Of a stretch of DNA of 64,000 nt, positions 1 to 64,000 are shown piece by piece. The notes beneath the pieces were generated by a model. That model did not search any database. It was not told the DNA's origin and saw nothing but the letters and a program-made list of their open reading frames with translations. The translations under genes were made by a program, and so were the position numbers. The stretch is from assembly GCA_018242585.1 (NCBI GenBank), contig JAFEBQ010000024.1, positions 1 to 64,000 on the forward strand, given 5' to 3'. The DNA is from Planctomycetota bacterium (GTDB lineage Bacteria > Planctomycetota > Planctomycetia > Pirellulales > PNKZ01). How positions within the stretch are numbered: the stretch's first letter is position 1; the number at the start of each line of letters is the position of its first letter.

Positions 1-848
<848 letters not shown>

Positions 849-862
849 GGGTCCGCGTTGTA

Positions 863-1195
863 TTAGCCTTCGATGACGGCCAGGATGTCGTCTTCGCGCA
901 TCAGCAACAACTCTTGATCGCCGATCTTGAACTCGTCGCCGGCGTACGAGCTGAACAACACGCGGTCGCCGACCTTGACCTGCAGCGCGCCGCGCGAGCC
1001 GTCGTCCAACAGCTTGCCTTCGCCGACGCTGATGATCTTGCCCCGGGCCGGCTTGTTCTGAGCCGAGTCGGGCAGCACGATCCCGCCGGCGGTCCGCTCT
1101 TCGGACGCTTCGCGTTCGACGACCACGCGGTCACCCAACGGTTGCAGCTTCATCGCGCCCTTGCTTGCCTTACGATCCTTGGTAGCCACGGCCAT
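863..1195 (-). CDS. groES: Co-chaperonin GroES
   Basis: This is the 10-kDa lid of the GroEL chamber, acting as a heptamer in the cytoplasm. The protein has 110 residues against the usual 95-100. The extra length is a 14-residue N-terminal extension ([14 protein letters not shown]) before the usual [12 protein letters not shown]. The start at 1195 is preferred because GGAGG lies 10 nt upstream; an internal ATG at 1153 would give a standard-length protein. The mobile loop that touches GroEL is present ([13 protein letters not shown]), as are the [10 protein letters not shown] turn and the C-terminal DILAVIEG. It is first in the groES-groEL operon. Confidence 0.97.
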
Positions 1196-1727
1196 AGTTA
1201 GTTCGCCTCCAGACGGAATCGAGAACGGTGTTAGTTCGAGGACGGTGTTTTGATGGAACGATGCTTTTCGGTCGAGAACGGCGTTCGACTGTAACGTCAG
1301 TTCCCGCCCGTTTAGCCGCTAGGCCATAGGCCTGCGCGCCCGGCGTCCGTCCCGTGGGCGCAGACTGCCATTTAAGGGCCGAAAACCATCGGCAGGGCAT
1401 GCTTTAGGCAACTGGCGCGCCAAAGAGTCTCGCTCGCCGTAAGTGCTTATTCAGTCGCCAGTTGTTTTACTCGCCCCGCCGGCGCTCGATTGGCCCCTTC
1501 CTGCCACAACCGACTGAACAGCCCCCCAAGCCCAAACTCCCCTGCCGTTTTGGCAGCATAGAGAATCCTCCTGATAGGCGACATGACGACGGTGAAGTCC
1601 GGCGGGGCATTCGTGGAAGGACAAACCACGCCAACTAGAGCGAACGCCGCATTGCCCGGCGCTCGGCCGCGGGGGAGACTTTGATGGGTCTTGAACGCCC
1701 CAAGCCGCGCCCGGATCGCCCGCCGCC
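1196..1727. other. Intergenic region upstream of groES and of the next gene
   Basis: The region holds the shared upstream sequence of groES (leftward) and the membrane protein gene (rightward). The short leftward open frames at 1447-1810 have no family resemblance and no convincing ribosome-binding site. No CIRCE inverted repeat was found, and no promoter can be assigned with confidence. Confidence 0.4.
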
Positions 1728-3461
1728 ATGATTCCCATCTTGCTTACCATCGAAGCCGTGATCTTTATCCTTGCGCTGGTGGCCTTCGGCCTGGCCGTCG
1801 TGGGGCGCATTTCTTTGCGTTGGGTGCGTTGGACGTTGATCGCGGTCTTGGCGTGGCTGCCGGCCCTGATCGCGGCACTGGCGTTCCTAGATAGTTACCA
1901 GCGCAACCCTCGCGGTTGGGGTCACTATTGGTATCTGACACCAACTCCTGCGCGGTTCGTCGTGGTATGCGTCGTCGTGTTCTACGTTGCACTGCTCTGT
2001 TTGCCTTGGTTTGCGTTTCGGCGCGTTCCTGCAGTTGAGCCACGCATTCCCCGCGCGCGGCAATGGCGGCTGCGCAAGTTGCTGCTCGCGGGCTTGGGCT
2101 CGTTGGTGGCGTTCGTCGCGACGCTGTGGCTTTACGATTGGACCATCTGCCGCGAACTCGAACGCGCCGTGGCTGCGAACGAACAGATCGTCGCCAAGTA
2201 CCTGGCCGAGCGCGCCCCCGCCGACCAGGACGCCGGCCCAGGGTTGCTAAAACTGCTCGACACGCTCGGCGGCCACGAAGGTTGCCCCGAGTGGCTGCGA
2301 GAAAGGGATGCGGTGTTCGATCCCAAATCCCCCGAGATAGTGGAATTCTTTCGCGCCCATGAAGATCAGGTGCGGCAAGCGATTGCGCTCGCGAAGCTGC
2401 CTGCCGCCAACTTCCGCTGTGATGACGCCGACGTTTTGCCGCACCCCAATTTCGACGATCTCGCCGGCTTGTCTGTCGCGGGTCAATTGTTGGAACGTGC
2501 GGCGAGCGAACGTGCCGGGCGGGGCGATCTGGCCGGGGCCTATGAATGCCTGCAGGCGATGCGAGACTTGAATCGCATTGCCGTTTACCCGCGCACGCTT
2601 GTCGCCGGGATAGTGACCCTGCGCGAACGCGCGCGAATGGAACTGCTCGGCCAACTACTGAACGAGAATCCCAAAGTTGCATTCGAATTTCAGTTTCCAC
2701 TGGCGATCAACCGGCCAATCGAGTTCGCGAAGCTTTGGCCAAACCTGGAATGCGAAGCTGCCGTCGAGCCACGGACAAACTACAAGCTGCACCTGGGTGG
2801 ATTGACCGATTCCACGCTGTATGACGATGAAATGCGCGAGCAATACCAGCACCATCGCTGGGCCTGGCGGTTGTCGTTCGCGACAATTCGGGTTACCAAA
2901 TTGGCCGATGATGTTCCGGCCTGGCCAGCGTTTGTCGAACGCTTAAAGGGAATCGTGACGAAGGAGCCCGCCGACGTGAATGGTTTCCGCCAATGGAGCA
3001 TCGATTGGCCCCAAGGCGCGGGGAGTGTTTTTGTCGCCAACCAGGGATACTCGATGGTGCATATCATCCAATTGGCGATCAACGAAAAGTCACGGGCAAT
3101 CGTCGGCGATTTGTCGGTAGCGACGGTGGCGTACAAACTGCGCCACGGCGCCTATCCCAAGTCGTTCGCCGCCCTTGTGCCCGAGTTCATCGACGCCGCG
3201 CCGACGAACCCAGCGACGGAAGAGCCGTACTCCTATGCGACCGACGAGCCCGACGTGTTCTGGGAAGGCTACGATCCCGACAAGTACTCGGGCGCGATCA
3301 TCAAGGCCGACGAGGAGACGATGGTACGCTTGGGAGACGCGTACACCGGATGGAAGAAGTTCTGCGCGGCGGACTCTGGCGCGAACACCAAAGAAGCGCC
3401 GGACGCATTCTCGCCGCTGGATAGGCCAATGCCCCCGCCGCCACCATTCGAGAATCCGTGA
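1728..3461 (+). CDS. Hypothetical membrane-anchored protein
   Basis: I do not recognise a named family. The 577-residue protein begins with four hydrophobic segments (about residues 3-26, 35-55, 75-97 and 116-138). A long soluble part follows, rich in Glu/Arg helices (about 140-320), then a mixed region with a GAYPKSFAALVPEF segment near 480, and a proline-rich tail (PPPPP) at the end. The segment giving the minimum text spacing of a substrate (GAYP...LVPEF...) resembles soluble segments seen in many planctomycete membrane proteins of unknown role. The start ATG at 1728 has no strong Shine-Dalgarno sequence, but it begins directly with the first membrane segment. It stands alone between the groES promoter region and the DUF11 lipoprotein gene. 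Confidence 0.75.
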   Translation: MIPILLTIEAVIFILALVAFGLAVVGRISLRWVRWTLIAVLAWLPALIAALAFLDSYQRNPRGWGHYWYLTPTPARFVVVCVVVFYVALLCLPWFAFRRVPAVEPRIPRARQWRLRKLLLAGLGSLVAFVATLWLYDWTICRELERAVAANEQIVAKYLAERAPADQDAGPGLLKLLDTLGGHEGCPEWLRERDAVFDPKSPEIVEFFRAHEDQVRQAIALAKLPAANFRCDDADVLPHPNFDDLAGLSVAGQLLERAASERAGRGDLAGAYECLQAMRDLNRIAVYPRTLVAGIVTLRERARMELLGQLLNENPKVAFEFQFPLAINRPIEFAKLWPNLECEAAVEPRTNYKLHLGGLTDSTLYDDEMREQYQHHRWAWRLSFATIRVTKLADDVPAWPAFVERLKGIVTKEPADVNGFRQWSIDWPQGAGSVFVANQGYSMVHIIQLAINEKSRAIVGDLSVATVAYKLRHGAYPKSFAALVPEFIDAAPTNPATEEPYSYATDEPDVFWEGYDPDKYSGAIIKADEETMVRLGDAYTGWKKFCAADSGANTKEAPDAFSPLDRPMPPPPPFENP

Positions 3462-3702
3462 GTGCGCCGGTTACCCCTAGCGCAATCGCTACCTTCCCTA
3501 CCACCTGACCTCAGCGGGCTACTTTTTCCTCTCCTTCGCCCGCTTCCGCCCGGCGCGGACCTTTCGCGCGTGCTACGTTTCCCATGACGAGCAACTCTGT
3601 GTTGCGCCGCTGGACCTACACCGCCAGCCGCGCACCAAACGACTTGCCCGCGTGTACGTCCGGCCGGGACGGAAACCCTGGCCCCGCGAAGGATTCACGA
3701 CC

Positions 3703-6108
3703 ATGGTTGGTTGCAGGAAGCAAATCTGGCGCTCACTCGCCGTGCTGGCCCTCTGGGCGCCGGCATTGACGGGCTGTCAGACGTTTGATTGCTCGCCCCC
3801 CAAGATCGATCCGAGCGGCAATCGCCTCTTTCTGGCTCACGATCCCAAGCCGCCGAAGTTCAAGCCCGACCCCGGGCCGCCCAGCACCCTGTCCAATCAA
3901 GCCGGTGTGGCCGTCACGCCCAATCGCGTCGTCGCGCCGGTTGGTTCCGAAGTCGTCTTGAAAGCCGCCGTCTGCGGGCCCGATGGCCGGACCACGCGCA
4001 ACCAGCGCGTCGAATGGACGGTCGCGCCGGGCAGCGTCGGCTACATCGTCACCGTCGGCGATTACCACGGCACCGTCGACCAGTTGTGCGGCTACCTGAC
4101 CGGCGGCACCTCGGCCAATAAAGTCTCGAGCAACTACGCGGTCAACTCGACGTCGACCGGCGATTACTGTTTGAATCGCGGCACGCCGACCAAGGACGAC
4201 GATGTGCCGGTGCTGGCGGGCCAGGCCTGGATCACGGTCACCTCGCCCGTCGAAGGTCAAAGCATCGTCACGGCCGTCGCGCCGAAGGTGTATGGCTGGG
4301 ACCAGCGGCAACGCTCGTCGGTCATCGAATGGCTCGACGCCAAGTGGGACTTCCCGCCGCCAAGCGTCAATCCGGTCGGCGCGCGGCACACGTTCACCAC
4401 CAGCATCGTCCGTCATACGAACGGCGCGCCCCTGGCCGGCTGGCGCGTGCGCTACGAGATTCTCGATGGCCCGGCGGCGGGCTTTGCTCCGGACGGGGCC
4501 CAGATTGTCGAGGTGCCGACCGACGCGCTGGGCCAGGCGAGCATCGAAATGTTCCAAGTCCAGCCCGCCGAAGGGACCAATCGGGTCAACGTCCAGGTCA
4601 TCCGCTCGCCTGAGCTGAGCCGCGACGGCACTCGCTTGATCGTCGCCAACGCCACCACGCAAAAAATCTGGGGCGCTTCCGAGCTTTACGTTCGCACCAG
4701 CGGGCCGACCCAAGCCGCCGTCGGCGCGACGCTGAACTATAAAGTCGAAGTCCGCAACGCGGGCAGCCACACCATTCGCCAGGCGGTCGCATCGTTGCCC
4801 TTGCCGCAGGGCACGTCGCTGTTGAGCACGAACCCCGTGGCCAGTGTCACCGGCTCGAACCTGACCTGGGCGCTGGGCGACTTGGCCCCCGGCCAGATTC
4901 GTCCGCTGGAGGTGAGCCTGCGGGCCGATCGCTTCGGCACGGTCAACGCCTGTGTCACGGTCCAGACCGGCGAAGGAAAGAATGCGCAGGATTGCGCCAC
5001 CACGACCGTTGTTGCCCCGGCCCTGGCCGTGGTGGTGACGGCCGATCCCGAACAAGCGCCGGTCGGCACCGTGGTCACGTTCACCGCCACGGTCACCAAC
5101 CGCGGCACCGCGGCCGCCACCGACGTGCGCATTGTCGAGCTATACGACAGCGGCCTGCGTCACAACCAGACGGCGGCCAACCCCATCGAAGCCCCCGTCG
5201 GCACCTTGCAGCCGGGCGAGTCGAAGACGATTTCAGCCAAGTTCATCGTCATGGCCCCCGGCCAACTGTGCAACACGGTTGACGTGATCAGCGGCAACGG
5301 ACTGCGCGCTCAAGGGCGCGGCTGCGTCACCGGTGTGCCGTCGGCAAGTCCAGCGCCGATTGCGCCGGTGCCGACGACGCCGACCGATCCCAGCCTGAAG
5401 CCGGTGCTCGACATCAAGAAGGTCGGCCCCACGCGCCGCAACGTCGGCGACCAAGCGCAGTTTGACATCCTGGTCTCAAACACGGGGCGCGCGAAGGCGA
5501 CGAACCTGAAGATCACCGACAACAGCGACCTGTCGCTGATGGCGGTCGAAGCGTCGAATGGCCACGTTGACGTCGGCCGCGATCTGCAATGGACCATCGA
5601 CGAGCTGCCGCCGGGCAAGGGGATGAAGCTGTCGGTCACCTATCGCTGCACCGCGCCGGCTGATAACGCCTGTTCGCGCAATACGGTCGTTTGCACCGAA
5701 GGGGTTCGGGCCGACACGCAGGCTTGTGTCTCGATTCAACCGTCGCAAACGCCGCTGAGCGTGACGATCGACGATGGCGGCGACCCGCGCGCCGTCGGCA
5801 GCAGCATCGGCTACACCGTCCGCGTCACCAATGTCAGCCAGGTGGCCGATGCTCGGGTGCAACTGGCCGTGACCTTGTCCCCCGAGTTGATCCCTGCGCC
5901 GCTCGGCACGTCGGGTCCGACGAATGGCCAGATCGCCAATCAGACCGTCCAGTTCGAGCCGCTGGCGCAACTGGCCCCGCAGCAAACGGTCGTCTATCGC
6001 ATTCAAGCCCGGGCCGCCAAGGCGGGCGTGGCGCGATTGCAGGCGCAAATCACCAGCCAGAACATGGCCCAGCCGCTGGTGGCCGAAGAACCGACGACGG
6101 TGCAGTGA
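3703..6108 (+). CDS. Secreted lipoprotein with DUF11/CARDB-type repeats
   Basis: A probable surface or periplasmic lipoprotein of about 801 residues. I chose the ATG at 3703 because it places a signal peptide directly at the N-terminus with lipobox ALTGC and the lipidated Cys at residue 25; the frame is open further upstream. The middle part (about 45-320) contains Ig-like beta segments with many cysteines. Four DUF11-like beta-sandwich repeats follow, at about 326-425, 439-545, 566-680 and 684-795. Each has a pattern like VG..V.Y.V.V.N.G followed by L.PG. DUF11 proteins are usually extracellular or envelope adhesive/structural proteins, so an envelope role is inferred. No operon partner is evident. 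Confidence 0.85.
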   Translation: MVGCRKQIWRSLAVLALWAPALTGCQTFDCSPPKIDPSGNRLFLAHDPKPPKFKPDPGPPSTLSNQAGVAVTPNRVVAPVGSEVVLKAAVCGPDGRTTRNQRVEWTVAPGSVGYIVTVGDYHGTVDQLCGYLTGGTSANKVSSNYAVNSTSTGDYCLNRGTPTKDDDVPVLAGQAWITVTSPVEGQSIVTAVAPKVYGWDQRQRSSVIEWLDAKWDFPPPSVNPVGARHTFTTSIVRHTNGAPLAGWRVRYEILDGPAAGFAPDGAQIVEVPTDALGQASIEMFQVQPAEGTNRVNVQVIRSPELSRDGTRLIVANATTQKIWGASELYVRTSGPTQAAVGATLNYKVEVRNAGSHTIRQAVASLPLPQGTSLLSTNPVASVTGSNLTWALGDLAPGQIRPLEVSLRADRFGTVNACVTVQTGEGKNAQDCATTTVVAPALAVVVTADPEQAPVGTVVTFTATVTNRGTAAATDVRIVELYDSGLRHNQTAANPIEAPVGTLQPGESKTISAKFIVMAPGQLCNTVDVISGNGLRAQGRGCVTGVPSASPAPIAPVPTTPTDPSLKPVLDIKKVGPTRRNVGDQAQFDILVSNTGRAKATNLKITDNSDLSLMAVEASNGHVDVGRDLQWTIDELPPGKGMKLSVTYRCTAPADNACSRNTVVCTEGVRADTQACVSIQPSQTPLSVTIDDGGDPRAVGSSIGYTVRVTNVSQVADARVQLAVTLSPELIPAPLGTSGPTNGQIANQTVQFEPLAQLAPQQTVVYRIQARAAKAGVARLQAQITSQNMAQPLVAEEPTTVQ

Positions 6109-6172
6109 GGCGGGGAGAAAAGTTGCGAGTTGCTGGTTGCTAGGAAAGGTAGCCAGCGGTTAGTCGCCTTGC

Positions 6173-6283
6173 TTGTCAGTGGTCCGTTGTCAGTTGCACC
6201 CTGCTTCGCGCTACGTGATGAGTGTGAATCGCGAGCAATTTCTCCTGCAACGGACAACTGACTACCGACAACGGACGACTCAG
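6173..6283. repeat. Dispersed repeat family B, copy 1
   Basis: About 110 bp made of GTCAGTGGTCCGTTGTCAGT-type units on the left and the inverted form (CAACGGACAACTGAC) on the right. The same element recurs at 9488, 15364 and 23612, with a half copy at 60089. It ends at the stop codon of the prepilin peptidase-like gene. Confidence 0.8.
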
Positions 6284-7278
6284 TTCTCCTCTCCGCTTCC
6301 CCTTCGCGGCCTGAGAATCCAGGCGACGATGCCGCACGTGAAGACGGCCACCGCGCCGGCGGCCAGCGTGCGGTAATTCGCCTCGCCCCCCAGCCAGGGC
6401 CAGCGCTCGACGATCGTTTTCCAGTTGAACAGCCAGATGACCGTGGCCAGGAACAGCCAGCCGGTGTTGGGCATGAACTTCAGCGTCCGCACCCCGGCGC
6501 GGAACATCGCCGTCAGCATGACGAGCGCCATCGTCACCGCGGCCAGCGGACAGGCTGCTTGCCAGCCGAGTTGCGCCCCCACGGCCGCCAGCGCGACGAC
6601 CATCGTGTTGCGTCCGGCCAGTCGGCTGGGCCCCTGGCCTGTCCCCAAGCCGGCTAGCGCCCCAAGCGTCGCGCCGACCAGCAAGCCGGCCACGCCATCG
6701 AGCATGCCGACCATCGGCGTGCCGGCCTCGAGTGCGACCCTGGCGTTATGAATCGGTGGCGTGATCGGGTGAATCGCCGGCCAGAACGCGCCGAGCGGCA
6801 CCGCAATTGCCAGCCACACCAGCACCATTCGCCACGGCAGCGCAAAGCCGTCGCGCTCGACCAGCATCACGACCAGCAGGCCACACACCAGCAGCAGGTG
6901 ATTGCCATAGATTTGCCACGCGGCCGGTATTGTCCACACTTCACCAGGCAAGAATCGACCAAGCTGTAATGGCTCGGCCCAGCCGAGCGCGGCGAACGCG
7001 ACGGCACACGCCAACTCGACGGCCGGGTAGCGCCAGGCAATCGACTGGCCACAGGCGCGACACCGCCCGCGCAGCAAGAGCCAGCCAATGATCGGCAGAT
7101 TGTCCCGCGTCTTGATCCGGGTGCCGCAGCGCGGGCAAGCCGACGGAGGCCAGGCAATGCTCAGCCCGGCCGGCATCCGGTACACCACCACGTTCAGGAA
7201 GCTGCCGATGATCGCTCCTTGCAGGAACAAGAGCGGCAACCAGAACGACCAAGGCAACTGGGCGAGCGAATAGAGCAT
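6280..7278 (-). CDS. Prepilin peptidase (A24)-like membrane protein, catalytic Asp residues missing
   Basis: The N-terminal half is clearly of the PilD/GspO family, which cleaves and N-methylates type IV prepilins at the inner membrane. It has GSFLNVVVYRMP (about 25-36) and two zinc-type CxxC pairs, CPRC at 48-51 and CRAC at 73-76. Multiple membrane helices follow. The peptidase half looks degenerate. The first catalytic Asp, normally 7 residues before LP, aligns with Glu141 (VERDGFALP). The GxGD motif aligns with AGRNT (221-225), before a typical GAQLGW segment. The 332-residue form starting at 7278 is preferred, because the upstream in-frame extension translates a dispersed repeat (7323-7436). 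It may be inactive or divergent. No pilin genes are nearby. Confidence 0.8.
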   Translation of the reverse strand: MLYSLAQLPWSFWLPLLFLQGAIIGSFLNVVVYRMPAGLSIAWPPSACPRCGTRIKTRDNLPIIGWLLLRGRCRACGQSIAWRYPAVELACAVAFAALGWAEPLQLGRFLPGEVWTIPAAWQIYGNHLLLVCGLLVVMLVERDGFALPWRMVLVWLAIAVPLGAFWPAIHPITPPIHNARVALEAGTPMVGMLDGVAGLLVGATLGALAGLGTGQGPSRLAGRNTMVVALAAVGAQLGWQAACPLAAVTMALVMLTAMFRAGVRTLKFMPNTGWLFLATVIWLFNWKTIVERWPWLGGEANYRTLAAGAVAVFTCGIVAWILRPRRGSGEEN

Positions 7279-7322
7279 GCGAGGTTGATAAGGCCGGCGA
7301 GTTTGCAAGCGGTAAAGTGACG

Positions 7323-7436
7323 GGTAGCACCGACAACTGGTTGTCGGTGTCGCGCCAGCGACAAGAGGGATCGGGCAAGGCTCTGAACCCTCTTGCGGCT
7401 GCGCCGCCCGGACAAGCAAGTTGTCCGGGCCACCCA
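7323..7436. repeat. Four-hairpin repeat family A, copy 1
   Basis: Order of hairpins: CACCGACAA/TTGTCGGTG, GTCGC/GCGAC, then GCGGC/GCCGC and CCCGGACAA/TTGTCCGGG, with ACAAGAGGG and CCCTCTTG between the halves. The whole is an imperfect inverted repeat. It lies immediately upstream of the prepilin peptidase-like gene and accounts for the spurious N-terminal extension of that frame. Confidence 0.85.
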
Positions 7437-7503
7437 GCGAATTGGCAAGCGACGACACGGGGCGACGAGCGGCCCTTCACTCTAAACGCGCCGCGCCGCT
7501 GGA

Positions 7504-9333
7504 TCAAATGATCCCGTGCAGGGGACCGCCGTGGACGGCCAGCGACTCGATCCGCCCGACCACCGCCGGATCGTCTTCGAGCGGCGGAGCGTGGTGCGGC
7601 TTGATCCGCGCGTCGATCACCAATGCCCCGCGGCAACCCCAGTGCTTGTGCTCGGTGAACGACTCGATGCCGTGGATGTCGACCGCCGGGTTCGAGCGCG
7701 TGAACACCACCCACAACCAGTTCGACAGGTTCCGCGCCGCGAACTCGGCATTGTCCACCAACACGACGAGTGGGAACCGGTTGATCGCCGAGCCGGCGTG
7801 GAATGCCGCGCAGAACGCTTCGGCCTGGGCGTGCCCCCCCTCGGCCGTGTACGCCGGCGCCGCAATGCACAGCACACCGGGGAGCGCCAACCGCGCGTCG
7901 GCAAAGCCGGCCGGCAGGGAAAGCTCGCCGTCGATCCGCTCGGGCAGCTCGCGCCGCGGCGGGCCGGCGGCGGCGATCACAACCTTGGAACCGGCGTTCA
8001 GTGACGAGCCGCTGTAGTCGAGCGTGTCGATCGTGGTGCAGGTCTGAAAATGCAGATCGTGCGTCCAGTCGACGCGCGCCAGCAGGTGTCGCAAGAACCG
8101 GGCCGGATCGTGCAAGTCGAGCGTCGGGTCGTCGTCGCCGTTGACAATCAGCAGGTACTTGGCCAGCGACAGTTGCCCCTGCCCCAGCAGCGCATTGGCC
8201 TGGGTCAACAACTCCTGCGGCCGCGCGGTCGGCAAATAGGGCGTGTAGCGTTCGCTGCCGATCACCAGCAGCAGCGGATGGACGCCGGCGGCGTCGACGG
8301 CATGAATCGCGCGCACGCCCGGCACCAGTGTCGGCACGACCGGGCCGGTCAGCTCGTGAATGAACTCGCCGAAGGTGGTGTCCTCTTGCGGCGGCCGGCC
8401 GACCGACGTGAAAGGCCAGATCGCCCCCGAGCGGTGCGTCACCCGATCGACGCGCAGCACGGGGAAGTCGTGAGCCAGCGAATAGTAGCCCAAGTGATCG
8501 CCGAACGGTCCCTCGGGCAAGAGCGTCTCTTCAACCGTGCCCGAGATACAAAAGTCGGCGTCGGCCACGACGGCGGGTCCGTTGGCCTGTTTCACCAATC
8601 GCACGCGCGCGCCGGCCAGCGCGCCGGCAAAGCTGAGTTCGCTTAAACCCTCGGGCAGCGGCATGACCGCGGCAATGGCCAAGGCCGGCGGGCCGCCGAC
8701 CAGGACGTTCACGCGCAGCGGCTGGCCGCGCCGCCGCGCTGCGGTGTGATGAACGCCGATGCCGCGATGAATCTGATAGTGCAGGCCGATGTGCCGATCG
8801 GGCGCGTACTGATTGCCGGCCAGTTGCACGCGATACATCCCCAGGTTCGACCGTCGCCAGCCCGGCGCGTCGGGGTCTTCGGTATAAACCTCGGGCAAGG
8901 TGACGAACGGCCCGCCGTCGCGCGGCCACGAGACAAGCTGCGGCAGCTTGCTGATCGTGGTCGCGTGCTTCAGGACCGGCCCGCGCGACACATAGCGCGG
9001 CAACATCCGCCACGCGGCCGGCAGCGCGCTGAGGGCCTTGGTCGGGCTGCGTAGCGCGGCGCCGGGGTCGACTTTCATCGCGACCAGTTGTTGCACGCCA
9101 GCCAGCGTGTGGCGAAACAGATAGCGCAGACGCGCCAGGCTGCCGAACAAATTGCAGACCATGGGGAACTGGCAGCCGCGGACGTTTTCGAGCAGCAAGG
9201 CCGGCCCGCCGGCGGCATAGACGCGGCGTTGCAGATAGGCGGCTTCGAGCCGCGGATCGATCTCAGCCGCGACCCGCCGCAAATGCCCGCCACGCTCCAG
9301 ATCATCGACAGCGCTGCGCAAGCTAGGGTGCAT
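7504..9333 (-). CDS. UbiD-family prenylated-FMN-dependent decarboxylase
   Basis: UbiD enzymes reversibly decarboxylate aromatic or alpha,beta-unsaturated acids in the cytoplasm, using prenylated FMN made by UbiX. The 609-residue protein has the family hallmarks. LLLENVRGCQFPMVCNLFGS lies near 46-65 and NLGMYRVQL near 165, which holds the catalytic-region Arg. PEGPFGDHLGYY near residue 272 carries the acidic active-site pair, and VDWTHDLHFQT is in the C-terminal part. It is longer than E. coli UbiD (about 497), as in many menaquinone-type or uncharacterised members. No ubiX homologue is in the window. The substrate cannot be told from the sequence; quinone biosynthesis is the usual guess. Confidence 0.92.
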   Translation of the reverse strand: MHPSLRSAVDDLERGGHLRRVAAEIDPRLEAAYLQRRVYAAGGPALLLENVRGCQFPMVCNLFGSLARLRYLFRHTLAGVQQLVAMKVDPGAALRSPTKALSALPAAWRMLPRYVSRGPVLKHATTISKLPQLVSWPRDGGPFVTLPEVYTEDPDAPGWRRSNLGMYRVQLAGNQYAPDRHIGLHYQIHRGIGVHHTAARRRGQPLRVNVLVGGPPALAIAAVMPLPEGLSELSFAGALAGARVRLVKQANGPAVVADADFCISGTVEETLLPEGPFGDHLGYYSLAHDFPVLRVDRVTHRSGAIWPFTSVGRPPQEDTTFGEFIHELTGPVVPTLVPGVRAIHAVDAAGVHPLLLVIGSERYTPYLPTARPQELLTQANALLGQGQLSLAKYLLIVNGDDDPTLDLHDPARFLRHLLARVDWTHDLHFQTCTTIDTLDYSGSSLNAGSKVVIAAAGPPRRELPERIDGELSLPAGFADARLALPGVLCIAAPAYTAEGGHAQAEAFCAAFHAGSAINRFPLVVLVDNAEFAARNLSNWLWVVFTRSNPAVDIHGIESFTEHKHWGCRGALVIDARIKPHHAPPLEDDPAVVGRIESLAVHGGPLHGII

Positions 9334-9487
9334 GATTCAAAGGTGGCGGCCGACAAATGGATCAACGACGCTAGCACATTCTAGCCTCAGAACGCCGTTC
9401 GCGCAGACTGGCGGGAAATCGCACGGTTTCAACGCCGGCGGCTGCTCTTTGGGCCATCTGCCGATACCGGTACAATCGGCCGCCAGT

Positions 9488-9598
9488 TTGTCAGTTGTCC
9501 GTCGTCCGTGGTCAGTTGCTGGGGAATAGCTAGCGATGAACCATCGGCGATCGGCCCGCAGCAATAGGCAACGGACAACTGACCACGGACAACGGACC
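9488..9598. repeat. Dispersed repeat family B, copy 2
   Basis: The left part holds TCAGTTGTCCGTCGTCCGTG and the right part the inverted form (CAACGGACAACTGACCACGG). It occupies most of the divergent gap between ubiD and hldD, so any promoter for hldD would lie in or next to it. Confidence 0.8.
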
Positions 9599-9621
9599 CT
9601 CACGGCAAGGATGCCAAAACC

Positions 9622-10632
9622 ATGATTCTCGTTACCGGCGGAGCCGGGTTCATTGGCAGCGCCATGGTCTGGCGTCTGAACCAGCGCGGCTATGACGATA
9701 TTCTGGTCGTCGATGAACTGGCCACCAGCGACAAGTGGAAGAACTTGAACCCGCTGGCGTTTGCCGACTATTGGCACAAGGACGAACTGCTACGCCGTGT
9801 CGAGCAGAACACCATGCCGCGGATCGAGGCCGTGGTCCACCTGGGGGCGTGCAGCAGCACGACCGAGCGCGACAGCGACTATCTGATGAAGAACAACGTC
9901 GCCTACTCCCAGGCTCTGGCGACCTGGTGCCTGGAGCGCGGCGTGCGGATGGTCTACGCCAGTAGCGCCGCCACCTATGGCGACGGCGCGCAAGGCTACG
10001 TTGACGACGAATCGGCCATCGACGCGCTGCGGCCGTTGAATCAATACGGCTACTCGAAGCAGCGGTTCGATCTGTGGGCCCGGCGAACCGGCGCGCTCAA
10101 GAAGATTGTCGGCCTGAAGTTCTTCAACGTCTTCGGGCCCAACGAATACCACAAGCAAGATATGTCGAGCGTGGTGTTCAAGGCCTATCACCAGATCGTC
10201 GCCACCGGCCAGGTGAAGCTGTTCCGCTCGTACGAGGCCAACTACGCCGACGGCGGGCAGATGCGCGACTTTGTCTACGTGAAGGACTGTGTCGACGTGA
10301 TCGACTGGTTGCTCGAGCAAAAGTTCGGCGGGCTGTTCAACCTGGGGACGGGTCAGGCCCAGACTTGGAACGATCTGGCCCGGGCGGTGTTCGCGGCGCT
10401 CGGCCGCGCGGCGGCGATCGAGTACATCGACATGCCCGAGGCGCTCCGCGGCCGGTATCAGTATTTCACGCAAGCCGACATGCGAAAGCTCGCGGCCACC
10501 GGTTGCCCGGTGAAGTTCCACACGCTGGAAGCGGCGGTCGAGGATTACGTGCAGCAGTACCTGCACACCGCCCAGCCGCATTTGGCGAATGACGTCACGC
10601 CAACGCCGGCCGCCATCCGCCCCGCGGCGTGA
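9622..10632 (+). CDS. hldD: ADP-L-glycero-D-manno-heptose 6-epimerase
   Basis: This NAD(P)-dependent SDR epimerase converts ADP-D-glycero-D-manno-heptose to the L-glycero form for lipopolysaccharide core synthesis. The 336 residues match the family length. The Rossmann motif TGGAGFIGS is at 5-13. DELATSDKWKNL and HLGACSSTTERD are HldD signatures, and the catalytic YGYSK sits near residue 140. FNVFGPNEYHK and MRDFVYVKD are also typical. AAGGA lies before the ATG. It stands alone, without other heptose genes in view. Its presence is consistent with the outer membrane lipopolysaccharide known in planctomycetes. Confidence 0.96.
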   Translation: MILVTGGAGFIGSAMVWRLNQRGYDDILVVDELATSDKWKNLNPLAFADYWHKDELLRRVEQNTMPRIEAVVHLGACSSTTERDSDYLMKNNVAYSQALATWCLERGVRMVYASSAATYGDGAQGYVDDESAIDALRPLNQYGYSKQRFDLWARRTGALKKIVGLKFFNVFGPNEYHKQDMSSVVFKAYHQIVATGQVKLFRSYEANYADGGQMRDFVYVKDCVDVIDWLLEQKFGGLFNLGTGQAQTWNDLARAVFAALGRAAAIEYIDMPEALRGRYQYFTQADMRKLAATGCPVKFHTLEAAVEDYVQQYLHTAQPHLANDVTPTPAAIRPAA

Positions 10633-10641
10633 TGATTCTTA

Positions 10642-10666
10642 GTAGGGTGCATTCCATGCACCTTAT
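10642..10666. repeat. REP-like palindrome left of the RAYT gene
   Basis: A perfect 7-3-7 palindrome, GGTGCAT-TCC-ATGCACC, lies at 10646-10662. The 25-bp unit 10642-10666 is repeated in inverted orientation, with one mismatch, at 11360-11384 on the other side of the transposase gene. It lies just after the hldD stop codon and could also act as a transcript-end hairpin. Confidence 0.85.
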
Positions 10667-10700
10667 TTGTGCGCGGCAACAAGAATCGACTTCCAAGCGG

Positions 10701-11255
10701 CTACCGTTCCCCAGTCGTCGCTTGCATGTCTCCTATCGCAACATTCGCGCCCCAATTGAGAGAATACGCGCCTTGTTTGACCCATTTGTGAAACGATGAA
10801 TGAGGCCAATCACGCGGGTTCGTCGCAAGTCGGTGCTTGACCGGATTGAAGTGGATGTAATCGGCGTGCCGCTCGAAATCCTCCTCATCCACGATCGTGT
10901 GCTCCCAAAAACGCTTTTGCCACACGCCTCGTTGTCGTCGCTGTTGCCATGACTCGCTCACTTCTGCGACTAACCCGCCGGCTTGTAGCCAGCGTTTGGT
11001 GAACTCCTTCTTGATCCACGCCCAACGGCGCGAATAGTCCAAATCTTGCGGCGGCAAGGTCCAGATCGTGTGCAAATGATCCGGGAGTAAAACGATTGCT
11101 TCCGTTTTGAACGTCCATTGGCCCTTGCATTCGCGCATCACCGAGCCGAGGATCGTTCGGGCAGTTTTGTCCAGGAGAATGCGCCGGCGTCGATAGGTGA
11201 CGACCGTGAAGAAATACGTGCCGCCCGGAACGAAGTTGCGACGGTAATTGGGCAT
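10701..11255 (-). CDS. REP-associated tyrosine transposase (RAYT, TnpA_REP type)
   Basis: This is a Y1-family single-strand DNA transposase of the HUH class, which cuts and joins REP palindromes. The 184 residues include the N-terminal YFFTVVTYRRR segment, the metal-binding HxH as HLH at 60-62 (LLPDHLH), and catalytic Tyr133 in ADYIHFNPVKHRL. W/R-rich RAYT features (GVWQKRFWEH, 110-119) are present. It looks intact. It is bracketed at about 35 and 105 bp by inverted 25-bp units that each contain a 17-bp palindrome, the expected arrangement for a RAYT and its REP substrates. RAYT genes are usually single-copy and vertically kept in a lineage; REP dissemination is the known family role. Confidence 0.95.
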   Translation of the reverse strand: MPNYRRNFVPGGTYFFTVVTYRRRRILLDKTARTILGSVMRECKGQWTFKTEAIVLLPDHLHTIWTLPPQDLDYSRRWAWIKKEFTKRWLQAGGLVAEVSESWQQRRQRGVWQKRFWEHTIVDEEDFERHADYIHFNPVKHRLATNPRDWPHSSFHKWVKQGAYSLNWGANVAIGDMQATTGER

Positions 11256-11359
11256 GATGACGCAATTTGACGCCTAAGAGCGATTTGTCGCAATGGAGTT
11301 AGCGACTCCGATTTTGGCGATTGTTCGCTGCTGAGAAAACAGGACGAAGCATACCACAG

Positions 11360-11384
11360 ATAAGGTGCATGTAATGCACCCTAC
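11360..11384. repeat. REP-like palindrome right of the RAYT gene
   Basis: A perfect 7-3-7 palindrome, GGTGCAT-GTA-ATGCACC, lies at 11364-11380, inside a 25-bp unit that is the inverted copy of 10642-10666 (24 of 25 bases). Together with the left copy it brackets the RAYT gene. Confidence 0.85.
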
Positions 11385-11425
11385 AAAGATCGCCGCAACA
11401 TTTGCGGCGAATGCAACTGGTGTCT

Positions 11426-12805
11426 TTACACCAACTCGCGCATGGCTGGCTTTTCGCTCAGGTATTGCGGGCGGCCGGAGGGGTCGGCGATCGTCGTCGT
11501 GGCCGCGTCGATGCCCAGCGTGTGATAGAGGGTCGAGAAGACCTCTTGGAAATGGACCGGCCGATCCTTGGGGACTTCGCCCAATCGGTTCGTCGCGCCG
11601 ATCACTTGCCCGGTGCGCAATCCGCCGCCGGCCAGCAACGCGCAGCTCACCTGCGGCCAGTGGTCGCGGCCGGCCTGGGCGTTGATCCGCGGCGTGCGGC
11701 CGAACTCGCCCCAGACCACAATCGCCACATCGTTCAACATGCCGCGCTGGTCCAAGTCGTCGATCAGCGCCGATAGGCACTGGTCAAGCTTGCCGCCGTG
11801 GTCGCGGACCAGGTCGAAGTTCTTGCCGTGGCTGTCCCAGCGGCCATAGCTCAGGGTGACACAGCGCGCGCCGGCTTCGACCAGCCGACGCGCCAACAGC
11901 AGGTGTTCATTCTCGGTCGGCGCGCCGTCGTATTGATAGTTGAACGGCTTGCCGGTGCCATAGCGCTCGCGAACGGCGGCGTCTTCTTTCGACAGATCGA
12001 GGGCGTCGACGAGCTTGCTGCTGGCCAGGATTTCGAACGCGGCCCGGTCGTAGTTGTCCTTGGCCTGCATGGTGCCCGAGCTGTCCAGCTCGCGGCGCAG
12101 CCGGTCGAACTTCGTGAGCAACTCGCGGCGGTCGCCCAGGCGCGAGATGCTGACCGTTTCGTTGCGGCGCATGTTGGCCAGACCTTCGCCGTCGGGACGA
12201 AACGCCGAGTGGATCGGTCCCAGGAAGCCGGCCGTGCCAGGATCGGACCATTCAATGTGGCCGGTCTTGGCGGCCAGGCCAATGAACGGCGGAATCGCGG
12301 GATCGACCGGCCCGCGCAGCTTGGACAACGCCGAGCCAAGGCTCGGTCGTCCGCCGAGCGAGCGCATGTCGTTCAACGTCCAGCCCGAGGTGCACTGCAC
12401 CAGATCGTGACGCCCGTTGGCGCCGACGATCGAGCGGATGACGGCGAACTTGTCCATGCGGGCGGCGATTTGCGGAAAGACTTCGCCGATTTGAATGCCT
12501 GACACCTTGGTATCGATCGGACGGAACTCGCCGCGGATTTCCGACGGCGCTTCGGTCTTGATGTCCCACATGTCCTGATGCGGCGGCCCGCCATCGAGAC
12601 AGATATTGATCACCGCCTTGTGACGCAGCTTGCGCACCGGCGCGGCCGCGTTGGTGGCGGCCTGCGCCTCGAGGCGCAGCAAATCGCCTAGCGTCAGCGC
12701 ACCGGCTCCCATGCCCAACGCGCCAATTCGCAGAAAGCTGCGGCGCGAAACGCCATCGCAGAATCGCTTTGCACCCGAGTTGATCGGGCCAAGGACCGTG
12801 AGCAT
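11426..12805 (-). CDS. DUF1501 protein, Tat-exported
   Basis: DUF1501 proteins are sulfatase/alkaline-phosphatase-fold proteins abundant in planctomycetes, usually paired with a cytochrome-like DUF1549/1553 protein. Their reaction is not established. The start at 12805 gives 459 residues, beginning with a Tat-type signal (SRRSFLRIGALGMGAGALTLGD). Family motifs include INICLDGGPPHQDMWD, EVFPQIAARMDKFAVIRS, RWDSHGKNFD and VVWGEFGRTPRIN..GRDHWP. The frame is open 35 codons further upstream without a signal-like sequence. There is no DUF1549 neighbour here, unlike the second DUF1501 copy at 60.1 kb. The 3' end is 41 bp from the right REP palindrome. Confidence 0.93.
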   Translation of the reverse strand: MLTVLGPINSGAKRFCDGVSRRSFLRIGALGMGAGALTLGDLLRLEAQAATNAAAPVRKLRHKAVINICLDGGPPHQDMWDIKTEAPSEIRGEFRPIDTKVSGIQIGEVFPQIAARMDKFAVIRSIVGANGRHDLVQCTSGWTLNDMRSLGGRPSLGSALSKLRGPVDPAIPPFIGLAAKTGHIEWSDPGTAGFLGPIHSAFRPDGEGLANMRRNETVSISRLGDRRELLTKFDRLRRELDSSGTMQAKDNYDRAAFEILASSKLVDALDLSKEDAAVRERYGTGKPFNYQYDGAPTENEHLLLARRLVEAGARCVTLSYGRWDSHGKNFDLVRDHGGKLDQCLSALIDDLDQRGMLNDVAIVVWGEFGRTPRINAQAGRDHWPQVSCALLAGGGLRTGQVIGATNRLGEVPKDRPVHFQEVFSTLYHTLGIDAATTTIADPSGRPQYLSEKPAMRELV

Positions 12806-13383
12806 CGCGAAAGTCCTCGTTGTGAGGAAAACTACGAACCGTGGGCGGGGCAGATGGGGGGGGAACTTACCGGGCAGTTGATCGAGCGGTCGGGGCGACC
12901 GTCGATCCATTTAGGGCAACCTTTAATATATCGGCCGCCGTTGATCGGAGCAATTCGGATGATTTGCCGCGGTTTGTCGAGCCGCGATATGTCGATACCT
13001 GGACGCTGGTTACGCCACGGGCGTTTGTTCGGGCAGGGCGGACGTCCGGCCGCCCGCGGGGCGCAAGGGGTAGGTTCGCGGCGACTACTGCTTGAACGCT
13101 TCTCGCCACGTTCTAACGTCTGGGTGGCACGCCCGTCCTTCGGGCGTGGGGAAGCACGCACCGACCCCGATATTGGATTGGCGATTCCCCACGCCCTGCG
13201 CTGCGCTTGGGACGTGCCACCCCCGCTACCGTCGCTTGAGAGATGCGCTCGCGGGTTTCTTTTTGCCCTGGTGCGACATAAGCTGGCGGCTGCCGCCTGC
13301 CGGGCGTGTCGAGTTCGGCTGAAGCCGACGCGACTGCCGCCGTTTTACCCCACCGTCCAATCACCAATCGCGAGGCCACTCCG
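12806..13383. other. Divergent intergenic region between DUF1501 and TIM-barrel genes
   Basis: The region holds no convincing gene. It contains the probable family A repeat at 13121-13226 and an AT-richer patch near 12920-12935 (CTTTAATATATCGG) that could be promoter-like for either gene. Several overlapping open frames in both directions look like GC-rich shadows. Confidence 0.4.
13121..13226. repeat. Probable divergent copy of four-hairpin repeat family A
   Basis: It begins GGGTGGCAC with a perfect hairpin CACGCCCG-TCCTT-CGGGCGTG at 13128-13148 and ends GACGTGCCACCCC. The terminal GGTGGC...GCCACC and the two-half layout match family A, but the right-hand hairpins are imperfect. Confidence 0.5.
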
Positions 13384-14331
13384 TTGATCGATCGTCGCAC
13401 CGTCCTGTCGGCTGCGGGGGCCTTGATGGGAGCCGCCATGGGAAGTTCCGCTCTGCCTGCCGCCGGCGCCGCAACCGCCGCGCGTGATCCCAAAGAACCG
13501 TTCGGCTACTGCCTGAACACCAGCACCATCCGCGAACAGAAGTTGCCGCTGGTCGACGAAATCGATCTGGCGGCCGAGGCCGGCTACACGGCCATCGAGC
13601 CCTGGCTGCGCGAGATCGAACAATACATCACCAACGGGGGCCAACTCGCCGACTTGCGCAAGCGGCTGAGCGATCAGGGGATCACGGTCGAAAGCGCGAT
13701 CGGCTTTGCCGAGTGGATCGTCGACGATGACGCCCGCCGGGCCAAAGGTCTGGAGCAAGCCAAGCGCGACTTCGGTCTGATCGCCGAGATCGGCGGCAAG
13801 CGACTGGCCGCGCCGCCGGCCGGCGCGACCAAAGAGACCGGCATGAGCTTGCAGAAGATCGCCGATCGCTACCACGCGCTATGCGAGTTGGGAATGTCGT
13901 TCGGCGTCAAGCCGCAAGTCGAAGTCTGGGGGCACTCGTCAACGCTGGGACGCTTGGGCGAGTCGATGTACGTGGTGCTCGAAAGCCGGCACCCGGCGGC
14001 GTGTCTGCTGCCCGACGTCTATCACCTGCACAAAGGTGGCTCGGACTTCCTGGGCTTGCAGCACCTGAGCAGCGACACGATCCAGGTGTTTCATGTGAAC
14101 GACTATCCCGACGCGCCGCGGGCCGAGTTGACCGACGCGCATCGCGTTTACCCGGGCGATGGCGTCGCGCCTCTCGACTACATTTTCCGGACACTGCGCG
14201 ACATCGGCTTCACTGGCTACTTGTCGCTGGAACTGTTCAACAAAGAGTACTGGGCGCAGGACGCCGCCACGGTGGTCAAGACCGGGCTCGAAAAGACCCG
14301 CGCCGCGGTACGCAAGGCGCTGAGCACTTAG
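13384..14331 (+). CDS. Xylose isomerase-like TIM-barrel sugar isomerase/epimerase, exported
   Basis: This is an AP-endonuclease-2/xylose-isomerase-like TIM barrel, the fold used by hydroxypyruvate isomerases, inosose dehydratases and ketose epimerases. I propose the TTG at 13384 as the start. GAGG lies 8 nt upstream, and this start puts a Tat-like signal (DRRTVLSAAGALMGAAMG) at the N-terminus, giving 315 residues. An ATG-less longer frame from 13306 is possible. Candidate metal ligands are the Glu in QVEVWGHSS, the Asp/His in PDVYHLHKGG, the His in FHVNDYPD and the Glu in LSLELFN. Such exported isomerases are frequent in planctomycetes; the substrate is unknown. Confidence 0.85.
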   Translation: MIDRRTVLSAAGALMGAAMGSSALPAAGAATAARDPKEPFGYCLNTSTIREQKLPLVDEIDLAAEAGYTAIEPWLREIEQYITNGGQLADLRKRLSDQGITVESAIGFAEWIVDDDARRAKGLEQAKRDFGLIAEIGGKRLAAPPAGATKETGMSLQKIADRYHALCELGMSFGVKPQVEVWGHSSTLGRLGESMYVVLESRHPAACLLPDVYHLHKGGSDFLGLQHLSSDTIQVFHVNDYPDAPRAELTDAHRVYPGDGVAPLDYIFRTLRDIGFTGYLSLELFNKEYWAQDAATVVKTGLEKTRAAVRKALST

Positions 14332-14339
14332 ATCAATAC

Positions 14340-14541
14340 TTGCCACGGAGACACAGAGGCACGGAGTTCAACACGGAGGACCGGCCGCGGACAAGCTAAT
14401 GACCAAGCACCAATGACCAATGTCCAAGGAATACGACGGCATCCTTCGCTCTGACTTCTTGGTCATTGGGATTTGGACATTGGTGCTTATGACTTCTCAT
14501 CCCTCCGTGCAAACCTCCGCGTCTCCGTGCCTCCGTGGCGA
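14340..14541. repeat. Long imperfect palindrome (family F)
   Basis: The outer arms are TGCCACGGAGACACAGAGGC at 14341 and GTCTCCGTGCCTCCGTGGC at 14521. The inner arms are GCACCAATGACCAATGTCC near 14407 and TTGGACATTGGTGCTT at 14473-14488. The element fills the gap between two convergent genes and could fold into a long hairpin. Confidence 0.75.
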
Positions 14542-14550
14542 ACAGAGCGC

Positions 14551-15309
14551 TCAGCGCGGCTCTGGATCCTGCGGCCGCGGGAGTTCGTCGAGGCTCTTCA
14601 GGCCGTAGAGTTGCAGGAACCGGTCGGTCGTTCGGTACTTGAGCTTGCGCGGCTTTTCGCTTTCGCGCTCGACCGCCAGAAGCTGCCGGCGGACCAATTG
14701 CGAGATCACGTGATTGCTGGGAATGCCACGCAGCTTGTTCAGTTGCTCGACGGTCTGCGGGCCGTGATACGCCACCAGCGATAACACCTCAATCGCGGCC
14801 GACGAGAGCCGGGCCTGCCGCTCGCGCCCAAGCACCTTGTCGCGCAGGCTGTGGAACTCGGCGAGCAGTTCCAGCCGATAGCCCTGGCCGACGCTGACAA
14901 TCGTGTACGGCGAGCCGTTCGTCGCGTACTCGGCGTTGAGTTCGGCCACGAACTCGTCGATCTCCTCGGGACGCACACCCCGCATCATGCCCGAGACCGC
15001 CGCCGGTTCGAGCGGCGCATGGTCGGGTAGCCCGACGAACAGCATCGCTTCGAGAATCGAACGTGGCGTAAGCTGGCGATCGTCTTCGTCGGCGTCGTGC
15101 GGCGCGATTGCGGACGCTTCGGCGGTGGTTGCCGCGTCGGTCGCATCGCCGGCCGGCTCGTCAGCGGGGGCCGCTTCGTACGGGTCGCTGCCGCCGGACA
15201 ACATCGCCTGAAACGCCTGATTCAAGCTATCGAGCGACAGCCCGCCATCGCTCGGCGCGGAGCGCAAGCCGCTGAGTGGCGATCGATCTGGCGTGTTGTC
15301 GTTGGGCAT
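14551..15309 (-). CDS. scpB: Segregation and condensation protein ScpB
   Basis: ScpB is the winged-helix partner of the kleisin ScpA in the SMC-ScpAB complex that compacts and segregates the chromosome. The 252-residue protein has an acidic, Ala-rich N-terminal extension of about 85 residues before the first winged-helix domain (LTPRSILEAMLFVGLPDHAPL). The second domain carries the signature LSSAAIEVLSLVAYHGPQTVEQLNKLRGI and ends KLKYRTTDRFLQLYGLKSLDELP. ScpA is not next to it, whereas many genomes have an scpAB pair. The stop codon is 10 bp from the long palindrome at 14340-14541. Confidence 0.95.
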   Translation of the reverse strand: MPNDNTPDRSPLSGLRSAPSDGGLSLDSLNQAFQAMLSGGSDPYEAAPADEPAGDATDAATTAEASAIAPHDADEDDRQLTPRSILEAMLFVGLPDHAPLEPAAVSGMMRGVRPEEIDEFVAELNAEYATNGSPYTIVSVGQGYRLELLAEFHSLRDKVLGRERQARLSSAAIEVLSLVAYHGPQTVEQLNKLRGIPSNHVISQLVRRQLLAVERESEKPRKLKYRTTDRFLQLYGLKSLDELPRPQDPEPR

Positions 15310-15363
15310 GGAAGAGGGACGAGGGGCTAGAGACTAGGGAAGAACTCGTATCCGCCACGACTC

Positions 15364-15475
15364 TGTCCGTTGTCAGTGGTCCGTTGTCAGTTGCATGTTG
15401 CTTCGCGCTCCGTGAAGAACGCACGCAATCAAACGCTTCCCCAACAACTGACTACTGACAACGGACAACTGACTA
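15364..15475. repeat. Dispersed repeat family B, copy 3
   Basis: GTCCGTTGTCAGTGGTCCG units on the left and the inverted ACTGACAACGGACAACTGAC on the right, with CTTCGCGCTCCGTGAAG between. The right end contains the stop codon (CTA at 15473-15475 on the plus strand) of the epimerase-like gene, so the element seems to have inserted at the gene's very end. Confidence 0.8.
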
Positions 15476-16321
15476 ATTCCGCTTCGCCCACTCCGCCTTC
15501 ATAAACTTCAAGGCCTCGCGGGCGAGTTGTTCTTCGCTGTCGTACATCCGCCGCCAGATTTTCGTGGCTGCGACCAGCGAGGGCAATGCCAATCCAAAGG
15601 CTTCGACCGTCATCCAGCCGTCGTAGTCGACCGCTTTCAACGTGTCGAACGTGGTGTCCCAATCGACGTGCCCTTGCCCCGGCGTGCTGCGGTCGTTCTC
15701 GGAGATATGCACATGCACGGTGTACGGCGCGCACGCGCGGATCGCCTCGGCAATGTTCTTTTCCTCGATATTGGCGTGGAACGTGTCATACATCATGCGA
15801 CAGCTCGGATGTTCTACTTCACGGACGAACTTCGCCGTGCTGGCAGCCGAGGTGAGCAGATAGCACTCGAACCGGTTCAGGTATTCGACCGCCAGCGTCA
15901 CGCCGCAGGTGCTAGCGTGCTCGGCCGTTTGCCGCATGCTCTCGACGCCCCATCGCCACTCGTCGGCCGTGGGGCCGGCCCCCGAAAACTGACCGAGGGT
16001 CGAATGATAAGGCCCGCACAACACTTCGGCCCCGACGGCCTGGCAACATTCGAGCGTCAGCTTGTTCTTCTCGACCCCTTGCTGGCGAATCTTGGCGTCG
16101 GGACTGATGGGATTGTCGTCCGGGCCACGCACCGTGACGGCCGTCCGCTTCAGCCCCAGGTCGTCGAGCCACAGCCCCATCGCGGCGAACTTGTCGGGGT
16201 TCAGATCGAACACCGGCAACTCGACGCCGTCGTAGCCGAGTTGCTTGAGGTTCTCGAGGATCGGTCGATGCGCCTCGGTCAGGTGATCGGTCCACAGCAG
16301 CATGTTCATGCCAAATTTCAT
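15473..16321 (-). CDS. Sugar epimerase/isomerase of the psicose-tagatose 3-epimerase type
   Basis: A 282-residue metal-dependent TIM barrel resembling D-psicose/D-tagatose 3-epimerases, which interconvert ketoses in the cytoplasm. It begins MKFGMNMLLWTDHL, as in that family. The four expected metal ligands are visible in order: Glu in LAVEYLNRFECYL (about 147), Asp in MMYDTFHANIEE (about 180), His in VHVHISENDRSTPGQGHVDW (about 206) and Glu in WMTVEAFG (about 241). A GAGGAA ribosome-binding site precedes the ATG at 16321. There is no signal peptide. Exact substrate specificity cannot be read from the sequence. The next gene on the same strand (16366) may form an operon upstream of it. Confidence 0.9.
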   Translation of the reverse strand: MKFGMNMLLWTDHLTEAHRPILENLKQLGYDGVELPVFDLNPDKFAAMGLWLDDLGLKRTAVTVRGPDDNPISPDAKIRQQGVEKNKLTLECCQAVGAEVLCGPYHSTLGQFSGAGPTADEWRWGVESMRQTAEHASTCGVTLAVEYLNRFECYLLTSAASTAKFVREVEHPSCRMMYDTFHANIEEKNIAEAIRACAPYTVHVHISENDRSTPGQGHVDWDTTFDTLKAVDYDGWMTVEAFGLALPSLVAATKIWRRMYDSEEQLAREALKFMKAEWAKRN

Positions 16322-16365
16322 GGGCCGATTCCTCGCAGGTTTCCTGGGGCGTGTCGCGATGTGGG

Positions 16366-17040
16366 TTAAGGATTGAGGATCGCGGCCGCTGTCGACGCTT
16401 CGGCCAGCAGCGCCTCGGCCGCGGCGGTAATTTGCGCTCGGGCCGCCGGCAACATGCCGCTGAACGCGGCGGGCAGTTCGCCAAGCCCGACGCGGCGCAT
16501 CACCTGGTTCAGTCGATAGGTCAGTCTCTCATCGTCGCCGTAATCGATCAAGAATCGTTCGCGGCAAAATCCCTCGACCATCAAGGCCAGCCGCTCGACC
16601 GGCCGGGGCGTCAACTGCTGCACGCCCCATTGGACGAAGGCCGGGTCGACCTGACGCATGGCCGCGTAGTAATCGTCGATCGCCGGGGGCGACTGGGCAA
16701 TCAGCGTGGCGTCGAGCAGGATTTCGACCAGGATGTGACCCAGGAAGCTGGGGCGCAGCGAGTCGTCCGTGCCGACCACCTCGCGGACCTGACGAGCGAG
16801 CTGCCATTGCAGCGTGTTGAAGGCCTCGGTCCCGTGAAACCAAGCGTCGTCGTGGTGGTGCTGGACAATGCCGCGCGCCAGCGCCGCCAGGCGCGGATCG
16901 TCATGTGTACACGCGGCCTGCGCCTGCGCGGCGCGGACTTTGGTCCGGCGATCGCTGACGCACAACCAGTCGGGCACCGCCGTCCCGGCCAGCAAGTAAG
17001 GATCGTCAACAAACCGCCGACCATGAGCAAAGTAGTTCAT
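16366..17040 (-). CDS. Conserved hypothetical protein, His-rich helical
   Basis: A 224-residue mostly helical protein starting MNYFAHGRRFVDDPYLLAGTAVPDWL. The N-terminal MN(Y/F)xAH, the DW after a membrane-like turn, the HHHDDAWFH cluster near 75-83 and FLGHILVEILLDATLI near 112-127 resemble distantly the acyl-carrier-protein phosphodiesterase (AcpH, DUF479) layout, which is an HD-like metal fold. This is a weak resemblance and I do not assign the function. It has no signal peptide. It lies 44 bp upstream of the epimerase gene and downstream of the toxin-antitoxin pair. Confidence 0.75.
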   Translation of the reverse strand: MNYFAHGRRFVDDPYLLAGTAVPDWLCVSDRRTKVRAAQAQAACTHDDPRLAALARGIVQHHHDDAWFHGTEAFNTLQWQLARQVREVVGTDDSLRPSFLGHILVEILLDATLIAQSPPAIDDYYAAMRQVDPAFVQWGVQQLTPRPVERLALMVEGFCRERFLIDYGDDERLTYRLNQVMRRVGLGELPAAFSGMLPAARAQITAAAEALLAEASTAAAILNP

Positions 17041-17052
17041 CGACAGACGCGT

Positions 17053-17313
17053 CTATACTTTGCTTCGCCGTACGAACGAGACCATGACCGTTCGGTCTGG
17101 CTCACTGATAAAAAACACGACAATCAGTGGGCCGCTGCTCAGTTTCCACAAACCTTCATGCACAGGCAGTGCGGCACGTAAATCAAGCGAAGATAGTTGA
17201 TGGTCGATGTCTGAAGCTGCACTGGCCAACTGATTCTTGTCTGCCGCTTCTAGCCAAATGGTTGCCAGTGCTGTCAGCGCGTCTTGGCTCCAAACTACGG
17301 TGTAACGTATCAC
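17053..17313 (-). CDS. ParE/RelE-type toxin
   Basis: An 86-residue protein starting with GTG. It has the short two-helix, four-strand layout of ParE/RelE toxins (IRYTVVWSQDALTALATIWLEAAD, then a C-terminal LIVVFFISEPDRTVMVSFVR). Such toxins inhibit gyrase or cleave mRNA on the ribosome; which applies here is not known. The start codon overlaps the upstream antitoxin's stop by one base (TAGTG), implying translational coupling. The toxin lies second in the operon, the usual order. The local base composition is AT-richer than the neighbours, consistent with transfer. Confidence 0.8.
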   Translation of the reverse strand: MIRYTVVWSQDALTALATIWLEAADKNQLASAASDIDHQLSSLDLRAALPVHEGLWKLSSGPLIVVFFISEPDRTVMVSFVRRSKV

Positions 17314-17540
17314 TACGCGCCTAATGATTTGAGATGGTCAAGCAATTGCGGCGTTGTCAACCAGGCCCCGGGAGCGCTCAGTGATCGCCGAGCGGCGGCA
17401 ATTTCCTCGGGCGTCAATGGGTCAGCGTTCGCGATTTGGACGTACCCGATCAATGCTCCATCGGGCTGACGAATCGCAACGCACCCGTCAGCGTCTTGCA
17501 CGAGTTTGAATTGTTCACTACTCAGAATGACGTCTACCAT
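17313..17540 (-). CDS. Putative antitoxin of the ParE/RelE-type pair
   Basis: A 75-residue protein starting at the ATG at 17540 (MVDVILSSEQFKLVQDADGC); the open frame upstream of this looks non-coding. It has a beta-rich N-terminus and a C-terminal helical part (DPLTPEEIAAARRSL...LLDHLKSLGA), which could wrap the toxin. No DNA-binding motif is obvious. The identity rests mainly on position and the one-base overlap with the toxin gene, so autoregulation is inferred only. Confidence 0.65.
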   Translation of the reverse strand: MVDVILSSEQFKLVQDADGCVAIRQPDGALIGYVQIANADPLTPEEIAAARRSLSAPGAWLTTPQLLDHLKSLGA

Positions 17541-17565
17541 TAAAAACCTCACATGCCAGAGACGA

Positions 17566-17805
17566 CTATTCGTGCTCCTTGATAAGTTGACCAATTCGCT
17601 TGTCCGACCTAGTGGGCATGCCATTGGGACGAACGAGCCTGACGCAGTTCTCTGGAATTGCAAACGCTCTTACTATTTCACGTCTTGCCGACCTCGCCGT
17701 GGCATCAACTCGTAGGATATTCTGACGTCTTGCTCTTACGTTTGCACTGCTCACGGCACGTCTCCAGCGGTGACCGGCTCTGATTTCATTATAACTACTA
17801 GTCAA
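17566..17805 (-). CDS. Doubtful small ORF upstream of the antitoxin
   Basis: A 79-codon frame ending 25 bp before the antitoxin start on the same strand. The protein is basic (MTSSYNEIRAGHRWRRAV...) with no recognised family and no clear Shine-Dalgarno site. It lies in an AT-richer stretch. It could be a third member of the toxin-antitoxin operon or simply the upstream region. Confidence 0.25.
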   Translation of the reverse strand: MTSSYNEIRAGHRWRRAVSSANVRARRQNILRVDATARSARREIVRAFAIPENCVRLVRPNGMPTRSDKRIGQLIKEHE

Positions 17806-17817
17806 ACAAGGTAAAAT

Positions 17818-18954
17818 TTACCCGATCTTGGCCCATTGGCCGCTCTTGGCGCTGTCGAGGACCGCGTCGCAGACCTTTTGCGATTCGAGCGCGTCGCGGA
17901 ACGTCGGCGACGCTGGCACACCCTTGCTCAATCCTTCCAGGAAGTCGGCCACCTGGTGAATGAACGTGTGCTCGTAGCCGATCTGCAGGCCCGGCACCCA
18001 CCAGTGCTTCATGTACGGCTGGTCGCCGTCCGAAAGGTGAATGCTGCGCCAGCCGCGGAGCGCGCCCTCGTCGCGGTGATCGAACCATTGCAGTCGATGC
18101 AGATCGTGCAGATCCCACCGGAGCGATGCCTTCTCGCCGTTGACTTCCAAGGTGTACAGCGCCTTGTGACCGCGGGCGTAGCGCGTGCTTTCAAACGTCC
18201 CCAGCGAGCCGTTATGGAACCGGCATAAGAAGGCGCAGGCGTCGTCGATGCCAACCTTTTCCACCTTGCCCGTCAGATTGTGCTTCCGTTCTTTGACGAA
18301 CGTCTCGGTCATGGCGGTGACGGTGTCGATCGAGCCGTTCAGCCACAGCGCGGTGTCGATGCAGTGGGCCAGCAAGTCGCCGGTCACGCCGCTGCCGGCG
18401 GCGGCGGCATCCAAGCGCCACAGTGCCGCGCCACCCTGCGGCAGATCGGCCGAGATCGTCCAGTCCTGCAAGAACAACGCCCGGTAGTGGAAGATGCGTC
18501 CCAGCTTGCCCGAGTCGATCAACTGCTTGGCCATGGTCACGGCCGGCACGCGGCGGTAGTTGTACCAGACCATGTTCGGCACCTTGGCCGCTTCGACCGC
18601 GCGACACATCTCTTCGCCTTCGGCGGTGTTCATGGCCAGCGGCTTTTCACAAAGGATCATCTTGCCGGCCTTGGCGGCGGCGATGGCGATCTCTTTGTGC
18701 AAGTTGTTCGGCGTGCAAATGTCGACCGCGTCGATATCCTTCCGCTCGAGCAGCTTGCGCCAGTCGGTTTCGACCGACTGGTAGCCCCAGTTGTCGGCGA
18801 ACGCGCGAACCTTTTCCGGGTCGCGCGCACAGACCGCCTTGAGGACCGGCTGGTATTCGAGGTCGAAAAAGTGCCCCACCTGGCTATAGGCGTTCGAGTG
18901 GGTGCGCCCCATGAACCCATAGCCGACCATGCCGATGTTCAACGGCTTCTTCAT
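17818..18954 (-). CDS. Gfo/Idh/MocA family NAD(P)-dependent oxidoreductase
   Basis: This family oxidises or reduces sugars and inositols using NAD(P). The chosen ATG at 18954 has GAGG 6 nt upstream and starts directly with the Rossmann fold ([22 protein letters not shown]), giving 378 residues. The catalytic-region EKP motif is in [13 protein letters not shown] near 100. [21 protein letters not shown] near 195 carries the GxxxDxxxHxxD-like substrate-site pattern. The C-terminal domain is the usual alpha/beta sheet. There is no signal peptide. It is probably part of the sugar-processing repertoire together with the TIM-barrel isomerases nearby; the substrate is unknown. Confidence 0.93.
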
Positions 18955-19213
18955 TGCGGACCTCGTGAGATGCGGGATGTCAGAAGTTGCGAGCGTGTCC
19001 AATGTTCGGTGTGGCGCGGCAGGTTGCTAGCCAGTCGCGGGCCAGCGCGGCGCGTGGCCCTTGAAAATAGGCGTTCGCGGCCCCGGTTTCTAGCCCCCGA
19101 CGCTGGGCGAGTGGGCAAGCTTTCTGGTTGCAATTCGCCGGGCGGCGGGTGACATTATCAGTCCCGCCCCGTTCCCCCCAAAGGTTCGTCGCTACTCTGG
19201 GAAGGAAGCTCGC

Positions 19214-20575
19214 ATGTCACCGGTTCTCGCCCGTCGTCCCGCCGCGCCGCGCCGACAAAGTGGATTCACTTGGCGAGTGTTGCTCGGCCTGGCGGCAATG
19301 CTGCTCGTCGCGCGCGTGACCCCGGCCGCCGAGACGCCCAACGTCGTGCTGATCGTCTCGGACGATCAAGGGAGTGACGACTACAGCTTTCTGGGCCACC
19401 CACACATTCGCACACCGCGGCTCGATCGGTTGGCCAGCGAGAGCCTGACCTTTCGCAACGCCTACTCGCCGTGCAGCCTCTGTCGACCCAGTCTGGTGAC
19501 GATGCTCACCGGGCTATACCCCCATCAGCACGCCATCACCAGCAACGACCCTCCCTTACCTGGTGATAAAAAACGCAACGCCGAGAAAGACCCCACCTTC
19601 CTGGCTCAGCGTCAGCAAATGATCGCCAAGCTCGACGCCTGTGCCACGCTGCCGGGGTTGCTGGGCAAGCTGAACTACGCGAGCTTTCAGACCGGCAAGT
19701 GGTGGGAAGGCGACTTCCGCCGCGGGCGTTTCACCGCCGGCATGAGCCTGGGTGGCCGGCATGGCGACGCCGGCCTCGACATCGGCCGCAAGACCATGCA
19801 ACCGATGTACGATTTCATCGACGCGAGCGTCGCCGCCCGGCAACCGTTCTTCCTCTGGTACGCGCCGATGTTGCCCCACACGCCGCACGACCCGCCGGCC
19901 GAACTGTTGGCCAAGTATTTGCCGCTGGCACCGAACGAAGCGGTGGCCAAGTATTGGGCCAACGTCGAGCGCTTCGACACGACCTGCGGCGAGTTGCTCG
20001 ACTTTCTGGACCAGCGCAAGCTAAGCGACAACACTCTGGTGATCTACGTCACCGACAATGGCTGGATTCAATCGCCCACGGTGAATAAGTACGCCGCTCG
20101 CTCCAAGCAATCGCAATACGACGGCGGCTTGCGCACGCCGTTGATGCTGCGCTGGCCGGGGCACATCAAGCCCGCGAAGAGCGACCAGCGGGTGTTGACG
20201 ATCGACATCGCGCCGACCGTGCTCAAGATCGTCGGCCTCGACCGCATGCCGACCATGCAAGGAGTCGACTTGCTCGACGCCTCGGCCCGTGACGAGCGGC
20301 GCACGATCTACGGCGAATGCTTCACCCACAATGCGGTCGACGTCAATGTGCCCAGCCGGAATCTGCGCTGGCGGTGGTGCATTGCGAACAACCTGAAGCT
20401 GATCGTTCCGCAACCGTCGAACGAAGAAGGCCCTATCGAACTGTACGATCTGACCAAGGATCCCGGCGAGACGACCAACCTGGCGCACATCGAGCCGAAA
20501 CGAGTGGCGGAACTGCGCGAATCGCTCGACGCCTGGTGGCCCGCCACCGAACCGGCAACAGGAGCGTCGCGATGA
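19214..20575 (+). CDS. Sulfatase-family protein with atypical CRPSL active-site motif
   Basis: A periplasmic sulfatase-fold hydrolase of 453 residues. There is an N-terminal signal or anchor at about 20-38 (RVLLGLAAMLLVARVTPAA) and the metal-site start NVVLIVSDDQG with Asp50/Asp51. The nucleophile region is PCSLCRPSLVTMLTG. In typical type I sulfatases Cys is followed by x-P-S-R, which the formylglycine-generating enzyme reads. Here Cys90 is followed by R-P-S-L, so the conserved Arg is replaced by Leu. VIYVTDNGW supplies the later metal/sulfate site. The stop codon overlaps the next gene's start (ATGA), so the two are translationally coupled. The substrate is probably a sulfated polysaccharide, by family; activity is uncertain given the motif. 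Confidence 0.92.
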   Translation: MSPVLARRPAAPRRQSGFTWRVLLGLAAMLLVARVTPAAETPNVVLIVSDDQGSDDYSFLGHPHIRTPRLDRLASESLTFRNAYSPCSLCRPSLVTMLTGLYPHQHAITSNDPPLPGDKKRNAEKDPTFLAQRQQMIAKLDACATLPGLLGKLNYASFQTGKWWEGDFRRGRFTAGMSLGGRHGDAGLDIGRKTMQPMYDFIDASVAARQPFFLWYAPMLPHTPHDPPAELLAKYLPLAPNEAVAKYWANVERFDTTCGELLDFLDQRKLSDNTLVIYVTDNGWIQSPTVNKYAARSKQSQYDGGLRTPLMLRWPGHIKPAKSDQRVLTIDIAPTVLKIVGLDRMPTMQGVDLLDASARDERRTIYGECFTHNAVDVNVPSRNLRWRWCIANNLKLIVPQPSNEEGPIELYDLTKDPGETTNLAHIEPKRVAELRESLDAWWPATEPATGASR

Positions 20576-23500
20576 TGCCGAACAATCGCTTATTGTGCGG
20601 CGTCAGTGTCGCGATCGTCGTCGCCGGCGCGGTCGCGCTCATGGCGCAGCAGCCCACGTCCACGCCCGCCGGCTCGAACGAGCTACGCTTGCCGGCCACC
20701 GCGCCGGCCGATGCGCCCAAGACAATGCTCACTCGCGACGGCTTTACAATGGACCTGATCGCGGCCGAGCCGCTGCTGACCGATCCGGTGGCGATGGCTT
20801 ATGACGAAAATGGTCGCGCCTGGGTCGTCGAGATGAACGACTACCCGTACGCCGACAAGAAAAACGATCGCCCCTACCAGGACCATTCGCACGACCCGCC
20901 GCTCGGTCGCGTGCGCATCCTCGAAGACACCGACGGCGACGGCCGGTTCGACAAGAGTCACGTCCTGGCCGAAGAGCTTTCCTGGGCCTCGGGCATCGCC
21001 CTGTACGACGGGGGCGCGTTCGTGGCGGCCACGCCCGACCTGTGGTACGTGAAGGACACCAATGGGGACGGCCGGGCCGACATTCGCCGCAAGGTGTTCA
21101 CCGGTTTTCGCAAGCTGAACGTCCAGGCGATTATCAACAACCTGCAGTGGGGGCTCGACAATCGCATTTACGGCGCCGGGGCGAGCAACGGCGGCGTGAT
21201 CGAAAACCTGGCCGCTTCGAGCGGCGGCAAAGGGGCGAAGCCTGCCACCCTCGCCCGCAATGACTTTGCCTTCGACCCGCGGCAACTCGAAATCGGCCTG
21301 CTCAGCGGCGGCGCGCGGTTTGGCAACGCCTTCGACGACGATGGCAATCGGTTCATCTGCAACATTCGCAATCCGGCGCAACATGTCGTCCTGCCGGCCC
21401 GATATCTGGCCCGCAACCCGTATTTGCCGCTGGCTTCGGCGGTGCAGGACGTGGCCGCCGGTGGCGACACGGTGAAGGTTTATCGCCGCAGCCCGCCGGA
21501 ACCGTGGCGGGTGATCAATGCCGAGCGGTTGGCCGCGGCGGGCAATGTGCGCACGCCGCGCAGCGAGAGCGCCGCGGTCGGCTACGTGACCTCGGCGGCC
21601 GGTGTGACGGTCTATCGGGGGACCGCTTACCCGCCGCAATACTATGGCAATTTGTTTATCGGCGAAGTGGCCGGCAACTTGATCCATCGCGAAATCCTCG
21701 CGCCGGTCGGGCCGACGTTCGTGTCGCATCGCGCGCCGCGCGAACAGGAAGTCGAGTTCGTCGCCTCGACCGACAACTGGTTCCGCCCGGTCAATTTCAT
21801 CAACGCGCCGGACGGCACCCTGCACGTGCTGGACATGTATCGCGAGACGATCGAGCATCCTTGGTCGATCCCGGATGACTTGAAGGATCAGCTCGACCTG
21901 CGCAGCGGCGCCGATCGTGGCCGGCTCTATCGGTTGAGCCCGCCGGGGTTCAAGGCCCCGCCGCCGCCGAAGCTGGGCAAGGCTCGCGTGGCCGAGCTAG
22001 TAGATCAGTTGGCCAACCCGAACAGTTGGTGGCGCGAGACGGCCCAGCGGTTGTTGTTCGAGCGGCAGGACATGACCGCCGTGCCGCTGTTGCGTCAATT
22101 ACTGCAAGAATCGTCGTCGCCGCTGGCTCGATTGCACGCGCTATACACCCTGGTCGGGTTGAATGCGCTCGAACGTGATGATTTGGTCCGGACGCTCAAG
22201 GATCCAGCTCCTGGCGTGCGCGAACATGCGGTGCGCCTGGCCGAGCCACGATTGCGCAACGACCCGCGCCTGCTCGAGAAGGTGTTGACGCTGACCGACG
22301 ACGAAAGCGCATGCGTTCGTTTTCAGGTCGCCCTGTCGCTGGGGGGAGTCGAAGCACCCGGGGTCGCCGAAGCGCTGGTCGACATCATGCAAATCGACAT
22401 GGGAGACGTGTGGATTCGCTCAGCAGTCCTCAGCTCGCGTCCCGCGATGGCCGGCACGTTGCTGACCGAATTGTGGGACGATGCCGCGTGGCGGCGTCAC
22501 CCGGCGGCGGCGGCCGTGGCCCGCGACCTGGCGTTCGTGGTCGGGGCCATGCGCGACGAATCGCACGCCCGCGAGTTCCTGGCAATGCTCGGCAAGGTCG
22601 AACTTTCGGGCGATCAGCAGACATTGCGGATTGCGGCCCTGGTCGGCTTGGGACAAGGGGCGAAACGCAGTCGCGTGGCGCTGACCACTTGGACCAAAGA
22701 ATCCGGCGCGCAGCAGGCCGTGAGCGAGACGCTGGCTGCGGCGGCAGCCTTGGCGCGCAACGCACAAGCCAGCGCCGAGACGCGCGAGTTGGCGCTCGCG
22801 GCCCTGGCGCTCGCGCCCCTGGCCGAGTACCGAGACGTCTATGCCGAGTTGCTCGGCTCGCGTCAGACCGCTGCCGTGCAATTGGCTGCTGTGAAGACCC
22901 TGGCCGGCTTCGACAGTCCGGAAGTGCCGCCGCTGTTGATGGCCAATTGGGCCAGTTACACGCCAACGATGCGGAGCGAGATCGTCGAGGCATTGTTAAC
23001 GCGGCCTGGCTTTTTGGACCCGTTGTTGTCGGCCATTGAAAGTGGCGGCGTGCCGCGCAGCTATGTCAGCGCCCCGCGCCAAAAACTTCTGCGCGAGCAC
23101 AAGGATCCGGCCGTGCGCAGCCGAGCCGAGAAGCTGTTCGATGCCGCGCGCGCGGGCGGTCGACAGCCGATCATCGCCAAATACGAACCAGCGCTGAAGC
23201 TGTCGGGGGACGCGACCCGCGGATTGACGGTCTATCAGCGCGAGTGCGCCCAGTGTCACCGCTGGCGCGAGCGCGGGTTTGACGTTGGTCCGAACCTGGC
23301 CACGATCCAGCATCGCAGCCCGAGCGAACTGCTCGTCGCGATGTTGGACCCGAACCGGGAAGTCGGCCCGAACTTCGTGCAATACATCGCCCAGTTGGAC
23401 GACGGCCGCGCGGTCACGGGGTTGATCGCCAGCGAGACGCCGACGAGCATCACCTTGAAGCGTCAAGAGAACCAGCAAGAGACGGTGCTGCGGCAGGACA

Positions 23501-23607
23501 TCGACGAGTTGGGAAGCACCGGCGCGTCGCTAATGCCCGAGGGACTCGAGAACAAGTTGACGCCGCAGGACGTGGCGGATGTGATTGCGTTGTTGCGGGG
23601 GAGGTGA
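20572..23607 (+). CDS. PVC-type haem protein: TIGR02604 propeller, HEAT repeats, C-terminal CxxCH
   Basis: A 1011-residue exported protein. The start ATGATG at 20572 overlaps the sulfatase stop by 4 nt and has AGGAG 6 nt upstream; the signal peptide is at about 6-27. Residues about 45-460 form the membrane-bound-dehydrogenase-like beta-propeller (GFTMDLIAAEPLLTDPVAMAYDENGRAWVVEM, two DTDGDGR/DTNGDGR calcium-type loops, HVLDMYRETIEHPWSIP). HEAT-like repeats follow (about 470-850). The tail is the planctomycete haem-binding domain with CAQCH (about 885-889) and a DELGSTGASLMPEGL segment. By family it is likely a periplasmic sugar or alcohol dehydrogenase passing electrons to its own cytochrome c domain. 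Coupling to a sulfatase suggests oxidation of the desulfated product; this is inference. Confidence 0.93.
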   Translation: MMPNNRLLCGVSVAIVVAGAVALMAQQPTSTPAGSNELRLPATAPADAPKTMLTRDGFTMDLIAAEPLLTDPVAMAYDENGRAWVVEMNDYPYADKKNDRPYQDHSHDPPLGRVRILEDTDGDGRFDKSHVLAEELSWASGIALYDGGAFVAATPDLWYVKDTNGDGRADIRRKVFTGFRKLNVQAIINNLQWGLDNRIYGAGASNGGVIENLAASSGGKGAKPATLARNDFAFDPRQLEIGLLSGGARFGNAFDDDGNRFICNIRNPAQHVVLPARYLARNPYLPLASAVQDVAAGGDTVKVYRRSPPEPWRVINAERLAAAGNVRTPRSESAAVGYVTSAAGVTVYRGTAYPPQYYGNLFIGEVAGNLIHREILAPVGPTFVSHRAPREQEVEFVASTDNWFRPVNFINAPDGTLHVLDMYRETIEHPWSIPDDLKDQLDLRSGADRGRLYRLSPPGFKAPPPPKLGKARVAELVDQLANPNSWWRETAQRLLFERQDMTAVPLLRQLLQESSSPLARLHALYTLVGLNALERDDLVRTLKDPAPGVREHAVRLAEPRLRNDPRLLEKVLTLTDDESACVRFQVALSLGGVEAPGVAEALVDIMQIDMGDVWIRSAVLSSRPAMAGTLLTELWDDAAWRRHPAAAAVARDLAFVVGAMRDESHAREFLAMLGKVELSGDQQTLRIAALVGLGQGAKRSRVALTTWTKESGAQQAVSETLAAAAALARNAQASAETRELALAALALAPLAEYRDVYAELLGSRQTAAVQLAAVKTLAGFDSPEVPPLLMANWASYTPTMRSEIVEALLTRPGFLDPLLSAIESGGVPRSYVSAPRQKLLREHKDPAVRSRAEKLFDAARAGGRQPIIAKYEPALKLSGDATRGLTVYQRECAQCHRWRERGFDVGPNLATIQHRSPSELLVAMLDPNREVGPNFVQYIAQLDDGRAVTGLIASETPTSITLKRQENQQETVLRQDIDELGSTGASLMPEGLENKLTPQDVADVIALLRGR

Positions 23608-23611
23608 TTTC

Positions 23612-23744
23612 GTCAGTTGTCCGTTGTCAGTAGTCAGTTGTGGGGGAAGCGTTTGATGGCATGCGATCTTCACTGAGCGCGAAGCAAAGTGCAACTGACG
23701 ACGGACAACGGACCACTAACAATTCGCAACTGACAACTGACTAA
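23612..23744. repeat. Dispersed repeat family B, copy 4
   Basis: The longest copy, about 133 bp, with TCAGTTGTCCGTTGTCAGTA at the left and inverted CAACTGACAACTGAC-like units at the right. It separates the PVC cytochrome gene from the amidohydrolase pair by filling almost the whole gap. Confidence 0.8.
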
Positions 23745-23760
23745 GAACCGAGGACATCCA

Positions 23761-24546
23761 ATGATCTGGGATCTGCATTGCCACTTGAACGGGCTGGACG
23801 GGCGCACGCCGGGCGAGCGAATGGCCAGGCTGGTCGAGATTGCCGACCGGATGGGCATCGAGCGAATGTGCGTCTACATGGGCTGGCCGTTCAGCCAGGA
23901 TCCCAGCCCGGCCCGGCTGCGCGAAGAGAACGACATGGTGCTCACGGCGCTCGAACACTGGCACGATCGGGCGTTCGGATTCGTCTATGTCAGCGCCAAG
24001 CACGTCGAAACCAGCCTGGCCGAGATCGACCGTTGCGTGGCCAATGGCCCGATGGTCGGCATCAAGCTGTGGGTGGCGCGTCACTGCAACGAAGTCGAGA
24101 TCGATCCGATCATCCGCCGCGCGGCCGAGTTGAAGGCCGTCATCTTTCAACACACCTGGGCCAAGACCGACGGCACCCAATACGCGGGCGAATCGACGCC
24201 AGCAGAATTGGTGGCGATGGCCCGGCGGCATCCCGACGTGAAGTTTATCTGTGGCCACACCGGCGGCACGTGGGAGATTGGCGTTCGCACCGTACGTGAC
24301 GAAAAGAACGTGCTGGTCGATCTGGCTGGGTCCGACCCGACGAATGGCCTTACCGAAATGGCCGTCCGCGAATTGGGGCACGAGCGGGTCATTTACGGCA
24401 GCGACGCCGCCGGCCGCAGCTTTGCCTCGCAACTGGCCAAGGTCCGCGGCGCGCGTGTTTCGGACGCGGCCAAACGCGCCATCTTCCGCGACAACTTGCG
24501 AAACCTGATGTTGCCAATCCTGCGCGACAAGGGGGTCAAGGCATGA
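23761..24546 (+). CDS. Amidohydrolase-2 family (ACMSD-like) metal-dependent hydrolase
   Basis: A 261-residue cytoplasmic TIM-barrel protein of the PF04909 group, which contains decarboxylases and lactone/amide hydrolases. The metal-binding set is present: HxH in DLHCHL at 5-7, His in IFQHTW (about 134), His in ICGHTGG (about 165) and Asp in IYGSDAAGR (about 216). GAGGA lies 7 nt before the ATG at 23761. Its stop overlaps the start of the next gene (ATGA), so it is coupled to a paralogue that has lost these ligands. No signal peptide is seen. The substrate is unknown. Confidence 0.88.
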   Translation: MIWDLHCHLNGLDGRTPGERMARLVEIADRMGIERMCVYMGWPFSQDPSPARLREENDMVLTALEHWHDRAFGFVYVSAKHVETSLAEIDRCVANGPMVGIKLWVARHCNEVEIDPIIRRAAELKAVIFQHTWAKTDGTQYAGESTPAELVAMARRHPDVKFICGHTGGTWEIGVRTVRDEKNVLVDLAGSDPTNGLTEMAVRELGHERVIYGSDAAGRSFASQLAKVRGARVSDAAKRAIFRDNLRNLMLPILRDKGVKA

Positions 24547-25325
24547 AGCCGATCATCGATACGAACGTGTACCTGGGCTCGTGGCCGTTCCGCCGCTTGT
24601 ACGGCAGCCGGCTTGATGAGTTGCTCGAGAAGTTGCGCGCCTCGGGCACGGTCCAAGCCTGGGCCGGCAGCTACGACGGGCTGTGGCAGCGCGACCTGGC
24701 GGACGTCAATGAACAGTTGGCCAAGACCTGCGCCGGCGTGGCCGACAAGTTGCTGGTGCCGTTCGGCGCGGTGAACCCGACGTTGCCCAACTGGCAAGAC
24801 GACGTCCGCCGCTGCCACGAATTGCACAAGATGCCGGGCATTCGGCTCAATCCTAATTACCACGGCTACAAGCTCGACGCGCCGGAGTTCGCCGAATTAT
24901 TGGCCGAGGCCGAGCGCCGCGGCCTGATCGTGCAGATCGCGCTCAGCATGGAAGACGAGCGCACTCAGCCGGCGCTGGCCCGAGCGCCGCACGTCGACGC
25001 GACGGGACTCGGCAAGCTGCTGGCGGCGACGCCGAAGCTGCGGGTGGTGATCTTGAACGGCTTTCGCGCCATGCGAATCGAACAGGCGTCAAAGCTGGCC
25101 ACGGCCGGCCAGGTCTGGTTCGACATCGCCATGTTGGAGAGCGTTGAGGGAGTGTCGAAACTAATCGCCGCGGTCGGGCTCGATCGGATCGTGTTCGGCT
25201 CGCATTTCCCGTTTTTCTATTACGAATCAGCGGTGCTAAAGTTGCAGGAGTCGGCGCTGGCCCACGAGGCTTGGGCCGCCGTGGCCGAGAAGAACGCCCG
25301 GGCACTCTTGGCACAGTCGGCCTAA
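24543..25325 (+). CDS. Amidohydrolase-like paralogue with missing metal ligands
   Basis: A 260-residue protein of the same size and fold as the previous gene, overlapping it by 4 nt (ATGA). The catalytic metal set is lost: DxHxH is replaced by IDTNVYLG near residue 6, the barrel His positions read QIALSMED and LNGFRAM, and the GSD motif reads FGSHFPFFYYE (about 219). The core elements MPGIRLNPNYHGY and KNARALL are kept. It may be a non-catalytic subunit pairing with the upstream enzyme, or it may have another activity. Strong translational coupling supports a heteromeric complex; this is inferred. Confidence 0.82.
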   Translation: MKPIIDTNVYLGSWPFRRLYGSRLDELLEKLRASGTVQAWAGSYDGLWQRDLADVNEQLAKTCAGVADKLLVPFGAVNPTLPNWQDDVRRCHELHKMPGIRLNPNYHGYKLDAPEFAELLAEAERRGLIVQIALSMEDERTQPALARAPHVDATGLGKLLAATPKLRVVILNGFRAMRIEQASKLATAGQVWFDIAMLESVEGVSKLIAAVGLDRIVFGSHFPFFYYESAVLKLQESALAHEAWAAVAEKNARALLAQSA

Positions 25326-25370
25326 GGTGCGCGCCGTTTCGCACGCATTTGCTCGCCGTCCGCTTGGGCA

Positions 25371-25494
25371 GTGGGTCAGTTTGAATCTAAGACGTTGGGT
25401 GGCAGGGTCAGAGCGCAGCGATGGCCCTGTGATGACGGTTCGGGGCCATCACTTCGTTCTGACCCCGCCACCCCGCTTCAGCAAACTAACCCAC
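25371..25494. repeat. Long imperfect palindrome (family I)
   Basis: The arms run GTGGGTCAGTTTG ... GGTGGCAGGGTCAGA ... GATGGCCC, then GGGCCATC ... TTCTGACCCCGCCACC ... CAAACTAACCCAC. About 124 bp can pair end to end with bulges. It sits between the amidohydrolase pair and the antiporter gene, and no other copy was recognised in the window. Confidence 0.7.
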
Positions 25495-25587
25495 TACCTA
25501 TCCCCGCGGGGGTTTTGCTTGGCGGCCGGTTTGGAATAGAGTGGAACGGTTCACCTCACCGCTTCGTTCCTGGCTCGCCAGCACATC

Positions 25588-27021
25588 ATGACCGATTCCG
25601 TCATCAGCGTCCGCGGTCGCAGTGTCGCCCTGACCGGCGGCTATCTGTTGATGCTGGCCGGCGCGGTCGTGGCGTTCCTGGTGATTCGCCACTTCGGCGA
25701 GCAGCTTGCTCCGCCCGTGGCCGCGACGACGGTCGAGGCGGCATCGACCGCGACGGCCAAGAGCGCCGGTACTCCGGCCGCAAAGGCGCTGAGCAAAGGG
25801 GAAGTCCTGTTCCACGTCCTGCTGGCTTTGGCGGCGGTGATGGCCACGGGACAAGTGCTGGGCTTCGTCTTCAAATACTTGCACCAGCCGCCGGTCATCG
25901 GCGAAGTCGTGGCCGGCATCTTGCTGGGGCCGTCGTTGCTCGGACGGATTTCACCGGACGTGGCGGCGTACGTCCTGCCGCCGTCGGTCGCGCCTTACCT
26001 GGGTGTGATCGCGCAACTGGGCGTGATCCTCTACATGTTCACCGTCGGGCTCGAGCTGAACGCCGACCTGCTGCGCGAGCGTGGACATGCCACCGTGGCG
26101 ATCTCGCACGCCAGTATTGTCTTGCCGTTCGTGCTCGGTTCGGCGCTGGCGTTGTTGATCTTCACGCAACTGGCGCCGGCCGGCGTGCCGTTCACGTCGT
26201 TCGCGCTGTTCATGGGTATTTCCATGTCGGTCACGGCGTTTCCCGTGTTGGCCCGAATTCTCGGCGACCGGCAAATGACCAAGACCGAACTCGGCGTGCT
26301 GGCCCTGACCTGTGCCGCGACCGACGACGTGACGGCCTGGTGCTTGTTGGCGCTGGTCGTCGGTTTGGCCGGGGCAACCTTTGGTTCGGCGCTGGCGACC
26401 ATTCTGCTGGCCGTGGCGTTCATCGCGCTGATGTTTCTGGTGGTGCGGCCGCTATTGGTTCGTTTGATTCCCCCCGACCGCGGGCAAGCGATCTCGCGAG
26501 TCGTCGTCGCCAGCGTGCTGGCGGCAGTGTTCCTGTCGGCGCTGGTCACCGAATGGATTGGTGTTCACGCGATCTTCGGCGCGTTCTTGCTCGGCGCGGT
26601 CATTCCGCACGACAGCGCCATCGCCCGCGAGATGATCGGAAAACTCGAAGACCTGGTGGCCGCGGCCCTGCTGCCGGCGTTTTTCGCCTTTACGGGCATG
26701 CGCACGCAAATCGGCCTGGTCGCGGGGGCCGAGCAATGGCTGTGGGTCGCGGCGATCATCGTGGTGGCCACGCTCGGCAAGTTCGGCGGCTCGGCCGCCG
26801 CGGCGCGGCTTACCGGGTTGAACTGGCGCGACGCCACGGCGCTCGGCGTGTTGATGAACACCCGCGGGCTGATGGAGTTGATCGTGCTCAACATCGGCCT
26901 CGATATGAACGTCATTTCACCGACGCTGTTCGCGATGATGGTGCTGATGGCGCTGGTAACGACGATCGCCACCTCGCCGGCGCTGGCCCTGTTGGGCATC
27001 CGTGGAGCCGCGTCGCGTTGA
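25588..27021 (+). CDS. Cation:proton antiporter, CPA2/Kef type
   Basis: A 477-residue inner membrane antiporter that exchanges K+ or Na+ for H+. One N-terminal helix (about 17-36) and an Ala/Thr-rich linker are followed by about 12 helices of the Na_H_Exchanger fold. Family motifs include QPPVIGEVVAGILLGPSLLG (about 97-116), LGVILYMFTVGLELN, FMGISMSVTAFPVLARIL, LTCAATDDVTAWCLLALVV with the Asp pair in helix 5-6, and LMNTRGLMELIVLN near 435. There is no C-terminal RCK/TrkA domain, so ligand gating of the KefB/C kind is not indicated. It is monocistronic as far as visible. Confidence 0.93.
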   Translation: MTDSVISVRGRSVALTGGYLLMLAGAVVAFLVIRHFGEQLAPPVAATTVEAASTATAKSAGTPAAKALSKGEVLFHVLLALAAVMATGQVLGFVFKYLHQPPVIGEVVAGILLGPSLLGRISPDVAAYVLPPSVAPYLGVIAQLGVILYMFTVGLELNADLLRERGHATVAISHASIVLPFVLGSALALLIFTQLAPAGVPFTSFALFMGISMSVTAFPVLARILGDRQMTKTELGVLALTCAATDDVTAWCLLALVVGLAGATFGSALATILLAVAFIALMFLVVRPLLVRLIPPDRGQAISRVVVASVLAAVFLSALVTEWIGVHAIFGAFLLGAVIPHDSAIAREMIGKLEDLVAAALLPAFFAFTGMRTQIGLVAGAEQWLWVAAIIVVATLGKFGGSAAAARLTGLNWRDATALGVLMNTRGLMELIVLNIGLDMNVISPTLFAMMVLMALVTTIATSPALALLGIRGAASR

Positions 27022-27047
27022 GATTCGTCGCGCGACCTCAAGTTGAG

Positions 27048-27183
27048 GGTAGCCCTGACAACTTGTTGTCGGGGTTGCGCAGCAACAAGAGGGAGCAGTG
27101 TGGGCGTCGCGCAAGATTCATCGCTGTTGTACTTGGGCCTCTTGTCGCTAACGCGACCCGGACAACAAGTTGTCCGGGCTACC
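27048..27183. repeat. Four-hairpin repeat family A, copy 2
   Basis: Hairpins: CCCTGACAA-CTTG-TTGTCGGGG, GTTGC-GCA-GCAAC, GTCGC-TAAC-GCGAC and CCCGGACAA-CAAG-TTGTCCGGG, with CAAGAGGG and CCTCTTG at the centre-facing sides. It starts about 27 bp after the antiporter stop codon. Confidence 0.85.
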
Positions 27184-27335
27184 TGACGCTATCACTGCGT
27201 CGAACTTGCCCCAATTGCTCGCGACGCAATTGCAATTGGTTAGACCTTGGTGAATGCGTTGACGCCCTGGCCGCGCGGTTTCTATAACGACCGCGCCTGG
27301 GTCCAATTCCCTTCGCTTGCCGCAAGGAGGCTGCC

Positions 27336-27437
27336 ATGCCGGTGCGGGGATATCGCCGCGCCGCGAGTCGCGCGCTGTTCCTGAAAGAATTCTTCCGCCA
27401 AGGGATGAGCGTGGCCAGCATCACGCCGTCGAGCCTT
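27336..27437 (+). pseudogene. Truncated phospholipid N-methyltransferase-like gene start
   Basis: A perfect AAGGAGG lies 5 nt before an ATG. The first 33 codons read like the N-terminus of bacterial phospholipid N-methyltransferase (PmtA)-type proteins (RALFLKEFFRQGMSVASITPSS; the family consensus has FLREFLR..., then xITPSSRxLA). After TPSS the similarity stops abruptly and the frame continues as unrelated sequence. This looks like a gene whose body was deleted or replaced. It is short, so the identification is tentative. Confidence 0.45.
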
Positions 27438-27636
27438 TGTCATTCGGGTTGCGGGCTTCCTCATTCCCGCCGAGTTTTTCCCACGGACCAAGGGAATCCC
27501 GTTCCTGGCCGCACCTTGGCAACCTCTGGGCGGGGGAAAGTGAATTCACTTTAATCTTGGCGCGCCCCAGGTTAAAATGGCCGCCTGCCCGCCTTGACTC
27601 CCCATCTTGGTTCACGCCCCGCCTGGAGTGGTTTCC

Positions 27637-30600
27637 ATGTTGCGATTATTTGCCGTCACTGGCTGCGCCCGCGTTCTAGCTGGTGCAATCGCGTTTGTGT
27701 TCTGGGGCAGCCTCGCCGTCTCGGCCCGGGCCGAGGGCTTGTCCCCCGAGGAAGCTCTGCGCAAGTTCAACACCGCCGCGGGCTTCAGCATGGAACTAGT
27801 GGCGGCCGAGCCGATGATCCGCCAGCCGGTGGCCATGCAGTTCGACCGCCGCGGACGGATGTGGGTGATTCAATACCTGCAGTATCCGAACCCCGCCGGG
27901 CTCAAGGCGGTGAAGGTCGACAACTACCTGCGGACCATTTACGACCGCGTGCCCGAGCCGCCGCCGAAGGGGCCCAAGGGAGTCGATCGGATCACGATCC
28001 TCGAAGACACCGACGGCGATGGCCGCGCGGACAAGACCAAGGATTTCATCAGCGATTTGAATCTGGCCACTGGGCTGGCGATTGGCTACGGCGGCGTGTT
28101 CGTCGCCCAGACGCCTTACTTGCTGTTCTATCCCGACCGAAACCGCGACGATGTTCCCGACGGCGATCCCGAAGTGCTGTTGTCAGGCTTCGGCATGGAG
28201 GACTCGCACGCGGTGCTCAACTCGCTGCAGTGGGGGCCCGACGGCTGGCTGTACGGCGCGCAAGGAAGCACCGTGACGGCGCACATTGGCGACCTCACCT
28301 TTCAGCAAGGCATCTGGCGCTATCACCCAGTGACCAAGAAGTTCGAGCTGTTCGCCGAGGGGGGCGGCAATACCTGGGGCGTCGATTTCGATCGGCACGG
28401 CAACATCATTGCCGGCACCAACTACGGCCAGCGGGCCATGTTGCACCAGGTGCAGGGCGCCTACTACGAAAAGAACTTCGGCAAGCACGGCGAGTTGCAA
28501 AACCCCTATGCCTTCGGCTATTTCACGCACGCTCCGTACAAGGATTTTGTCGGCGGGCATGTGACGATCGGCGGCATTGTCTACCAGGCCGACGCCTATC
28601 CGTATTACCTGCGCAATCAGTATCTGGCCGCGAACGTGTTGTCGAACGCGATCAACTGGCACCGCATCGAGGTCGATGGTTCGACGTTCAAGAACAGCCA
28701 CGGCGACCAGTTGGTAACGACCGACGATCAATGGTTCCGCCCGGTCGATTGCACCGTCGGGCCGGACGGACAGTTGTACATCGCCGACTGGTACGATCAG
28801 CGCGCCAACCACGTCGACCCGCGCGACGACTGGGACAAATCAAACGGACGCATCTATCGCTTAAAGTACAAGGGCGTACCGCCGGCCGCACCGTTCGACT
28901 TGGACAAGACGCCGACCGAAGCGCTCGTGAAGATGCTCGGGCACAAGAACGACTGGTACGTTCGCCAGGCGCGGCAAGTGCTGGCCGAGCGCAAGCCGAG
29001 CGAGATTTGGCCGGCGCTCGAGCGCGATCTGCGTGGCATCGACGAGCACCGGGCGCTGGAATCGCTCTGGACGTTGTACGTCACCGGGGCGTGGGACGAG
29101 AAGCTGGCGCTACAGGCCTTGGGGCACGGCGCCGCGGACGTGCGGACCTGGGGCGTGCGCTTCCTGGGGGACGATCGGACATTGACACCCGACGAACGGG
29201 ACCGGCTGATCGCGCTCGCCGCCAGCGAGCAGCATCCCACAGTGCGCTCGCAGTTGGCTTGCACCGCCAAGCGGCTGAATGCCAGCGACGGGCTGCCGAT
29301 CGTGGCGGCCATGCTGCGCCACGCCGACGACGTGAAGGATCCGTTCATTCCACTACTCTTGTGGTGGGCGATCGAGGACAAAGCGACCAGCGATCGGGAA
29401 GCGGTGCTCAGCCTGTTCACTGACCCGGCCGCGTGGCAGTTGCCCCTGGCGCGGCAAGCGATGATCGAACGCCTGGCGCGGCGCTATTGCGCCGCTGGCA
29501 CGCCGGCCGATTTCGATTCGGCGGCCCGGCTGTTGTCGCTGGCCCCCAGCGCGCAAGACGCCGAGCTGGTCTTTGCCGGCATGACCGAAGGGTTGCAAGG
29601 TCGCCGCTTCGAATCGCCGCCAAAGCAGTTGGCCGCGCCGATTGCCGAAGTCTGGTCCAAGGGGCATCACACGTTGCCGCTGTTGAAGTTGGCGCTGCGC
29701 GTCAATTATCAACCGGCGCACGATCTGGCCTTGGCCCGGGTCGCCGACGCCGGGACGCCCGAGAAGGAACGACTGGTGCTGATCAATCTGGTCGGACAGG
29801 TGGCCGGGACGGAATGCGTGCCGGTGCTGTTGGGTGTGGTCGAGCAGCCTAAGGCGTCGGGCAAGGTGCGGAAAGAGGCGCTGTTGGCTCTGCAACGATT
29901 CAACGATCCCAAGATCGCCACGGCGCTCGTCAAGTTGTACCCGGCGCTGCCGGCCGACTTGCGCAGCGTGACGCGCAGCCTGTTGTGCGCGCGGGCGGCA
30001 GGCGCGCAATTGCTGTTGGCCGAAGTCGACGGCGGGCGGATGGACCCCAAGGAGATCGGCACCGAAGAGTTGCGCCAGATTGTCGGCTTGAACGTCGCCG
30101 ACCTGACCAGGCTGGTCGAGAAGCATTGGGGCAAGATGGGACAAGCCACGCCCGATGAAAAGCGGGCCTTTATTCACGGGGTGAAGACTTCGCTCAAGCT
30201 CGCGCCGGGAAATCCCGTGGCGGGCAAGGAGGTGTTCACCAAGGTTTGCGCCACGTGCCACAATCTGTTTGGCGAAGGGAACAAGATTGGGCCCGAGTTG
30301 ACCGGCGCCGATCGCAAGAACCTGGACTTCCTGCTGACCAGCCTGGTCGACCCCAGCGCGGTCATCCGCAAGGATTATCTGTTGTACCAGGCGCTGTTGA
30401 ACGATGGCCGCTCGCTGAGCGGGTTGCTGGTCGAAAACACGCCGGCCACGGTGACCTTGCTCGACGCGAAGAACCAGCGGACCACGGTTGACCAGGCCGA
30501 TATCGACCAGTTGGAGCCGGCGCCGTTGTCGATGATGCCGGAAAAACTGCTCGATCCGCTCTCAGCCCAGCAAGTCCGCGACCTGATCAGCTATATTCAA

Positions 30601-30642
30601 AGCGCGGGGCCGCCCGGCGCGGCCGCCGCCGCGGCGCGCTGA
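27637..30642 (+). CDS. PVC-type haem protein (second paralogue): propeller, HEAT repeats, CxxCH
   Basis: A 1001-residue exported protein. The ATG at 27637 has GGAG upstream and starts a signal peptide ending ARAEG near 32; the frame extends 10 codons further without support. The layout matches the protein encoded from 20572. The propeller domain (GFSMELVAAEPMIRQPVAMQFDRRGRMWVIQY, DTDGDGRADKTKDF, NSLQWGPDGWLYGAQGS, LYIADWYDQR) spans about 40-420. Alpha-helical HEAT-like repeats span about 430-840. The haem domain carries CATCH near 870, followed by NLFGEGNKIGPELTGADR and a LSMMPEKLLDPLSAQQVRDLISY end. A periplasmic dehydrogenase role is expected by family; the substrate is unknown. Confidence 0.93.
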   Translation: MLRLFAVTGCARVLAGAIAFVFWGSLAVSARAEGLSPEEALRKFNTAAGFSMELVAAEPMIRQPVAMQFDRRGRMWVIQYLQYPNPAGLKAVKVDNYLRTIYDRVPEPPPKGPKGVDRITILEDTDGDGRADKTKDFISDLNLATGLAIGYGGVFVAQTPYLLFYPDRNRDDVPDGDPEVLLSGFGMEDSHAVLNSLQWGPDGWLYGAQGSTVTAHIGDLTFQQGIWRYHPVTKKFELFAEGGGNTWGVDFDRHGNIIAGTNYGQRAMLHQVQGAYYEKNFGKHGELQNPYAFGYFTHAPYKDFVGGHVTIGGIVYQADAYPYYLRNQYLAANVLSNAINWHRIEVDGSTFKNSHGDQLVTTDDQWFRPVDCTVGPDGQLYIADWYDQRANHVDPRDDWDKSNGRIYRLKYKGVPPAAPFDLDKTPTEALVKMLGHKNDWYVRQARQVLAERKPSEIWPALERDLRGIDEHRALESLWTLYVTGAWDEKLALQALGHGAADVRTWGVRFLGDDRTLTPDERDRLIALAASEQHPTVRSQLACTAKRLNASDGLPIVAAMLRHADDVKDPFIPLLLWWAIEDKATSDREAVLSLFTDPAAWQLPLARQAMIERLARRYCAAGTPADFDSAARLLSLAPSAQDAELVFAGMTEGLQGRRFESPPKQLAAPIAEVWSKGHHTLPLLKLALRVNYQPAHDLALARVADAGTPEKERLVLINLVGQVAGTECVPVLLGVVEQPKASGKVRKEALLALQRFNDPKIATALVKLYPALPADLRSVTRSLLCARAAGAQLLLAEVDGGRMDPKEIGTEELRQIVGLNVADLTRLVEKHWGKMGQATPDEKRAFIHGVKTSLKLAPGNPVAGKEVFTKVCATCHNLFGEGNKIGPELTGADRKNLDFLLTSLVDPSAVIRKDYLLYQALLNDGRSLSGLLVENTPATVTLLDAKNQRTTVDQADIDQLEPAPLSMMPEKLLDPLSAQQVRDLISYIQSAGPPGAAAAAAR

Positions 30643-30710
30643 TCGCCCCACGTTGACCACGTGGGCCAGCGAGCGCGCCTGGCGCTCCTCGGCACGTGGA
30701 GAGTTGATCG

Positions 30711-31601
30711 ATGCTTCGTTGGGCGATGTCGCGTTTGTGGTGGAACATCACCACGCTGATCGGTCACTGGAACGAGGACGAATGTTCCTGGCGGAGCGCC
30801 GCGGTGGCGTTCTATGGGGCGTTCTCGCTGTTTCCGGTTTGCCTGATGACGCTGGCGGGGCTGGGGATCGTGGCCCGGCATTCCGACGCCGTCCAATCGG
30901 GACAGGCCCAGTTGATCGAACTGATCGAAGAGAGCAGCAGCCCCTGGATGGCCCAGCAAGTCGGCCAAGTGTTGTCGCAAATCCGCAGCGACGCCGGCAT
31001 CGGCGGCCCCGTCGGGATTGGCGCGCTGCTGATCGCCGCCATCGGCATCTTCCTGCAGATCGACGCCACGCTCGATCGCATCTGGCACGGGCCGGCTCAG
31101 CCGTCGGGTGGCTTCTGGCGCTCGGTGCGCAACCTGCTGGTCAATCGGCTGGTCGCGTTCCTGTTGATGCTGGGACTCGGGGTGGTGTTGGCGGTCGTGC
31201 TGATCGCGAATCTCTCGCTGAGCAGCTTCGAGCAATACTTGGGCGACTCTTCGGCGGCGTTGTTCCTGTGGCAGGCGCTGCAGCGCGCGCTGACGCCGCT
31301 GATTTACATGCTGGTCTTTTTGCTGATCTACCGCTTCATGCCCAAGGCCAAAGTGCTGTGGTGGCACGCCTGGCAAGGGGCGATTCTGGCGGCCGTGGCT
31401 TGGTGGTTGGGACAACTGGGGCTGCAATGGGTGCTGGTCGGCGATCACTACAGCGCCTACGGCGTGGTCGGCGCGTTCATGGGCATTCTGGTCTGGCTCT
31501 ATTATTCGAGTGCCGCGCTGTTTCTGGGGGCCGAGTTGGTGCGCCTGCGCGGCCAGCAAATGCGCGAGCGGGAAGAAGCCAAAAGTCGGCCGCCCAAGTG
31601 A
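30711..31601 (+). CDS. YihY/BrkB-family inner membrane protein
   Basis: A 296-residue integral membrane protein with about six helices. The family signature near the N-terminus is present (DECSWRSAAVAFYGAFSLFPVCLMTLAGLG, about 25-54). LIYRFMPKAKVLWWHAWQGAILAAVAW lies near 204-230, and YGVVGAFMGILVWLYYSSAALFLGAELVRLR near the end. The old annotation ribonuclease BN for this family is not supported; its function is unknown, with a transporter role sometimes proposed. GGAGA lies about 8 nt before the ATG. Confidence 0.93.
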   Translation: MLRWAMSRLWWNITTLIGHWNEDECSWRSAAVAFYGAFSLFPVCLMTLAGLGIVARHSDAVQSGQAQLIELIEESSSPWMAQQVGQVLSQIRSDAGIGGPVGIGALLIAAIGIFLQIDATLDRIWHGPAQPSGGFWRSVRNLLVNRLVAFLLMLGLGVVLAVVLIANLSLSSFEQYLGDSSAALFLWQALQRALTPLIYMLVFLLIYRFMPKAKVLWWHAWQGAILAAVAWWLGQLGLQWVLVGDHYSAYGVVGAFMGILVWLYYSSAALFLGAELVRLRGQQMREREEAKSRPPK

Positions 31602-31634
31602 GTCGGCGAAAGGAATCTACAAAGGCGCCTGGCG

Positions 31635-31925
31635 ATGGCTATAATGGGTGGCATGACACCGCGACTTAACAGCGAGCTTTCGGCGACCCTCAAGCAGCAG
31701 CAAGGGGGGCCGCTCGAAGTTCAGGACGAGCTAGGCCAAACCTCGTACGTGATTGTCAGCAAGCAGGACTATCAACTGCTGCTGGAACGCAAATTCCAGG
31801 AATGGTTACAAGTCGGGCTCGATAGCTTAGATAGCGGCCCGTGCGTCGAATGGAATTTGGAAGAGTTCTTGGCGGAAGCTCACCGTCGTTTCGAAGCACG
31901 CCAAGGCGATCATGCCCAGGGTTGA
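31635..31925 (+). CDS. Putative antitoxin paired with ParE-type toxin
   Basis: A 96-residue protein containing LEVQDELGQTSYVIVSKQDYQLLLE near 29-53, a Phd/ParD-like beta-to-helix segment, and an acidic C-terminal region (WNLEEFLAEAHRRFEAR). In-frame ATGs at 31635, 31644 and 31653 all lie close together and the true start is uncertain. The gene overlaps the next by 14 nt, which fits an antitoxin-toxin operon. Confidence 0.75.
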   Translation: MAIMGGMTPRLNSELSATLKQQQGGPLEVQDELGQTSYVIVSKQDYQLLLERKFQEWLQVGLDSLDSGPCVEWNLEEFLAEAHRRFEARQGDHAQG

Positions 31926-32208
31926 GCTATCGCCAGCGGCCGTTCACGATCTGCACGAGATCTGGACGTACATTGCCGTTGAAAACCACAGTCAGAGCGC
32001 AGCGGATCGGCTGTTGGCAAGAATCAACGACGTGCTGAAGCTGTTGTCTGAACAGCCAGAGATGGGCGTCTCACAGGCACGACACGCGATGGAAATGCGG
32101 TCCTTTGTCGTGCAGAACTACGTCATCTTCTATCGCCCTCTGGCCGATGGCGCGCTCGTGATTCGCGTCCTGCATGGCGCTCGCAAGTATGGAAACTTGT
32201 TCGAGTAG
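31912..32208 (+). CDS. ParE-type toxin
   Basis: A 98-residue ParE/RelE-superfamily toxin. It starts MPRVELSPAAVHDLHEIWTYIA, with ENHSQSAADRLLARINDVLKLLSEQPEMG in the middle and the C-terminal strand YVIFYRPLADGALVIRVLHGARKY. These match ParE (the final RVLHGARx is typical). By family it is likely to poison DNA gyrase, though mRNA cleavage cannot be excluded. AAGG lies 6 nt before the start, inside the antitoxin's end. It converges with leuA, 18 bp away. Confidence 0.9.
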   Translation: MPRVELSPAAVHDLHEIWTYIAVENHSQSAADRLLARINDVLKLLSEQPEMGVSQARHAMEMRSFVVQNYVIFYRPLADGALVIRVLHGARKYGNLFE

Positions 32209-32226
32209 AGCCGTTGCTGACTTGCC

Positions 32227-33810
32227 CTACGTCGCCGCAATGCGCGGCTTGGGCGTTTCGGTGGTGAACGGGCTCAGCCGCTCGGTCGGACGGCCGCCGG
32301 CGGCGAGAATGCGATTGATCGCGTTCAAGAACGCTTTCACCGCCGCTTCGACGCTGTCGGTTGAAACGCCGCGGCCCCGGTAAAGCTGGCCCTGGTATTG
32401 CACCTCGACGGTCACCTCGCCCTGGGCGTCCTTGCCGACCGAGACGCTGTGGACGTTGAAGTCCTTGCAGTCGACCGAGATGCCGGTGATCTCCTCGATG
32501 GCCCAGAACAGCGCGTCGAACGGCCCGTCGCCGGCGTTCACGTCGCGCACCGCGCGTTGCTGACCCCGTTCGAGGGTCAGTCGGACGCTGGGCACCTCGT
32601 GGCTGTGGATCAGCAGCCGGTAATCGGTCAAGGTCCAGACGTCTCCACTGTCGCGAGTGTCCTGCTCGATCAGCGCCACCAGGTCGGCGTCGTAGAGTTC
32701 CTTTTTCTTGTCGGCCAGTTGTTTGAACTGGTCGCAAACGGTTTGCAACTGCTCGGACGTCAGCTCATAGCCCAGCGCCTTGGCCCGATCGGCAATCGCG
32801 GCCCGGCCGCTGTGCTTGCCCAGCACCAGGTCGGTCTTGGCCAGGCCCACATCTTCCGGACGCATGATCTCATAGGTCGAGCGCTCCTTCAGCATACCGT
32901 CCTGGTGAATGCCGGCTTCGTGAGCAAATGCGTTGCGGCCGACGATCGCCTTGTTGCGCTGCACCAGCATCCCGGTGATCGATGACAACAGCCTGCTGGT
33001 CGGTACCAGGCGCTGGGTATTGATGCGGGTCGTGGCCCGATAGTAGTCCGAGCGCGTGCGGAGCGCCATCACGACTTCTTCCAGGGCGGTGTTGCCGGCC
33101 CGTTCGCCAATGCCGTTGATCGTGCATTCGATCTGGCCGGCGCCGTTTTCGACGGCGGCCAGACTGTTGGCCGTGGCCAGCCCCAGGTCGTTGTGACAGT
33201 GAATGCTGATCACCGCCTGATTGATGTTCGGCACACGCTCGCGCAGCGTGCGGATGACGTTCCCCATGTGGGTCGGCGTGGCGTAGCCGACCGTGTCGGG
33301 AATGTTGACGGTGGTGGCCCCAGCGGCAATGGCGGCTTCGACCACTTCACAGAGAAAATCAATCTCGGTTCGCGCGGCGTCCTCGGGCGAGAACTCGACG
33401 TCGGGGCAATAGCCGCGGGCCAACTCGACGCCGGCCACCGCGCGGCGAATGATCTCGGCCTTGTCCATCTTGAGCTTGAATTCGCGATGGATGGCGCTGG
33501 TCGCCAGAAAAACGTGGATGCGCGGCTTCTCGGCCCCTTGCAGGGCGGCCCAGGCGCGGTCGATGTCCTGCGAATTGCAACGAGCCAAGCCACAGACCGT
33601 CGCGCCGCGAACTTCGCCGGCAATGGTCTTGACCGCTTCAAAGTCGCCCGGCGAGGCGATCGGGAAGCCGGCCTCGATGATATCAACCCCCAACTCGACC
33701 AAGGCGTGAGCCAGTTCGAGCTTTTCGTTGGTGTTCATGCTGCAACCCGGCGATTGCTCGCCGTCGCGCAGCGTGGTATCGAAAATCTTGATGTTGCGTG
33801 GCTCGGCCAT
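32227..33810 (-). CDS. leuA: 2-isopropylmalate synthase
   Basis: LeuA condenses acetyl-CoA with 2-oxoisovalerate in the first committed step of leucine synthesis. The 527-residue length fits the type I enzyme. [17 protein letters not shown] is at 9-25, with the metal-site Asp/Arg. The metal motif HCHNDLGLA lies near 202, and [16 protein letters not shown] near 235. The C-terminal regulatory LeuA dimer domain (about 390-510, with [19 protein letters not shown]) is present, so leucine feedback is expected. AGGAAGG lies 10 nt upstream of the ATG. No leucine-rich leader peptide or T-box is seen upstream. It is not clustered with leuB/C/D here. Confidence 0.97.
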
Positions 33811-34106
33811 AGCTTGCAGCCTTCCTCAACTCGGGGCGCTTCGATGTCCGGGCCGCGGACCCGGGACCATCCATCCAATCGTATTCTATGCCTTGCGGGC
33901 CCCCTCAGGAATGTCTTGCCAGGGACAAGGTTCGCGGTGATTTCGGCTTTGTCCGGCAAGTTTTCGGCGCGTTAGAAGCGGCAAAATCGGCCCAAGTTGT
34001 GCCGGACGGTTGGGCTGACCGGGCTGACAGATGCAATCGCCCGCTCGGCGGCGTACATTAGAACGGCAATCTGCCGGCGGTTCGCTCTCACCCTGATTTT
34101 GACGCC

Positions 34107-35873
34107 ATGTCCATTCGAGCCTGGTGGCAATTACGCCAATTGGCGTCTGACGATCCATTAACTTGGAACACCGCCGCCGACGCGCTCGAGCGGATGGGCC
34201 AGGGGGCCGCCACGTCGCTGGTCGGCGCGCTGCGCGACGAGCGCTGGGCCATGCGGCAACGCGTCGGCGATCTGCTCGTCAAGCTGGGCCGTCCCGCCGT
34301 CGAACCCCTCAAGGAAGTGCTGGCCGACCGGGGGCAAGAACAGCGCGACATCGCGGTCAACCTCTTGGCCCGAATCGGCGCTCCGGCCGTCGAGCCCTTG
34401 ATTGCCGCGGTGCGCGGCGGTTCGACCACGCTCCGTTCGGCCGCCTCGCGCGCCCTGTTGAAGATCGGCCCGCCGGCCGTGCCGGCGCTGATCGAAACGC
34501 TGGACAACCTCGACGGCGACGTTCGCTGGTCGGCCGCCAACACGCTGGCGCAATTGAACGATCGCCGCGCCGTGCCGGCGCTGATCGCGCGCCTGAATGA
34601 CGATGACTACACCGTCCGCTCGGCTTGTATCGAAGCGCTCGGCGCGCTGAAAGACGAAGCCGCCGTCGAGCCGCTCGTCGCGCTGCTTGCCGATGACAAC
34701 TCGCTGGTCGTGCTGGCCGCGGTCCAGGCGCTCGGCGCCATCGGCAGCCGCCGCGGCGTGCCAGCGCTGGTCCAAGCGGTCGAGCATCAGCGCGGCCTGG
34801 TCCGCGCCGCGGCGGCCGAGGCGCTGGGCAAAATCGGCGACCCCGCCGCGCTTCCATCGCTGATCGATGCCACCACCGACGAAGGCTGGCTACAACGGGC
34901 CTCGGTGGCGACCAGCTTGGGGGGCATCCACGACGCCCGGGCTGTTACACCGTTGACGAAGTTACTTAGCGATCCGGAACGCCACGTGCGCGAGGCGGCG
35001 GCCGTGGCCCTGGGCGCGCTGGCCGACGCGGCGGCGGTCGAACCGTTGAGCCACGCCTTGGCCGATCAGGACGCCAACGTGAGGGGGGCGGCGGCTGACT
35101 CGCTGGGCCAACTCAAGGACGCGCTGGCCGTCGCGCCGTTGATCAACGCGCTGGCCGATCCAGCGCCGGAAGTTCGTCGAATGGCCATGCAGGCCCTGGT
35201 CGAGGTGGGCCAATCGGCGGTGCCACTGTTGGTCGAGGCGCTAACCGACGCCGACCGCGTGGTGCAGCGCGGCGCTTCGGAAGCGCTCGATCGAATTGAC
35301 CCCAATTGGAGCCAGTCGGCCCTCGCCCAAATCTCGGTTACCGACGTGGTCGAGGCGCTTGAGACCGGCGAGTTGGACGTCCGGCTGGCCGCGCTCGAGA
35401 CCTTGGAAAAACTGCAAAGCGAGGAATCGGTCGAGCCGGTCCTGAAAGCGCTGAAGGACAGCGACTGGCGAATGCGGCGCGAAGCGATTGACGCGCTGGC
35501 ACGTCAGCGCGACCCGCGGATCGAACCGGCCTTACTCGCGGCGCTTGACGACACCGATCGCATGGTGCGGCTGGCGGCGATCGACGCCCTGGGGCGCGTC
35601 GGGACAGCCGCGGCGCTCGAACCGCTGGCGGCGCTGGCCGGCGACCGGTACTGCGCCGGCACCGTCATTCGTTCGTTGGAACGCTTGCTGCCGCGCGTGG
35701 CGGCCAAGGCTTCGGACGAAATGTTGCAAAGGCTGGCGACCCTGCCCGACGCCGAACAGGACTGGTCGCAATACACCGCGGCCGCCCAGGACGACCAGTT
35801 CGAGCACGTCGAGAAAATCTCCTGTGCCAAGATTCACAAGCTGGCCCACGACGAAATCGAACGCCGCAGGTAA
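34107..35873 (+). CDS. HEAT-repeat protein (PBS-lyase-like repeats)
   Basis: A 588-residue protein built almost entirely of about 30-residue EZ-HEAT repeats (pattern L...D..VR..A...LG......AV..L...L), about 15 in number from residue 20 to 510. The tail is unrelated (about 520-588, with DWSQYTAAAQDDQFEHVEKISCAKIHKL). There is no signal peptide. HEAT repeats are protein-binding scaffolds; the lyase name of the family does not imply a lyase reaction. It is divergent from leuA with a 296-bp gap that shows no clear regulatory element. The partner is unknown. Confidence 0.9.
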   Translation: MSIRAWWQLRQLASDDPLTWNTAADALERMGQGAATSLVGALRDERWAMRQRVGDLLVKLGRPAVEPLKEVLADRGQEQRDIAVNLLARIGAPAVEPLIAAVRGGSTTLRSAASRALLKIGPPAVPALIETLDNLDGDVRWSAANTLAQLNDRRAVPALIARLNDDDYTVRSACIEALGALKDEAAVEPLVALLADDNSLVVLAAVQALGAIGSRRGVPALVQAVEHQRGLVRAAAAEALGKIGDPAALPSLIDATTDEGWLQRASVATSLGGIHDARAVTPLTKLLSDPERHVREAAAVALGALADAAAVEPLSHALADQDANVRGAAADSLGQLKDALAVAPLINALADPAPEVRRMAMQALVEVGQSAVPLLVEALTDADRVVQRGASEALDRIDPNWSQSALAQISVTDVVEALETGELDVRLAALETLEKLQSEESVEPVLKALKDSDWRMRREAIDALARQRDPRIEPALLAALDDTDRMVRLAAIDALGRVGTAAALEPLAALAGDRYCAGTVIRSLERLLPRVAAKASDEMLQRLATLPDAEQDWSQYTAAAQDDQFEHVEKISCAKIHKLAHDEIERRR

Positions 35874-35912
35874 CACTTCACGCGCCCCACGCCAGCACCG
35901 CTAGCTGCATTT

Positions 35913-35970
35913 CCAAGCCGGCGACTTGGTCGCCGATTTGCGGTAGCACGTCCGCCGGCTAAGTCGTCGC
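35913..35970. repeat. GGCGAC/GTCGCC hairpin repeat, second copy
   Basis: AAGCCGGCGACTTGGTCGCC at 35915-35934 matches 798-817 between groES and groEL at all but one base. The hairpin GGCGAC-TTG-GTCGCC is intact. The right half (CGGTAGCACGTCCGCCGGCTAAGTCG) differs from the groES-groEL copy. Confidence 0.5.
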
Positions 35971-36111
35971 TCTTCTGGCCCCGCTTGCTGCTCTTCGCGC
36001 CGCCGGCGCAAAGGCTTACTATCCCGCCGCTTGTCGACGGACCCCTGGGACGTTAGCGGCACGGGGCGTGAGCGGCACAAGTGCCATTGGCAGAGGCTTG
36101 CGGTGTTAGGC

Positions 36112-36618
36112 ATGGACTTTGAAATCCAGCGCTGTTCGCGCGTCTGCGCGGTCACGGGCCGCGCGTTGGCCGACGGCGAGGCGATTGTCTCGGCCCTGGT
36201 GCGCGAAGCGGGCGACCTGAAGCGCGTGGACTACGCCGCCAGCGCCTGGCCCGGCCCGACGCCCGAGATGGTTAGCTGGTGGCGCTCGCACGTCCCCAGC
36301 CGCGAGGCGCGCGCCCAGCGGATGGCGCCGAGCGATCTGCTGCTGCAACTGTTCGACGACTTGGAAAGTCAACCCGATCAACGCCCGCTGCGCTATGTCC
36401 TGACCTTGTTGCTGTTGCGTCGCCGCGTGTTTCGCCTGGAAGAATCCGTGGAGCTAGGCAAGAGTCAGGGCGACCCGCCCGAGCGCGAACAGCTCACCGT
36501 GTACTGCGGACGGCGCGAAGCGACCTACCAGGTCGACGTCGCCGTCCCCGACGCCGCCCAAGTAGCCGCCCTGCAACAGCGCTGGTCCGAACTGATCGGC
36601 CGGCCGATTGACAAATAG
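36112..36618 (+). CDS. Conserved hypothetical protein (168 aa)
   Basis: The ATG at 36112 (MDFEIQRCSRVCAVTGRALADGEAIVSALV) is chosen because it begins with a compact CxxxC-containing segment followed by DGE; the longer frame from 36031 lacks such character. The protein is soluble with a helical centre (PSDLLLQLFDDLESQPDQRPLRYVLTLLLLRRRVFRLEE). It ends in a beta-like part (REQLTVYCGRREATYQVDVAVPD). The N-terminal C-x(4)-C-x(2)-T-G-x-x-(L/I) plus DGE pattern is seen in many small planctomycete proteins with no assigned role. It lies 94 bp upstream of the lipoprotein gene and may be cotranscribed with it. Confidence 0.75.
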   Translation: MDFEIQRCSRVCAVTGRALADGEAIVSALVREAGDLKRVDYAASAWPGPTPEMVSWWRSHVPSREARAQRMAPSDLLLQLFDDLESQPDQRPLRYVLTLLLLRRRVFRLEESVELGKSQGDPPEREQLTVYCGRREATYQVDVAVPDAAQVAALQQRWSELIGRPIDK

Positions 36619-36712
36619 ATTGATCACGACGCACGCAGCCCGCCACGACCTCGTCCCTCCTGCCCGCCCGCCACTCGTCACACGTTACCTTTCCGCACTA
36701 GCTGAGCCGAGC

Positions 36713-37660
36713 ATGACGCTCTCCGGCGATCATCGACCATCGACCACGCCCCACCGCCGACTGCGCACTTGCGCGCATGCGTGGTTGCTGGTCGCGCTGT
36801 TGACGAGTTGCTGCGGCGCTGGCTGCCCGCGCTGGTTGAACAAGCAAGCCGTCGCTCCCCCGCCCCGCGTGTTGCCCGTCAGTCCGACGCTCGACGATGT
36901 GACGCGCGTGGTCAACGAGAACACCGGCCGGGTCCAGTCGCTGGCCGCGAACGACGCGTCGATCCGGGTGCCCATGACGCCGGCCCTGCGCGCTAACTTG
37001 AACTGGCAACGAGCCCGCAACTTGCGATTGCGGGCCGAGACTTCGCTCTCCGGGCCGGAACTCGACGTCGGCAGCAACGATCAGATTTTCTGGTTCTGGG
37101 TTCGTCGCATGGACCCGCCGGCCGTGCTGTTCTGTCGCCACGAGCAATACTTCCAAAGCGCCGCGCCGCGGATGCTGCCGGTGCAACCCGATTGGATTCC
37201 CGAGGCGCTGGGGCTGGTCGTCTTCGAGCCCGACGCCCAGCACACTGGGCCGTTCCCCACGGCCGATGGCAAGCTGGAAATCCGCACGGCTCGCCAAGGT
37301 CCGCAAGGCGTCCAGACCAAGGTCACGGTCGTCGACGCGTCGACCGGTTGGGTCTTGCAGCAGAATCTTTATGACGGCGGCGGGCGCTTGATCGCCAGTT
37401 CGACCACCAGCCAGCACGAGCGCGATCCGTCGAGCGGCGCGGTCTTGCCGCGGCGCGTCGAGATTTCCGTCCCCTCGCATCAGTTCTCGATGCGACTCGA
37501 CTTGCGCACGGTGCAGGTCAACGTGCCGGTGGCGAACCAGTTGTTCGACCTGCCGGCGTATCCAAACGCCAACCTGGTCGACCTGACCGACCCCAGCCTG
37601 AACGCCCCCATCAACCGCGCCGAAGCAGCCGTAGCGCCGACGGTGGGTGTGTGGCGGTAG
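36713..37660 (+). CDS. Lipoprotein, LolB/DUF4292-like
   Basis: A probable outer-envelope lipoprotein of 315 residues. The start at 36713 gives an N-terminal region with a hydrophobic stretch (AWLLVALLTSCCGAGC) and lipobox-like cysteines at about 31-36. The body has a beta-rich core: DDVTRVVNENTGRVQSLAAND, then LRANLNWQRARNLRLRAETSLSGPELDVGSNDQIFWFWVRR. This resembles the LolA/LolB-type half-barrel of DUF4292 proteins, in which lipid or lipoprotein is carried. PNANLVDLTD lies near the end. Lipoprotein sorting or a lipid-binding role is inferred from fold resemblance only. Confidence 0.8.
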   Translation: MTLSGDHRPSTTPHRRLRTCAHAWLLVALLTSCCGAGCPRWLNKQAVAPPPRVLPVSPTLDDVTRVVNENTGRVQSLAANDASIRVPMTPALRANLNWQRARNLRLRAETSLSGPELDVGSNDQIFWFWVRRMDPPAVLFCRHEQYFQSAAPRMLPVQPDWIPEALGLVVFEPDAQHTGPFPTADGKLEIRTARQGPQGVQTKVTVVDASTGWVLQQNLYDGGGRLIASSTTSQHERDPSSGAVLPRRVEISVPSHQFSMRLDLRTVQVNVPVANQLFDLPAYPNANLVDLTDPSLNAPINRAEAAVAPTVGVWR

Positions 37661-37777
37661 AGGCGGAAGAAGAGGGGTTAGGGATTAGGGGCTAGGGGCG
37701 AGCGGACAAGAGCCGTGGCCGTCAGGCCACGGTTAGCGCTCGCCGGTTGGCGCCCAATCTCGCGCGAGCCGAATACA

Positions 37778-37827
37778 ACCCTTCTCCCCCGGGGAGAAGG
37801 TGGCGGCGCTAGCCGACGGATGAGGGT
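37778..37827. repeat. Repeat family D, copy 1
   Basis: ACCCTTCTCCCCCGGGGAGA hairpin, followed by AGGTGGCGGCGCTAGCC and GGATGAGGGT. Similar units occur at 38023 (inverted), 38123 and 48457. Confidence 0.75.
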
Positions 37828-37860
37828 CGCGCCTCAATCGCGCGCGACGCCCCAACACCT

Positions 37861-37976
37861 GGGTAGCCCAGACAACTTGCTTGTCCGGGCGGCGCAGCCG
37901 CAAAAGGGCTCGGGGCCGTGAACCATGTCCCTCTTGTCGCTGCGCGACACCGACAAGCAAGTTGTCGGTGCTACCC
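37861..37976. repeat. Four-hairpin repeat family A, copy 3
   Basis: Hairpins: CCCAGACAA/TTGTCCGGG around CTTGC, GCGGC-GCA-GCCGC, GTCGC-TGC-GCGAC and CACCGACAA-GCAAG-TTGTCGGTG. Ends are GGTAGCCC and GGTGCTACC. Confidence 0.9.
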
Positions 37977-38022
37977 GCTGAGGGGTAGCTCCCAGGCTCG
38001 CGCGATTTCCAGCGCAGACGGG

Positions 38023-38067
38023 ACCCTCATCCGGCCTTCGGCCACCTTCTCCCGGAGGGAGAAGGGT
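38023..38067. repeat. Repeat family D, copy 2 (inverted)
   Basis: ACCCTCATCCGGCCTTCGGC, then CACCTTCTCCCGGAGGGAGA. Opposite orientation to the copies on both sides. Confidence 0.75.
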
Positions 38068-38122
38068 TACTGCTCGCCGTGCTATGAGTGCCAACGCGTC
38101 AATCTTGTGCGAGCCGAACACA

Positions 38123-38171
38123 CCCCTTCTCCCTCCGGGAGAAGGTGGCGGCGCTAGCCGCCGGATGAGGG
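38123..38171. repeat. Repeat family D, copy 3
   Basis: CCCTTCTCCCTCCGGGAGAA hairpin, then GGTGGCGGCGCTAGCCGCCG and GATGAGGGT. It is part of the duplicated D-A unit. Confidence 0.75.
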
Positions 38172-38205
38172 TCGCGCCTCAATCTCGCGCGACGCACCAC
38201 CGCCA

Positions 38206-38321
38206 GGGAAGCCCAGACAACTTGCTTGTCCGTGCGGCGCAGCCGCAAAAGGGCTCGGGGCCGTGAACCATGTCCCTCTTGTCGCTGCGCGACACCGACA
38301 AGCAAGTTGTCGGTGCTACCC
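38206..38321. repeat. Four-hairpin repeat family A, copy 4
   Basis: Nearly identical to copy 3, which lies about 344 bp to the left. Its right end contains the stop codon (CTA at 38316-38318) of the restriction-modification gene, so the element abuts or trims the gene's 3' end. Confidence 0.9.
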
Positions 38322-41300
38322 GTTCATTCGGTCAAAGGCTTCGAGGATAAGCTCACCGGTGCTACCACGCTGCCAGAGGAATTCCTGGTGTTTTTCCGAT
38401 TCGTCAACGAGGCCAGTGTTGTTAAACGTCGAGAGGATGTACTCGACGTCGTCTTGCTCGACGCCATAGAGGTGGAAAAAAGCCGCGTCCAATTCGGCGC
38501 ACAATTGGCGTCGCTCATCCTCTTTCCAGATGTGAACTCCATCACCGCGAGAACCCGCAAAGTCACACGCCTGGGCGAGCGGGATCATGTCTTCGGCCGT
38601 ACAAGTGAGTTTCAGCACTCGTTCACTGATCCAGTGTTCCAGGCTTTCTCGCTTATTCCACGGACACTTCCCGTCGTAAACGTTTGGGCTCAGGACGGGA
38701 ATCTGCTCGACGATAAAGAAGTTGAGGTGAGCGCCGCCAATCTTTTGCCGGACAACATAATCACACACGTATGCATTTAGATTGCCCGCAAGACAGCAGA
38801 AGCGACGCCAGTCCTGCGCTCCATCATTGAGAATCAGCGGAATTGTATTTGAATATGCGGCATAAGGAACGAGACACGGAACCATCGTTCGAGTGTCGTT
38901 GGCTCGTGCGACATCGTGAAAACCGATCGCTGCCGTGTGCAGTGATACCGGTGCGCGCTCGTGAACATGTTCGTCCTGAACCCAATATCGCCCCTTAGGT
39001 AGAAACTCAGGGTTTTGGTGATCGACCAGTGATACGGATTCAGCGGAATAATTCATGTAAGCATTGTTTCGGTTCATCGTCACCCAACTAGCGCGATGGT
39101 CATACTCGCGCGTCATTTTGGCTTCGATGAGCGGCAGTGCTCGCTTTTTCCCCTTCGTGTAAATATTGCCTTCAAGTGCGTAGCCCTCTTTCTCGAACGA
39201 AGCGGCTTCACCAAAGAGCGACGCGTCATTTGTCTGGTCGAACATGCGAAGGAATCTTATTTCCCAAGGGTTTCCCCCTTTTTTACGCTTTAGGTCAATT
39301 AGAATCGGGACATTACGATACACGTGCTTTGTTACGTCAGCGTCTCGCTCGGAGCGAAAGATTGGGCATGTGCGAGTGTTCGGGTTCATCAATTCGATAT
39401 CGCGAGCGGTCAACGCTATGTGGCGTGACTTGATCGCGACATCTTCCATTCGCTCTGCCCAAAAAACGAAGTCCATAGATTCGGACTGAACCTCTTCACC
39501 GCCGAACAACAAGACGCAAAACTTCAGACGTCCTTCGACATCCGGAAACAGCCCCAGGCGATTCACAAAGTCATAGATCGCGGACAGCCGCTTGCTCTTG
39601 ACCAGCGAGCCAAAATACTCCTGCGTGGTATGATCCGTCGCGATTCCACTCGGTAAGAGCAAGCCGACTCGCCCCGCCGGCGCCACGATCCGCTGAGCCA
39701 ACTCGGCAAACAGCATATAAAGATTCACATCCCCTTTTCCCGTGAGGGGAAACGCCGCCTCCTCGGACCGCACATAGTCGAGCATTCGTGAGGCCGAATC
39801 CTGGGCCTTGCGATAGAGCTCCCAGAGTTCAGGATCGGACCCTTCCAACTCTTCGATGAGGCGTTTGCGATCCGCCGCGTTGGCAGTCATTGCTATCTGC
39901 GGGGCGCTTGCCAAGAAGAATTCGCGCTCTTCAAGCTTCACTCGCTCCCAAGGTGGATTGCCGATCACGCAGGTGAACCCGCCGGCCCCTTGCCGCCCGA
40001 AGATCGTCGGGAACGCTGACCGCCAATCGAGCGCCCGCGGGTCGACCGATCGGTCCGAGACCAGGCTGTTGCCGCACTTGATGTGCTGCGACAGATCGGA
40101 CAGCTTGCGCCCCTTGCGGGCCGAGCGAATCCAGAGGGCCAGTTGCGTGATCTCGACCGCCTGTTCCGACAGATCGACGCCGAACAGATTGTGATTCAGA
40201 ATCCAGTCGGGAACTTCGTCTTCGTGACGGGTGATGTCGGCTTCGGATAGCCCCGCCCCGGCCAGCCCGTGAATGGCCACCGTGTAGTGGGCTTCGAGCG
40301 CGTCGTAGGCTCGAATGAGAAACGCCCCCGACCCGCAGGCCGGGTCACAGACGGTGATCGACCGCAGCGCGTCGAACGCGGCTTGCCAATAAGCGAGCAG
40401 CTTCTTGGGATTCTGGTCTTTCCGCGCGTCGGGATCGACCTTGTGCTGTTTTTGCAGCGTGGCATAGCGCTCGGCCACGATGGCGTCGATGGTTCGCTCG
40501 ACAATCAGACCAGTGAACGCCGGCGGCGTGTAGTAAATGCCAAAGCGTTTGCGCTGGGCGCTTTTGGGCATTTTCGACTCGGGCAGCTCCGTCGCCGGCG
40601 CGGCGCGCTTCTTGCCGCGCTTGGCCGGCGCTGGCTCGGCCGGCTCGTCGACACCCGACTTCAGGGCCAACAGCCCGCCGACGCGCAGCTTTTCCAGCTC
40701 GGTGACCGAGCGCTCGAACAAGTGTCCCAGCACTTCGACGTTGACTTCCTCGGAGAAGTCGTACTTGCCGAAACCGGCGAACCCGGTGGTCCATTTTTCG
40801 GCGACGAGTTCCAGCGCGTTGATGGCCGGGTCGTCGGCGAACAGCCCGCCGTTAAAAGCCGTAATCGAGCGCCGCCCTTGGGCTCCCTTGTCGACGGCGG
40901 CGAACAAGTCGAGAAAGTTTTCCCAGGCCGGGTTCTTGGCGCGGCTGTAGGTGCGGATTTCCCGCCGAGCGCTTTCGAGCGAGTTCTCGGGCAACAGCCC
41001 CCGGTCCTCGCAAAAGGCGATGAAGATGATGCGGTCGAGAATCTTTTGCGCGATGCGGATCGCTTCGTCCAGCGATTTGTCTTCGCGCAGCTTCAGATGC
41101 TCGATCAGTTCGAGCCGCTGGACCTGGTACGATTTGTACAGGTCGTCCCCCACTTCACGCTGCCGGGCCGCCGTTTGTTCGAGCAGCCGCACCGCGCGGG
41201 CTTGTTGGCCGATGGCCGACGGCAGCAGCCCGTCGCGCTGGAACAGATAGTAGAAATCGTTGAAGCGGTCCCGGTCGGTCAGTTCCTGAAGCGTGAACTC

Positions 41301-41852
41301 CTCGTAGGCCAGCGTCCCCTTGTCGCGGTGATAGAGCCGAATGGTCCGCAAGTTCGAGACGATGCCCCAGGTCGCGTTGGGCGACGCGTTCAGATAGTCC
41401 CAACATTGTTGAACGGCGGTGCGCCCGTTCGAGCGATCGCGGTCCAGGTCGGTTTGCGGGTCCTTGAGCTCGACCATCACGGTCGGCTCGGTCGCCTGGG
41501 GCGTGAACGCGCCCAGCGCCGCGTCGGCGATGCCGACTTCCTTGACCGAGAACTTGTGTTCCAGTTCCCAGGCGTCGGGGCTGGCGGTCTTGACCCGATA
41601 GCCGAGTCCCACGCCAAAAATCTGATCGAGAAACTGGGTGTCGACCGCCGTTTCGCGATACTGCTTCAGATCGCCACGGGTTTCAAGCTCGGCCCAATGT
41701 TCGATGGTCTTGTAGGCGGCGTCTTGCCGCTCGCCGCGCAGCAGGGCGCTGCTCGAAGCGTTGCGCAGCAGGTGAGGAATGAACAGCGCGCGCTGCCGCC
41801 GGATGCGGCGTTCGAGCAGTCGTTCTTGTTCCTCGAAGAGCTTGCGTTGCAT
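38316..41852 (-). CDS. Type IIG restriction enzyme and DNA methyltransferase (Eco57I-like)
   Basis: A single 1178-residue protein that both methylates adenine in its recognition site and cuts nearby. An N-terminal PD-(D/E)xK-type nuclease candidate spans about 85-150, with Asp110 and Glu128-Leu-Lys130 (VMVELK). A helical linker follows. The methylase motif I DPACGSGAF is at 503-511 and motif IV NPPW at 632-635. The C-terminal part (about 750-1178) should be the target recognition domain. The DNA for this C-terminal part (about 38.3-39.9 kb) is visibly more AT-rich than the rest, as expected for a swapped specificity module. No separate S, M or R subunit or BREX/DISARM gene is adjacent. Its stop codon lies inside a repeat element. 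It functions as a stand-alone phage defence gene by family. Confidence 0.93.
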   Translation of the reverse strand: MQRKLFEEQERLLERRIRRQRALFIPHLLRNASSSALLRGERQDAAYKTIEHWAELETRGDLKQYRETAVDTQFLDQIFGVGLGYRVKTASPDAWELEHKFSVKEVGIADAALGAFTPQATEPTVMVELKDPQTDLDRDRSNGRTAVQQCWDYLNASPNATWGIVSNLRTIRLYHRDKGTLAYEEFTLQELTDRDRFNDFYYLFQRDGLLPSAIGQQARAVRLLEQTAARQREVGDDLYKSYQVQRLELIEHLKLREDKSLDEAIRIAQKILDRIIFIAFCEDRGLLPENSLESARREIRTYSRAKNPAWENFLDLFAAVDKGAQGRRSITAFNGGLFADDPAINALELVAEKWTTGFAGFGKYDFSEEVNVEVLGHLFERSVTELEKLRVGGLLALKSGVDEPAEPAPAKRGKKRAAPATELPESKMPKSAQRKRFGIYYTPPAFTGLIVERTIDAIVAERYATLQKQHKVDPDARKDQNPKKLLAYWQAAFDALRSITVCDPACGSGAFLIRAYDALEAHYTVAIHGLAGAGLSEADITRHEDEVPDWILNHNLFGVDLSEQAVEITQLALWIRSARKGRKLSDLSQHIKCGNSLVSDRSVDPRALDWRSAFPTIFGRQGAGGFTCVIGNPPWERVKLEEREFFLASAPQIAMTANAADRKRLIEELEGSDPELWELYRKAQDSASRMLDYVRSEEAAFPLTGKGDVNLYMLFAELAQRIVAPAGRVGLLLPSGIATDHTTQEYFGSLVKSKRLSAIYDFVNRLGLFPDVEGRLKFCVLLFGGEEVQSESMDFVFWAERMEDVAIKSRHIALTARDIELMNPNTRTCPIFRSERDADVTKHVYRNVPILIDLKRKKGGNPWEIRFLRMFDQTNDASLFGEAASFEKEGYALEGNIYTKGKKRALPLIEAKMTREYDHRASWVTMNRNNAYMNYSAESVSLVDHQNPEFLPKGRYWVQDEHVHERAPVSLHTAAIGFHDVARANDTRTMVPCLVPYAAYSNTIPLILNDGAQDWRRFCCLAGNLNAYVCDYVVRQKIGGAHLNFFIVEQIPVLSPNVYDGKCPWNKRESLEHWISERVLKLTCTAEDMIPLAQACDFAGSRGDGVHIWKEDERRQLCAELDAAFFHLYGVEQDDVEYILSTFNNTGLVDESEKHQEFLWQRGSTGELILEAFDRMNG

Positions 41853-41946
41853 GGGGCCGACCGGGGGGGCGCGGGGCGACGAGTGAAGACGCGATGATAA
41901 CGCCTTCGGCTCCGGTCGTCACTTGCCCGGTGCAATGTCAGGAAGT

Positions 41947-42110
41947 CGGGTGGCACCGATGGCTCGGCCATCGGTGTTGCGCAGCAACAAGAAACTCGAT
42001 GGCCAGGCGCAACCCAAATGGAAACTCGCCACCTGCGCGGGACGGCGCTCGAGGTTTCTTGCGGCCTTCGGCCGCCCAGGTGCAAGCACCTGGGCCACCC
42101 GCCGTTGTGT
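41947..42110. repeat. Four-hairpin repeat family A, variant copy 5
   Basis: Same order of hairpins with different stem sequences: CACCGATGGC-TCG-GCCATCGGTG, TTGC-GCA-GCAA, CGGCC-TTC-GGCCG and CCCAGGTG-CAAG-CACCTGGG. ACAAGAAA and TTTCTTG flank the centre in place of CAAGAGGG and CCCTCTTG. It lies just upstream of the restriction-modification gene start. Confidence 0.8.
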
Positions 42111-42181
42111 TCAAGGCAGGCTTTAACATAGGGCCGTTCCCAGTCCGTGTTAAAGGGACGGCTTACTACAGCAAAGAAAAG

Positions 42182-42255
42182 TGGGCGGTGAGGGACTCGA
42201 ACCCCCGACCCCCTCGGTGTAAGCGAGGTGCTCTAACCAACTGAGCTAACCGCCC
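42182..42255 (-). tRNA. tRNA-Val (anticodon UAC)
   Basis: 74 nt without CCA. All parts are visible: acceptor stem GGGCGGT/ACCGCCC with discriminator A, D-arm GCTC...GAGC, anticodon stem CCTCG/CGAGG around CTTACAC (anticodon TAC), and T-arm GGGGG-TTCGAGT-CCCTC. The 3' CCA is not encoded (CAC follows). Its 3' end faces the restriction-modification gene, a common orientation for islands next to tRNAs. Confidence 0.97.
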
Positions 42256-42397
42256 GCGCGTTCCTGGCCCCCACTGGCCAGCGGCAATCCATGTTCGCCG
42301 CCGCCGAGGGCCGGACTTACAATGTACCCGGCCCCGTCAAAACGACAACCGGGCAGGGCCATTGAGTGGGACCGGATCAGCGACGGAGTGAAGACCA

Positions 42398-42751
42398 GTG
42401 CGATTGTTTGAGGGGACCGCGTGGGACGTGCCGCCGCGGTGCGAGCGGTGTGGCAAGCTGACGGCCGAGTGCGCGTGCCCGCCGGCCGAGCCCGCGCCGC
42501 CGCCGCCGCGCGTTCCGCCCGAGCAGCAAACGGCCAAGTTGGCCGTCGAAAAGCGCGGCGGGGGCAAGATGGTCACCGTGGTGCGCGGCTTGCGCGCCGC
42601 GGACAACGACTTCGCGGAACTGTTGTCCCAGTTGAAAGCCGGCTGCGGCGCCGGCGGCACCGCCAAGGACGACACCATCGAGATTCAAGGCCGGCAACTT
42701 GATCGCGTGCGCGAGCTGCTGGCGAAGCTGGGGTACAAGACGAAAGGATGA
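42398..42751 (+). CDS. SUI1/eIF1-like translation factor
   Basis: A 117-residue protein with GTG start; GGAG lies 9 nt upstream. The C-terminal two-thirds match the SUI1 domain (KRGGGKMVTVVRGL, LKAGCGAGGTAKDDTIEIQG, VRELLAKLGYKTKG), the bacterial YciH-type homologue of eukaryotic eIF1. YciH in E. coli influences start-site fidelity on the 30S subunit. The N-terminus carries a CxxC...CxC cluster (CERCGKLTAECAC) and a proline-rich linker, so a small zinc-binding module is possible. Confidence 0.93.
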   Translation: MRLFEGTAWDVPPRCERCGKLTAECACPPAEPAPPPPRVPPEQQTAKLAVEKRGGGKMVTVVRGLRAADNDFAELLSQLKAGCGAGGTAKDDTIEIQGRQLDRVRELLAKLGYKTKG

Positions 42752-43061
42752 AGGGAAGGTGGGGGAATAGGGGTGGGGCGTCGCAAGCCAACGCCAATTC
42801 CTCTCATCACGCGACGCGCGGCGACCCTTCTGCCGCCGGGCTGGAAGTGGCCAACAGGCCGGCTAAGGGGCCGCATTGCTCGTCCTCACGCGCCGCACGA
42901 CCGCTACATCGCGACCCTGCGTCATGGGCGAAAATGCCGCTGGTTCCCCCTTTGCCGGCGCGGCAAAAGTTTCGGCGCTCGCGCCGCCGCGCCCGCCGAT
43001 ACTAGTGCTTACGGGCCGACACGGCCGATGGATCAAGGCACCGGTATTCGAGGAACCGACG

Positions 43062-43430
43062 ATGGCGAAGGACACTTTTCGAGTGGTCACCCGCGGCGCT
43101 GACGGCAAGATCCGCATTCGCGATTACAACAAGCCCGACGCGCTCCTCAAGATGCACACGCAAGTCGGCATCGACGATTGCAGCACCGACCTGGGGCTGC
43201 GTGGCCTGCCGGTGTTCGCGGGCTTGATCGGCCCGATCCCCGAGGGGAAGAACATCGTTCGCTACGAGTCGCCGGAGGTGTTCGAGACACTGACCAAGGA
43301 GTGGAGCACGGCCAAGTCGGCCCGTCGTCGCCGCACCCGCATCGACCAACCGGCGGCCGATGGCGCTCCGGCCCCGGCTTTGATTCACATCGACGCCAAC
43401 GCCAACGCGTCGCAGAACGCGCCGCAATAG
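43062..43430 (+). CDS. Hypothetical small protein (122 aa)
   Basis: It starts at the ATG at 43062 with AGGAA about 6 nt upstream (MAKDTFRVVTRGADGKIRIRDYNKPDALLKMH). It is basic in the centre (KSARRRRTRID) and ends in an Ala/Asn-rich tail. I recognise no family. The longer open frame from 42876 is probably non-coding, because its added segment is shared with GC-rich open frames in other phases. Confidence 0.6.
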   Translation: MAKDTFRVVTRGADGKIRIRDYNKPDALLKMHTQVGIDDCSTDLGLRGLPVFAGLIGPIPEGKNIVRYESPEVFETLTKEWSTAKSARRRRTRIDQPAADGAPAPALIHIDANANASQNAPQ

Positions 43431-43485
43431 TCAGCGATTCAACGCCGGCGCTGATGAGCCAGACGTCAAGCGCCGCACTTCCTCC

Positions 43486-43511
43486 GTCATTCCCGCGCAG
43501 GCGGGAATGAC
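43486..43511. repeat. Repeat family C, short copy
   Basis: GTCATTCCCGCG-CA-GGCGGGAATGAC, a simple near-perfect palindrome. It is the terminal hairpin of the 69-bp family C elements without their CTAG core. Confidence 0.85.
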
Positions 43512-43549
43512 GGCCGGTCTAGGCGCGCAACAACAAATTGAAGGACGCG

Positions 43550-44452
43550 CTAAGCGTCAGGCGTGGCGACCGAGCGGAACTCGGGAAAGAGCTTCGCCAT
43601 CGCCCGCGGCAACGGCGACACCAGTAACAGCGGTTCGCCCGTCTTCGGATGCGCGAGCGTCAGCCGGCCCGCGTGCAGCGCCAACCGCTCGCAGGGGTCT
43701 TGCTTGGCCCCGTAGCGGTGATCGCCGGTGACGGGCGTTCCCAACTCGGCCAGGTGGACGCGAATCTGGTGCTTGCGCCCGGTGGCTAGTCGCACCTGCA
43801 ACAGTGACAGCCCCCCGCGCGATTCGAGCAGCCGATAGTGCGTAGTCGCTCGCCGCGCGCCGTCGCTGGGCCGGTGGTTGCTGTACACCTTCAGCGACTT
43901 GCTCTCGACCAGATAACTGGTCACGGTCCCTTGCTCGGCCCGAGGCGTCCCCTCGACCACGGCGAAATACGTTTTCTCGACCGTGGGCCAACGCTCTTGA
44001 AGCAAGGCTTTGACTTCGGCGCTCTTGGCGAACAGCACCAGCCCCGAGGTGCCATGATCGAGCCGGTGGACCACCTGGGGATGGGCGGCCGCGGCGCCGT
44101 CGCGCCCCTTCCAATACTCGCTGAGCCGGAAGAACAGGGTGTCGATCTTGTCAATTTCGGTCGCCACGGTCAGCAGGCCGGCCGGCTTGTCGAGGACCAC
44201 GAGGTCGTCGTCTTCGTAAACGATCTCGATGTCGGCGGCCGCCAGCTCGGCCGTCGCCGCGGCGGCGCGCAGGTCGGTGACCAGCACCTCGTCACCTGGC
44301 GCTAGCTGCTGGTCGAACTGCCGCGTCGTGCGGCCGTTGACGGCGATCGCGCCATGCTTGAGCAGCTTCTTGACGGCCGTGCGGTTCTGGCCCAGCGTGG
44401 CCAGCAAATAGGCCAGCAGCGGCGCGGCGGCGTCGACCTTGGTTCGTCGCAA
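43550..44452 (-). CDS. RluA-family pseudouridine synthase
   Basis: A pseudouridine synthase of about 300 residues that isomerises uridines in rRNA or tRNA. An N-terminal S4 RNA-binding domain (LLATLGQNRTAVKKLLKHGAIAVNGR) is followed by the catalytic domain with HRLDHGTSGLVLFAKS, whose Asp is the nucleophile. LATGRKHQIRVHLAELGTPVTGDHRYG is near the C-terminus. No good ATG exists; TTG at 44452 gives a start directly before the S4 domain, but an upstream non-ATG start is possible. It lies 53 bp downstream of ribBA on the same strand, so cotranscription is likely. Which uridine it targets is unclear. Confidence 0.9.
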   Translation of the reverse strand: MRRTKVDAAAPLLAYLLATLGQNRTAVKKLLKHGAIAVNGRTTRQFDQQLAPGDEVLVTDLRAAAATAELAAADIEIVYEDDDLVVLDKPAGLLTVATEIDKIDTLFFRLSEYWKGRDGAAAAHPQVVHRLDHGTSGLVLFAKSAEVKALLQERWPTVEKTYFAVVEGTPRAEQGTVTSYLVESKSLKVYSNHRPSDGARRATTHYRLLESRGGLSLLQVRLATGRKHQIRVHLAELGTPVTGDHRYGAKQDPCERLALHAGRLTLAHPKTGEPLLLVSPLPRAMAKLFPEFRSVATPDA

Positions 44453-44505
44453 GATGGCGATGGCTGAAATACTCCGCCGCTGCGAAAGCGTGCCAGGGTG
44501 AATGG

Positions 44506-45783
44506 TTACTTGTCGCGCGGGCCGGACGACGGCCCGTCGGAGTGTGACGATTTCGCGTGCGGCTTCTTCGGCTCGGCCGCCGGGGCCGGCAACTTGTGCC
44601 CCAACTTCTCGCGCTTGGTGGCCAGGTAGCGGGCGTTGTGCTCGTTGGCCGGTGACGTGATTGGCACCTGGTCGACCACTTCCAGGTCGAAACCGCCGGA
44701 GATCACCGCGTCGATCTTCTTGGGATTGTTCGTCAGCAATCGCACCTTTCGCAGCCCGACATCCTTGAGCAACTGCAAGCCGATGCCGTAGTCGCGCATA
44801 TCGGCTTTGTAGCCCAGGGCCAAGTTCGCCTCGACCGTGTCGAGCCCTTCGTCCTGCAGCTTGTAGGCCTTGAGCTTGTCGATCAGCCCGATGCCGCGCC
44901 CTTCTTGCGGCAGATAGACCAGCACTCCCGCCCCCTCGGCGGCGATTCGCTCGAGCGCCATGTGCAACTGATCGCCACAGTCGCAACGCAACGAGTCGAG
45001 CAAATCGCCCGTGAAGCACGACGAGTGAACGCGGACCAACGGCGCTTCGGCCGCCGCGACGTCCCCCATGACCAGCACGATCGGCTCTTGCGACTCGTAC
45101 TTCACGCCATAGGCGATGCAGGTGAACAAGCCGTGCCGGGTCGGCAACGGCACTTCGACCTGGCGGTAGACCAGCTTCTCTTGCTGGCGGCGGTACTTGA
45201 TCAGTTGCTCGATCGAGATCATTTCCAGGTGGTGGGCCTTGGCCAGCGCGGCCAGTTGCTCGCGATTGGCCCGGTCACCTTCGCTGTTCAGAATCTCGCA
45301 CAACACGCCGGCCGGAGTCAGCTCGGCCAGGCGCGCCAGGTCGATCGTCGCTTCGGTGTGCCCCGCGCGGCGCAGCACGCCCCCTTCCTTGGCCACCAGC
45401 GGGAATAGGTGCCCGGGGCGCATAAAGTCACCCGGCTGGCTGTGCGGGTCGATCAGCGCCAAGACACCGGCCGCGCGCTCGCGGGCCGTGATGCCGGTGT
45501 GGGCGCTGCGGTGATCGACCGAGACGGTGAAGGCCGTCCCCAGCGGAGCGGTGTTCCGGTCGACCATCGGCGACAGCTTGAGCCGTTCGCAGACATCGGG
45601 CAGCAGCGGCGTGCAGACCTGGCCCCGGCCGTGGGTGATCATGAAGTTGATCAGCTCGGGCGTGACTTTCTCGGCCGCGCAGATGAAATCGCCTTCGTTT
45701 TCGCGGTCTTCGTCGTCAACCACAATCACGATTTGGCCGGCGCGAATGGCGGCCACGGCCGCTTCGACGGTCGAAAATTTCAT
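44506..45783 (-). CDS. ribBA: Bifunctional DHBP synthase / GTP cyclohydrolase II
   Basis: RibBA makes both precursors of riboflavin: 3,4-dihydroxy-2-butanone 4-phosphate from ribulose 5-phosphate, and the pyrimidine from GTP. The N-terminal RibB half holds DDEDRENEGDF (about 24-34) and HTGITARER. The C-terminal RibA half holds the zinc site SSCFTGDLLDSLRCDCGDQL and LPQEGRGIGL. A Lys/Ser-rich tail follows (AEPKKPHAKSSHSDGPSSG). The ATG at 45783 has AGGTG upstream; a GTG at 45810 is the alternative. No FMN riboswitch-like pattern is visible in the leader. Confidence 0.97.
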   Translation of the reverse strand: MKFSTVEAAVAAIRAGQIVIVVDDEDRENEGDFICAAEKVTPELINFMITHGRGQVCTPLLPDVCERLKLSPMVDRNTAPLGTAFTVSVDHRSAHTGITARERAAGVLALIDPHSQPGDFMRPGHLFPLVAKEGGVLRRAGHTEATIDLARLAELTPAGVLCEILNSEGDRANREQLAALAKAHHLEMISIEQLIKYRRQQEKLVYRQVEVPLPTRHGLFTCIAYGVKYESQEPIVLVMGDVAAAEAPLVRVHSSCFTGDLLDSLRCDCGDQLHMALERIAAEGAGVLVYLPQEGRGIGLIDKLKAYKLQDEGLDTVEANLALGYKADMRDYGIGLQLLKDVGLRKVRLLTNNPKKIDAVISGGFDLEVVDQVPITSPANEHNARYLATKREKLGHKLPAPAAEPKKPHAKSSHSDGPSSGPRDK

Positions 45784-46166
45784 GGCACCTGGGGGGCTGG
45801 CTGTCGACACGCGTTGGAGCTCAACACCGGCGACAGGTTACGGGGACTGGTCGATCGACCGGTCTTCCATCATCATGTTAGAGACCGCCCCATTATAGGC
45901 GACCAGGCGAGGCGAGATAAGTTGCCAGCCCCGGAAGGCAAAGACATGCACCACAACGGCAGAACGGAGATTTTTCACCGCAAAGACGCAAAGGACGCAA
46001 AGAAGGGGGTGGGGACATTGCTTGCGTCCCCGCCATAATCTCGTACTCATCATCTTTGCGTCCTTTGCGCCTTAGCGGTTCAAATCGAATCGTCTTTGTG
46101 TCGTCGTGGTTGGTCGTCATTCGTCATTTTTTGGTCAACCGTTCCTGAGTCGGGTCGACTAACACC
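45784..46166. other. Divergent intergenic region between ribBA and the next operon
   Basis: It contains the palindromic repeat at 45976-46080. The remaining sequence holds promoters for two divergent units that I cannot place. No RFN-type riboswitch was recognised. Confidence 0.4.
45976..46080. repeat. CGCAAAGACGCAAAGG-type palindromic repeat (family G)
   Basis: The left arm CACCGCAAAGACGCAAAGGA pairs with the right arm TCCTTTGCGCCTTAGCGGT, with about 60 bp between them. This kind of element is scattered through many large environmental genomes. One copy is seen here. Confidence 0.75.
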
Positions 46167-47030
46167 ATGCAGCTCGATCGCGAAGAATATGTCGAACAGG
46201 CTTATTTCTTTCGCGCTTTGGCCGAGCGAATGCAGCGCAACATCGCCACGCAAGACCTGATCACCGGGCTGCGCGAGGAAGTGCTGGCCGTCACCAAGCT
46301 GCCGATGGCCCTCGAATTCCTCTCGGCCGAGTTGAAACTGTCGGGCCGCCTCTCGCCGGCGATGGCCAGCTTGGGACACTACTTCACGCCGTTCCAGACC
46401 TTCGTCATGGCCGAGGCCGAGAAAGATCGGGGCAAGTTCGACTTTCTGGTCGCTGCCGAAATCCTGGAAAAGCTGGCCCGCTACATGTCGGGCACGCCGA
46501 CCGCGCAGGGGCTGTTCATCTATCAGTTTGAAAGCCTGTGCCGCAATCGGCTCGGCTACGACCGCGGGCTCGAAGCGGTCTCGCGCGATCCGTTCTACGA
46601 CGAAGCCTGGCGCGATTGGGTCTTGATCGTCCGCCGCCAGGTTGGCTTTGCCGACTTTGCCGACCTGATCTATGTGCGCAGCGAAGCCTATGCCACCACC
46701 CGGGCGCGGCGCGGACTGACCACCGAGGACGCCGCGCCGGTCCTGTTCGGCGAGAAGGAAGGGATGATCGCGCTGGCCCATCGGCAGAAAGACCCTCTAT
46801 GGCTGTTCGCCGCCTTGGAACGGCACCTGAACTATCCGACCGTGCCGCGCACGCGACCGGTCGACGAGTCGAAGCAGGCGGTCCCCTTGCTGATTCGCCG
46901 GGTCGAACGGCTCGAAGCCCGACTCAAACTGCTGGAAGAAGAGCAGCGCGGCGGCATCGACCTGAACCGATTCATGGGTCAGTTGCCCCAGTTCGACGAC
47001 GAACCTAATCAGGATGAAGGGACCGGATGA
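46167..47030 (+). CDS. Conserved hypothetical protein upstream of sigma-54 activator
   Basis: A 287-residue soluble protein without recognised domain. It starts MQLDREEYVEQAYFFRALAERMQRNIATQDLITGLREEVLAVTKLPMALEFLSAELK and is largely helical. RVERLEARLKLLEEEQRG near 250-267 is a short coiled coil. Its stop overlaps the start of the sigma-54 activator gene (ATGA at 47027), so the two are made together. It may act as the activator's input or partner. Nothing in the sequence shows membrane or export signals. Confidence 0.8.
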   Translation: MQLDREEYVEQAYFFRALAERMQRNIATQDLITGLREEVLAVTKLPMALEFLSAELKLSGRLSPAMASLGHYFTPFQTFVMAEAEKDRGKFDFLVAAEILEKLARYMSGTPTAQGLFIYQFESLCRNRLGYDRGLEAVSRDPFYDEAWRDWVLIVRRQVGFADFADLIYVRSEAYATTRARRGLTTEDAAPVLFGEKEGMIALAHRQKDPLWLFAALERHLNYPTVPRTRPVDESKQAVPLLIRRVERLEARLKLLEEEQRGGIDLNRFMGQLPQFDDEPNQDEGTG

Positions 47031-48412
47031 ACGCGGCCCGACTATTGATCGTCGACCATGTGGCCTCGGCCGCGGCGCTGGCAACGCTGCTGGCCGACCG
47101 GCCCGGCACCGAAACGGTGCAGGCCGAGGACCTGGAAATCGCGCTCAAGCACCTGGAGCGCGACGACTTCGACGCCGTGATCGCCAGCTTGCCGGCCCTG
47201 GCGGATGACAGCTTTGCGCTGATCGAGCGCCTGCGCGCGGCGGGGGACGATGTGCCGGTGGTGTTCCTGGCCGAGCAGCCGTCGGTCGAGCAGGTGATCG
47301 ATTGCATGCGCCGCGGCGCGGTCGACGTGCTGCGATTGCCGCCGGCGCGTGACGATGTGTTCGCCTGCCTCGATCGCGTGCTGGCCACGCGGCACCTGGC
47401 GGCCGAGCACGAATTGCTGCGCCGGCAGGTCGAGCGGCCTTACATCTTTGACGACATCATCGGCACCAGCCCGGCCATGAAGCGCGTCTTCGACACGATC
47501 GAACGTGTGGCCGACTCGGACGTGCCGGTGCTGGTCATCGGCGAGACGGGCACGGGCAAGGAGTTGGTCGCGCGGTCGTTGCACCGCCGCAGCCGGCGGG
47601 CCCAGCGGCCGTTCGTGGCGGTCGATTGCGGCGCTATTCCCGAGAACCTGCTCGAGTCGGAGTTCTTTGGTCACGAGCGGGGGGCGTTCACCGGTGCCGA
47701 CAATCGAAGCATCGGCCTGTTGGAATTCTCTAACGGCGGCACATTCTTCCTCGACGAATTGGGCGAGCTGCCGCTGCTGCTCCAGGCCAAGCTGCTGCGC
47801 ACGCTGCAAGAGCGCAAGATTCGCCGCGTCGGCGGCCGGGCCGAAATCGACATCGACGTTCGCGTGGTGGCCGCCACGGGGCGCGACATCGAGGCCATGA
47901 TCGCGTCGAGCCAGTTCCGCCAGGATTTATATTACCGGATCAACGTGGTGCGAATCGAGCTGCCCCCCTTGCGCGAACGCGGCGACGACCTGGGCTTGCT
48001 GGCCGAGTATTTCGCCACCCGCTATTCGCGCGAGATGCAGCGCGACCTGATGGGGATCACGCCCGAGGCGTACCAGGTGCTGTCCCATTACCGCTGGCCG
48101 GGGAACGTGCGCGAGCTGCAGAACGTGATCCGCCGAGCCATCGCCCTGTCGAGCGATCGAATGATCGGGCTCGACGATCTGCCCGAGAGTTTGATCGTCC
48201 GGGCCGACGAACCGACGACGGCCAGCGGGCGCGGCTACTTTGCCATGCGTGACGAGTACATGTCACGGTTCGAGCGGCAATACCTGACCGACCTGCTGGC
48301 CCGCTACCGCGGCGACGTGAAACTGGCGGCCGAAGAGGCGAGACTGCCGCGCGGCACGCTCTATCGCTTGATGAAAAACGCCGACCTAGACGCCGAACGG
48401 TTTCGGAATTGA
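47027..48412 (+). CDS. Sigma-54-dependent activator with degenerate receiver domain
   Basis: An NtrC-type enhancer-binding protein of 461 residues. Residues 1-120 look like a receiver domain but lack its chemistry. The acidic pair reads VDH (9-11), the phospho-acceptor position in DAVIASLP (49-56) is Ser/Ala, and the conserved Lys is replaced (LRLPP). The AAA+ domain is complete: Walker A GETGTGKE, the sigma-54-contact loop GAFTGA (GHERGAFTGADN) and Walker B GGTFFLDELGE. Arg fingers are in the usual place. The C-terminal Fis-type helix-turn-helix is GDVKLAAEEARLPRGTLYRLMK. It must be controlled by something other than phosphorylation, perhaps the coupled upstream protein. Its targets are unknown; the window has one clear sigma-54 promoter (glnB). 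Confidence 0.95.
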   Translation: MNAARLLIVDHVASAAALATLLADRPGTETVQAEDLEIALKHLERDDFDAVIASLPALADDSFALIERLRAAGDDVPVVFLAEQPSVEQVIDCMRRGAVDVLRLPPARDDVFACLDRVLATRHLAAEHELLRRQVERPYIFDDIIGTSPAMKRVFDTIERVADSDVPVLVIGETGTGKELVARSLHRRSRRAQRPFVAVDCGAIPENLLESEFFGHERGAFTGADNRSIGLLEFSNGGTFFLDELGELPLLLQAKLLRTLQERKIRRVGGRAEIDIDVRVVAATGRDIEAMIASSQFRQDLYYRINVVRIELPPLRERGDDLGLLAEYFATRYSREMQRDLMGITPEAYQVLSHYRWPGNVRELQNVIRRAIALSSDRMIGLDDLPESLIVRADEPTTASGRGYFAMRDEYMSRFERQYLTDLLARYRGDVKLAAEEARLPRGTLYRLMKNADLDAERFRN

Positions 48413-48456
48413 AAGGGTGCCGGCAATCGGCATCCATCATCACCGGGCGCGCACTA

Positions 48457-48501
48457 ACCCTTCTCCCACCGGGAGAAGGTGGCCGAAGGCCGGATGAGGG
48501 T
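48457..48501. repeat. Repeat family D, copy 4
   Basis: ACCCTTCTCCCACCGGGAGA, then AGGTGGCCGAAGGCCGGATG and AGGGT. It lies about 45 bp after the sigma-54 activator gene. Confidence 0.75.
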
Positions 48502-48539
48502 CCACTCTCCACCTCGAATCGCGCCAGCCTGAGGGCTAC

Positions 48540-48593
48540 CCCTCACCCGGTTCGCTGACGCGAACCACCCTCTCCCGCAAGGGGCGAGGGTTG
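48540..48593. repeat. CCCTCACCCGGTTCGCTGACGCG-type repeat
   Basis: CCCTCACCCGGTTCGC, then GCGAACCACCCTCTCCCGCA and AGGGGCGAGGGTTGG. Two hairpins, related in style but not in sequence to family D just upstream. Confidence 0.6.
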
Positions 48594-48689
48594 GGAAACC
48601 GCTGCGTGACACAATCAAGGCGCGAAACACGCGGCGGCGCGTTAAGCTGACGGCGTCCCTGACACCGCTTTTCAAAAAGGGGGCTCCTC

Positions 48690-49478
48690 ATGCGTGCCGC
48701 TCGTCGCAGGTTCCTGCAAACGCTGGCCTTTGCCGGAGCGGCTGGCTGGCTTTGGCCCGCGGGATCAAAAGCCTGGCAGTTCGGCCTCGACTTCGGCGCC
48801 ATCGCCGGCAACGCCATGGCGCAAGTCTTTAGCGACATCATCGAAGGGATGATCTCGACCGTCCTGTTCATCCCCCTGCTGTTGGTCGACGCGTTTCTCG
48901 ACGGCGTCGCCCGCGTGCTGCACCTCGACAGCCAGCAAGTGGCCAAGATCAAGGCGCACCGCGAGGAGTTGAAGCACGACCTGGCCAACTTCTCGCTCGA
49001 GCTGGCCAGCAAGCCCGAGTCGGAGCGGACCCGCTTGATGCTGGGCGAGTTTCAGCGCCTGGCGCCGAAGTATCGCCAGCACGTCATGGCGATTCTGCGA
49101 CCCGAGCAACGCCATCGGCTCGAACAGCTCGAACGGCAACTGCAAGGCGTGCAAGCGATGGTCACCGACGACGGGCGCAAGCAACTCGCCCTGACCGATG
49201 AGCAGTTCAAGCAACTGGACGGCGTGGCCAAGTTGCTGCGCGACAAGGTCGATCGCTTGAAGGAGGGCCATGAGCACCTGTCGCCGCTGGCCGTGGGACG
49301 GATGTTCCTGATGCGCAAGGTAGCCGACCTCGAATCGCAACAAATCCTAACGCCGGAACAACAGACCAAATGGCACGCCTATGCCGGCGAGCCGATCCAC
49401 CTGGGGCAGTTGATCCCGTGGGATAAGATCGTGCTGGAACTCGAACCGCCGAAAAGCGAGAAACCGGCGGGGAAGTAG
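48690..49478 (+). CDS. Hypothetical exported protein with LTxxQ-like helices
   Basis: A 262-residue protein with a Tat-like N-terminus (RAARRRFLQTLAFAGAAGWLWPA). A second hydrophobic stretch follows (about 48-71, IIEGMISTVLFIPLLLVDAFLDGV). The rest is a set of charged helices with LxxEQ motifs: ILRPEQRHRLEQLE, LALTDEQFKQLDG and ILTPEQQTKW. Such LTxxQ helices are a feature of Spy/CpxP-type periplasmic chaperones, but the overall resemblance is weak and I do not assign that function. It is flanked by repeats on both sides. Confidence 0.75.
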   Translation: MRAARRRFLQTLAFAGAAGWLWPAGSKAWQFGLDFGAIAGNAMAQVFSDIIEGMISTVLFIPLLLVDAFLDGVARVLHLDSQQVAKIKAHREELKHDLANFSLELASKPESERTRLMLGEFQRLAPKYRQHVMAILRPEQRHRLEQLERQLQGVQAMVTDDGRKQLALTDEQFKQLDGVAKLLRDKVDRLKEGHEHLSPLAVGRMFLMRKVADLESQQILTPEQQTKWHAYAGEPIHLGQLIPWDKIVLELEPPKSEKPAGK

Positions 49479-49550
49479 TTTCCCGCCGGCCGCTTCCCGT
49501 AGGCCAAGTACCGGGTACCCCACGGGAACTGGTTCATGCGGAACTGTTCC

Positions 49551-49619
49551 GTCATTCCCGCGCAGGCGGGAATCTAGAGTGAAGTCTTACCACTAGATTC
49601 CCGCCTGCGCGGGAATGAC
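49551..49619. repeat. Repeat family C, 69-bp copy left of the sulfatase
   Basis: GTCATTCCCGCG-CA-GGCGGGAATCTAG, then AGTGAAGTCTTACCA and the mirror arm. The core orientation is opposite to that of the copy at 51185-51253; the two are exact reverse complements through the 69 bp. Confidence 0.9.
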
Positions 49620-49657
49620 GCCTACTATACTGTGACCGCGAACTGACTACTCGGCCC

Positions 49658-51133
49658 TCACTTCTTCTTCAGCGGAGGCGCCGTGTAGTTCGGCCATTCG
49701 ATCTGCTTGCCGTCCAGATTCGGCGCGTTGAACAACGGCCAGACCGGCATCTCGGCGCGGACCTCTTTGTATTTCGCCTCGAGCAACGCCCGCATGGCAG
49801 CGAACTGCTCGGGCTGCATAGTCCCCAGGTCGTTCGTCTCGGCCCGATCGTCACGTAGGTTGTACAACTCGCACTGCGCCAACTCGGCCGTCTTCAGGGC
49901 GTGCATGCTCTGCTCGGTCACGACGGGCTGCAACGTGGTCGGGCGCTCGCTTACTTGGCCAACGATCTTCCAATCGCCCGCGCGCAAGGCCACCGTTGGC
50001 GGCGTCTGCGACAGCGGATATTGCCAATACAACGGTTTCTCGCGCGCGAACTTTTCGCCGGTCAGCAAGGGCCACACGTTCTGGCCGTCGATCACCCGAT
50101 CGGCCGGCGCGGCCACACCTGCTATGGCACAAACCGTCGGCAGCAAGTCGATACCGCACACCGGTTCATCGCTGGTCGAGCCTGGCTTGATCTTGTCGCG
50201 CCACTGGACGATGCCCGGCACGCGGATGCCCCCTTCGTAAACGTGCCCCTTGAACTCGCGCAAGCCCCCGGCCGAGCCGGCATTGTGATACTTGGTCCGG
50301 GCCGGGCCGTTGTCACTAGTGAACCAGACCAGCGTGTTGTCGCGCAGGTTCAACCGGTCGAGCGTCGCCAGCAGCCGCCCGAGATTATGGTCCATCTGGG
50401 TGATGTTGCCGAAATAGTTCTTCGTGCTCGGATCCTCGATCGCGTCGTATTGCAACGCGAACTCGGACGCGGTACGGATCGGCTCGTGCGGCTCGTGAAA
50501 ACAAACGTATAGGAAGAAGGGCTTGGCCTGATCTCGCTGGTTCGACAGCCAGTCGATCGCCTCGTCGGCCACGATCTGCGACGCATAGCCCGAGATCGTC
50601 CCGCACGGCTCGCCGTTGCGGACAAAGTTACTCGGATCCTTGTGGCTGGGCATGGCGTTGTTCTGGGTGCTGAACCAGTAGTCAAAGCCGTGGTCCTTGG
50701 GCTGCGGCTGTGAAGGCTCGTTGAACTTGCCACACAGGTGCCACTTGCCGACGTGGCACGTCGCGTAGCCTGCGCCCTGCAGCAATTTGGCCACGGTCAA
50801 TTCCTTGGCCTGCAAGTGCAGAGGAGACAACTGGGGGATGTGGTTGTTGATTCCCAGCCGACAGGGCGTGCGCCCGGTCATCAAGCCGGCGCGCGACGGC
50901 GAACAAACCGCGCCGGCCGAGTAGCATTGCGTCAGCCGACACCCCTCGGCGGCCAGCCGGTCGAGATTTGGCGAGCGAACCGTCGGGTGGCCAAAGCAAC
51001 CCAGGTCGCCATAACCCAGGTCGTCAGCCAGCACGACGACAAAGTTTGGCCGCTCGACGGCGGCAGCCGTCGACACGGCGCCTAACAGAATCACGAACAA
51101 CAAGCTACATATGACGCCTGGATTGGTCTTCAT
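49658..51133 (-). CDS. Sulfatase with canonical CSPSR motif, exported
   Basis: A 491-residue type I sulfatase. The start at 51133 gives a signal peptide (MKTNPGVICSLLFVILLGAVSTAAA). The metal site begins NFVVVLADDLGYGD (Asp37/38), and the formylglycine motif is Cys77-Ser-Pro-Ser-Arg81 in AVCSPSRAGLMTGRTP, fully consistent with activation. WFTSDNGP supplies the later Asp-Asn pair. The tail ends in PPLKKK. Family members remove sulfate from glycans or aryl esters in the periplasm. The gene stands between two inverted 69-bp repeats (49551-49619 and 51185-51253), which suggests a mobile or exchangeable cassette. Confidence 0.96.
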   Translation of the reverse strand: MKTNPGVICSLLFVILLGAVSTAAAVERPNFVVVLADDLGYGDLGCFGHPTVRSPNLDRLAAEGCRLTQCYSAGAVCSPSRAGLMTGRTPCRLGINNHIPQLSPLHLQAKELTVAKLLQGAGYATCHVGKWHLCGKFNEPSQPQPKDHGFDYWFSTQNNAMPSHKDPSNFVRNGEPCGTISGYASQIVADEAIDWLSNQRDQAKPFFLYVCFHEPHEPIRTASEFALQYDAIEDPSTKNYFGNITQMDHNLGRLLATLDRLNLRDNTLVWFTSDNGPARTKYHNAGSAGGLREFKGHVYEGGIRVPGIVQWRDKIKPGSTSDEPVCGIDLLPTVCAIAGVAAPADRVIDGQNVWPLLTGEKFAREKPLYWQYPLSQTPPTVALRAGDWKIVGQVSERPTTLQPVVTEQSMHALKTAELAQCELYNLRDDRAETNDLGTMQPEQFAAMRALLEAKYKEVRAEMPVWPLFNAPNLDGKQIEWPNYTAPPLKKK

Positions 51134-51515
51134 GTTTGAGTCTCGATTGATTCGTAGCGTACGCAAGACCATTGCTGGCCATCCGTCATTCCCGCGCAGG
51201 CGGGAATCTAGTGGTAAGACTTCACTCTAGATTCCCGCCTGCGCGGGAATGACGCTTCGCGGAACGCAAACGTGAGCTGATTATTCGGCCATACGATGGC
51301 TGGTTTCCCGCCAAACGCTGCTGGTACTTTGTTCCGCTGGGGGTAAAAAACTACGCGGGCCGGAACCTGGGGCCGGCTTCGATCGTCCTTCCTTCATAAC
51401 GCACCGGCGGGCAAAAGACAAAAATCGACGTCAACGATTGAGCCGCGCCGGGCCGTGCATCACAATATTCGGTGCGCCGCAAGCCAGCAGGAAACGCCCG
51501 AGGGCAGGAACCGTC
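51134..51515. other. Divergent intergenic region before hscC
   Basis: It contains the family C repeat at 51185-51253 and otherwise no gene. Promoters for the sulfatase (left) and the hscC operon (right) must lie here but cannot be assigned. Confidence 0.4.
51185..51253. repeat. Repeat family C, 69-bp copy right of the sulfatase
   Basis: Exact reverse complement of 49551-49619, with CTAGTGG and CACTCTAG in the core. It lies about 50 bp upstream of the sulfatase start. Confidence 0.9.
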
Positions 51516-53267
51516 ATGGGAACGATTGTCGGTATTGATCTAGGGACCACCAACTCGGCCGTGGCCCATTTGACCGCGGACGGCCCGCAAATCATCTCGA
51601 ACGCGCTCGGCGAACGGCTGACACCGTCGGTCGTGGGGATCGATCCCGAGGGGAAGCTGCTGGTCGGTCGCGAGGCCAAAGAGCTGCTGGTGTTGCATCC
51701 CGACCGCTGCACGTCGCTGTTCAAGCGGTACATGGGCTCCGACTGGACCGTCCAGCTTGCCGGTCGCACGTACACGCCCGAGCAACTGTCCGGGCTGGTG
51801 TTGCGCGCGCTGAAAGAAGACGCCGAGGCCCACCTGGGCACGCCGATCGAGCGCGCGGTCATCACCGTACCCGCCTACTTCAACGACAACCAGCGCAAGG
51901 CCACGATGAACGCCGGGCGGATCGCCGGCCTGCAAGTCGAACGTATTCTGAACGAGCCGACGGCGGCGGCTATGGCGTATGGTCTGCACGAACAGGAAGA
52001 AGAAAAAGTTCTCGTCGTCCTCGATCTCGGCGGCGGTACGTTCGATGTCTCGGTGGTCGAGTTGTGCAGCGGCGTCCTGGAAGTCCGCGCCAGCAGCGGC
52101 GAAAACTTCCTGGGTGGCGAAGACTTCACCCGATCGCTGGCGGCCCGGGTGATGACGGGCGTGGGACTGGCCTTTGAGCGAACCGAGGTCGAAGCGCCCC
52201 ATCTGGTGTCGCGGATGATCCAGCAAGCCGAGCTGGCCAAGTGCCAACTATCGCGCCAGGCCGACGCCACGCTGCGCGTCCCCGATCGGGAAGGCCACTT
52301 CCACGACGATTCGCAGGTGATCACGGTCACGCGCGAACAGTTCGAGTCCGGCACCGCGTCTTTGCTGGCCCGGATGGAGTTGCCCATCCGGCGAGCGTTG
52401 GGGGACACGAACCTGAAGCCGGCCGACATCGACGAAGTGATCCTGGTCGGCGGGGCTACGCGGATGCCGATGTTCATCGAGCGCGTGACGCAGATGTTCA
52501 GCAAGCCGCCGCGCTGCCGCTTGAACCCCGACGAGGTCGTGGCCCTGGGGGCCGCGGTCCAGGCCGGCCTGGTGGCCCGAGATGTGAACGTCGAAGACCT
52601 GGTGGTGACTGACGTGGCGCCGTTTACCCTGGGCATCGAAACGACTCGCAAAGTCGGCCACGAGCACCGCGATGGCTACTTCCTGCCGATCATCAATCGC
52701 AATACCACCATCCCGGTCAGTCGCTGCGAGCGCGTGGCGACGCTGCGCGCCAACCAGCGCGAAGTGAGCGTCAAGATCTACCAAGGCGAAGGCCGCCGCG
52801 TGGCCGACAACTTGTTCCTGGGCCAGTTCGAGGTGCAGGGCATTCCGCCAGGGCCGCCGGGCCAGGAACTCGACATCCGCTTTACCTACGATCTGAACGG
52901 CGTGCTCGAAATCGAAGCCACGATCGTCGAGACCCAGCGCAAGGTGACCCACGTGGTCACGCGCTACGCTCGCGGACTGTCGGCGGGTCAGATTGCCGAG
53001 GCCGTGGCCAAGATGGAGGATCTGAAACGCCACCCGCGCGAAGAAGCCGTCAACCGGTTTCTGATCCGCCGGGCCGAACGGATTTACCGCGAATTGGCCC
53101 TCGACGAGCGGCACCTGCTCAACGAATTGATCGGCGGCTTTGAACAAGTGCTGGAAGAAGGTCCGGCCGACGCGGTAGAACGGTATCGGCTGGAGTTGCA
53201 AATGTTCCTCGATCGCTTCGACCCCGGAGCCGCTGATGATTCAGCCTGGAACGACGATCAAGGCTGA
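51516..53267 (+). CDS. hscC: Hsp70-family chaperone HscC
   Basis: A 583-residue Hsp70 protein, shorter than DnaK (about 640). The ATG at 51516 follows AGGCAGGAA-like purines and starts MGTIVGIDLGTTNSAVA. The ATPase domain carries INEPTAAAMAYG-type (LNEPTAAAMAYGLHEQ) and DLGGGTFDVSV motifs, and VILVGGATRMPMF. The pattern ALGERLTPSVVGIDPEGKLLVGREAKELLVLHPDRC matches HscC (Hsc62) more than DnaK. The lid is short and the C-terminal EEVD-like tail is absent. The next two genes overlap and include a J-like protein, the expected kind of partner. HscC in E. coli works with the J-protein DjlC (Hsc56). Confidence 0.93.
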   Translation: MGTIVGIDLGTTNSAVAHLTADGPQIISNALGERLTPSVVGIDPEGKLLVGREAKELLVLHPDRCTSLFKRYMGSDWTVQLAGRTYTPEQLSGLVLRALKEDAEAHLGTPIERAVITVPAYFNDNQRKATMNAGRIAGLQVERILNEPTAAAMAYGLHEQEEEKVLVVLDLGGGTFDVSVVELCSGVLEVRASSGENFLGGEDFTRSLAARVMTGVGLAFERTEVEAPHLVSRMIQQAELAKCQLSRQADATLRVPDREGHFHDDSQVITVTREQFESGTASLLARMELPIRRALGDTNLKPADIDEVILVGGATRMPMFIERVTQMFSKPPRCRLNPDEVVALGAAVQAGLVARDVNVEDLVVTDVAPFTLGIETTRKVGHEHRDGYFLPIINRNTTIPVSRCERVATLRANQREVSVKIYQGEGRRVADNLFLGQFEVQGIPPGPPGQELDIRFTYDLNGVLEIEATIVETQRKVTHVVTRYARGLSAGQIAEAVAKMEDLKRHPREEAVNRFLIRRAERIYRELALDERHLLNELIGGFEQVLEEGPADAVERYRLELQMFLDRFDPGAADDSAWNDDQG

Positions 53268-54891
53268 ACTGGTGCCGACAGTGCCTACTGACGTGCCGGC
53301 GGTACCGACCGAGGTGCTGGCCTGGGCGCGCGAGGAGCTGCGCCTGGACGGGGCCACTTCGCTCGTCGACCATCGCGTGGCGCTGTTAAAGCAGGTCGAG
53401 ATTGAAGGCTTTCTGCCGAACGAGGCCTGGCAATCGGCCGTCGAGGTTGTTCGCGCCTACGAAGCTGTCCGGGCTGTCGAGGCCGAACGGGCGGATGAGG
53501 CGGTTGCGGCGCTGCACGTGGCGGCGCCGTTTCTGGGTCCGGTCGAGGCCAAACTCCGCGAGCAAATTGCCGAGCTGCGCAAGGGGTTCTTCGAGCTGAA
53601 TCCCGACGTTCGACGCGAGCGCTGGCGAATGCAGTGGGACGAGAGTGCGCCGTTCCCGGCGCTGCGCAAGCAACTGGCCGCGTTCGAGCCGGCGCTCGAT
53701 TGGACGCCCCAGCAGATGCAAAGCGAGAGTCCCGCCGTGCATGACATGGCGCGGCACCTGGCCCGACTGTTCACCTTGTCGCCCGCCGAGCGCGGCCAGC
53801 AGCGTCATCTGCCGGCCACCGAATCGTCGACCAACCCGCGCCAGTGGCAACAGGCCGCGCCGGAGCTATCGCAGGACTATCCGCAGGTGGCGCGGTTCGA
53901 CGGGGTCTTTGTCCGCCGGCTGGCCGAGGCCCACGAGGCGGGCAAGCCGCTGAACAAGCTGAAGCGTCAGGCCAAGAAGCTGCACCATGACGCCAAGGTG
54001 AAAGGGAGTCCCAAGGTCGCGTTCCTGCATGCCGGACCTTGGGTCTGGGTGGTGATCGGCGTGGCGTTGGGGGGAGCGCGATTCTTGCTGAACGATTATT
54101 CCAAGTCGAAGCCGACGTCGAACTATGTACTGACCGATACGCAAAGGCGGCAGATTCAGAATCTCAGCAATTCGCGGGACGCTGTGAAGCGTTCGGTGTT
54201 CTTGATTCGCGAGCAGAAGCGCCGCGAGCGGTTGCCCGACGGGAATCCGCTCAAGAACGAACCGATGGAGGCGCCGCGGCTCAACGAAGAACAATTGCTG
54301 GCGCGAGGCGTCCCACGCGATGTGCTCGATCCCGACAAGCCGAACCCATACGAGTCGAAAGCTCCCGAGGTCGGCGTCGGCAGAGGACCGCGTTTGTCAA
54401 ATTTGCCGCCAAAACCGACCCCAGTACCGATCAATGGCCCAGGAGGCGGGCAGTTGAGAATGAGCCAGGAAGAACTAGAGCGCGCCGTGGCTAACGTGCG
54501 CGAGCGTAAACGCCGCGCGCTGCTGCCCGACGGGCATCCACTGAAGAACAAGCCGGTCGAAGGCCCGTACACCGGCGAAGCGATTCTGAGGCTGATGGGC
54601 GTGCCGCCCGACGCGCTGGACCCTGACAAGCCTAATCCTTACGAACGCCAGGCCGAGCAACCAAGGCCAATCGAACAGAAGCCTCGCGATCGCAAACGGG
54701 ACCGGCAACCGAAGGTTTCTGACACGTCGCAAGTGCCGCCCGTAGACGAGGAAACGACCGCGGCGCGCTGGCAGCGTCCGCAGTTCTTGCCCGAGCATCT
54801 CGATGAGGAAAATGTGGCGGCGGGCATGGCGATTTTCCAGGAGATGCAGCGTCGTCGCCAGCAGCAGCCAGCGGGGCAATCGGTTCCATGA
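53236..54891 (+). CDS. HscC-operon membrane protein with duplicated C-terminal module
   Basis: An unrecognised 551-residue protein. A helical N-terminal part (about 25-180) is followed by one predicted membrane segment (about 265-285, GPWVWVVIGVALGGARFLL). The C-terminal part contains a tandem duplication of about 60 residues: 314-373 and 413-470. Both have the pattern VxxxRExKRRxxLPDGxPLKNxPxE, a short linker, then GVPxDxLDPDKPNPYE. The start overlaps hscC by 32 nt and the stop overlaps the following gene by 4 nt (ATGA), so all three are coupled. It probably anchors the chaperone system at a membrane; this is inferred. The topology is uncertain. Confidence 0.88.
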   Translation: MIQPGTTIKAELVPTVPTDVPAVPTEVLAWAREELRLDGATSLVDHRVALLKQVEIEGFLPNEAWQSAVEVVRAYEAVRAVEAERADEAVAALHVAAPFLGPVEAKLREQIAELRKGFFELNPDVRRERWRMQWDESAPFPALRKQLAAFEPALDWTPQQMQSESPAVHDMARHLARLFTLSPAERGQQRHLPATESSTNPRQWQQAAPELSQDYPQVARFDGVFVRRLAEAHEAGKPLNKLKRQAKKLHHDAKVKGSPKVAFLHAGPWVWVVIGVALGGARFLLNDYSKSKPTSNYVLTDTQRRQIQNLSNSRDAVKRSVFLIREQKRRERLPDGNPLKNEPMEAPRLNEEQLLARGVPRDVLDPDKPNPYESKAPEVGVGRGPRLSNLPPKPTPVPINGPGGGQLRMSQEELERAVANVRERKRRALLPDGHPLKNKPVEGPYTGEAILRLMGVPPDALDPDKPNPYERQAEQPRPIEQKPRDRKRDRQPKVSDTSQVPPVDEETTAARWQRPQFLPEHLDEENVAAGMAIFQEMQRRRQQQPAGQSVP

Positions 54892-56366
54892 GCGACGGTT
54901 CGCACTTGCCTGACGATCCGCGCGATTGGCCGCGTGGTTCTTACGAGCTGCTGGGTGTGCCCGAGGCGGTCGACCGCAAACAGTTGCGCCGCGCCTATCA
55001 CGCGCTGTTAAAGCGATTCAAGCCGGAGCAGGCCCCCGAACAGTTCCGCTTGGTGCGCGAGGCGTACGACCAGATCCTCCGCCACGTCGAGTTCCGCGAG
55101 CAGTACGGCATCTCGATCCGAGGGGGCGATGACGCTGACGACAACGCCTCGACAGCCAGCCACGAAGAGGCGGCTAGCGCAGCAACCACCAATGGCGACG
55201 CGCCCACTTGGCCGTCGGCCCCGGCAATCGAGGATCCGGCCAGCGTCTGGCGAACTGGCGTCGATGGCGACCTGACCAAGCTCTACCTGCGGCTCACGAA
55301 GTTCGTTGACCAGCGTTCGGACGATGCCGAGCTATACGCCCGGCTCTACTGGCTGAAGCTGCTCGCGCCCGAGGTCGACACCGCGCGCGAGGCGAACGAC
55401 TGGCTAGTCACAGGACTGTGCCGCGTGGGGCCGGCGGCAAACCAACTGGTTGAGTTGTACCGCCGCGCACTCGAACAAAGCGCGGACGAAGCGCTCAGGC
55501 CGCGGGCCGAACGGCTGTTCCAAGTGCAACCGGTGCCGAGTTGGCTGCCGACGCTGGCGGCCGTGGTCTGGTGCAAGGCACGCCTGGCCGGGCAGGTCGA
55601 GCGGATCATCGACACCTACACAGCCTGTCGTAGTCGACTCGGCACGTTCGGCGAGCGGGGGCTGCACTGGCAGTTGTCGTCGATGGCCGTGCGCGAGTTG
55701 TGGCTGGCCCACGATCCGCGCGACGGGGCGTCGTCCGAGCTGCGCAACCGGCCGGCTGGCAAGATGTGGCGCGAAATCCTGACCGAGTTGGAAACCGACT
55801 TTGGCGCCGACCCGCAGTATTACGATCTGTTGGCCTGGCTCGACGAACGCCGCGCCTTCAGCCAGGCCTGGCACGGGGCCCGCGGCACGATGCTGGTCCG
55901 CGCCGAGCTGCTCGATCTGCTCTTGCTGGCCGAGGCGGGAGATCGGGGCCAGTGGCGGCCCGCGCTGCTGAACTATCTGGCCAGCGAAGAGCCGTCGCGG
56001 CTCTATATTCAGATCAGTTCGCTGGGGGTCGAGAGCCAACTGCTATTGCACCAGTTTGGCAATCTGGTCGATTCGGTCGAAGCGTATTCGCCCGACATCG
56101 AACAAGTTGACTGGCCCGCCGAGCTGCTGCGCCGCTTGCTGGTCGAGTTGTGCGACGACGAACCGGTGCGCGCCGACTCGCGCGAATCGTCGCTCAGGTT
56201 GCTGCAGTTCTGCTTGGACAACTGCCTCAGCCCGGCGCAGCTCATCGAGCACTTCACTCAGGACGAGGACTTTTGGTCGAACTCGGGCTACGTCCTGCCG
56301 GCGGCGGCGGCGGGGAATGCGCCACTGGACATTACGTATCGAGCGTTCCGGTTGCTGCTGGGGTAA
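54888..56366 (+). CDS. J-domain-like protein lacking HPD, HscC operon
   Basis: A 492-residue soluble protein. The first 70 residues look like a J-domain: SYELLGVPEAVDRKQLRRAYHALLKRF...FRLVREAYDQIL. The obligatory His-Pro-Asp that stimulates Hsp70 ATPase is replaced by Lys-Pro-Glu (residues 45-47, FKPEQ). The rest (about 115-492) is a helical, TPR-like array rich in Leu/Ala/Arg. It is the third gene of the hscC operon. It may bind HscC without stimulating it, or act as a co-chaperone by another route. Confidence 0.88.
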   Translation: MSDGSHLPDDPRDWPRGSYELLGVPEAVDRKQLRRAYHALLKRFKPEQAPEQFRLVREAYDQILRHVEFREQYGISIRGGDDADDNASTASHEEAASAATTNGDAPTWPSAPAIEDPASVWRTGVDGDLTKLYLRLTKFVDQRSDDAELYARLYWLKLLAPEVDTAREANDWLVTGLCRVGPAANQLVELYRRALEQSADEALRPRAERLFQVQPVPSWLPTLAAVVWCKARLAGQVERIIDTYTACRSRLGTFGERGLHWQLSSMAVRELWLAHDPRDGASSELRNRPAGKMWREILTELETDFGADPQYYDLLAWLDERRAFSQAWHGARGTMLVRAELLDLLLLAEAGDRGQWRPALLNYLASEEPSRLYIQISSLGVESQLLLHQFGNLVDSVEAYSPDIEQVDWPAELLRRLLVELCDDEPVRADSRESSLRLLQFCLDNCLSPAQLIEHFTQDEDFWSNSGYVLPAAAAGNAPLDITYRAFRLLLG

Positions 56367-56395
56367 GCCACGAAAGTGAGTGTGCCGTGCGCCCC

Positions 56396-56530
56396 GGGGT
56401 GGCCCGGCCGCTTGCCGGCCGCGGTTGCGCAGCAACGAGAAGAGCGAGCGATGCTATAGCCTCGTTTGCACGCCAAGTCATTTTTCTTGTCGCTGCCGCA
56501 ACCCAGCCGACAAGCGGCTGGGCCACCCCG
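56396..56530. repeat. Four-hairpin repeat family A, variant copy 6
   Basis: Hairpins CGGCCG-CTTGC-CGGCCG (56405-56421), GTTGC-GCA-GCAAC (56424-56436), an imperfect GTCGC/GCAAC, and CCCAGCCG-ACAAG-CGGCTGGG (56502-56522). Ends are GGGGTGGCCC and GGGCCACCCC. The loops CTTGC and ACAAG keep the family pattern though the stems differ. Confidence 0.8.
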
Positions 56531-56650
56531 AGGTTGTCACTTTATTGTGAATTGCGTCGCGCGGTTGTGAGCGCCTTGCTAATGGTCTTTGGGCCAAGGA
56601 CTTAGCGTCATCTACTTCGCGCATTGAAGCGCGTTTCGCGCCCCGTGTGA

Positions 56651-57199
<549 letters not shown>

Positions 57200-57250
57200 G
57201 CACAGGCGGCTGGCCAGGCCCCTATGCGTCGCACGCCGCGTATCGAGACG

Positions 57251-57293
57251 TTAGCCCTCGGCAAGTAATTCTTGCCGAGGGCTAACTGTTTTT
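57251..57293 (+). terminator. Intrinsic terminator of glnB
   Basis: A perfect 15-bp stem, TTAGCCCTCGGCAAG with CTTGCCGAGGGCTAA, around a 5-nt loop (TAATT), followed by CTGTTTTTAG. It ends the glnB transcript about 50 nt after the stop codon. Confidence 0.92.
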
Positions 57294-57352
57294 AGGGAGC
57301 GAATTTCGCGGGGCGCTCTCTGAACCAGTAATACAACGCCAGCCCATGTTCC

Positions 57353-57421
57353 GTCATTCCCGCGCAGGCGGGAATCTAGTGGTAAGATTTCACTCTAGAT
57401 TCCCGCCTGCGCGGGAATGAC
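57353..57421. repeat. Repeat family C, 69-bp copy 4
   Basis: GTCATTCCCGCG...CTAGTGGTAAGATTTCACTCTAG...CGCGGGAATGAC, same orientation as the copy at 51185 with one core difference. Confidence 0.9.
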
Positions 57422-57478
57422 GGCCTGGCGAGGCAAACTTCATCGAATGGAAAACGCTCTAGCCTTCGCTTGTTAGTG

Positions 57479-57594
57479 GGGTGGCCCAGACAACTTGCTT
57501 GTCTGGGCGGCGCAGCCGCAAGAGGGTTCAGGACCGGTATTCCATTGCCCTCTTGTCGCTGCGCGACACCGACAACAAGTTGTCGGTGCTACCA
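57479..57594. repeat. Four-hairpin repeat family A, copy 7
   Basis: Perfect hairpins CCCAGACAA-CTTGC-TTGTCTGGG, GCGGC-GCA-GCCGC, GTCGC-TGC-GCGAC and CACCGACAA-CAAG-TTGTCGGTG. It lies at the 3' end of the secreted protein gene starting at 58474. Confidence 0.9.
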
Positions 57595-57610
57595 AAAATC
57601 GCGGCGCGTG

Positions 57611-58474
57611 CTATCGAGTGATGGCACTCTCAACTGGCCGAGGGCCAAGCTTTGGCGTTCCAAGTTCACCGGGGCTGATTGTCTTCGTTTGTTTCTCGGC
57701 CGCCGCGCGCTGGGCCGCTTCAGCCGCTTGCTTGCCGGCGCGAATCTCGGCTGGGTCGAAGTACGAGTAAGGATCCGCCAGGATCGGATTGATCTTGATC
57801 TTGGCCACCTCGTCCCAGGTCATGTGATTGTTCAGGTGCCAGGCTGCCGCCTGCGCCACGCGGCGCGGAATCTTGCCCGCGGCCATCATCGCGCACAATT
57901 CCGCCACGCCCGACACGCTGGTCACCTGATCGAAGGGGCGCACGTCATAGGTCAATGCCGAACGCGGGTCGGGCTTGCCGTAGTCCAGGCAGACGGCCTT
58001 GACCGGCATTTCGCCGACGCGCTCCGGTGGAATGCAAAAGATATTGCCCGGGTTGCCGCCGGGATTCTGATTGGCGGCCCCGTTCTGCATGTTCGGTCCC
58101 ATGCCGAGCGATTGCGAACCGCCGAGCATCGCGCCGCGCCCCTGGCCCATCGGGCCGCCGAAGATGCCTCCGCCAGGTCCGCCCAACTGGGCCAGCACAT
58201 GAACCGCGGCGAACGATTCGGGAATCCGCACGTTCAGCGGCGCGGCGGTGTGATTCGTGATTCTCAGCTTGGCCTCGGTCGAATCCTTGGCCACCAGCCG
58301 GACGCTGATCTTATCGTCGCGCATGGCGGCGAACATCTCGACCGTCGTGGCCGCCGGATCGTAATCGTTCACGCGCCGCGCGCGCGGCTTGGCTGCGGCG
58401 GCTTCAAGTTCCGGCAGCGCCGCGAGCCAGCACGCGCCGATCAACACCGCCAACTGGGAAATCCGCCAACGCAT
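57611..58474 (-). CDS. Secreted planctomycete protein with Gly/Met-rich insert (paralogue 1)
   Basis: A 287-residue exported protein; the ATG at 58474 has GGAGG upstream and a signal peptide ending ELEAAAAKPRA. The first half, DPAATTVEMFAAMRDDKISVRLVAKDSTEAKLRITNHTAAPLNVRIPESFAAVHVLAQLGG, runs into a Gly/Gln/Asn/Met-rich insert. The second half is VCLDYGKPDPRSALTYDVRPFDQVTSVSGVAELCAMMAAGKIPRRVAQAAAWHLNNHMTWDEVAK. The layout matches the gene at 58862-59740. The segment around Cys and KPDPR is shared by many planctomycete secreted proteins whose role is unknown. Confidence 0.88.
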   Translation of the reverse strand: MRWRISQLAVLIGACWLAALPELEAAAAKPRARRVNDYDPAATTVEMFAAMRDDKISVRLVAKDSTEAKLRITNHTAAPLNVRIPESFAAVHVLAQLGGPGGGIFGGPMGQGRGAMLGGSQSLGMGPNMQNGAANQNPGGNPGNIFCIPPERVGEMPVKAVCLDYGKPDPRSALTYDVRPFDQVTSVSGVAELCAMMAAGKIPRRVAQAAAWHLNNHMTWDEVAKIKINPILADPYSYFDPAEIRAGKQAAEAAQRAAAEKQTKTISPGELGTPKLGPRPVESAITR

Positions 58475-58575
58475 GTGCCGCTCCTCCGCCGAGAGATGAT
58501 TTGTGATCCGTGTGAATGACGAACGTGTCGTCACCACTTTCGATGCGCGGCGGCGCGAGAAGTTCCGTATTTTAC

Positions 58576-58742
58576 ACCGCTCCCTTTAAGGGAGAGGTCG
58601 CGGAGCGTAGCGCAGCGGGTGAGGGTAAATGCGTTGAGGGCCGATCGAAATCGCGCTCAGTTTAAAACTTCTGAACGCTGTGCCGTTTGGCCTGCGACGT
58701 CTTTACCCTCCCCCCTGCCCCGCCCTGAAAGGGCGGGGTGTT
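58576..58742. repeat. MITE-like repeat family E, left copy
   Basis: About 167 bp with hairpin ends (CTCCCTTTAAGGGAG and CCGCCCTGAAAGGGCGG) and a middle with CATCGCGCT-like and GTGCCGTTTGGCC segments. 61641-61810 is an inverted copy with high similarity along its whole length. The two bracket the Gly/Met-rich secreted protein gene and the DUF1501 gene. Confidence 0.85.
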
Positions 58743-58803
58743 CATCGCACTCGCCGCGCAATGGAAACGAAGCAGCCAGGCGAAATGAGCATCCATAGCG
58801 CAA

Positions 58804-58838
58804 GAAAAACCCTCGCTCGAAGGACTCAAGCGAGGGCT
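58804..58838 (-). terminator. Intrinsic terminator of the Gly/Met-rich secreted protein gene
   Basis: On the minus strand CCCTCGCT-TGAGTCCTTCG-AGCGAGGG is followed by TTTTTCTT. It lies about 25 nt after the stop codon of the gene at 58862-59740. Confidence 0.85.
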
Positions 58839-58861
58839 TGGATTGATTCAGCAACCGCCGC

Positions 58862-59740
58862 TTACTTGGCCGGCTTGGTTTCAGTCGCTTTCGATTCGCT
58901 CGCGGCGGCTTCGCCGGGGCTGGCCGGGGCCGGACGCTTGGTCGCTTCCTTGACGGCATAGTCCGCGGCCGCCATCGCCACGCGCAACTCGGCCGGTTGG
59001 AAGTACGGCAGCGGGTCGCCGATCAACTGCTTTAATTCCTTGGCCGCCAGCTTTTCCCAGCTTAGACCGTTGTTCAGATGCCACGCGGCCGCTTGCGCCG
59101 AGCGACGTTCCAGCTTGCCCGCCGCCATCAATGTGATGATCTCCGCCACGCCCGGCTTGGTCGTGACGGCTTCGATCGGGCGGACTTCATAGTTCATCGA
59201 CGGACGCGGATCAGGTTTGCCGTGTTCCAGGCAAATCGCGGGCAGGCGAATGTCGCTCGACTTCTCGGCCGCCACGTTGACGATGCCAATGCCATCGACG
59301 TTCTCTGGAGGCACGCTGAACATGCCGCCACCGCCGCCGCCCATGCCACCGCCGCCCATGCCGCCGCCACCCATGCCGCCGCCACCCATGCCCATCTGCT
59401 GACCCATGCCACCACCCATGCCGCCGCCCATACCACCACCCATGCCACCCATTTGAGCGAGGATCGGCACCGCGGCAAACGCATTGGGGAGCCGCACATT
59501 GAGCGGCTCGTCGGTCTTGTTGTTGATAACTAGCTTGCCTTCCGAGTCATCCTTCATGATGACCTTGACCGAGACCTTGTCGTCGCGGATGGCATCGAAC
59601 ATGTCGACCGTCTTTTGCGACGGATTGTATTGTCCGCGCTTGAGGTTGCGCGCGGCCGGCTCGGCGGCGCTGGCGGAAACCACGAAGCCCACGGCGATGA
59701 CCAGACCGGCCAACAGCATGCGATGAACGCGCCACGTCAT
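58862..59740 (-). CDS. Secreted planctomycete protein with GGM-repeat insert (paralogue 2)
   Basis: A 292-residue exported protein; the ATG at 59740 begins a signal peptide (MLLAGLVIAVGFVVSASAAEPA). A long in-frame extension to 59962 is unsupported. After SQKTVDMFDAIRDDKVSVKVIMKDDSEGKLVINNKTDEPLNVRLPNAFAAVPILAQMGG comes a low-complexity insert of about 50 residues of Gly and Met with Gln. The second half reads PENVDGIGIVNV...ICLEHGKPDPRPSMNYEVRPIEAVTTKPGVAEIITLMAAGKLERRSAQAAAWHLNNGLSWEKLAAKE. The halves match the previous gene while the inserts differ in length and composition. The function is unknown. Confidence 0.9.
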   Translation of the reverse strand: MTWRVHRMLLAGLVIAVGFVVSASAAEPAARNLKRGQYNPSQKTVDMFDAIRDDKVSVKVIMKDDSEGKLVINNKTDEPLNVRLPNAFAAVPILAQMGGMGGGMGGGMGGGMGQQMGMGGGGMGGGGMGGGGMGGGGGGMFSVPPENVDGIGIVNVAAEKSSDIRLPAICLEHGKPDPRPSMNYEVRPIEAVTTKPGVAEIITLMAAGKLERRSAQAAAWHLNNGLSWEKLAAKELKQLIGDPLPYFQPAELRVAMAAADYAVKEATKRPAPASPGEAAASESKATETKPAK

Positions 59741-60121
59741 AGTGACAATCTCCAGCGAACCAGAGCCTGAGAAATCTGTTCCGATAAGGATCGCGCAGCG
59801 ACTGCACAACAAGGCGCAAAGTCCTTCGCCCTGGGCGGTAGCGCCCATCCCTCTTAGCCTAACTACGAACCTGAGGAAAGCAACGTATTTCGCCCCGTCG
59901 AAACACCGGGCAAGCGACAAAAGTAGCGCCATTACCGGCATTTCGGCCGTTTGGCGAGGCATCCCCCTCCCCTCGGTCCTAGGTTAGATGTCGGCCAGCC
60001 GGCGAAAGTTCCGTAATAAAGCGGCTAAATCGCCAGCGAACCGCCCGCCGAACCCAACCCCCAGAACCCATTACCAGCCAATCGCTTACAACGGACAATG
60101 GACCACTGACAACTGGCCGGT
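59741..60121. other. Intergenic region with partial repeat
   Basis: The 5' region of the GGM protein gene and the 3' flank of DUF1501. It contains a half copy of family B (60089-60116, ACAACGGACAATGGACCACTG...). No gene is seen. Confidence 0.5.
60089..60116. repeat. Repeat family B, half copy
   Basis: ACAACGGACAATGGACCACT followed by GACAACTG, i.e. the right half only of the family B element, next to the DUF1501 stop codon. Confidence 0.65.
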
Positions 60122-61591
60122 TCACGCGACAATCTCGCGCACCACCTCGCCCGCCACGTCGGTCAGCCGGAAGTCGCGTCCGTTGAACCGGTAGGTCAGC
60201 CGGGTGTGATCCATCCCCAGCAGATGCAAGATCGTGGCGTGCAGATCGTTGACGCTGACGCGCCCCTGGACCGCCCGCAGACCTAGCTCGTCGGTCTCGC
60301 CATAGTGCATGCCGCGCTTCACGCCGCCGCCAGCGAACCAAGTGGTAAACGCGTGCGGGTTGTGATCGCGACCGGGCTTAGCCGACTTTTGCGAAACGGG
60401 CAAGCGCCCGAACTCGCCACAGCAAATCACCAGTGTCGAATCGAGCAGTCCGCGCTGCTTCAAGTCGGTGAGCAAGGCCGCGATCGGCTTGTCGGTCTCG
60501 CCGGCGAACTGGCGGTGGTTGCCGGCGATGTCGACGTGGCCGTCCCAGCTTCGTTCGTTCTCCATGCCGCCGCTATAGATTTGCACGAACCGCACTCCGC
60601 GCTCGATCAATCGTCGAGCCATCAGCGCCTGGCGGGCAAAGTGTTTGCACTTGTCGTCGTCCAGCCCGTACAGCTTTTGAATCGCCTCGGGCTCGCGCTC
60701 GACGTCGAATACTTCCGGCGCCGAGACCTGCATCCGGTAGGCGAGTTCAAAGCTCTCGATCCGCGCGGCCAGCGCCGCTTCGTCGACATTTTCTTTCTGG
60801 TGCTGCCGGTTTAGCTTGCCAATCAGGTCGAGCTGGCGGCGTTGCTCGGCATCGTTCATGTGCGCCATGCGCGTCAGATTGTCGATCGGCTCGCCTTGGG
60901 CGTTGAGCGCCGTCCCTTGATAGATGCCCGGTAGGAAGCCAGCGCCCCAGTTTTGCGCGTGCCCTTTGGGAAGTCCTCGCCCCAGTGTGTCGTACATGGC
61001 CACGAACGCGGGCAAGTCCTGATTCTCGGTCCCCAAGCCGTAGGTCACCCACGAGCCGACGCACGGGAAGCCCATGCGGCTGAAGCCGGTGTTGATCTCG
61101 AACAGAGCCGGCGAGTGGTTGTTCGTCTGAGTGAAGCACGAATGGATGAACGCCATATCGTCGACGTGCGCTCCCAGGTTCGGAAAGATCTCCGAGACCC
61201 ACGCGCCGCTCTCGCCGCGCCGCTCGAATTTGAACGGCGACTTCATTAGCGGGCCAACCTGGTTGGTGAAGAAGCCCGTGCTGTTGTCAAAACCGGCCAG
61301 TTCGGTTCCGTCGCGTTTGTCGAGTTCGGGTTTGTAGTCCCAGGTGTCGACCTGGCTGGGCCCGCCGTTCATGAACAGCCAGATCACGTTCTTGGCCTTA
61401 ACGGGAAAGTGGGGCGGCTGGGGTGCCAGTGGGTGCAGCCGCCGCGCGTCGGGCCGAGCGGCGAATGCGCCTTGGCTCAACAATCCCTGGCTTTCCAACA
61501 AGCCGGCCAACGCCAACAAGCCGAACCCGCCGCCGCCGCGGCGCAAGAAGGCCCGACGATCGCCAGCCGGCTGGGCAAAGTTCATCGCCAT
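60122..61591 (-). CDS. DUF1501 protein, Tat-exported (operon with DUF1549/1553 gene)
   Basis: A 489-residue DUF1501 protein. The ATG at 61591 has GAGG about 6 nt upstream; a second ATG two codons later is possible. The N-terminus has a Tat signal (GDRRAFLRRGGGGFGLLALAGLL). Family motifs are intact: NVIWLFMNGGPSQVDTWDYKP, GAWVSEIFPNLGAHVDDMAFIHS, VICCGEFGRLPVSQ...GRDHNPHAFTTWFAGGGVKRG and DLHATILHLLGMDHTRLTYRFNGRDFRLTD. It is followed upstream on the same strand by the DUF1549/1553 gene, the standard planctomycete pairing, with a family E repeat inserted between them. Confidence 0.95.
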   Translation of the reverse strand: MAMNFAQPAGDRRAFLRRGGGGFGLLALAGLLESQGLLSQGAFAARPDARRLHPLAPQPPHFPVKAKNVIWLFMNGGPSQVDTWDYKPELDKRDGTELAGFDNSTGFFTNQVGPLMKSPFKFERRGESGAWVSEIFPNLGAHVDDMAFIHSCFTQTNNHSPALFEINTGFSRMGFPCVGSWVTYGLGTENQDLPAFVAMYDTLGRGLPKGHAQNWGAGFLPGIYQGTALNAQGEPIDNLTRMAHMNDAEQRRQLDLIGKLNRQHQKENVDEAALAARIESFELAYRMQVSAPEVFDVEREPEAIQKLYGLDDDKCKHFARQALMARRLIERGVRFVQIYSGGMENERSWDGHVDIAGNHRQFAGETDKPIAALLTDLKQRGLLDSTLVICCGEFGRLPVSQKSAKPGRDHNPHAFTTWFAGGGVKRGMHYGETDELGLRAVQGRVSVNDLHATILHLLGMDHTRLTYRFNGRDFRLTDVAGEVVREIVA

Positions 61592-61640
61592 GTGATCCTC
61601 AGGTTGATCCTCGGTACAAAGTTCATCGCAATCAAACGTC

Positions 61641-61810
61641 AACACCCCTCCCTTTCAGGGAGGGGCAGGGGGGAGGGTAAAGACGTCGCCGGCCAAACGG
61701 CACAGCGCTTAGCGCATTCAAACCTAAGCGCGATGTCGATCGGCCCTCAATGCGTTTACCCTCACCCCCTGCGCTACGCTTCGCGACCTCTCCCTTAAAG
61801 TGAGAGGTGT
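61641..61810. repeat. MITE-like repeat family E, right copy (inverted)
   Basis: About 170 bp, inverted relative to 58576-58742. It has hairpins CCCTCCCTTTCAGGGAGGGG and CTCTCACTTTAAGGGAGAG-like at the ends. It lies between the two genes of the DUF1549/1553-DUF1501 operon and contains no open frame. Confidence 0.85.
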
Positions 61811-61826
61811 CAGAACTTCGCGCTCG

Positions 61827-64000
61827 CTACTTCACAAATACAAACTCGTTCAGACAAAACAACGCCTGGCAGAAATCGGCCCAGGCGGCGCGCTCGGCCT
61901 TGTCGAGTTTCTGTTCGCGATAGTCGGCCAGTTGCTCGGCCAGGAACATTTTCGCCGTTTGCTGCTCGTCGGCTGTGGGACGCCGGCCAAGGGCGATCTG
62001 GTACGCGCTGGCGATGCCGGCCACCTGATCTTCGCCAGCAGGTTTTATCACCCGATCGGCCAGCCCTTCGGCAAAGCCGCGCACGGCCGGGCTGTTCAAC
62101 AACATCAGCGATTGCGGCGCGATCGTGGTCTCGCCCCGCACGGCCAGGTCTTGCAACGTGTCGGGGCCATCGAACAGGACCATCATCGGCACCAACTTGC
62201 TTCGCTTGACGAAGAAGTAGATGCTGCGGCGGCGTTGCAGGGGGTCGCGCTCGCTGGGGCCGAACATGGTCGCGTCCCAGCGGCCGCTGGCCACCAGCAT
62301 GGCGTCGCGAATCGACTCGGCTTCCAACCGCTGCATCGGTCGATACCAGCACCAGCGGTTATCGACGTCGGCCTTCAATCGCGCGGCATCGGTCGCGCCA
62401 TTCTGCATGTAGACGCTGCTGGTCATGATCAACCGGTGGATCGGCTTCAACCGCCAGCCATTGCGAATCAATTCATTGGCCAGATAGTCGAGCAGCTCGG
62501 GGTGCGAAGGCCGTTCGCCGTTGAAGCCGAAGTCGCTCGGCGTCGAGACCAGCCCGCGGCCCATGTGGTAATACCAAAGCCGATTGACGATCACTCGGGC
62601 CAACAACTGGCCAGCGCCATATTCGGTATCGGTCATCCAGGCGGCCAAGGCGCGGCGGCGGTAGGAAAGTTTGCTGCCGGCCGGAGGCGCTTGCTGCCAA
62701 TGGGCAGCGCCATCGCTGGCGCGCACAAGCACTTGCAGGTAGCCCGACCGGCTTTCTTCGACTTTCTGATTCGGTTCCCCTCGCTTGAGCAGGTGCATCT
62801 TTTCGTAGTAATCGGGCCCCTGTGTGTGCAGGCGAATGGCGGGCACGCCCTCGCTGCAAATCATCATCCGCTCTGATGGTACAACCGGTGCACTTGCCAA
62901 CAGACTTCGAACATCGGCCAAGCGTCGTTGCCCCTCGGAGCTCATGTCGAGGTAAAGATCAGCCAGAGTCGTTCGCTGAGTAGGCGTCAACGAGTCAAAT
63001 CCGTTGGCTTTGAATTGATGCAAAACCGTCGCCTGGGCCAAAGTGATTTCATCTTCGCCGGCGGCCAAGGGCTCGGCTTGGGCGCTGACTGACAGTCGTA
63101 CGCGCCCGATCGATGGTTCCGTGCCATTGAACGTGAGCGTCAGTTGCAGCTTGGTGCCCGGCCCGAACCCGAACGGCTCGTCGGCGACGAACACCGCCAC
63201 CTGTGAAACCCCGGGCCGATTCTTCACGCGCCAGCCTGTATTCGGCTTGTCGTCAATGGCGTCGGAAGCCCGCGATTGAGTTTCTTCTTGTGTGGCCCAC
63301 GCATGCTGGAATTTGATATCGCGGCGTTGCTTACCGTCGGCGCTGATCACCTGCAATTTGAGTCCATTCAATTGGAAGTCGCCATCGACGCCGAGCCCCG
63401 GCCCCCCCCGAGGCAACCTGGGATCGAATAGCGCCTCGAGCCGAATCGCCCTCAGCCCGTCGTGATCCACCGTCGCATTCAGCGTCCGCGTGTCGTTTCC
63501 TAAAGTATTCGAAACCTTGGCCAGCACCGAGCCATCAGGTTCTTTCTTGAATCGGCCACTCTTGTCGTCAACGACTGGATCGACCACCAGCCAGCGCGGC
63601 TCGGCGAAGGGAGGGGCTTGCCCACGTGCGAGCTGTTCAAGCTGCTGGGAGGCTTGCTGGCTTCGCCAGGCCGCGTTGGCCTCGTGCGTTGCTTTCGCCT
63701 GAAAATAGAACGGGCGTCGTCCCGCCTCATATTCTTCATTAATGGCTTCCACATCCTGATTCGATCGCACCGTCGTCGCGAAGGTGGCCACCATGCGGTA
63801 GTAATCGCCGACTGGAATCGGGTCGTACTTGTGGTCGTGGCATCGCGCGCAACCAATGGTCAGCCCTAACATCGAGGTGCCGATCGTGCGGACCACGTCG
63901 TCTAGCTCGTCGTAGCGCTCTTTCTCGGCCTGGTTCGCCGTGATCTGTGTGGCGTGGACGCCGGCGCCAAGGAAGCCCGTCGCCGCCAGGGCCTGGGGGT
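61827..64000 (-). CDS. DUF1549/DUF1553 protein with CxxCH (PSCyt2 type), runs off right edge
   Basis: About 724 residues are visible, without the start. The reading begins GFLGAGVHATQITANQAEKERYDELDDVVRTIGTSMLGLTIGCARCHDHKYDPI, which carries the family's CARCH haem-type motif in DUF1549. The middle has a carbohydrate-binding-like beta region (about residues 130-300 of the visible part). The C-terminal DUF1553 part contains LLARVIVNRLWYYHMGRGLVSTPSDFGFNGERPSHPELLDYLA and FDGPDTLQ. The stop at 61827 ends LNEFVFVK. The protein is exported in family members; its N-terminal cytochrome part would lie beyond 64000. It pairs with the DUF1501 gene downstream. Confidence 0.95.
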   Translation of the reverse strand, partial: PQALAATGFLGAGVHATQITANQAEKERYDELDDVVRTIGTSMLGLTIGCARCHDHKYDPIPVGDYYRMVATFATTVRSNQDVEAINEEYEAGRRPFYFQAKATHEANAAWRSQQASQQLEQLARGQAPPFAEPRWLVVDPVVDDKSGRFKKEPDGSVLAKVSNTLGNDTRTLNATVDHDGLRAIRLEALFDPRLPRGGPGLGVDGDFQLNGLKLQVISADGKQRRDIKFQHAWATQEETQSRASDAIDDKPNTGWRVKNRPGVSQVAVFVADEPFGFGPGTKLQLTLTFNGTEPSIGRVRLSVSAQAEPLAAGEDEITLAQATVLHQFKANGFDSLTPTQRTTLADLYLDMSSEGQRRLADVRSLLASAPVVPSERMMICSEGVPAIRLHTQGPDYYEKMHLLKRGEPNQKVEESRSGYLQVLVRASDGAAHWQQAPPAGSKLSYRRRALAAWMTDTEYGAGQLLARVIVNRLWYYHMGRGLVSTPSDFGFNGERPSHPELLDYLANELIRNGWRLKPIHRLIMTSSVYMQNGATDAARLKADVDNRWCWYRPMQRLEAESIRDAMLVASGRWDATMFGPSERDPLQRRRSIYFFVKRSKLVPMMVLFDGPDTLQDLAVRGETTIAPQSLMLLNSPAVRGFAEGLADRVIKPAGEDQVAGIASAYQIALGRRPTADEQQTAKMFLAEQLADYREQKLDKAERAAWADFCQALFCLNEFVFVK

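Follow-up and report, generated by a model that had tools for sequence, protein, structure and literature searches.

PilD is the textbook case of one protein that does two jobs on prepilins. In a study of PilD (PMC3584216), removal of zinc abolishes methylation and leaves cleavage unaffected; methylation needs the four-cysteine domain, and a glycine and a basic amino acid next to the third cysteine contribute to it. Two reviews treat this N-domain as the methylase; one holds the assignment to be very likely, with formal demonstration lacking (PMC4471445), and the other says that even 40 years on it is a mystery what pilin methylation is for (PMC10191384). Prepilin peptidases were left out of a phylogeny of type IV filaments because they are exchangeable between systems and give a poorly supported tree (PMC6668835). 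In the open-access literature, outside which most subscription journals fall, we found no description of a stand-alone A24_N protein or of a split PilD.

Here we describe a planctomycete gene whose product appears to be one half of such an enzyme. The window (the whole stretch of DNA analysed, 64,000 nucleotides) encodes a protein that we call M, for methylase-half protein; P denotes its sister peptidase, and G000 is the window's own genome.

Results

Zinc motifs and catalytic residues of M

In a Pfam search M matched A24_N (PF06750) over the complete domain, with 114.5 bits against a cut-off of 23, and PF01478 (Peptidase_A24) went unmatched in M even with E <= 1; an NCBIfam search with M added nothing relevant. 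The initial annotation had described a prepilin peptidase-like protein that keeps the zinc/methylase half of the fold, with CPRC at residues 48-51 and CRAC at 73-76, and both the domain match and the motif positions bear this out (Table 1). In the position check GSFLNVVVYRMP begins at M residue 25.

Table 1. Features of the M locus, given as window positions; residue numbers are those of M
Feature	Window positions	Strand	Remarks
DUF11-repeat protein	3652-6108	opposite to M	large; convergent with M
M gene (methylase-half protein)	6280..7278	minus	ATG at 7278; 332 aa + stop
GRNT, residues 222-225, at the GxGD site	6604..6615	minus	AGRNT begins at 221
Glu141, at the first catalytic Asp site	6856..6858	minus	family alignment
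A24_N (PF06750), residues 20-100	6979..7221	minus	zinc loop between two membrane helices
GRCRAC, residues 71-76	7051..7068	minus	Gly71, basic 72, second zinc pair (CRAC from 73)
CPRC, residues 48-51	7126..7137	minus	first zinc pair; both Cys in 57/57 M, 0/52 P
UbiD-family decarboxylase	7504..9333	minus	directly upstream of M; beside M in 21 order-sample genomes
IS200-like Y1 transposase	10704-11255		
Repeat clusters of CCGTTGTCAGTTG	6184-6274, 9506-9595, 15367-15471, 23614-23739, 60089-60115		

For comparison we used 57 M proteins, 54 of them from 53 genomes of the order sample (one genome has two) and three from named planctomycete MAGs, together with 54 P proteins and eight intact two-domain proteins, two of which (L040 and L042) have GxAD in place of GxGD. 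All four cysteines of the CxxC...CxxC zinc motif are kept in every one of the aligned M proteins, and the positions invariant among them are C48, C51, C73, C76, G71, N60, Y84, R34, P36, P62 and E88. Position 72 holds Arg in 44 proteins, Lys in 11, His in one and Gln in one, and is thus basic in 56/57. M itself has the glycine and the basic residue beside the third cysteine, for which a methyltransferase role is taken from the PilD work (PMC3584216).

At the site of the first catalytic Asp, which is Asp in 52/52 unbroken sister peptidases P and in 8/8 two-domain enzymes, M has Glu141, and the same column across the 57 M proteins is occupied by E (14), A (14), D (6), R (6), V (5), four gaps and others. 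G222-R-N-T225 aligns under GxGD, and Thr225 is therefore the second catalytic Asp position. The position check and the family alignment agree with the earlier assignment of Glu141 and AGRNT to these two sites. To the question raised there, whether the Glu, Asn and Thr replacements are themselves conserved, the answer is negative: the first-Asp column is varied, and it is the loss of the Asp pair that is conserved. The PF01478 domain, the first Asp and the GxGD motif, by which a peptidase of family A24 is recognised, are all missing from M. M belongs to the A24_N domain family and, by the defining catalytic residues of peptidase family A24, stands outside the latter.

An AlphaFold2 model of M, made with an alignment of 11 sequences, was helical and of moderate confidence (pLDDT 74.8, pTM 0.74), with modelled helices at residues 10-33 and 83-101. 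When this moderate-confidence model was given to Foldseek, no match at E <= 0.001 was returned. Matches from VIA-align (best Z 6.2, for transporters such as Patched and AcrB; gamma-secretase, 3.7) were set aside as common helical packing; FlaK was not among the VIA-align matches listed, and a PDB sequence search with M gave nothing relevant.

The UbiD-family gene upstream of M has TIGR03701 as its best NCBIfam model, at 338 bits and under the cut-off of 496; we treat it as a syntenic marker and do not think it part of the mechanism discussed below. On the other side of M lies a convergent gene for a DUF11-repeat protein. Copies and variants of a short repeat, CCGTTGTCAGTTG, are clustered on both strands (at up to two mismatches there are 22 matches, against 1.5 expected), and since the window also holds an IS200-like Y1 transposase, repeats and transposase may possibly form a REP/RAYT-type system.

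The sister peptidase and candidate substrates

Searching the window's own genome with PF01478 gave four matches in three proteins, on contigs C32, C2 and C10 only. Two of the proteins are short and TadV/CpaA-like, with GxGD intact; the third, of PilD type, is P (G000:C10:81463-82482, 450 aa), which is encoded on another contig than M, has the motif REAMGFGDVT and retains the first Asp. Its A24_N scores only about 28-31 bits, and the cysteines are gone. The genome thus does encode another, intact prepilin peptidase, and the suggestion in the initial annotation that M may have lost proteolysis and kept another role is strengthened, the loss of the Asp pair being a family trait and an intact peptidase being predicted elsewhere in the genome.

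The N-domain of P was counted in 52 of the 54 P proteins, L122 and L137 being peptidases ended by contig ends and excluded. Each of the four cysteines is found in 0/52, as are N60 (0/52) and Y84 (0/52), with G71 in 6/52 and P36 in 3/52. P62, W66 and E88 are retained in 48/52, and from this pattern the N-domain residues that P keeps look structural. At position 72, Glu is found in 33/54 P rows. GxGD is present in 54/54 P proteins and the first Asp in 52/52 where it is readable. The cysteines are kept in M and lost in P, and the Asp pair the reverse; each sister has therefore lost what the other keeps. As candidate substrates, the window genome has ten N_methyl matches over the cut-off, and a simple pattern, a start with Glu at +5, was found in eight distinct N_methyl matches; there are also six PF07596 (DUF1559-type) matches.

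M and P in the order, the class and the phylum

A homologue of M was found in 54 of the 57 genomes of the order sample, our own included, that of G011 being a two-domain enzyme. The protein is thus more than a chance occurrence in a single genome. M and P, with residues read, occur together in 51/57; in G011, which has no M, one intact two-domain enzyme (L158) is present. P was found without M in G032, G033 and G044, and M without P in G016 and G043; these five assemblies are 97, 81, 94, 94 and 82% complete, respectively, and the one-sided genomes possibly reflect assembly gaps. The peptidase half of the G011 enzyme (L158:6103-7395) falls among the order's Cys-less peptidases, with weak support, and L158 is possibly a re-fusion or a late survivor.

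Across the class, 118 genomes were surveyed with PF06750 matches and a profile of the PilD-type peptidase half, and proteins were classed by position, so that the class-wide M and P calls are positional, with residues read in a fetched subset. A two-domain enzyme only was found in 48 genomes, a two-domain enzyme plus M in 10, a two-domain enzyme plus a peptidase without intact A24_N in seven, all three in seven, a peptidase without intact A24_N plus M and no two-domain enzyme in 45, and neither match in one. M is thus present in 45/45 class genomes that have a peptidase but no two-domain enzyme, versus 17/72 of those that have one (Fisher p 1.4e-18, with the relatedness of the genomes uncorrected). 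Since those 17 genomes keep the two-domain enzyme, M is not only a replacement.

In the other classes of the phylum the two-domain arrangement, with the peptidase downstream of A24_N, was found by position in 107 of the 115 genomes with an A24_N match, and GxGD in 37 of the 40 proteins read, the remaining three ending at contig or stretch ends. There are eight exceptions outside the class: G131, G173, G060, G074 and G128 are contig ends or breaks, and G092 is ambiguous; G073 has a GEGD motif of its own. A clear split is seen in G069, where one protein of 279 aa has A24_N but no Asp motifs and another, of 273 aa, is a peptidase lacking A24_N; in G098, a relative of G069, a peptidase of this kind accompanies an enzyme that is intact by position.

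Two further arrangements were noted in the survey. In G196 (L283:1215-4001) an M-type domain follows a transglutaminase core (PF01841) within what reads as a single open frame, and G258 has a frame of similar length. In family f21, G080 (L277) and G143 (L278) have a second, shorter PilD-type peptidase without A24_N beside the intact enzyme.

Repeated decay of the methylase half in peptidases

Within the class, the methylase half of the peptidase seems to have decayed on several occasions. In family f91, the peptidase of G188 is without Cys pairs and M is present, and its relatives have intact enzymes. In f21, Cys pairs are absent from the peptidases of G203, G259, G276, G104 and G218 and retained in G242 and G252, whose peptidases have lost other invariant residues; in f93, the peptidases of G186, G190 and G193 are partly decayed with the pairs retained. 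One of the two peptidases in G104, and one of the two in G125, was counted as decayed yet keeps its CxxC pairs. Such Cys-keeping peptidases have changes elsewhere among the invariant positions (Gly71 or Tyr84, for example) and might still methylate.

Seven changes are needed to explain the decayed state on a tree built from 90 peptidase halves, and at least three of them are forced by well-supported (starred) branches. M is in the genome for 61/63 decayed peptidases versus 6/20 intact ones. An independent-pairs test gave three pairs on starred branches, too few for significance, with averages of 2.2 for the link, 0.0 against it and 0.8 showing no difference. The N-domain tree (124 rows, 109 columns; L255 is absent, having been overlooked by the motif search) is poorly resolved and has seven label changes versus about 41 in shuffles. 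These mixed states would fit a duplication followed by the loss of one half in each copy, an order of events that we infer.

Variation in the C-terminal half of M

The distance from the GSFLN motif to the stop ranges from 80 to 373 residues among M proteins, and 47 of the 57 keep at least 240 residues from the motif onward, for which reason we think that the dead peptidase half of most M proteins probably still does something. The mean frequency of the top residue in M is 0.38 in the C-terminal half versus 0.66 in the N-domain.

All or most of the peptidase half is gone in 8/57 M proteins. M consists of A24_N only in the three f7 genomes read (G012, G029 and G051) and in G047, of another family; M with a short stretch after A24_N was found in four genomes of f3, and such a stretch is kept in L064, L061, L156 and L032. 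In some species the open frames of M go down to about 130 aa. The UbiD-family gene that neighbours full-length M also adjoins six of the eight short forms, which by their position are therefore the same gene. A search for leftover C-terminal coding sequence was negative for the shortest forms, L031, L072 and L063; for L157 it gave one weak match (E 0.005), which falls within the UbiD gene upstream and was put down to chance. Apart from that match no shifted remnant was seen, and frameshift was rejected as the general cause of the short forms. GLGD in L032 and GPGD in L053 were judged to lie off the active-site column.

Discussion

We read M as a stand-alone methyltransferase because zinc in PilD serves pilin methylation and not cleavage (PMC3584216). 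Our preferred explanation, which the sequences make fairly probable, is that M is a prepilin N-methyltransferase that was split from a two-domain enzyme and works with a separate peptidase. Five lines of evidence support such a split: the two sisters have lost complementary residues, M is conserved, M and P co-occur, the arrangement has arisen more than once, and there are forms with the N-domain only. We propose that an ancestral two-domain enzyme was duplicated, and that one copy would have lost the peptidase and then the other the methylase. Prepilins would be cut by P at the cytoplasmic face of the membrane, and M, acting in trans, would then methylate the new pilin N-terminus with S-adenosylmethionine as the donor.

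A wider claim, on which we find the case evenly balanced, is that A24_N alone (roughly 80-100 residues that comprise the zinc loop and two membrane helices) may be a complete prepilin N-methyltransferase, and that the Planctomycetes may repeatedly have split the enzyme into a peptidase and a methyltransferase acting in sequence on the same pilins, with selection keeping an intact methylase in nearly every genome.

The alternative that survives best, unlikely though we judge it, is that M is inactive alone and docks on the Cys-less peptidase, where its zinc loop rebuilds the two-domain enzyme. The co-occurrence of M and P in the order would suit such a complex, the C-terminal membrane half of most M proteins could be the docking surface, and the residues that P retains (P62, W66 and E88) belong to the N-domain fold. 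However, that C-terminal half is wholly absent in G012, G029, G051 and G047, so that A24_N need not carry it, and M is present beside intact two-domain enzymes too. The docking alternative overlaps with the stand-alone methyltransferase, and the sole difference between them is whether contact is needed.

It is improbable that M is a zinc membrane protein that has taken on a new substrate, such as another N-terminus or a part in envelope assembly, and has lost its pilin role. The position of the gene would accord with this, as M is not beside pilus genes here and its steady neighbour is the UbiD-family gene; so would the transglutaminase arrangement of G196 and the presence of M in some genomes that keep the two-domain enzyme. 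Against it, the presence of M goes along with decay of the peptidase's methylase half, as would not be expected if M had a free new role, and M keeps every position that is tied to methylation in PilD.

We give very little credence to M still being a peptidase that uses other acidic residues. Asp143 is acidic in 0.96 of the 47 full-length M proteins, and the Glu141 column is acidic in some; but Asp143 is found in intact enzymes as well, where it accompanies the first catalytic Asp and is additional to it (8/8 two-domain proteins, 46/54 P rows). It is the sole strongly conserved acidic column of the C-terminal half, and the alignment of full-length M contains no conserved acidic pair there; moreover, several homologues are without that half altogether and the genome has an intact peptidase. 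The initial annotation had named structural modelling that places other conserved acidic residues in the active site as what would overturn its reading, and no such pair emerged from the alignment. That M is merely a decaying gene without function is scarcely credible, since for all the variability of its C-terminal half it has open frames in 53 order-sample genomes and over ten invariant residues.

If M is indeed a methyltransferase separated from its peptidase, then separate expression and deletion of methylase and peptidase could test both the identity of the methylase and the purpose of methylation, and with the natural split there would be no need for point mutants, which may upset the second activity as well. 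Comparing M with P also points to residues of interest, namely S26, R34, P36, N60, G71, Y84 and the four cysteines.

Comparison with known systems

M resembles PilD/GspO (A24_N plus Peptidase_A24) in its four-Cys A24_N and in the glycine and basic residue beside the third cysteine; it differs from them in being without both catalytic Asp residues and PF01478, the peptidase being a separate gene. The Cys-less PilD-like peptidases, here P, come from the same two-domain ancestor as M, but in P the Asp pair survives and the zinc residues are gone, so that M is its mirror image. XpsO is another Cys-less PilD-like peptidase. The archaeal FlaK/PibD enzymes belong to the same peptidase superfamily as the lost half of M, and PibD is not known to carry an A24_N domain. 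FlaK differs from M in having the peptidase domain only, with no A24_N, as a review has it (PMC10191384). TadV/CpaA is, like M, a natural single-function relative of PilD, but it represents the opposite half: TadV has the peptidase and is without the methylase domain (PMC10191384), whereas M has A24_N and is without the Asp pair.
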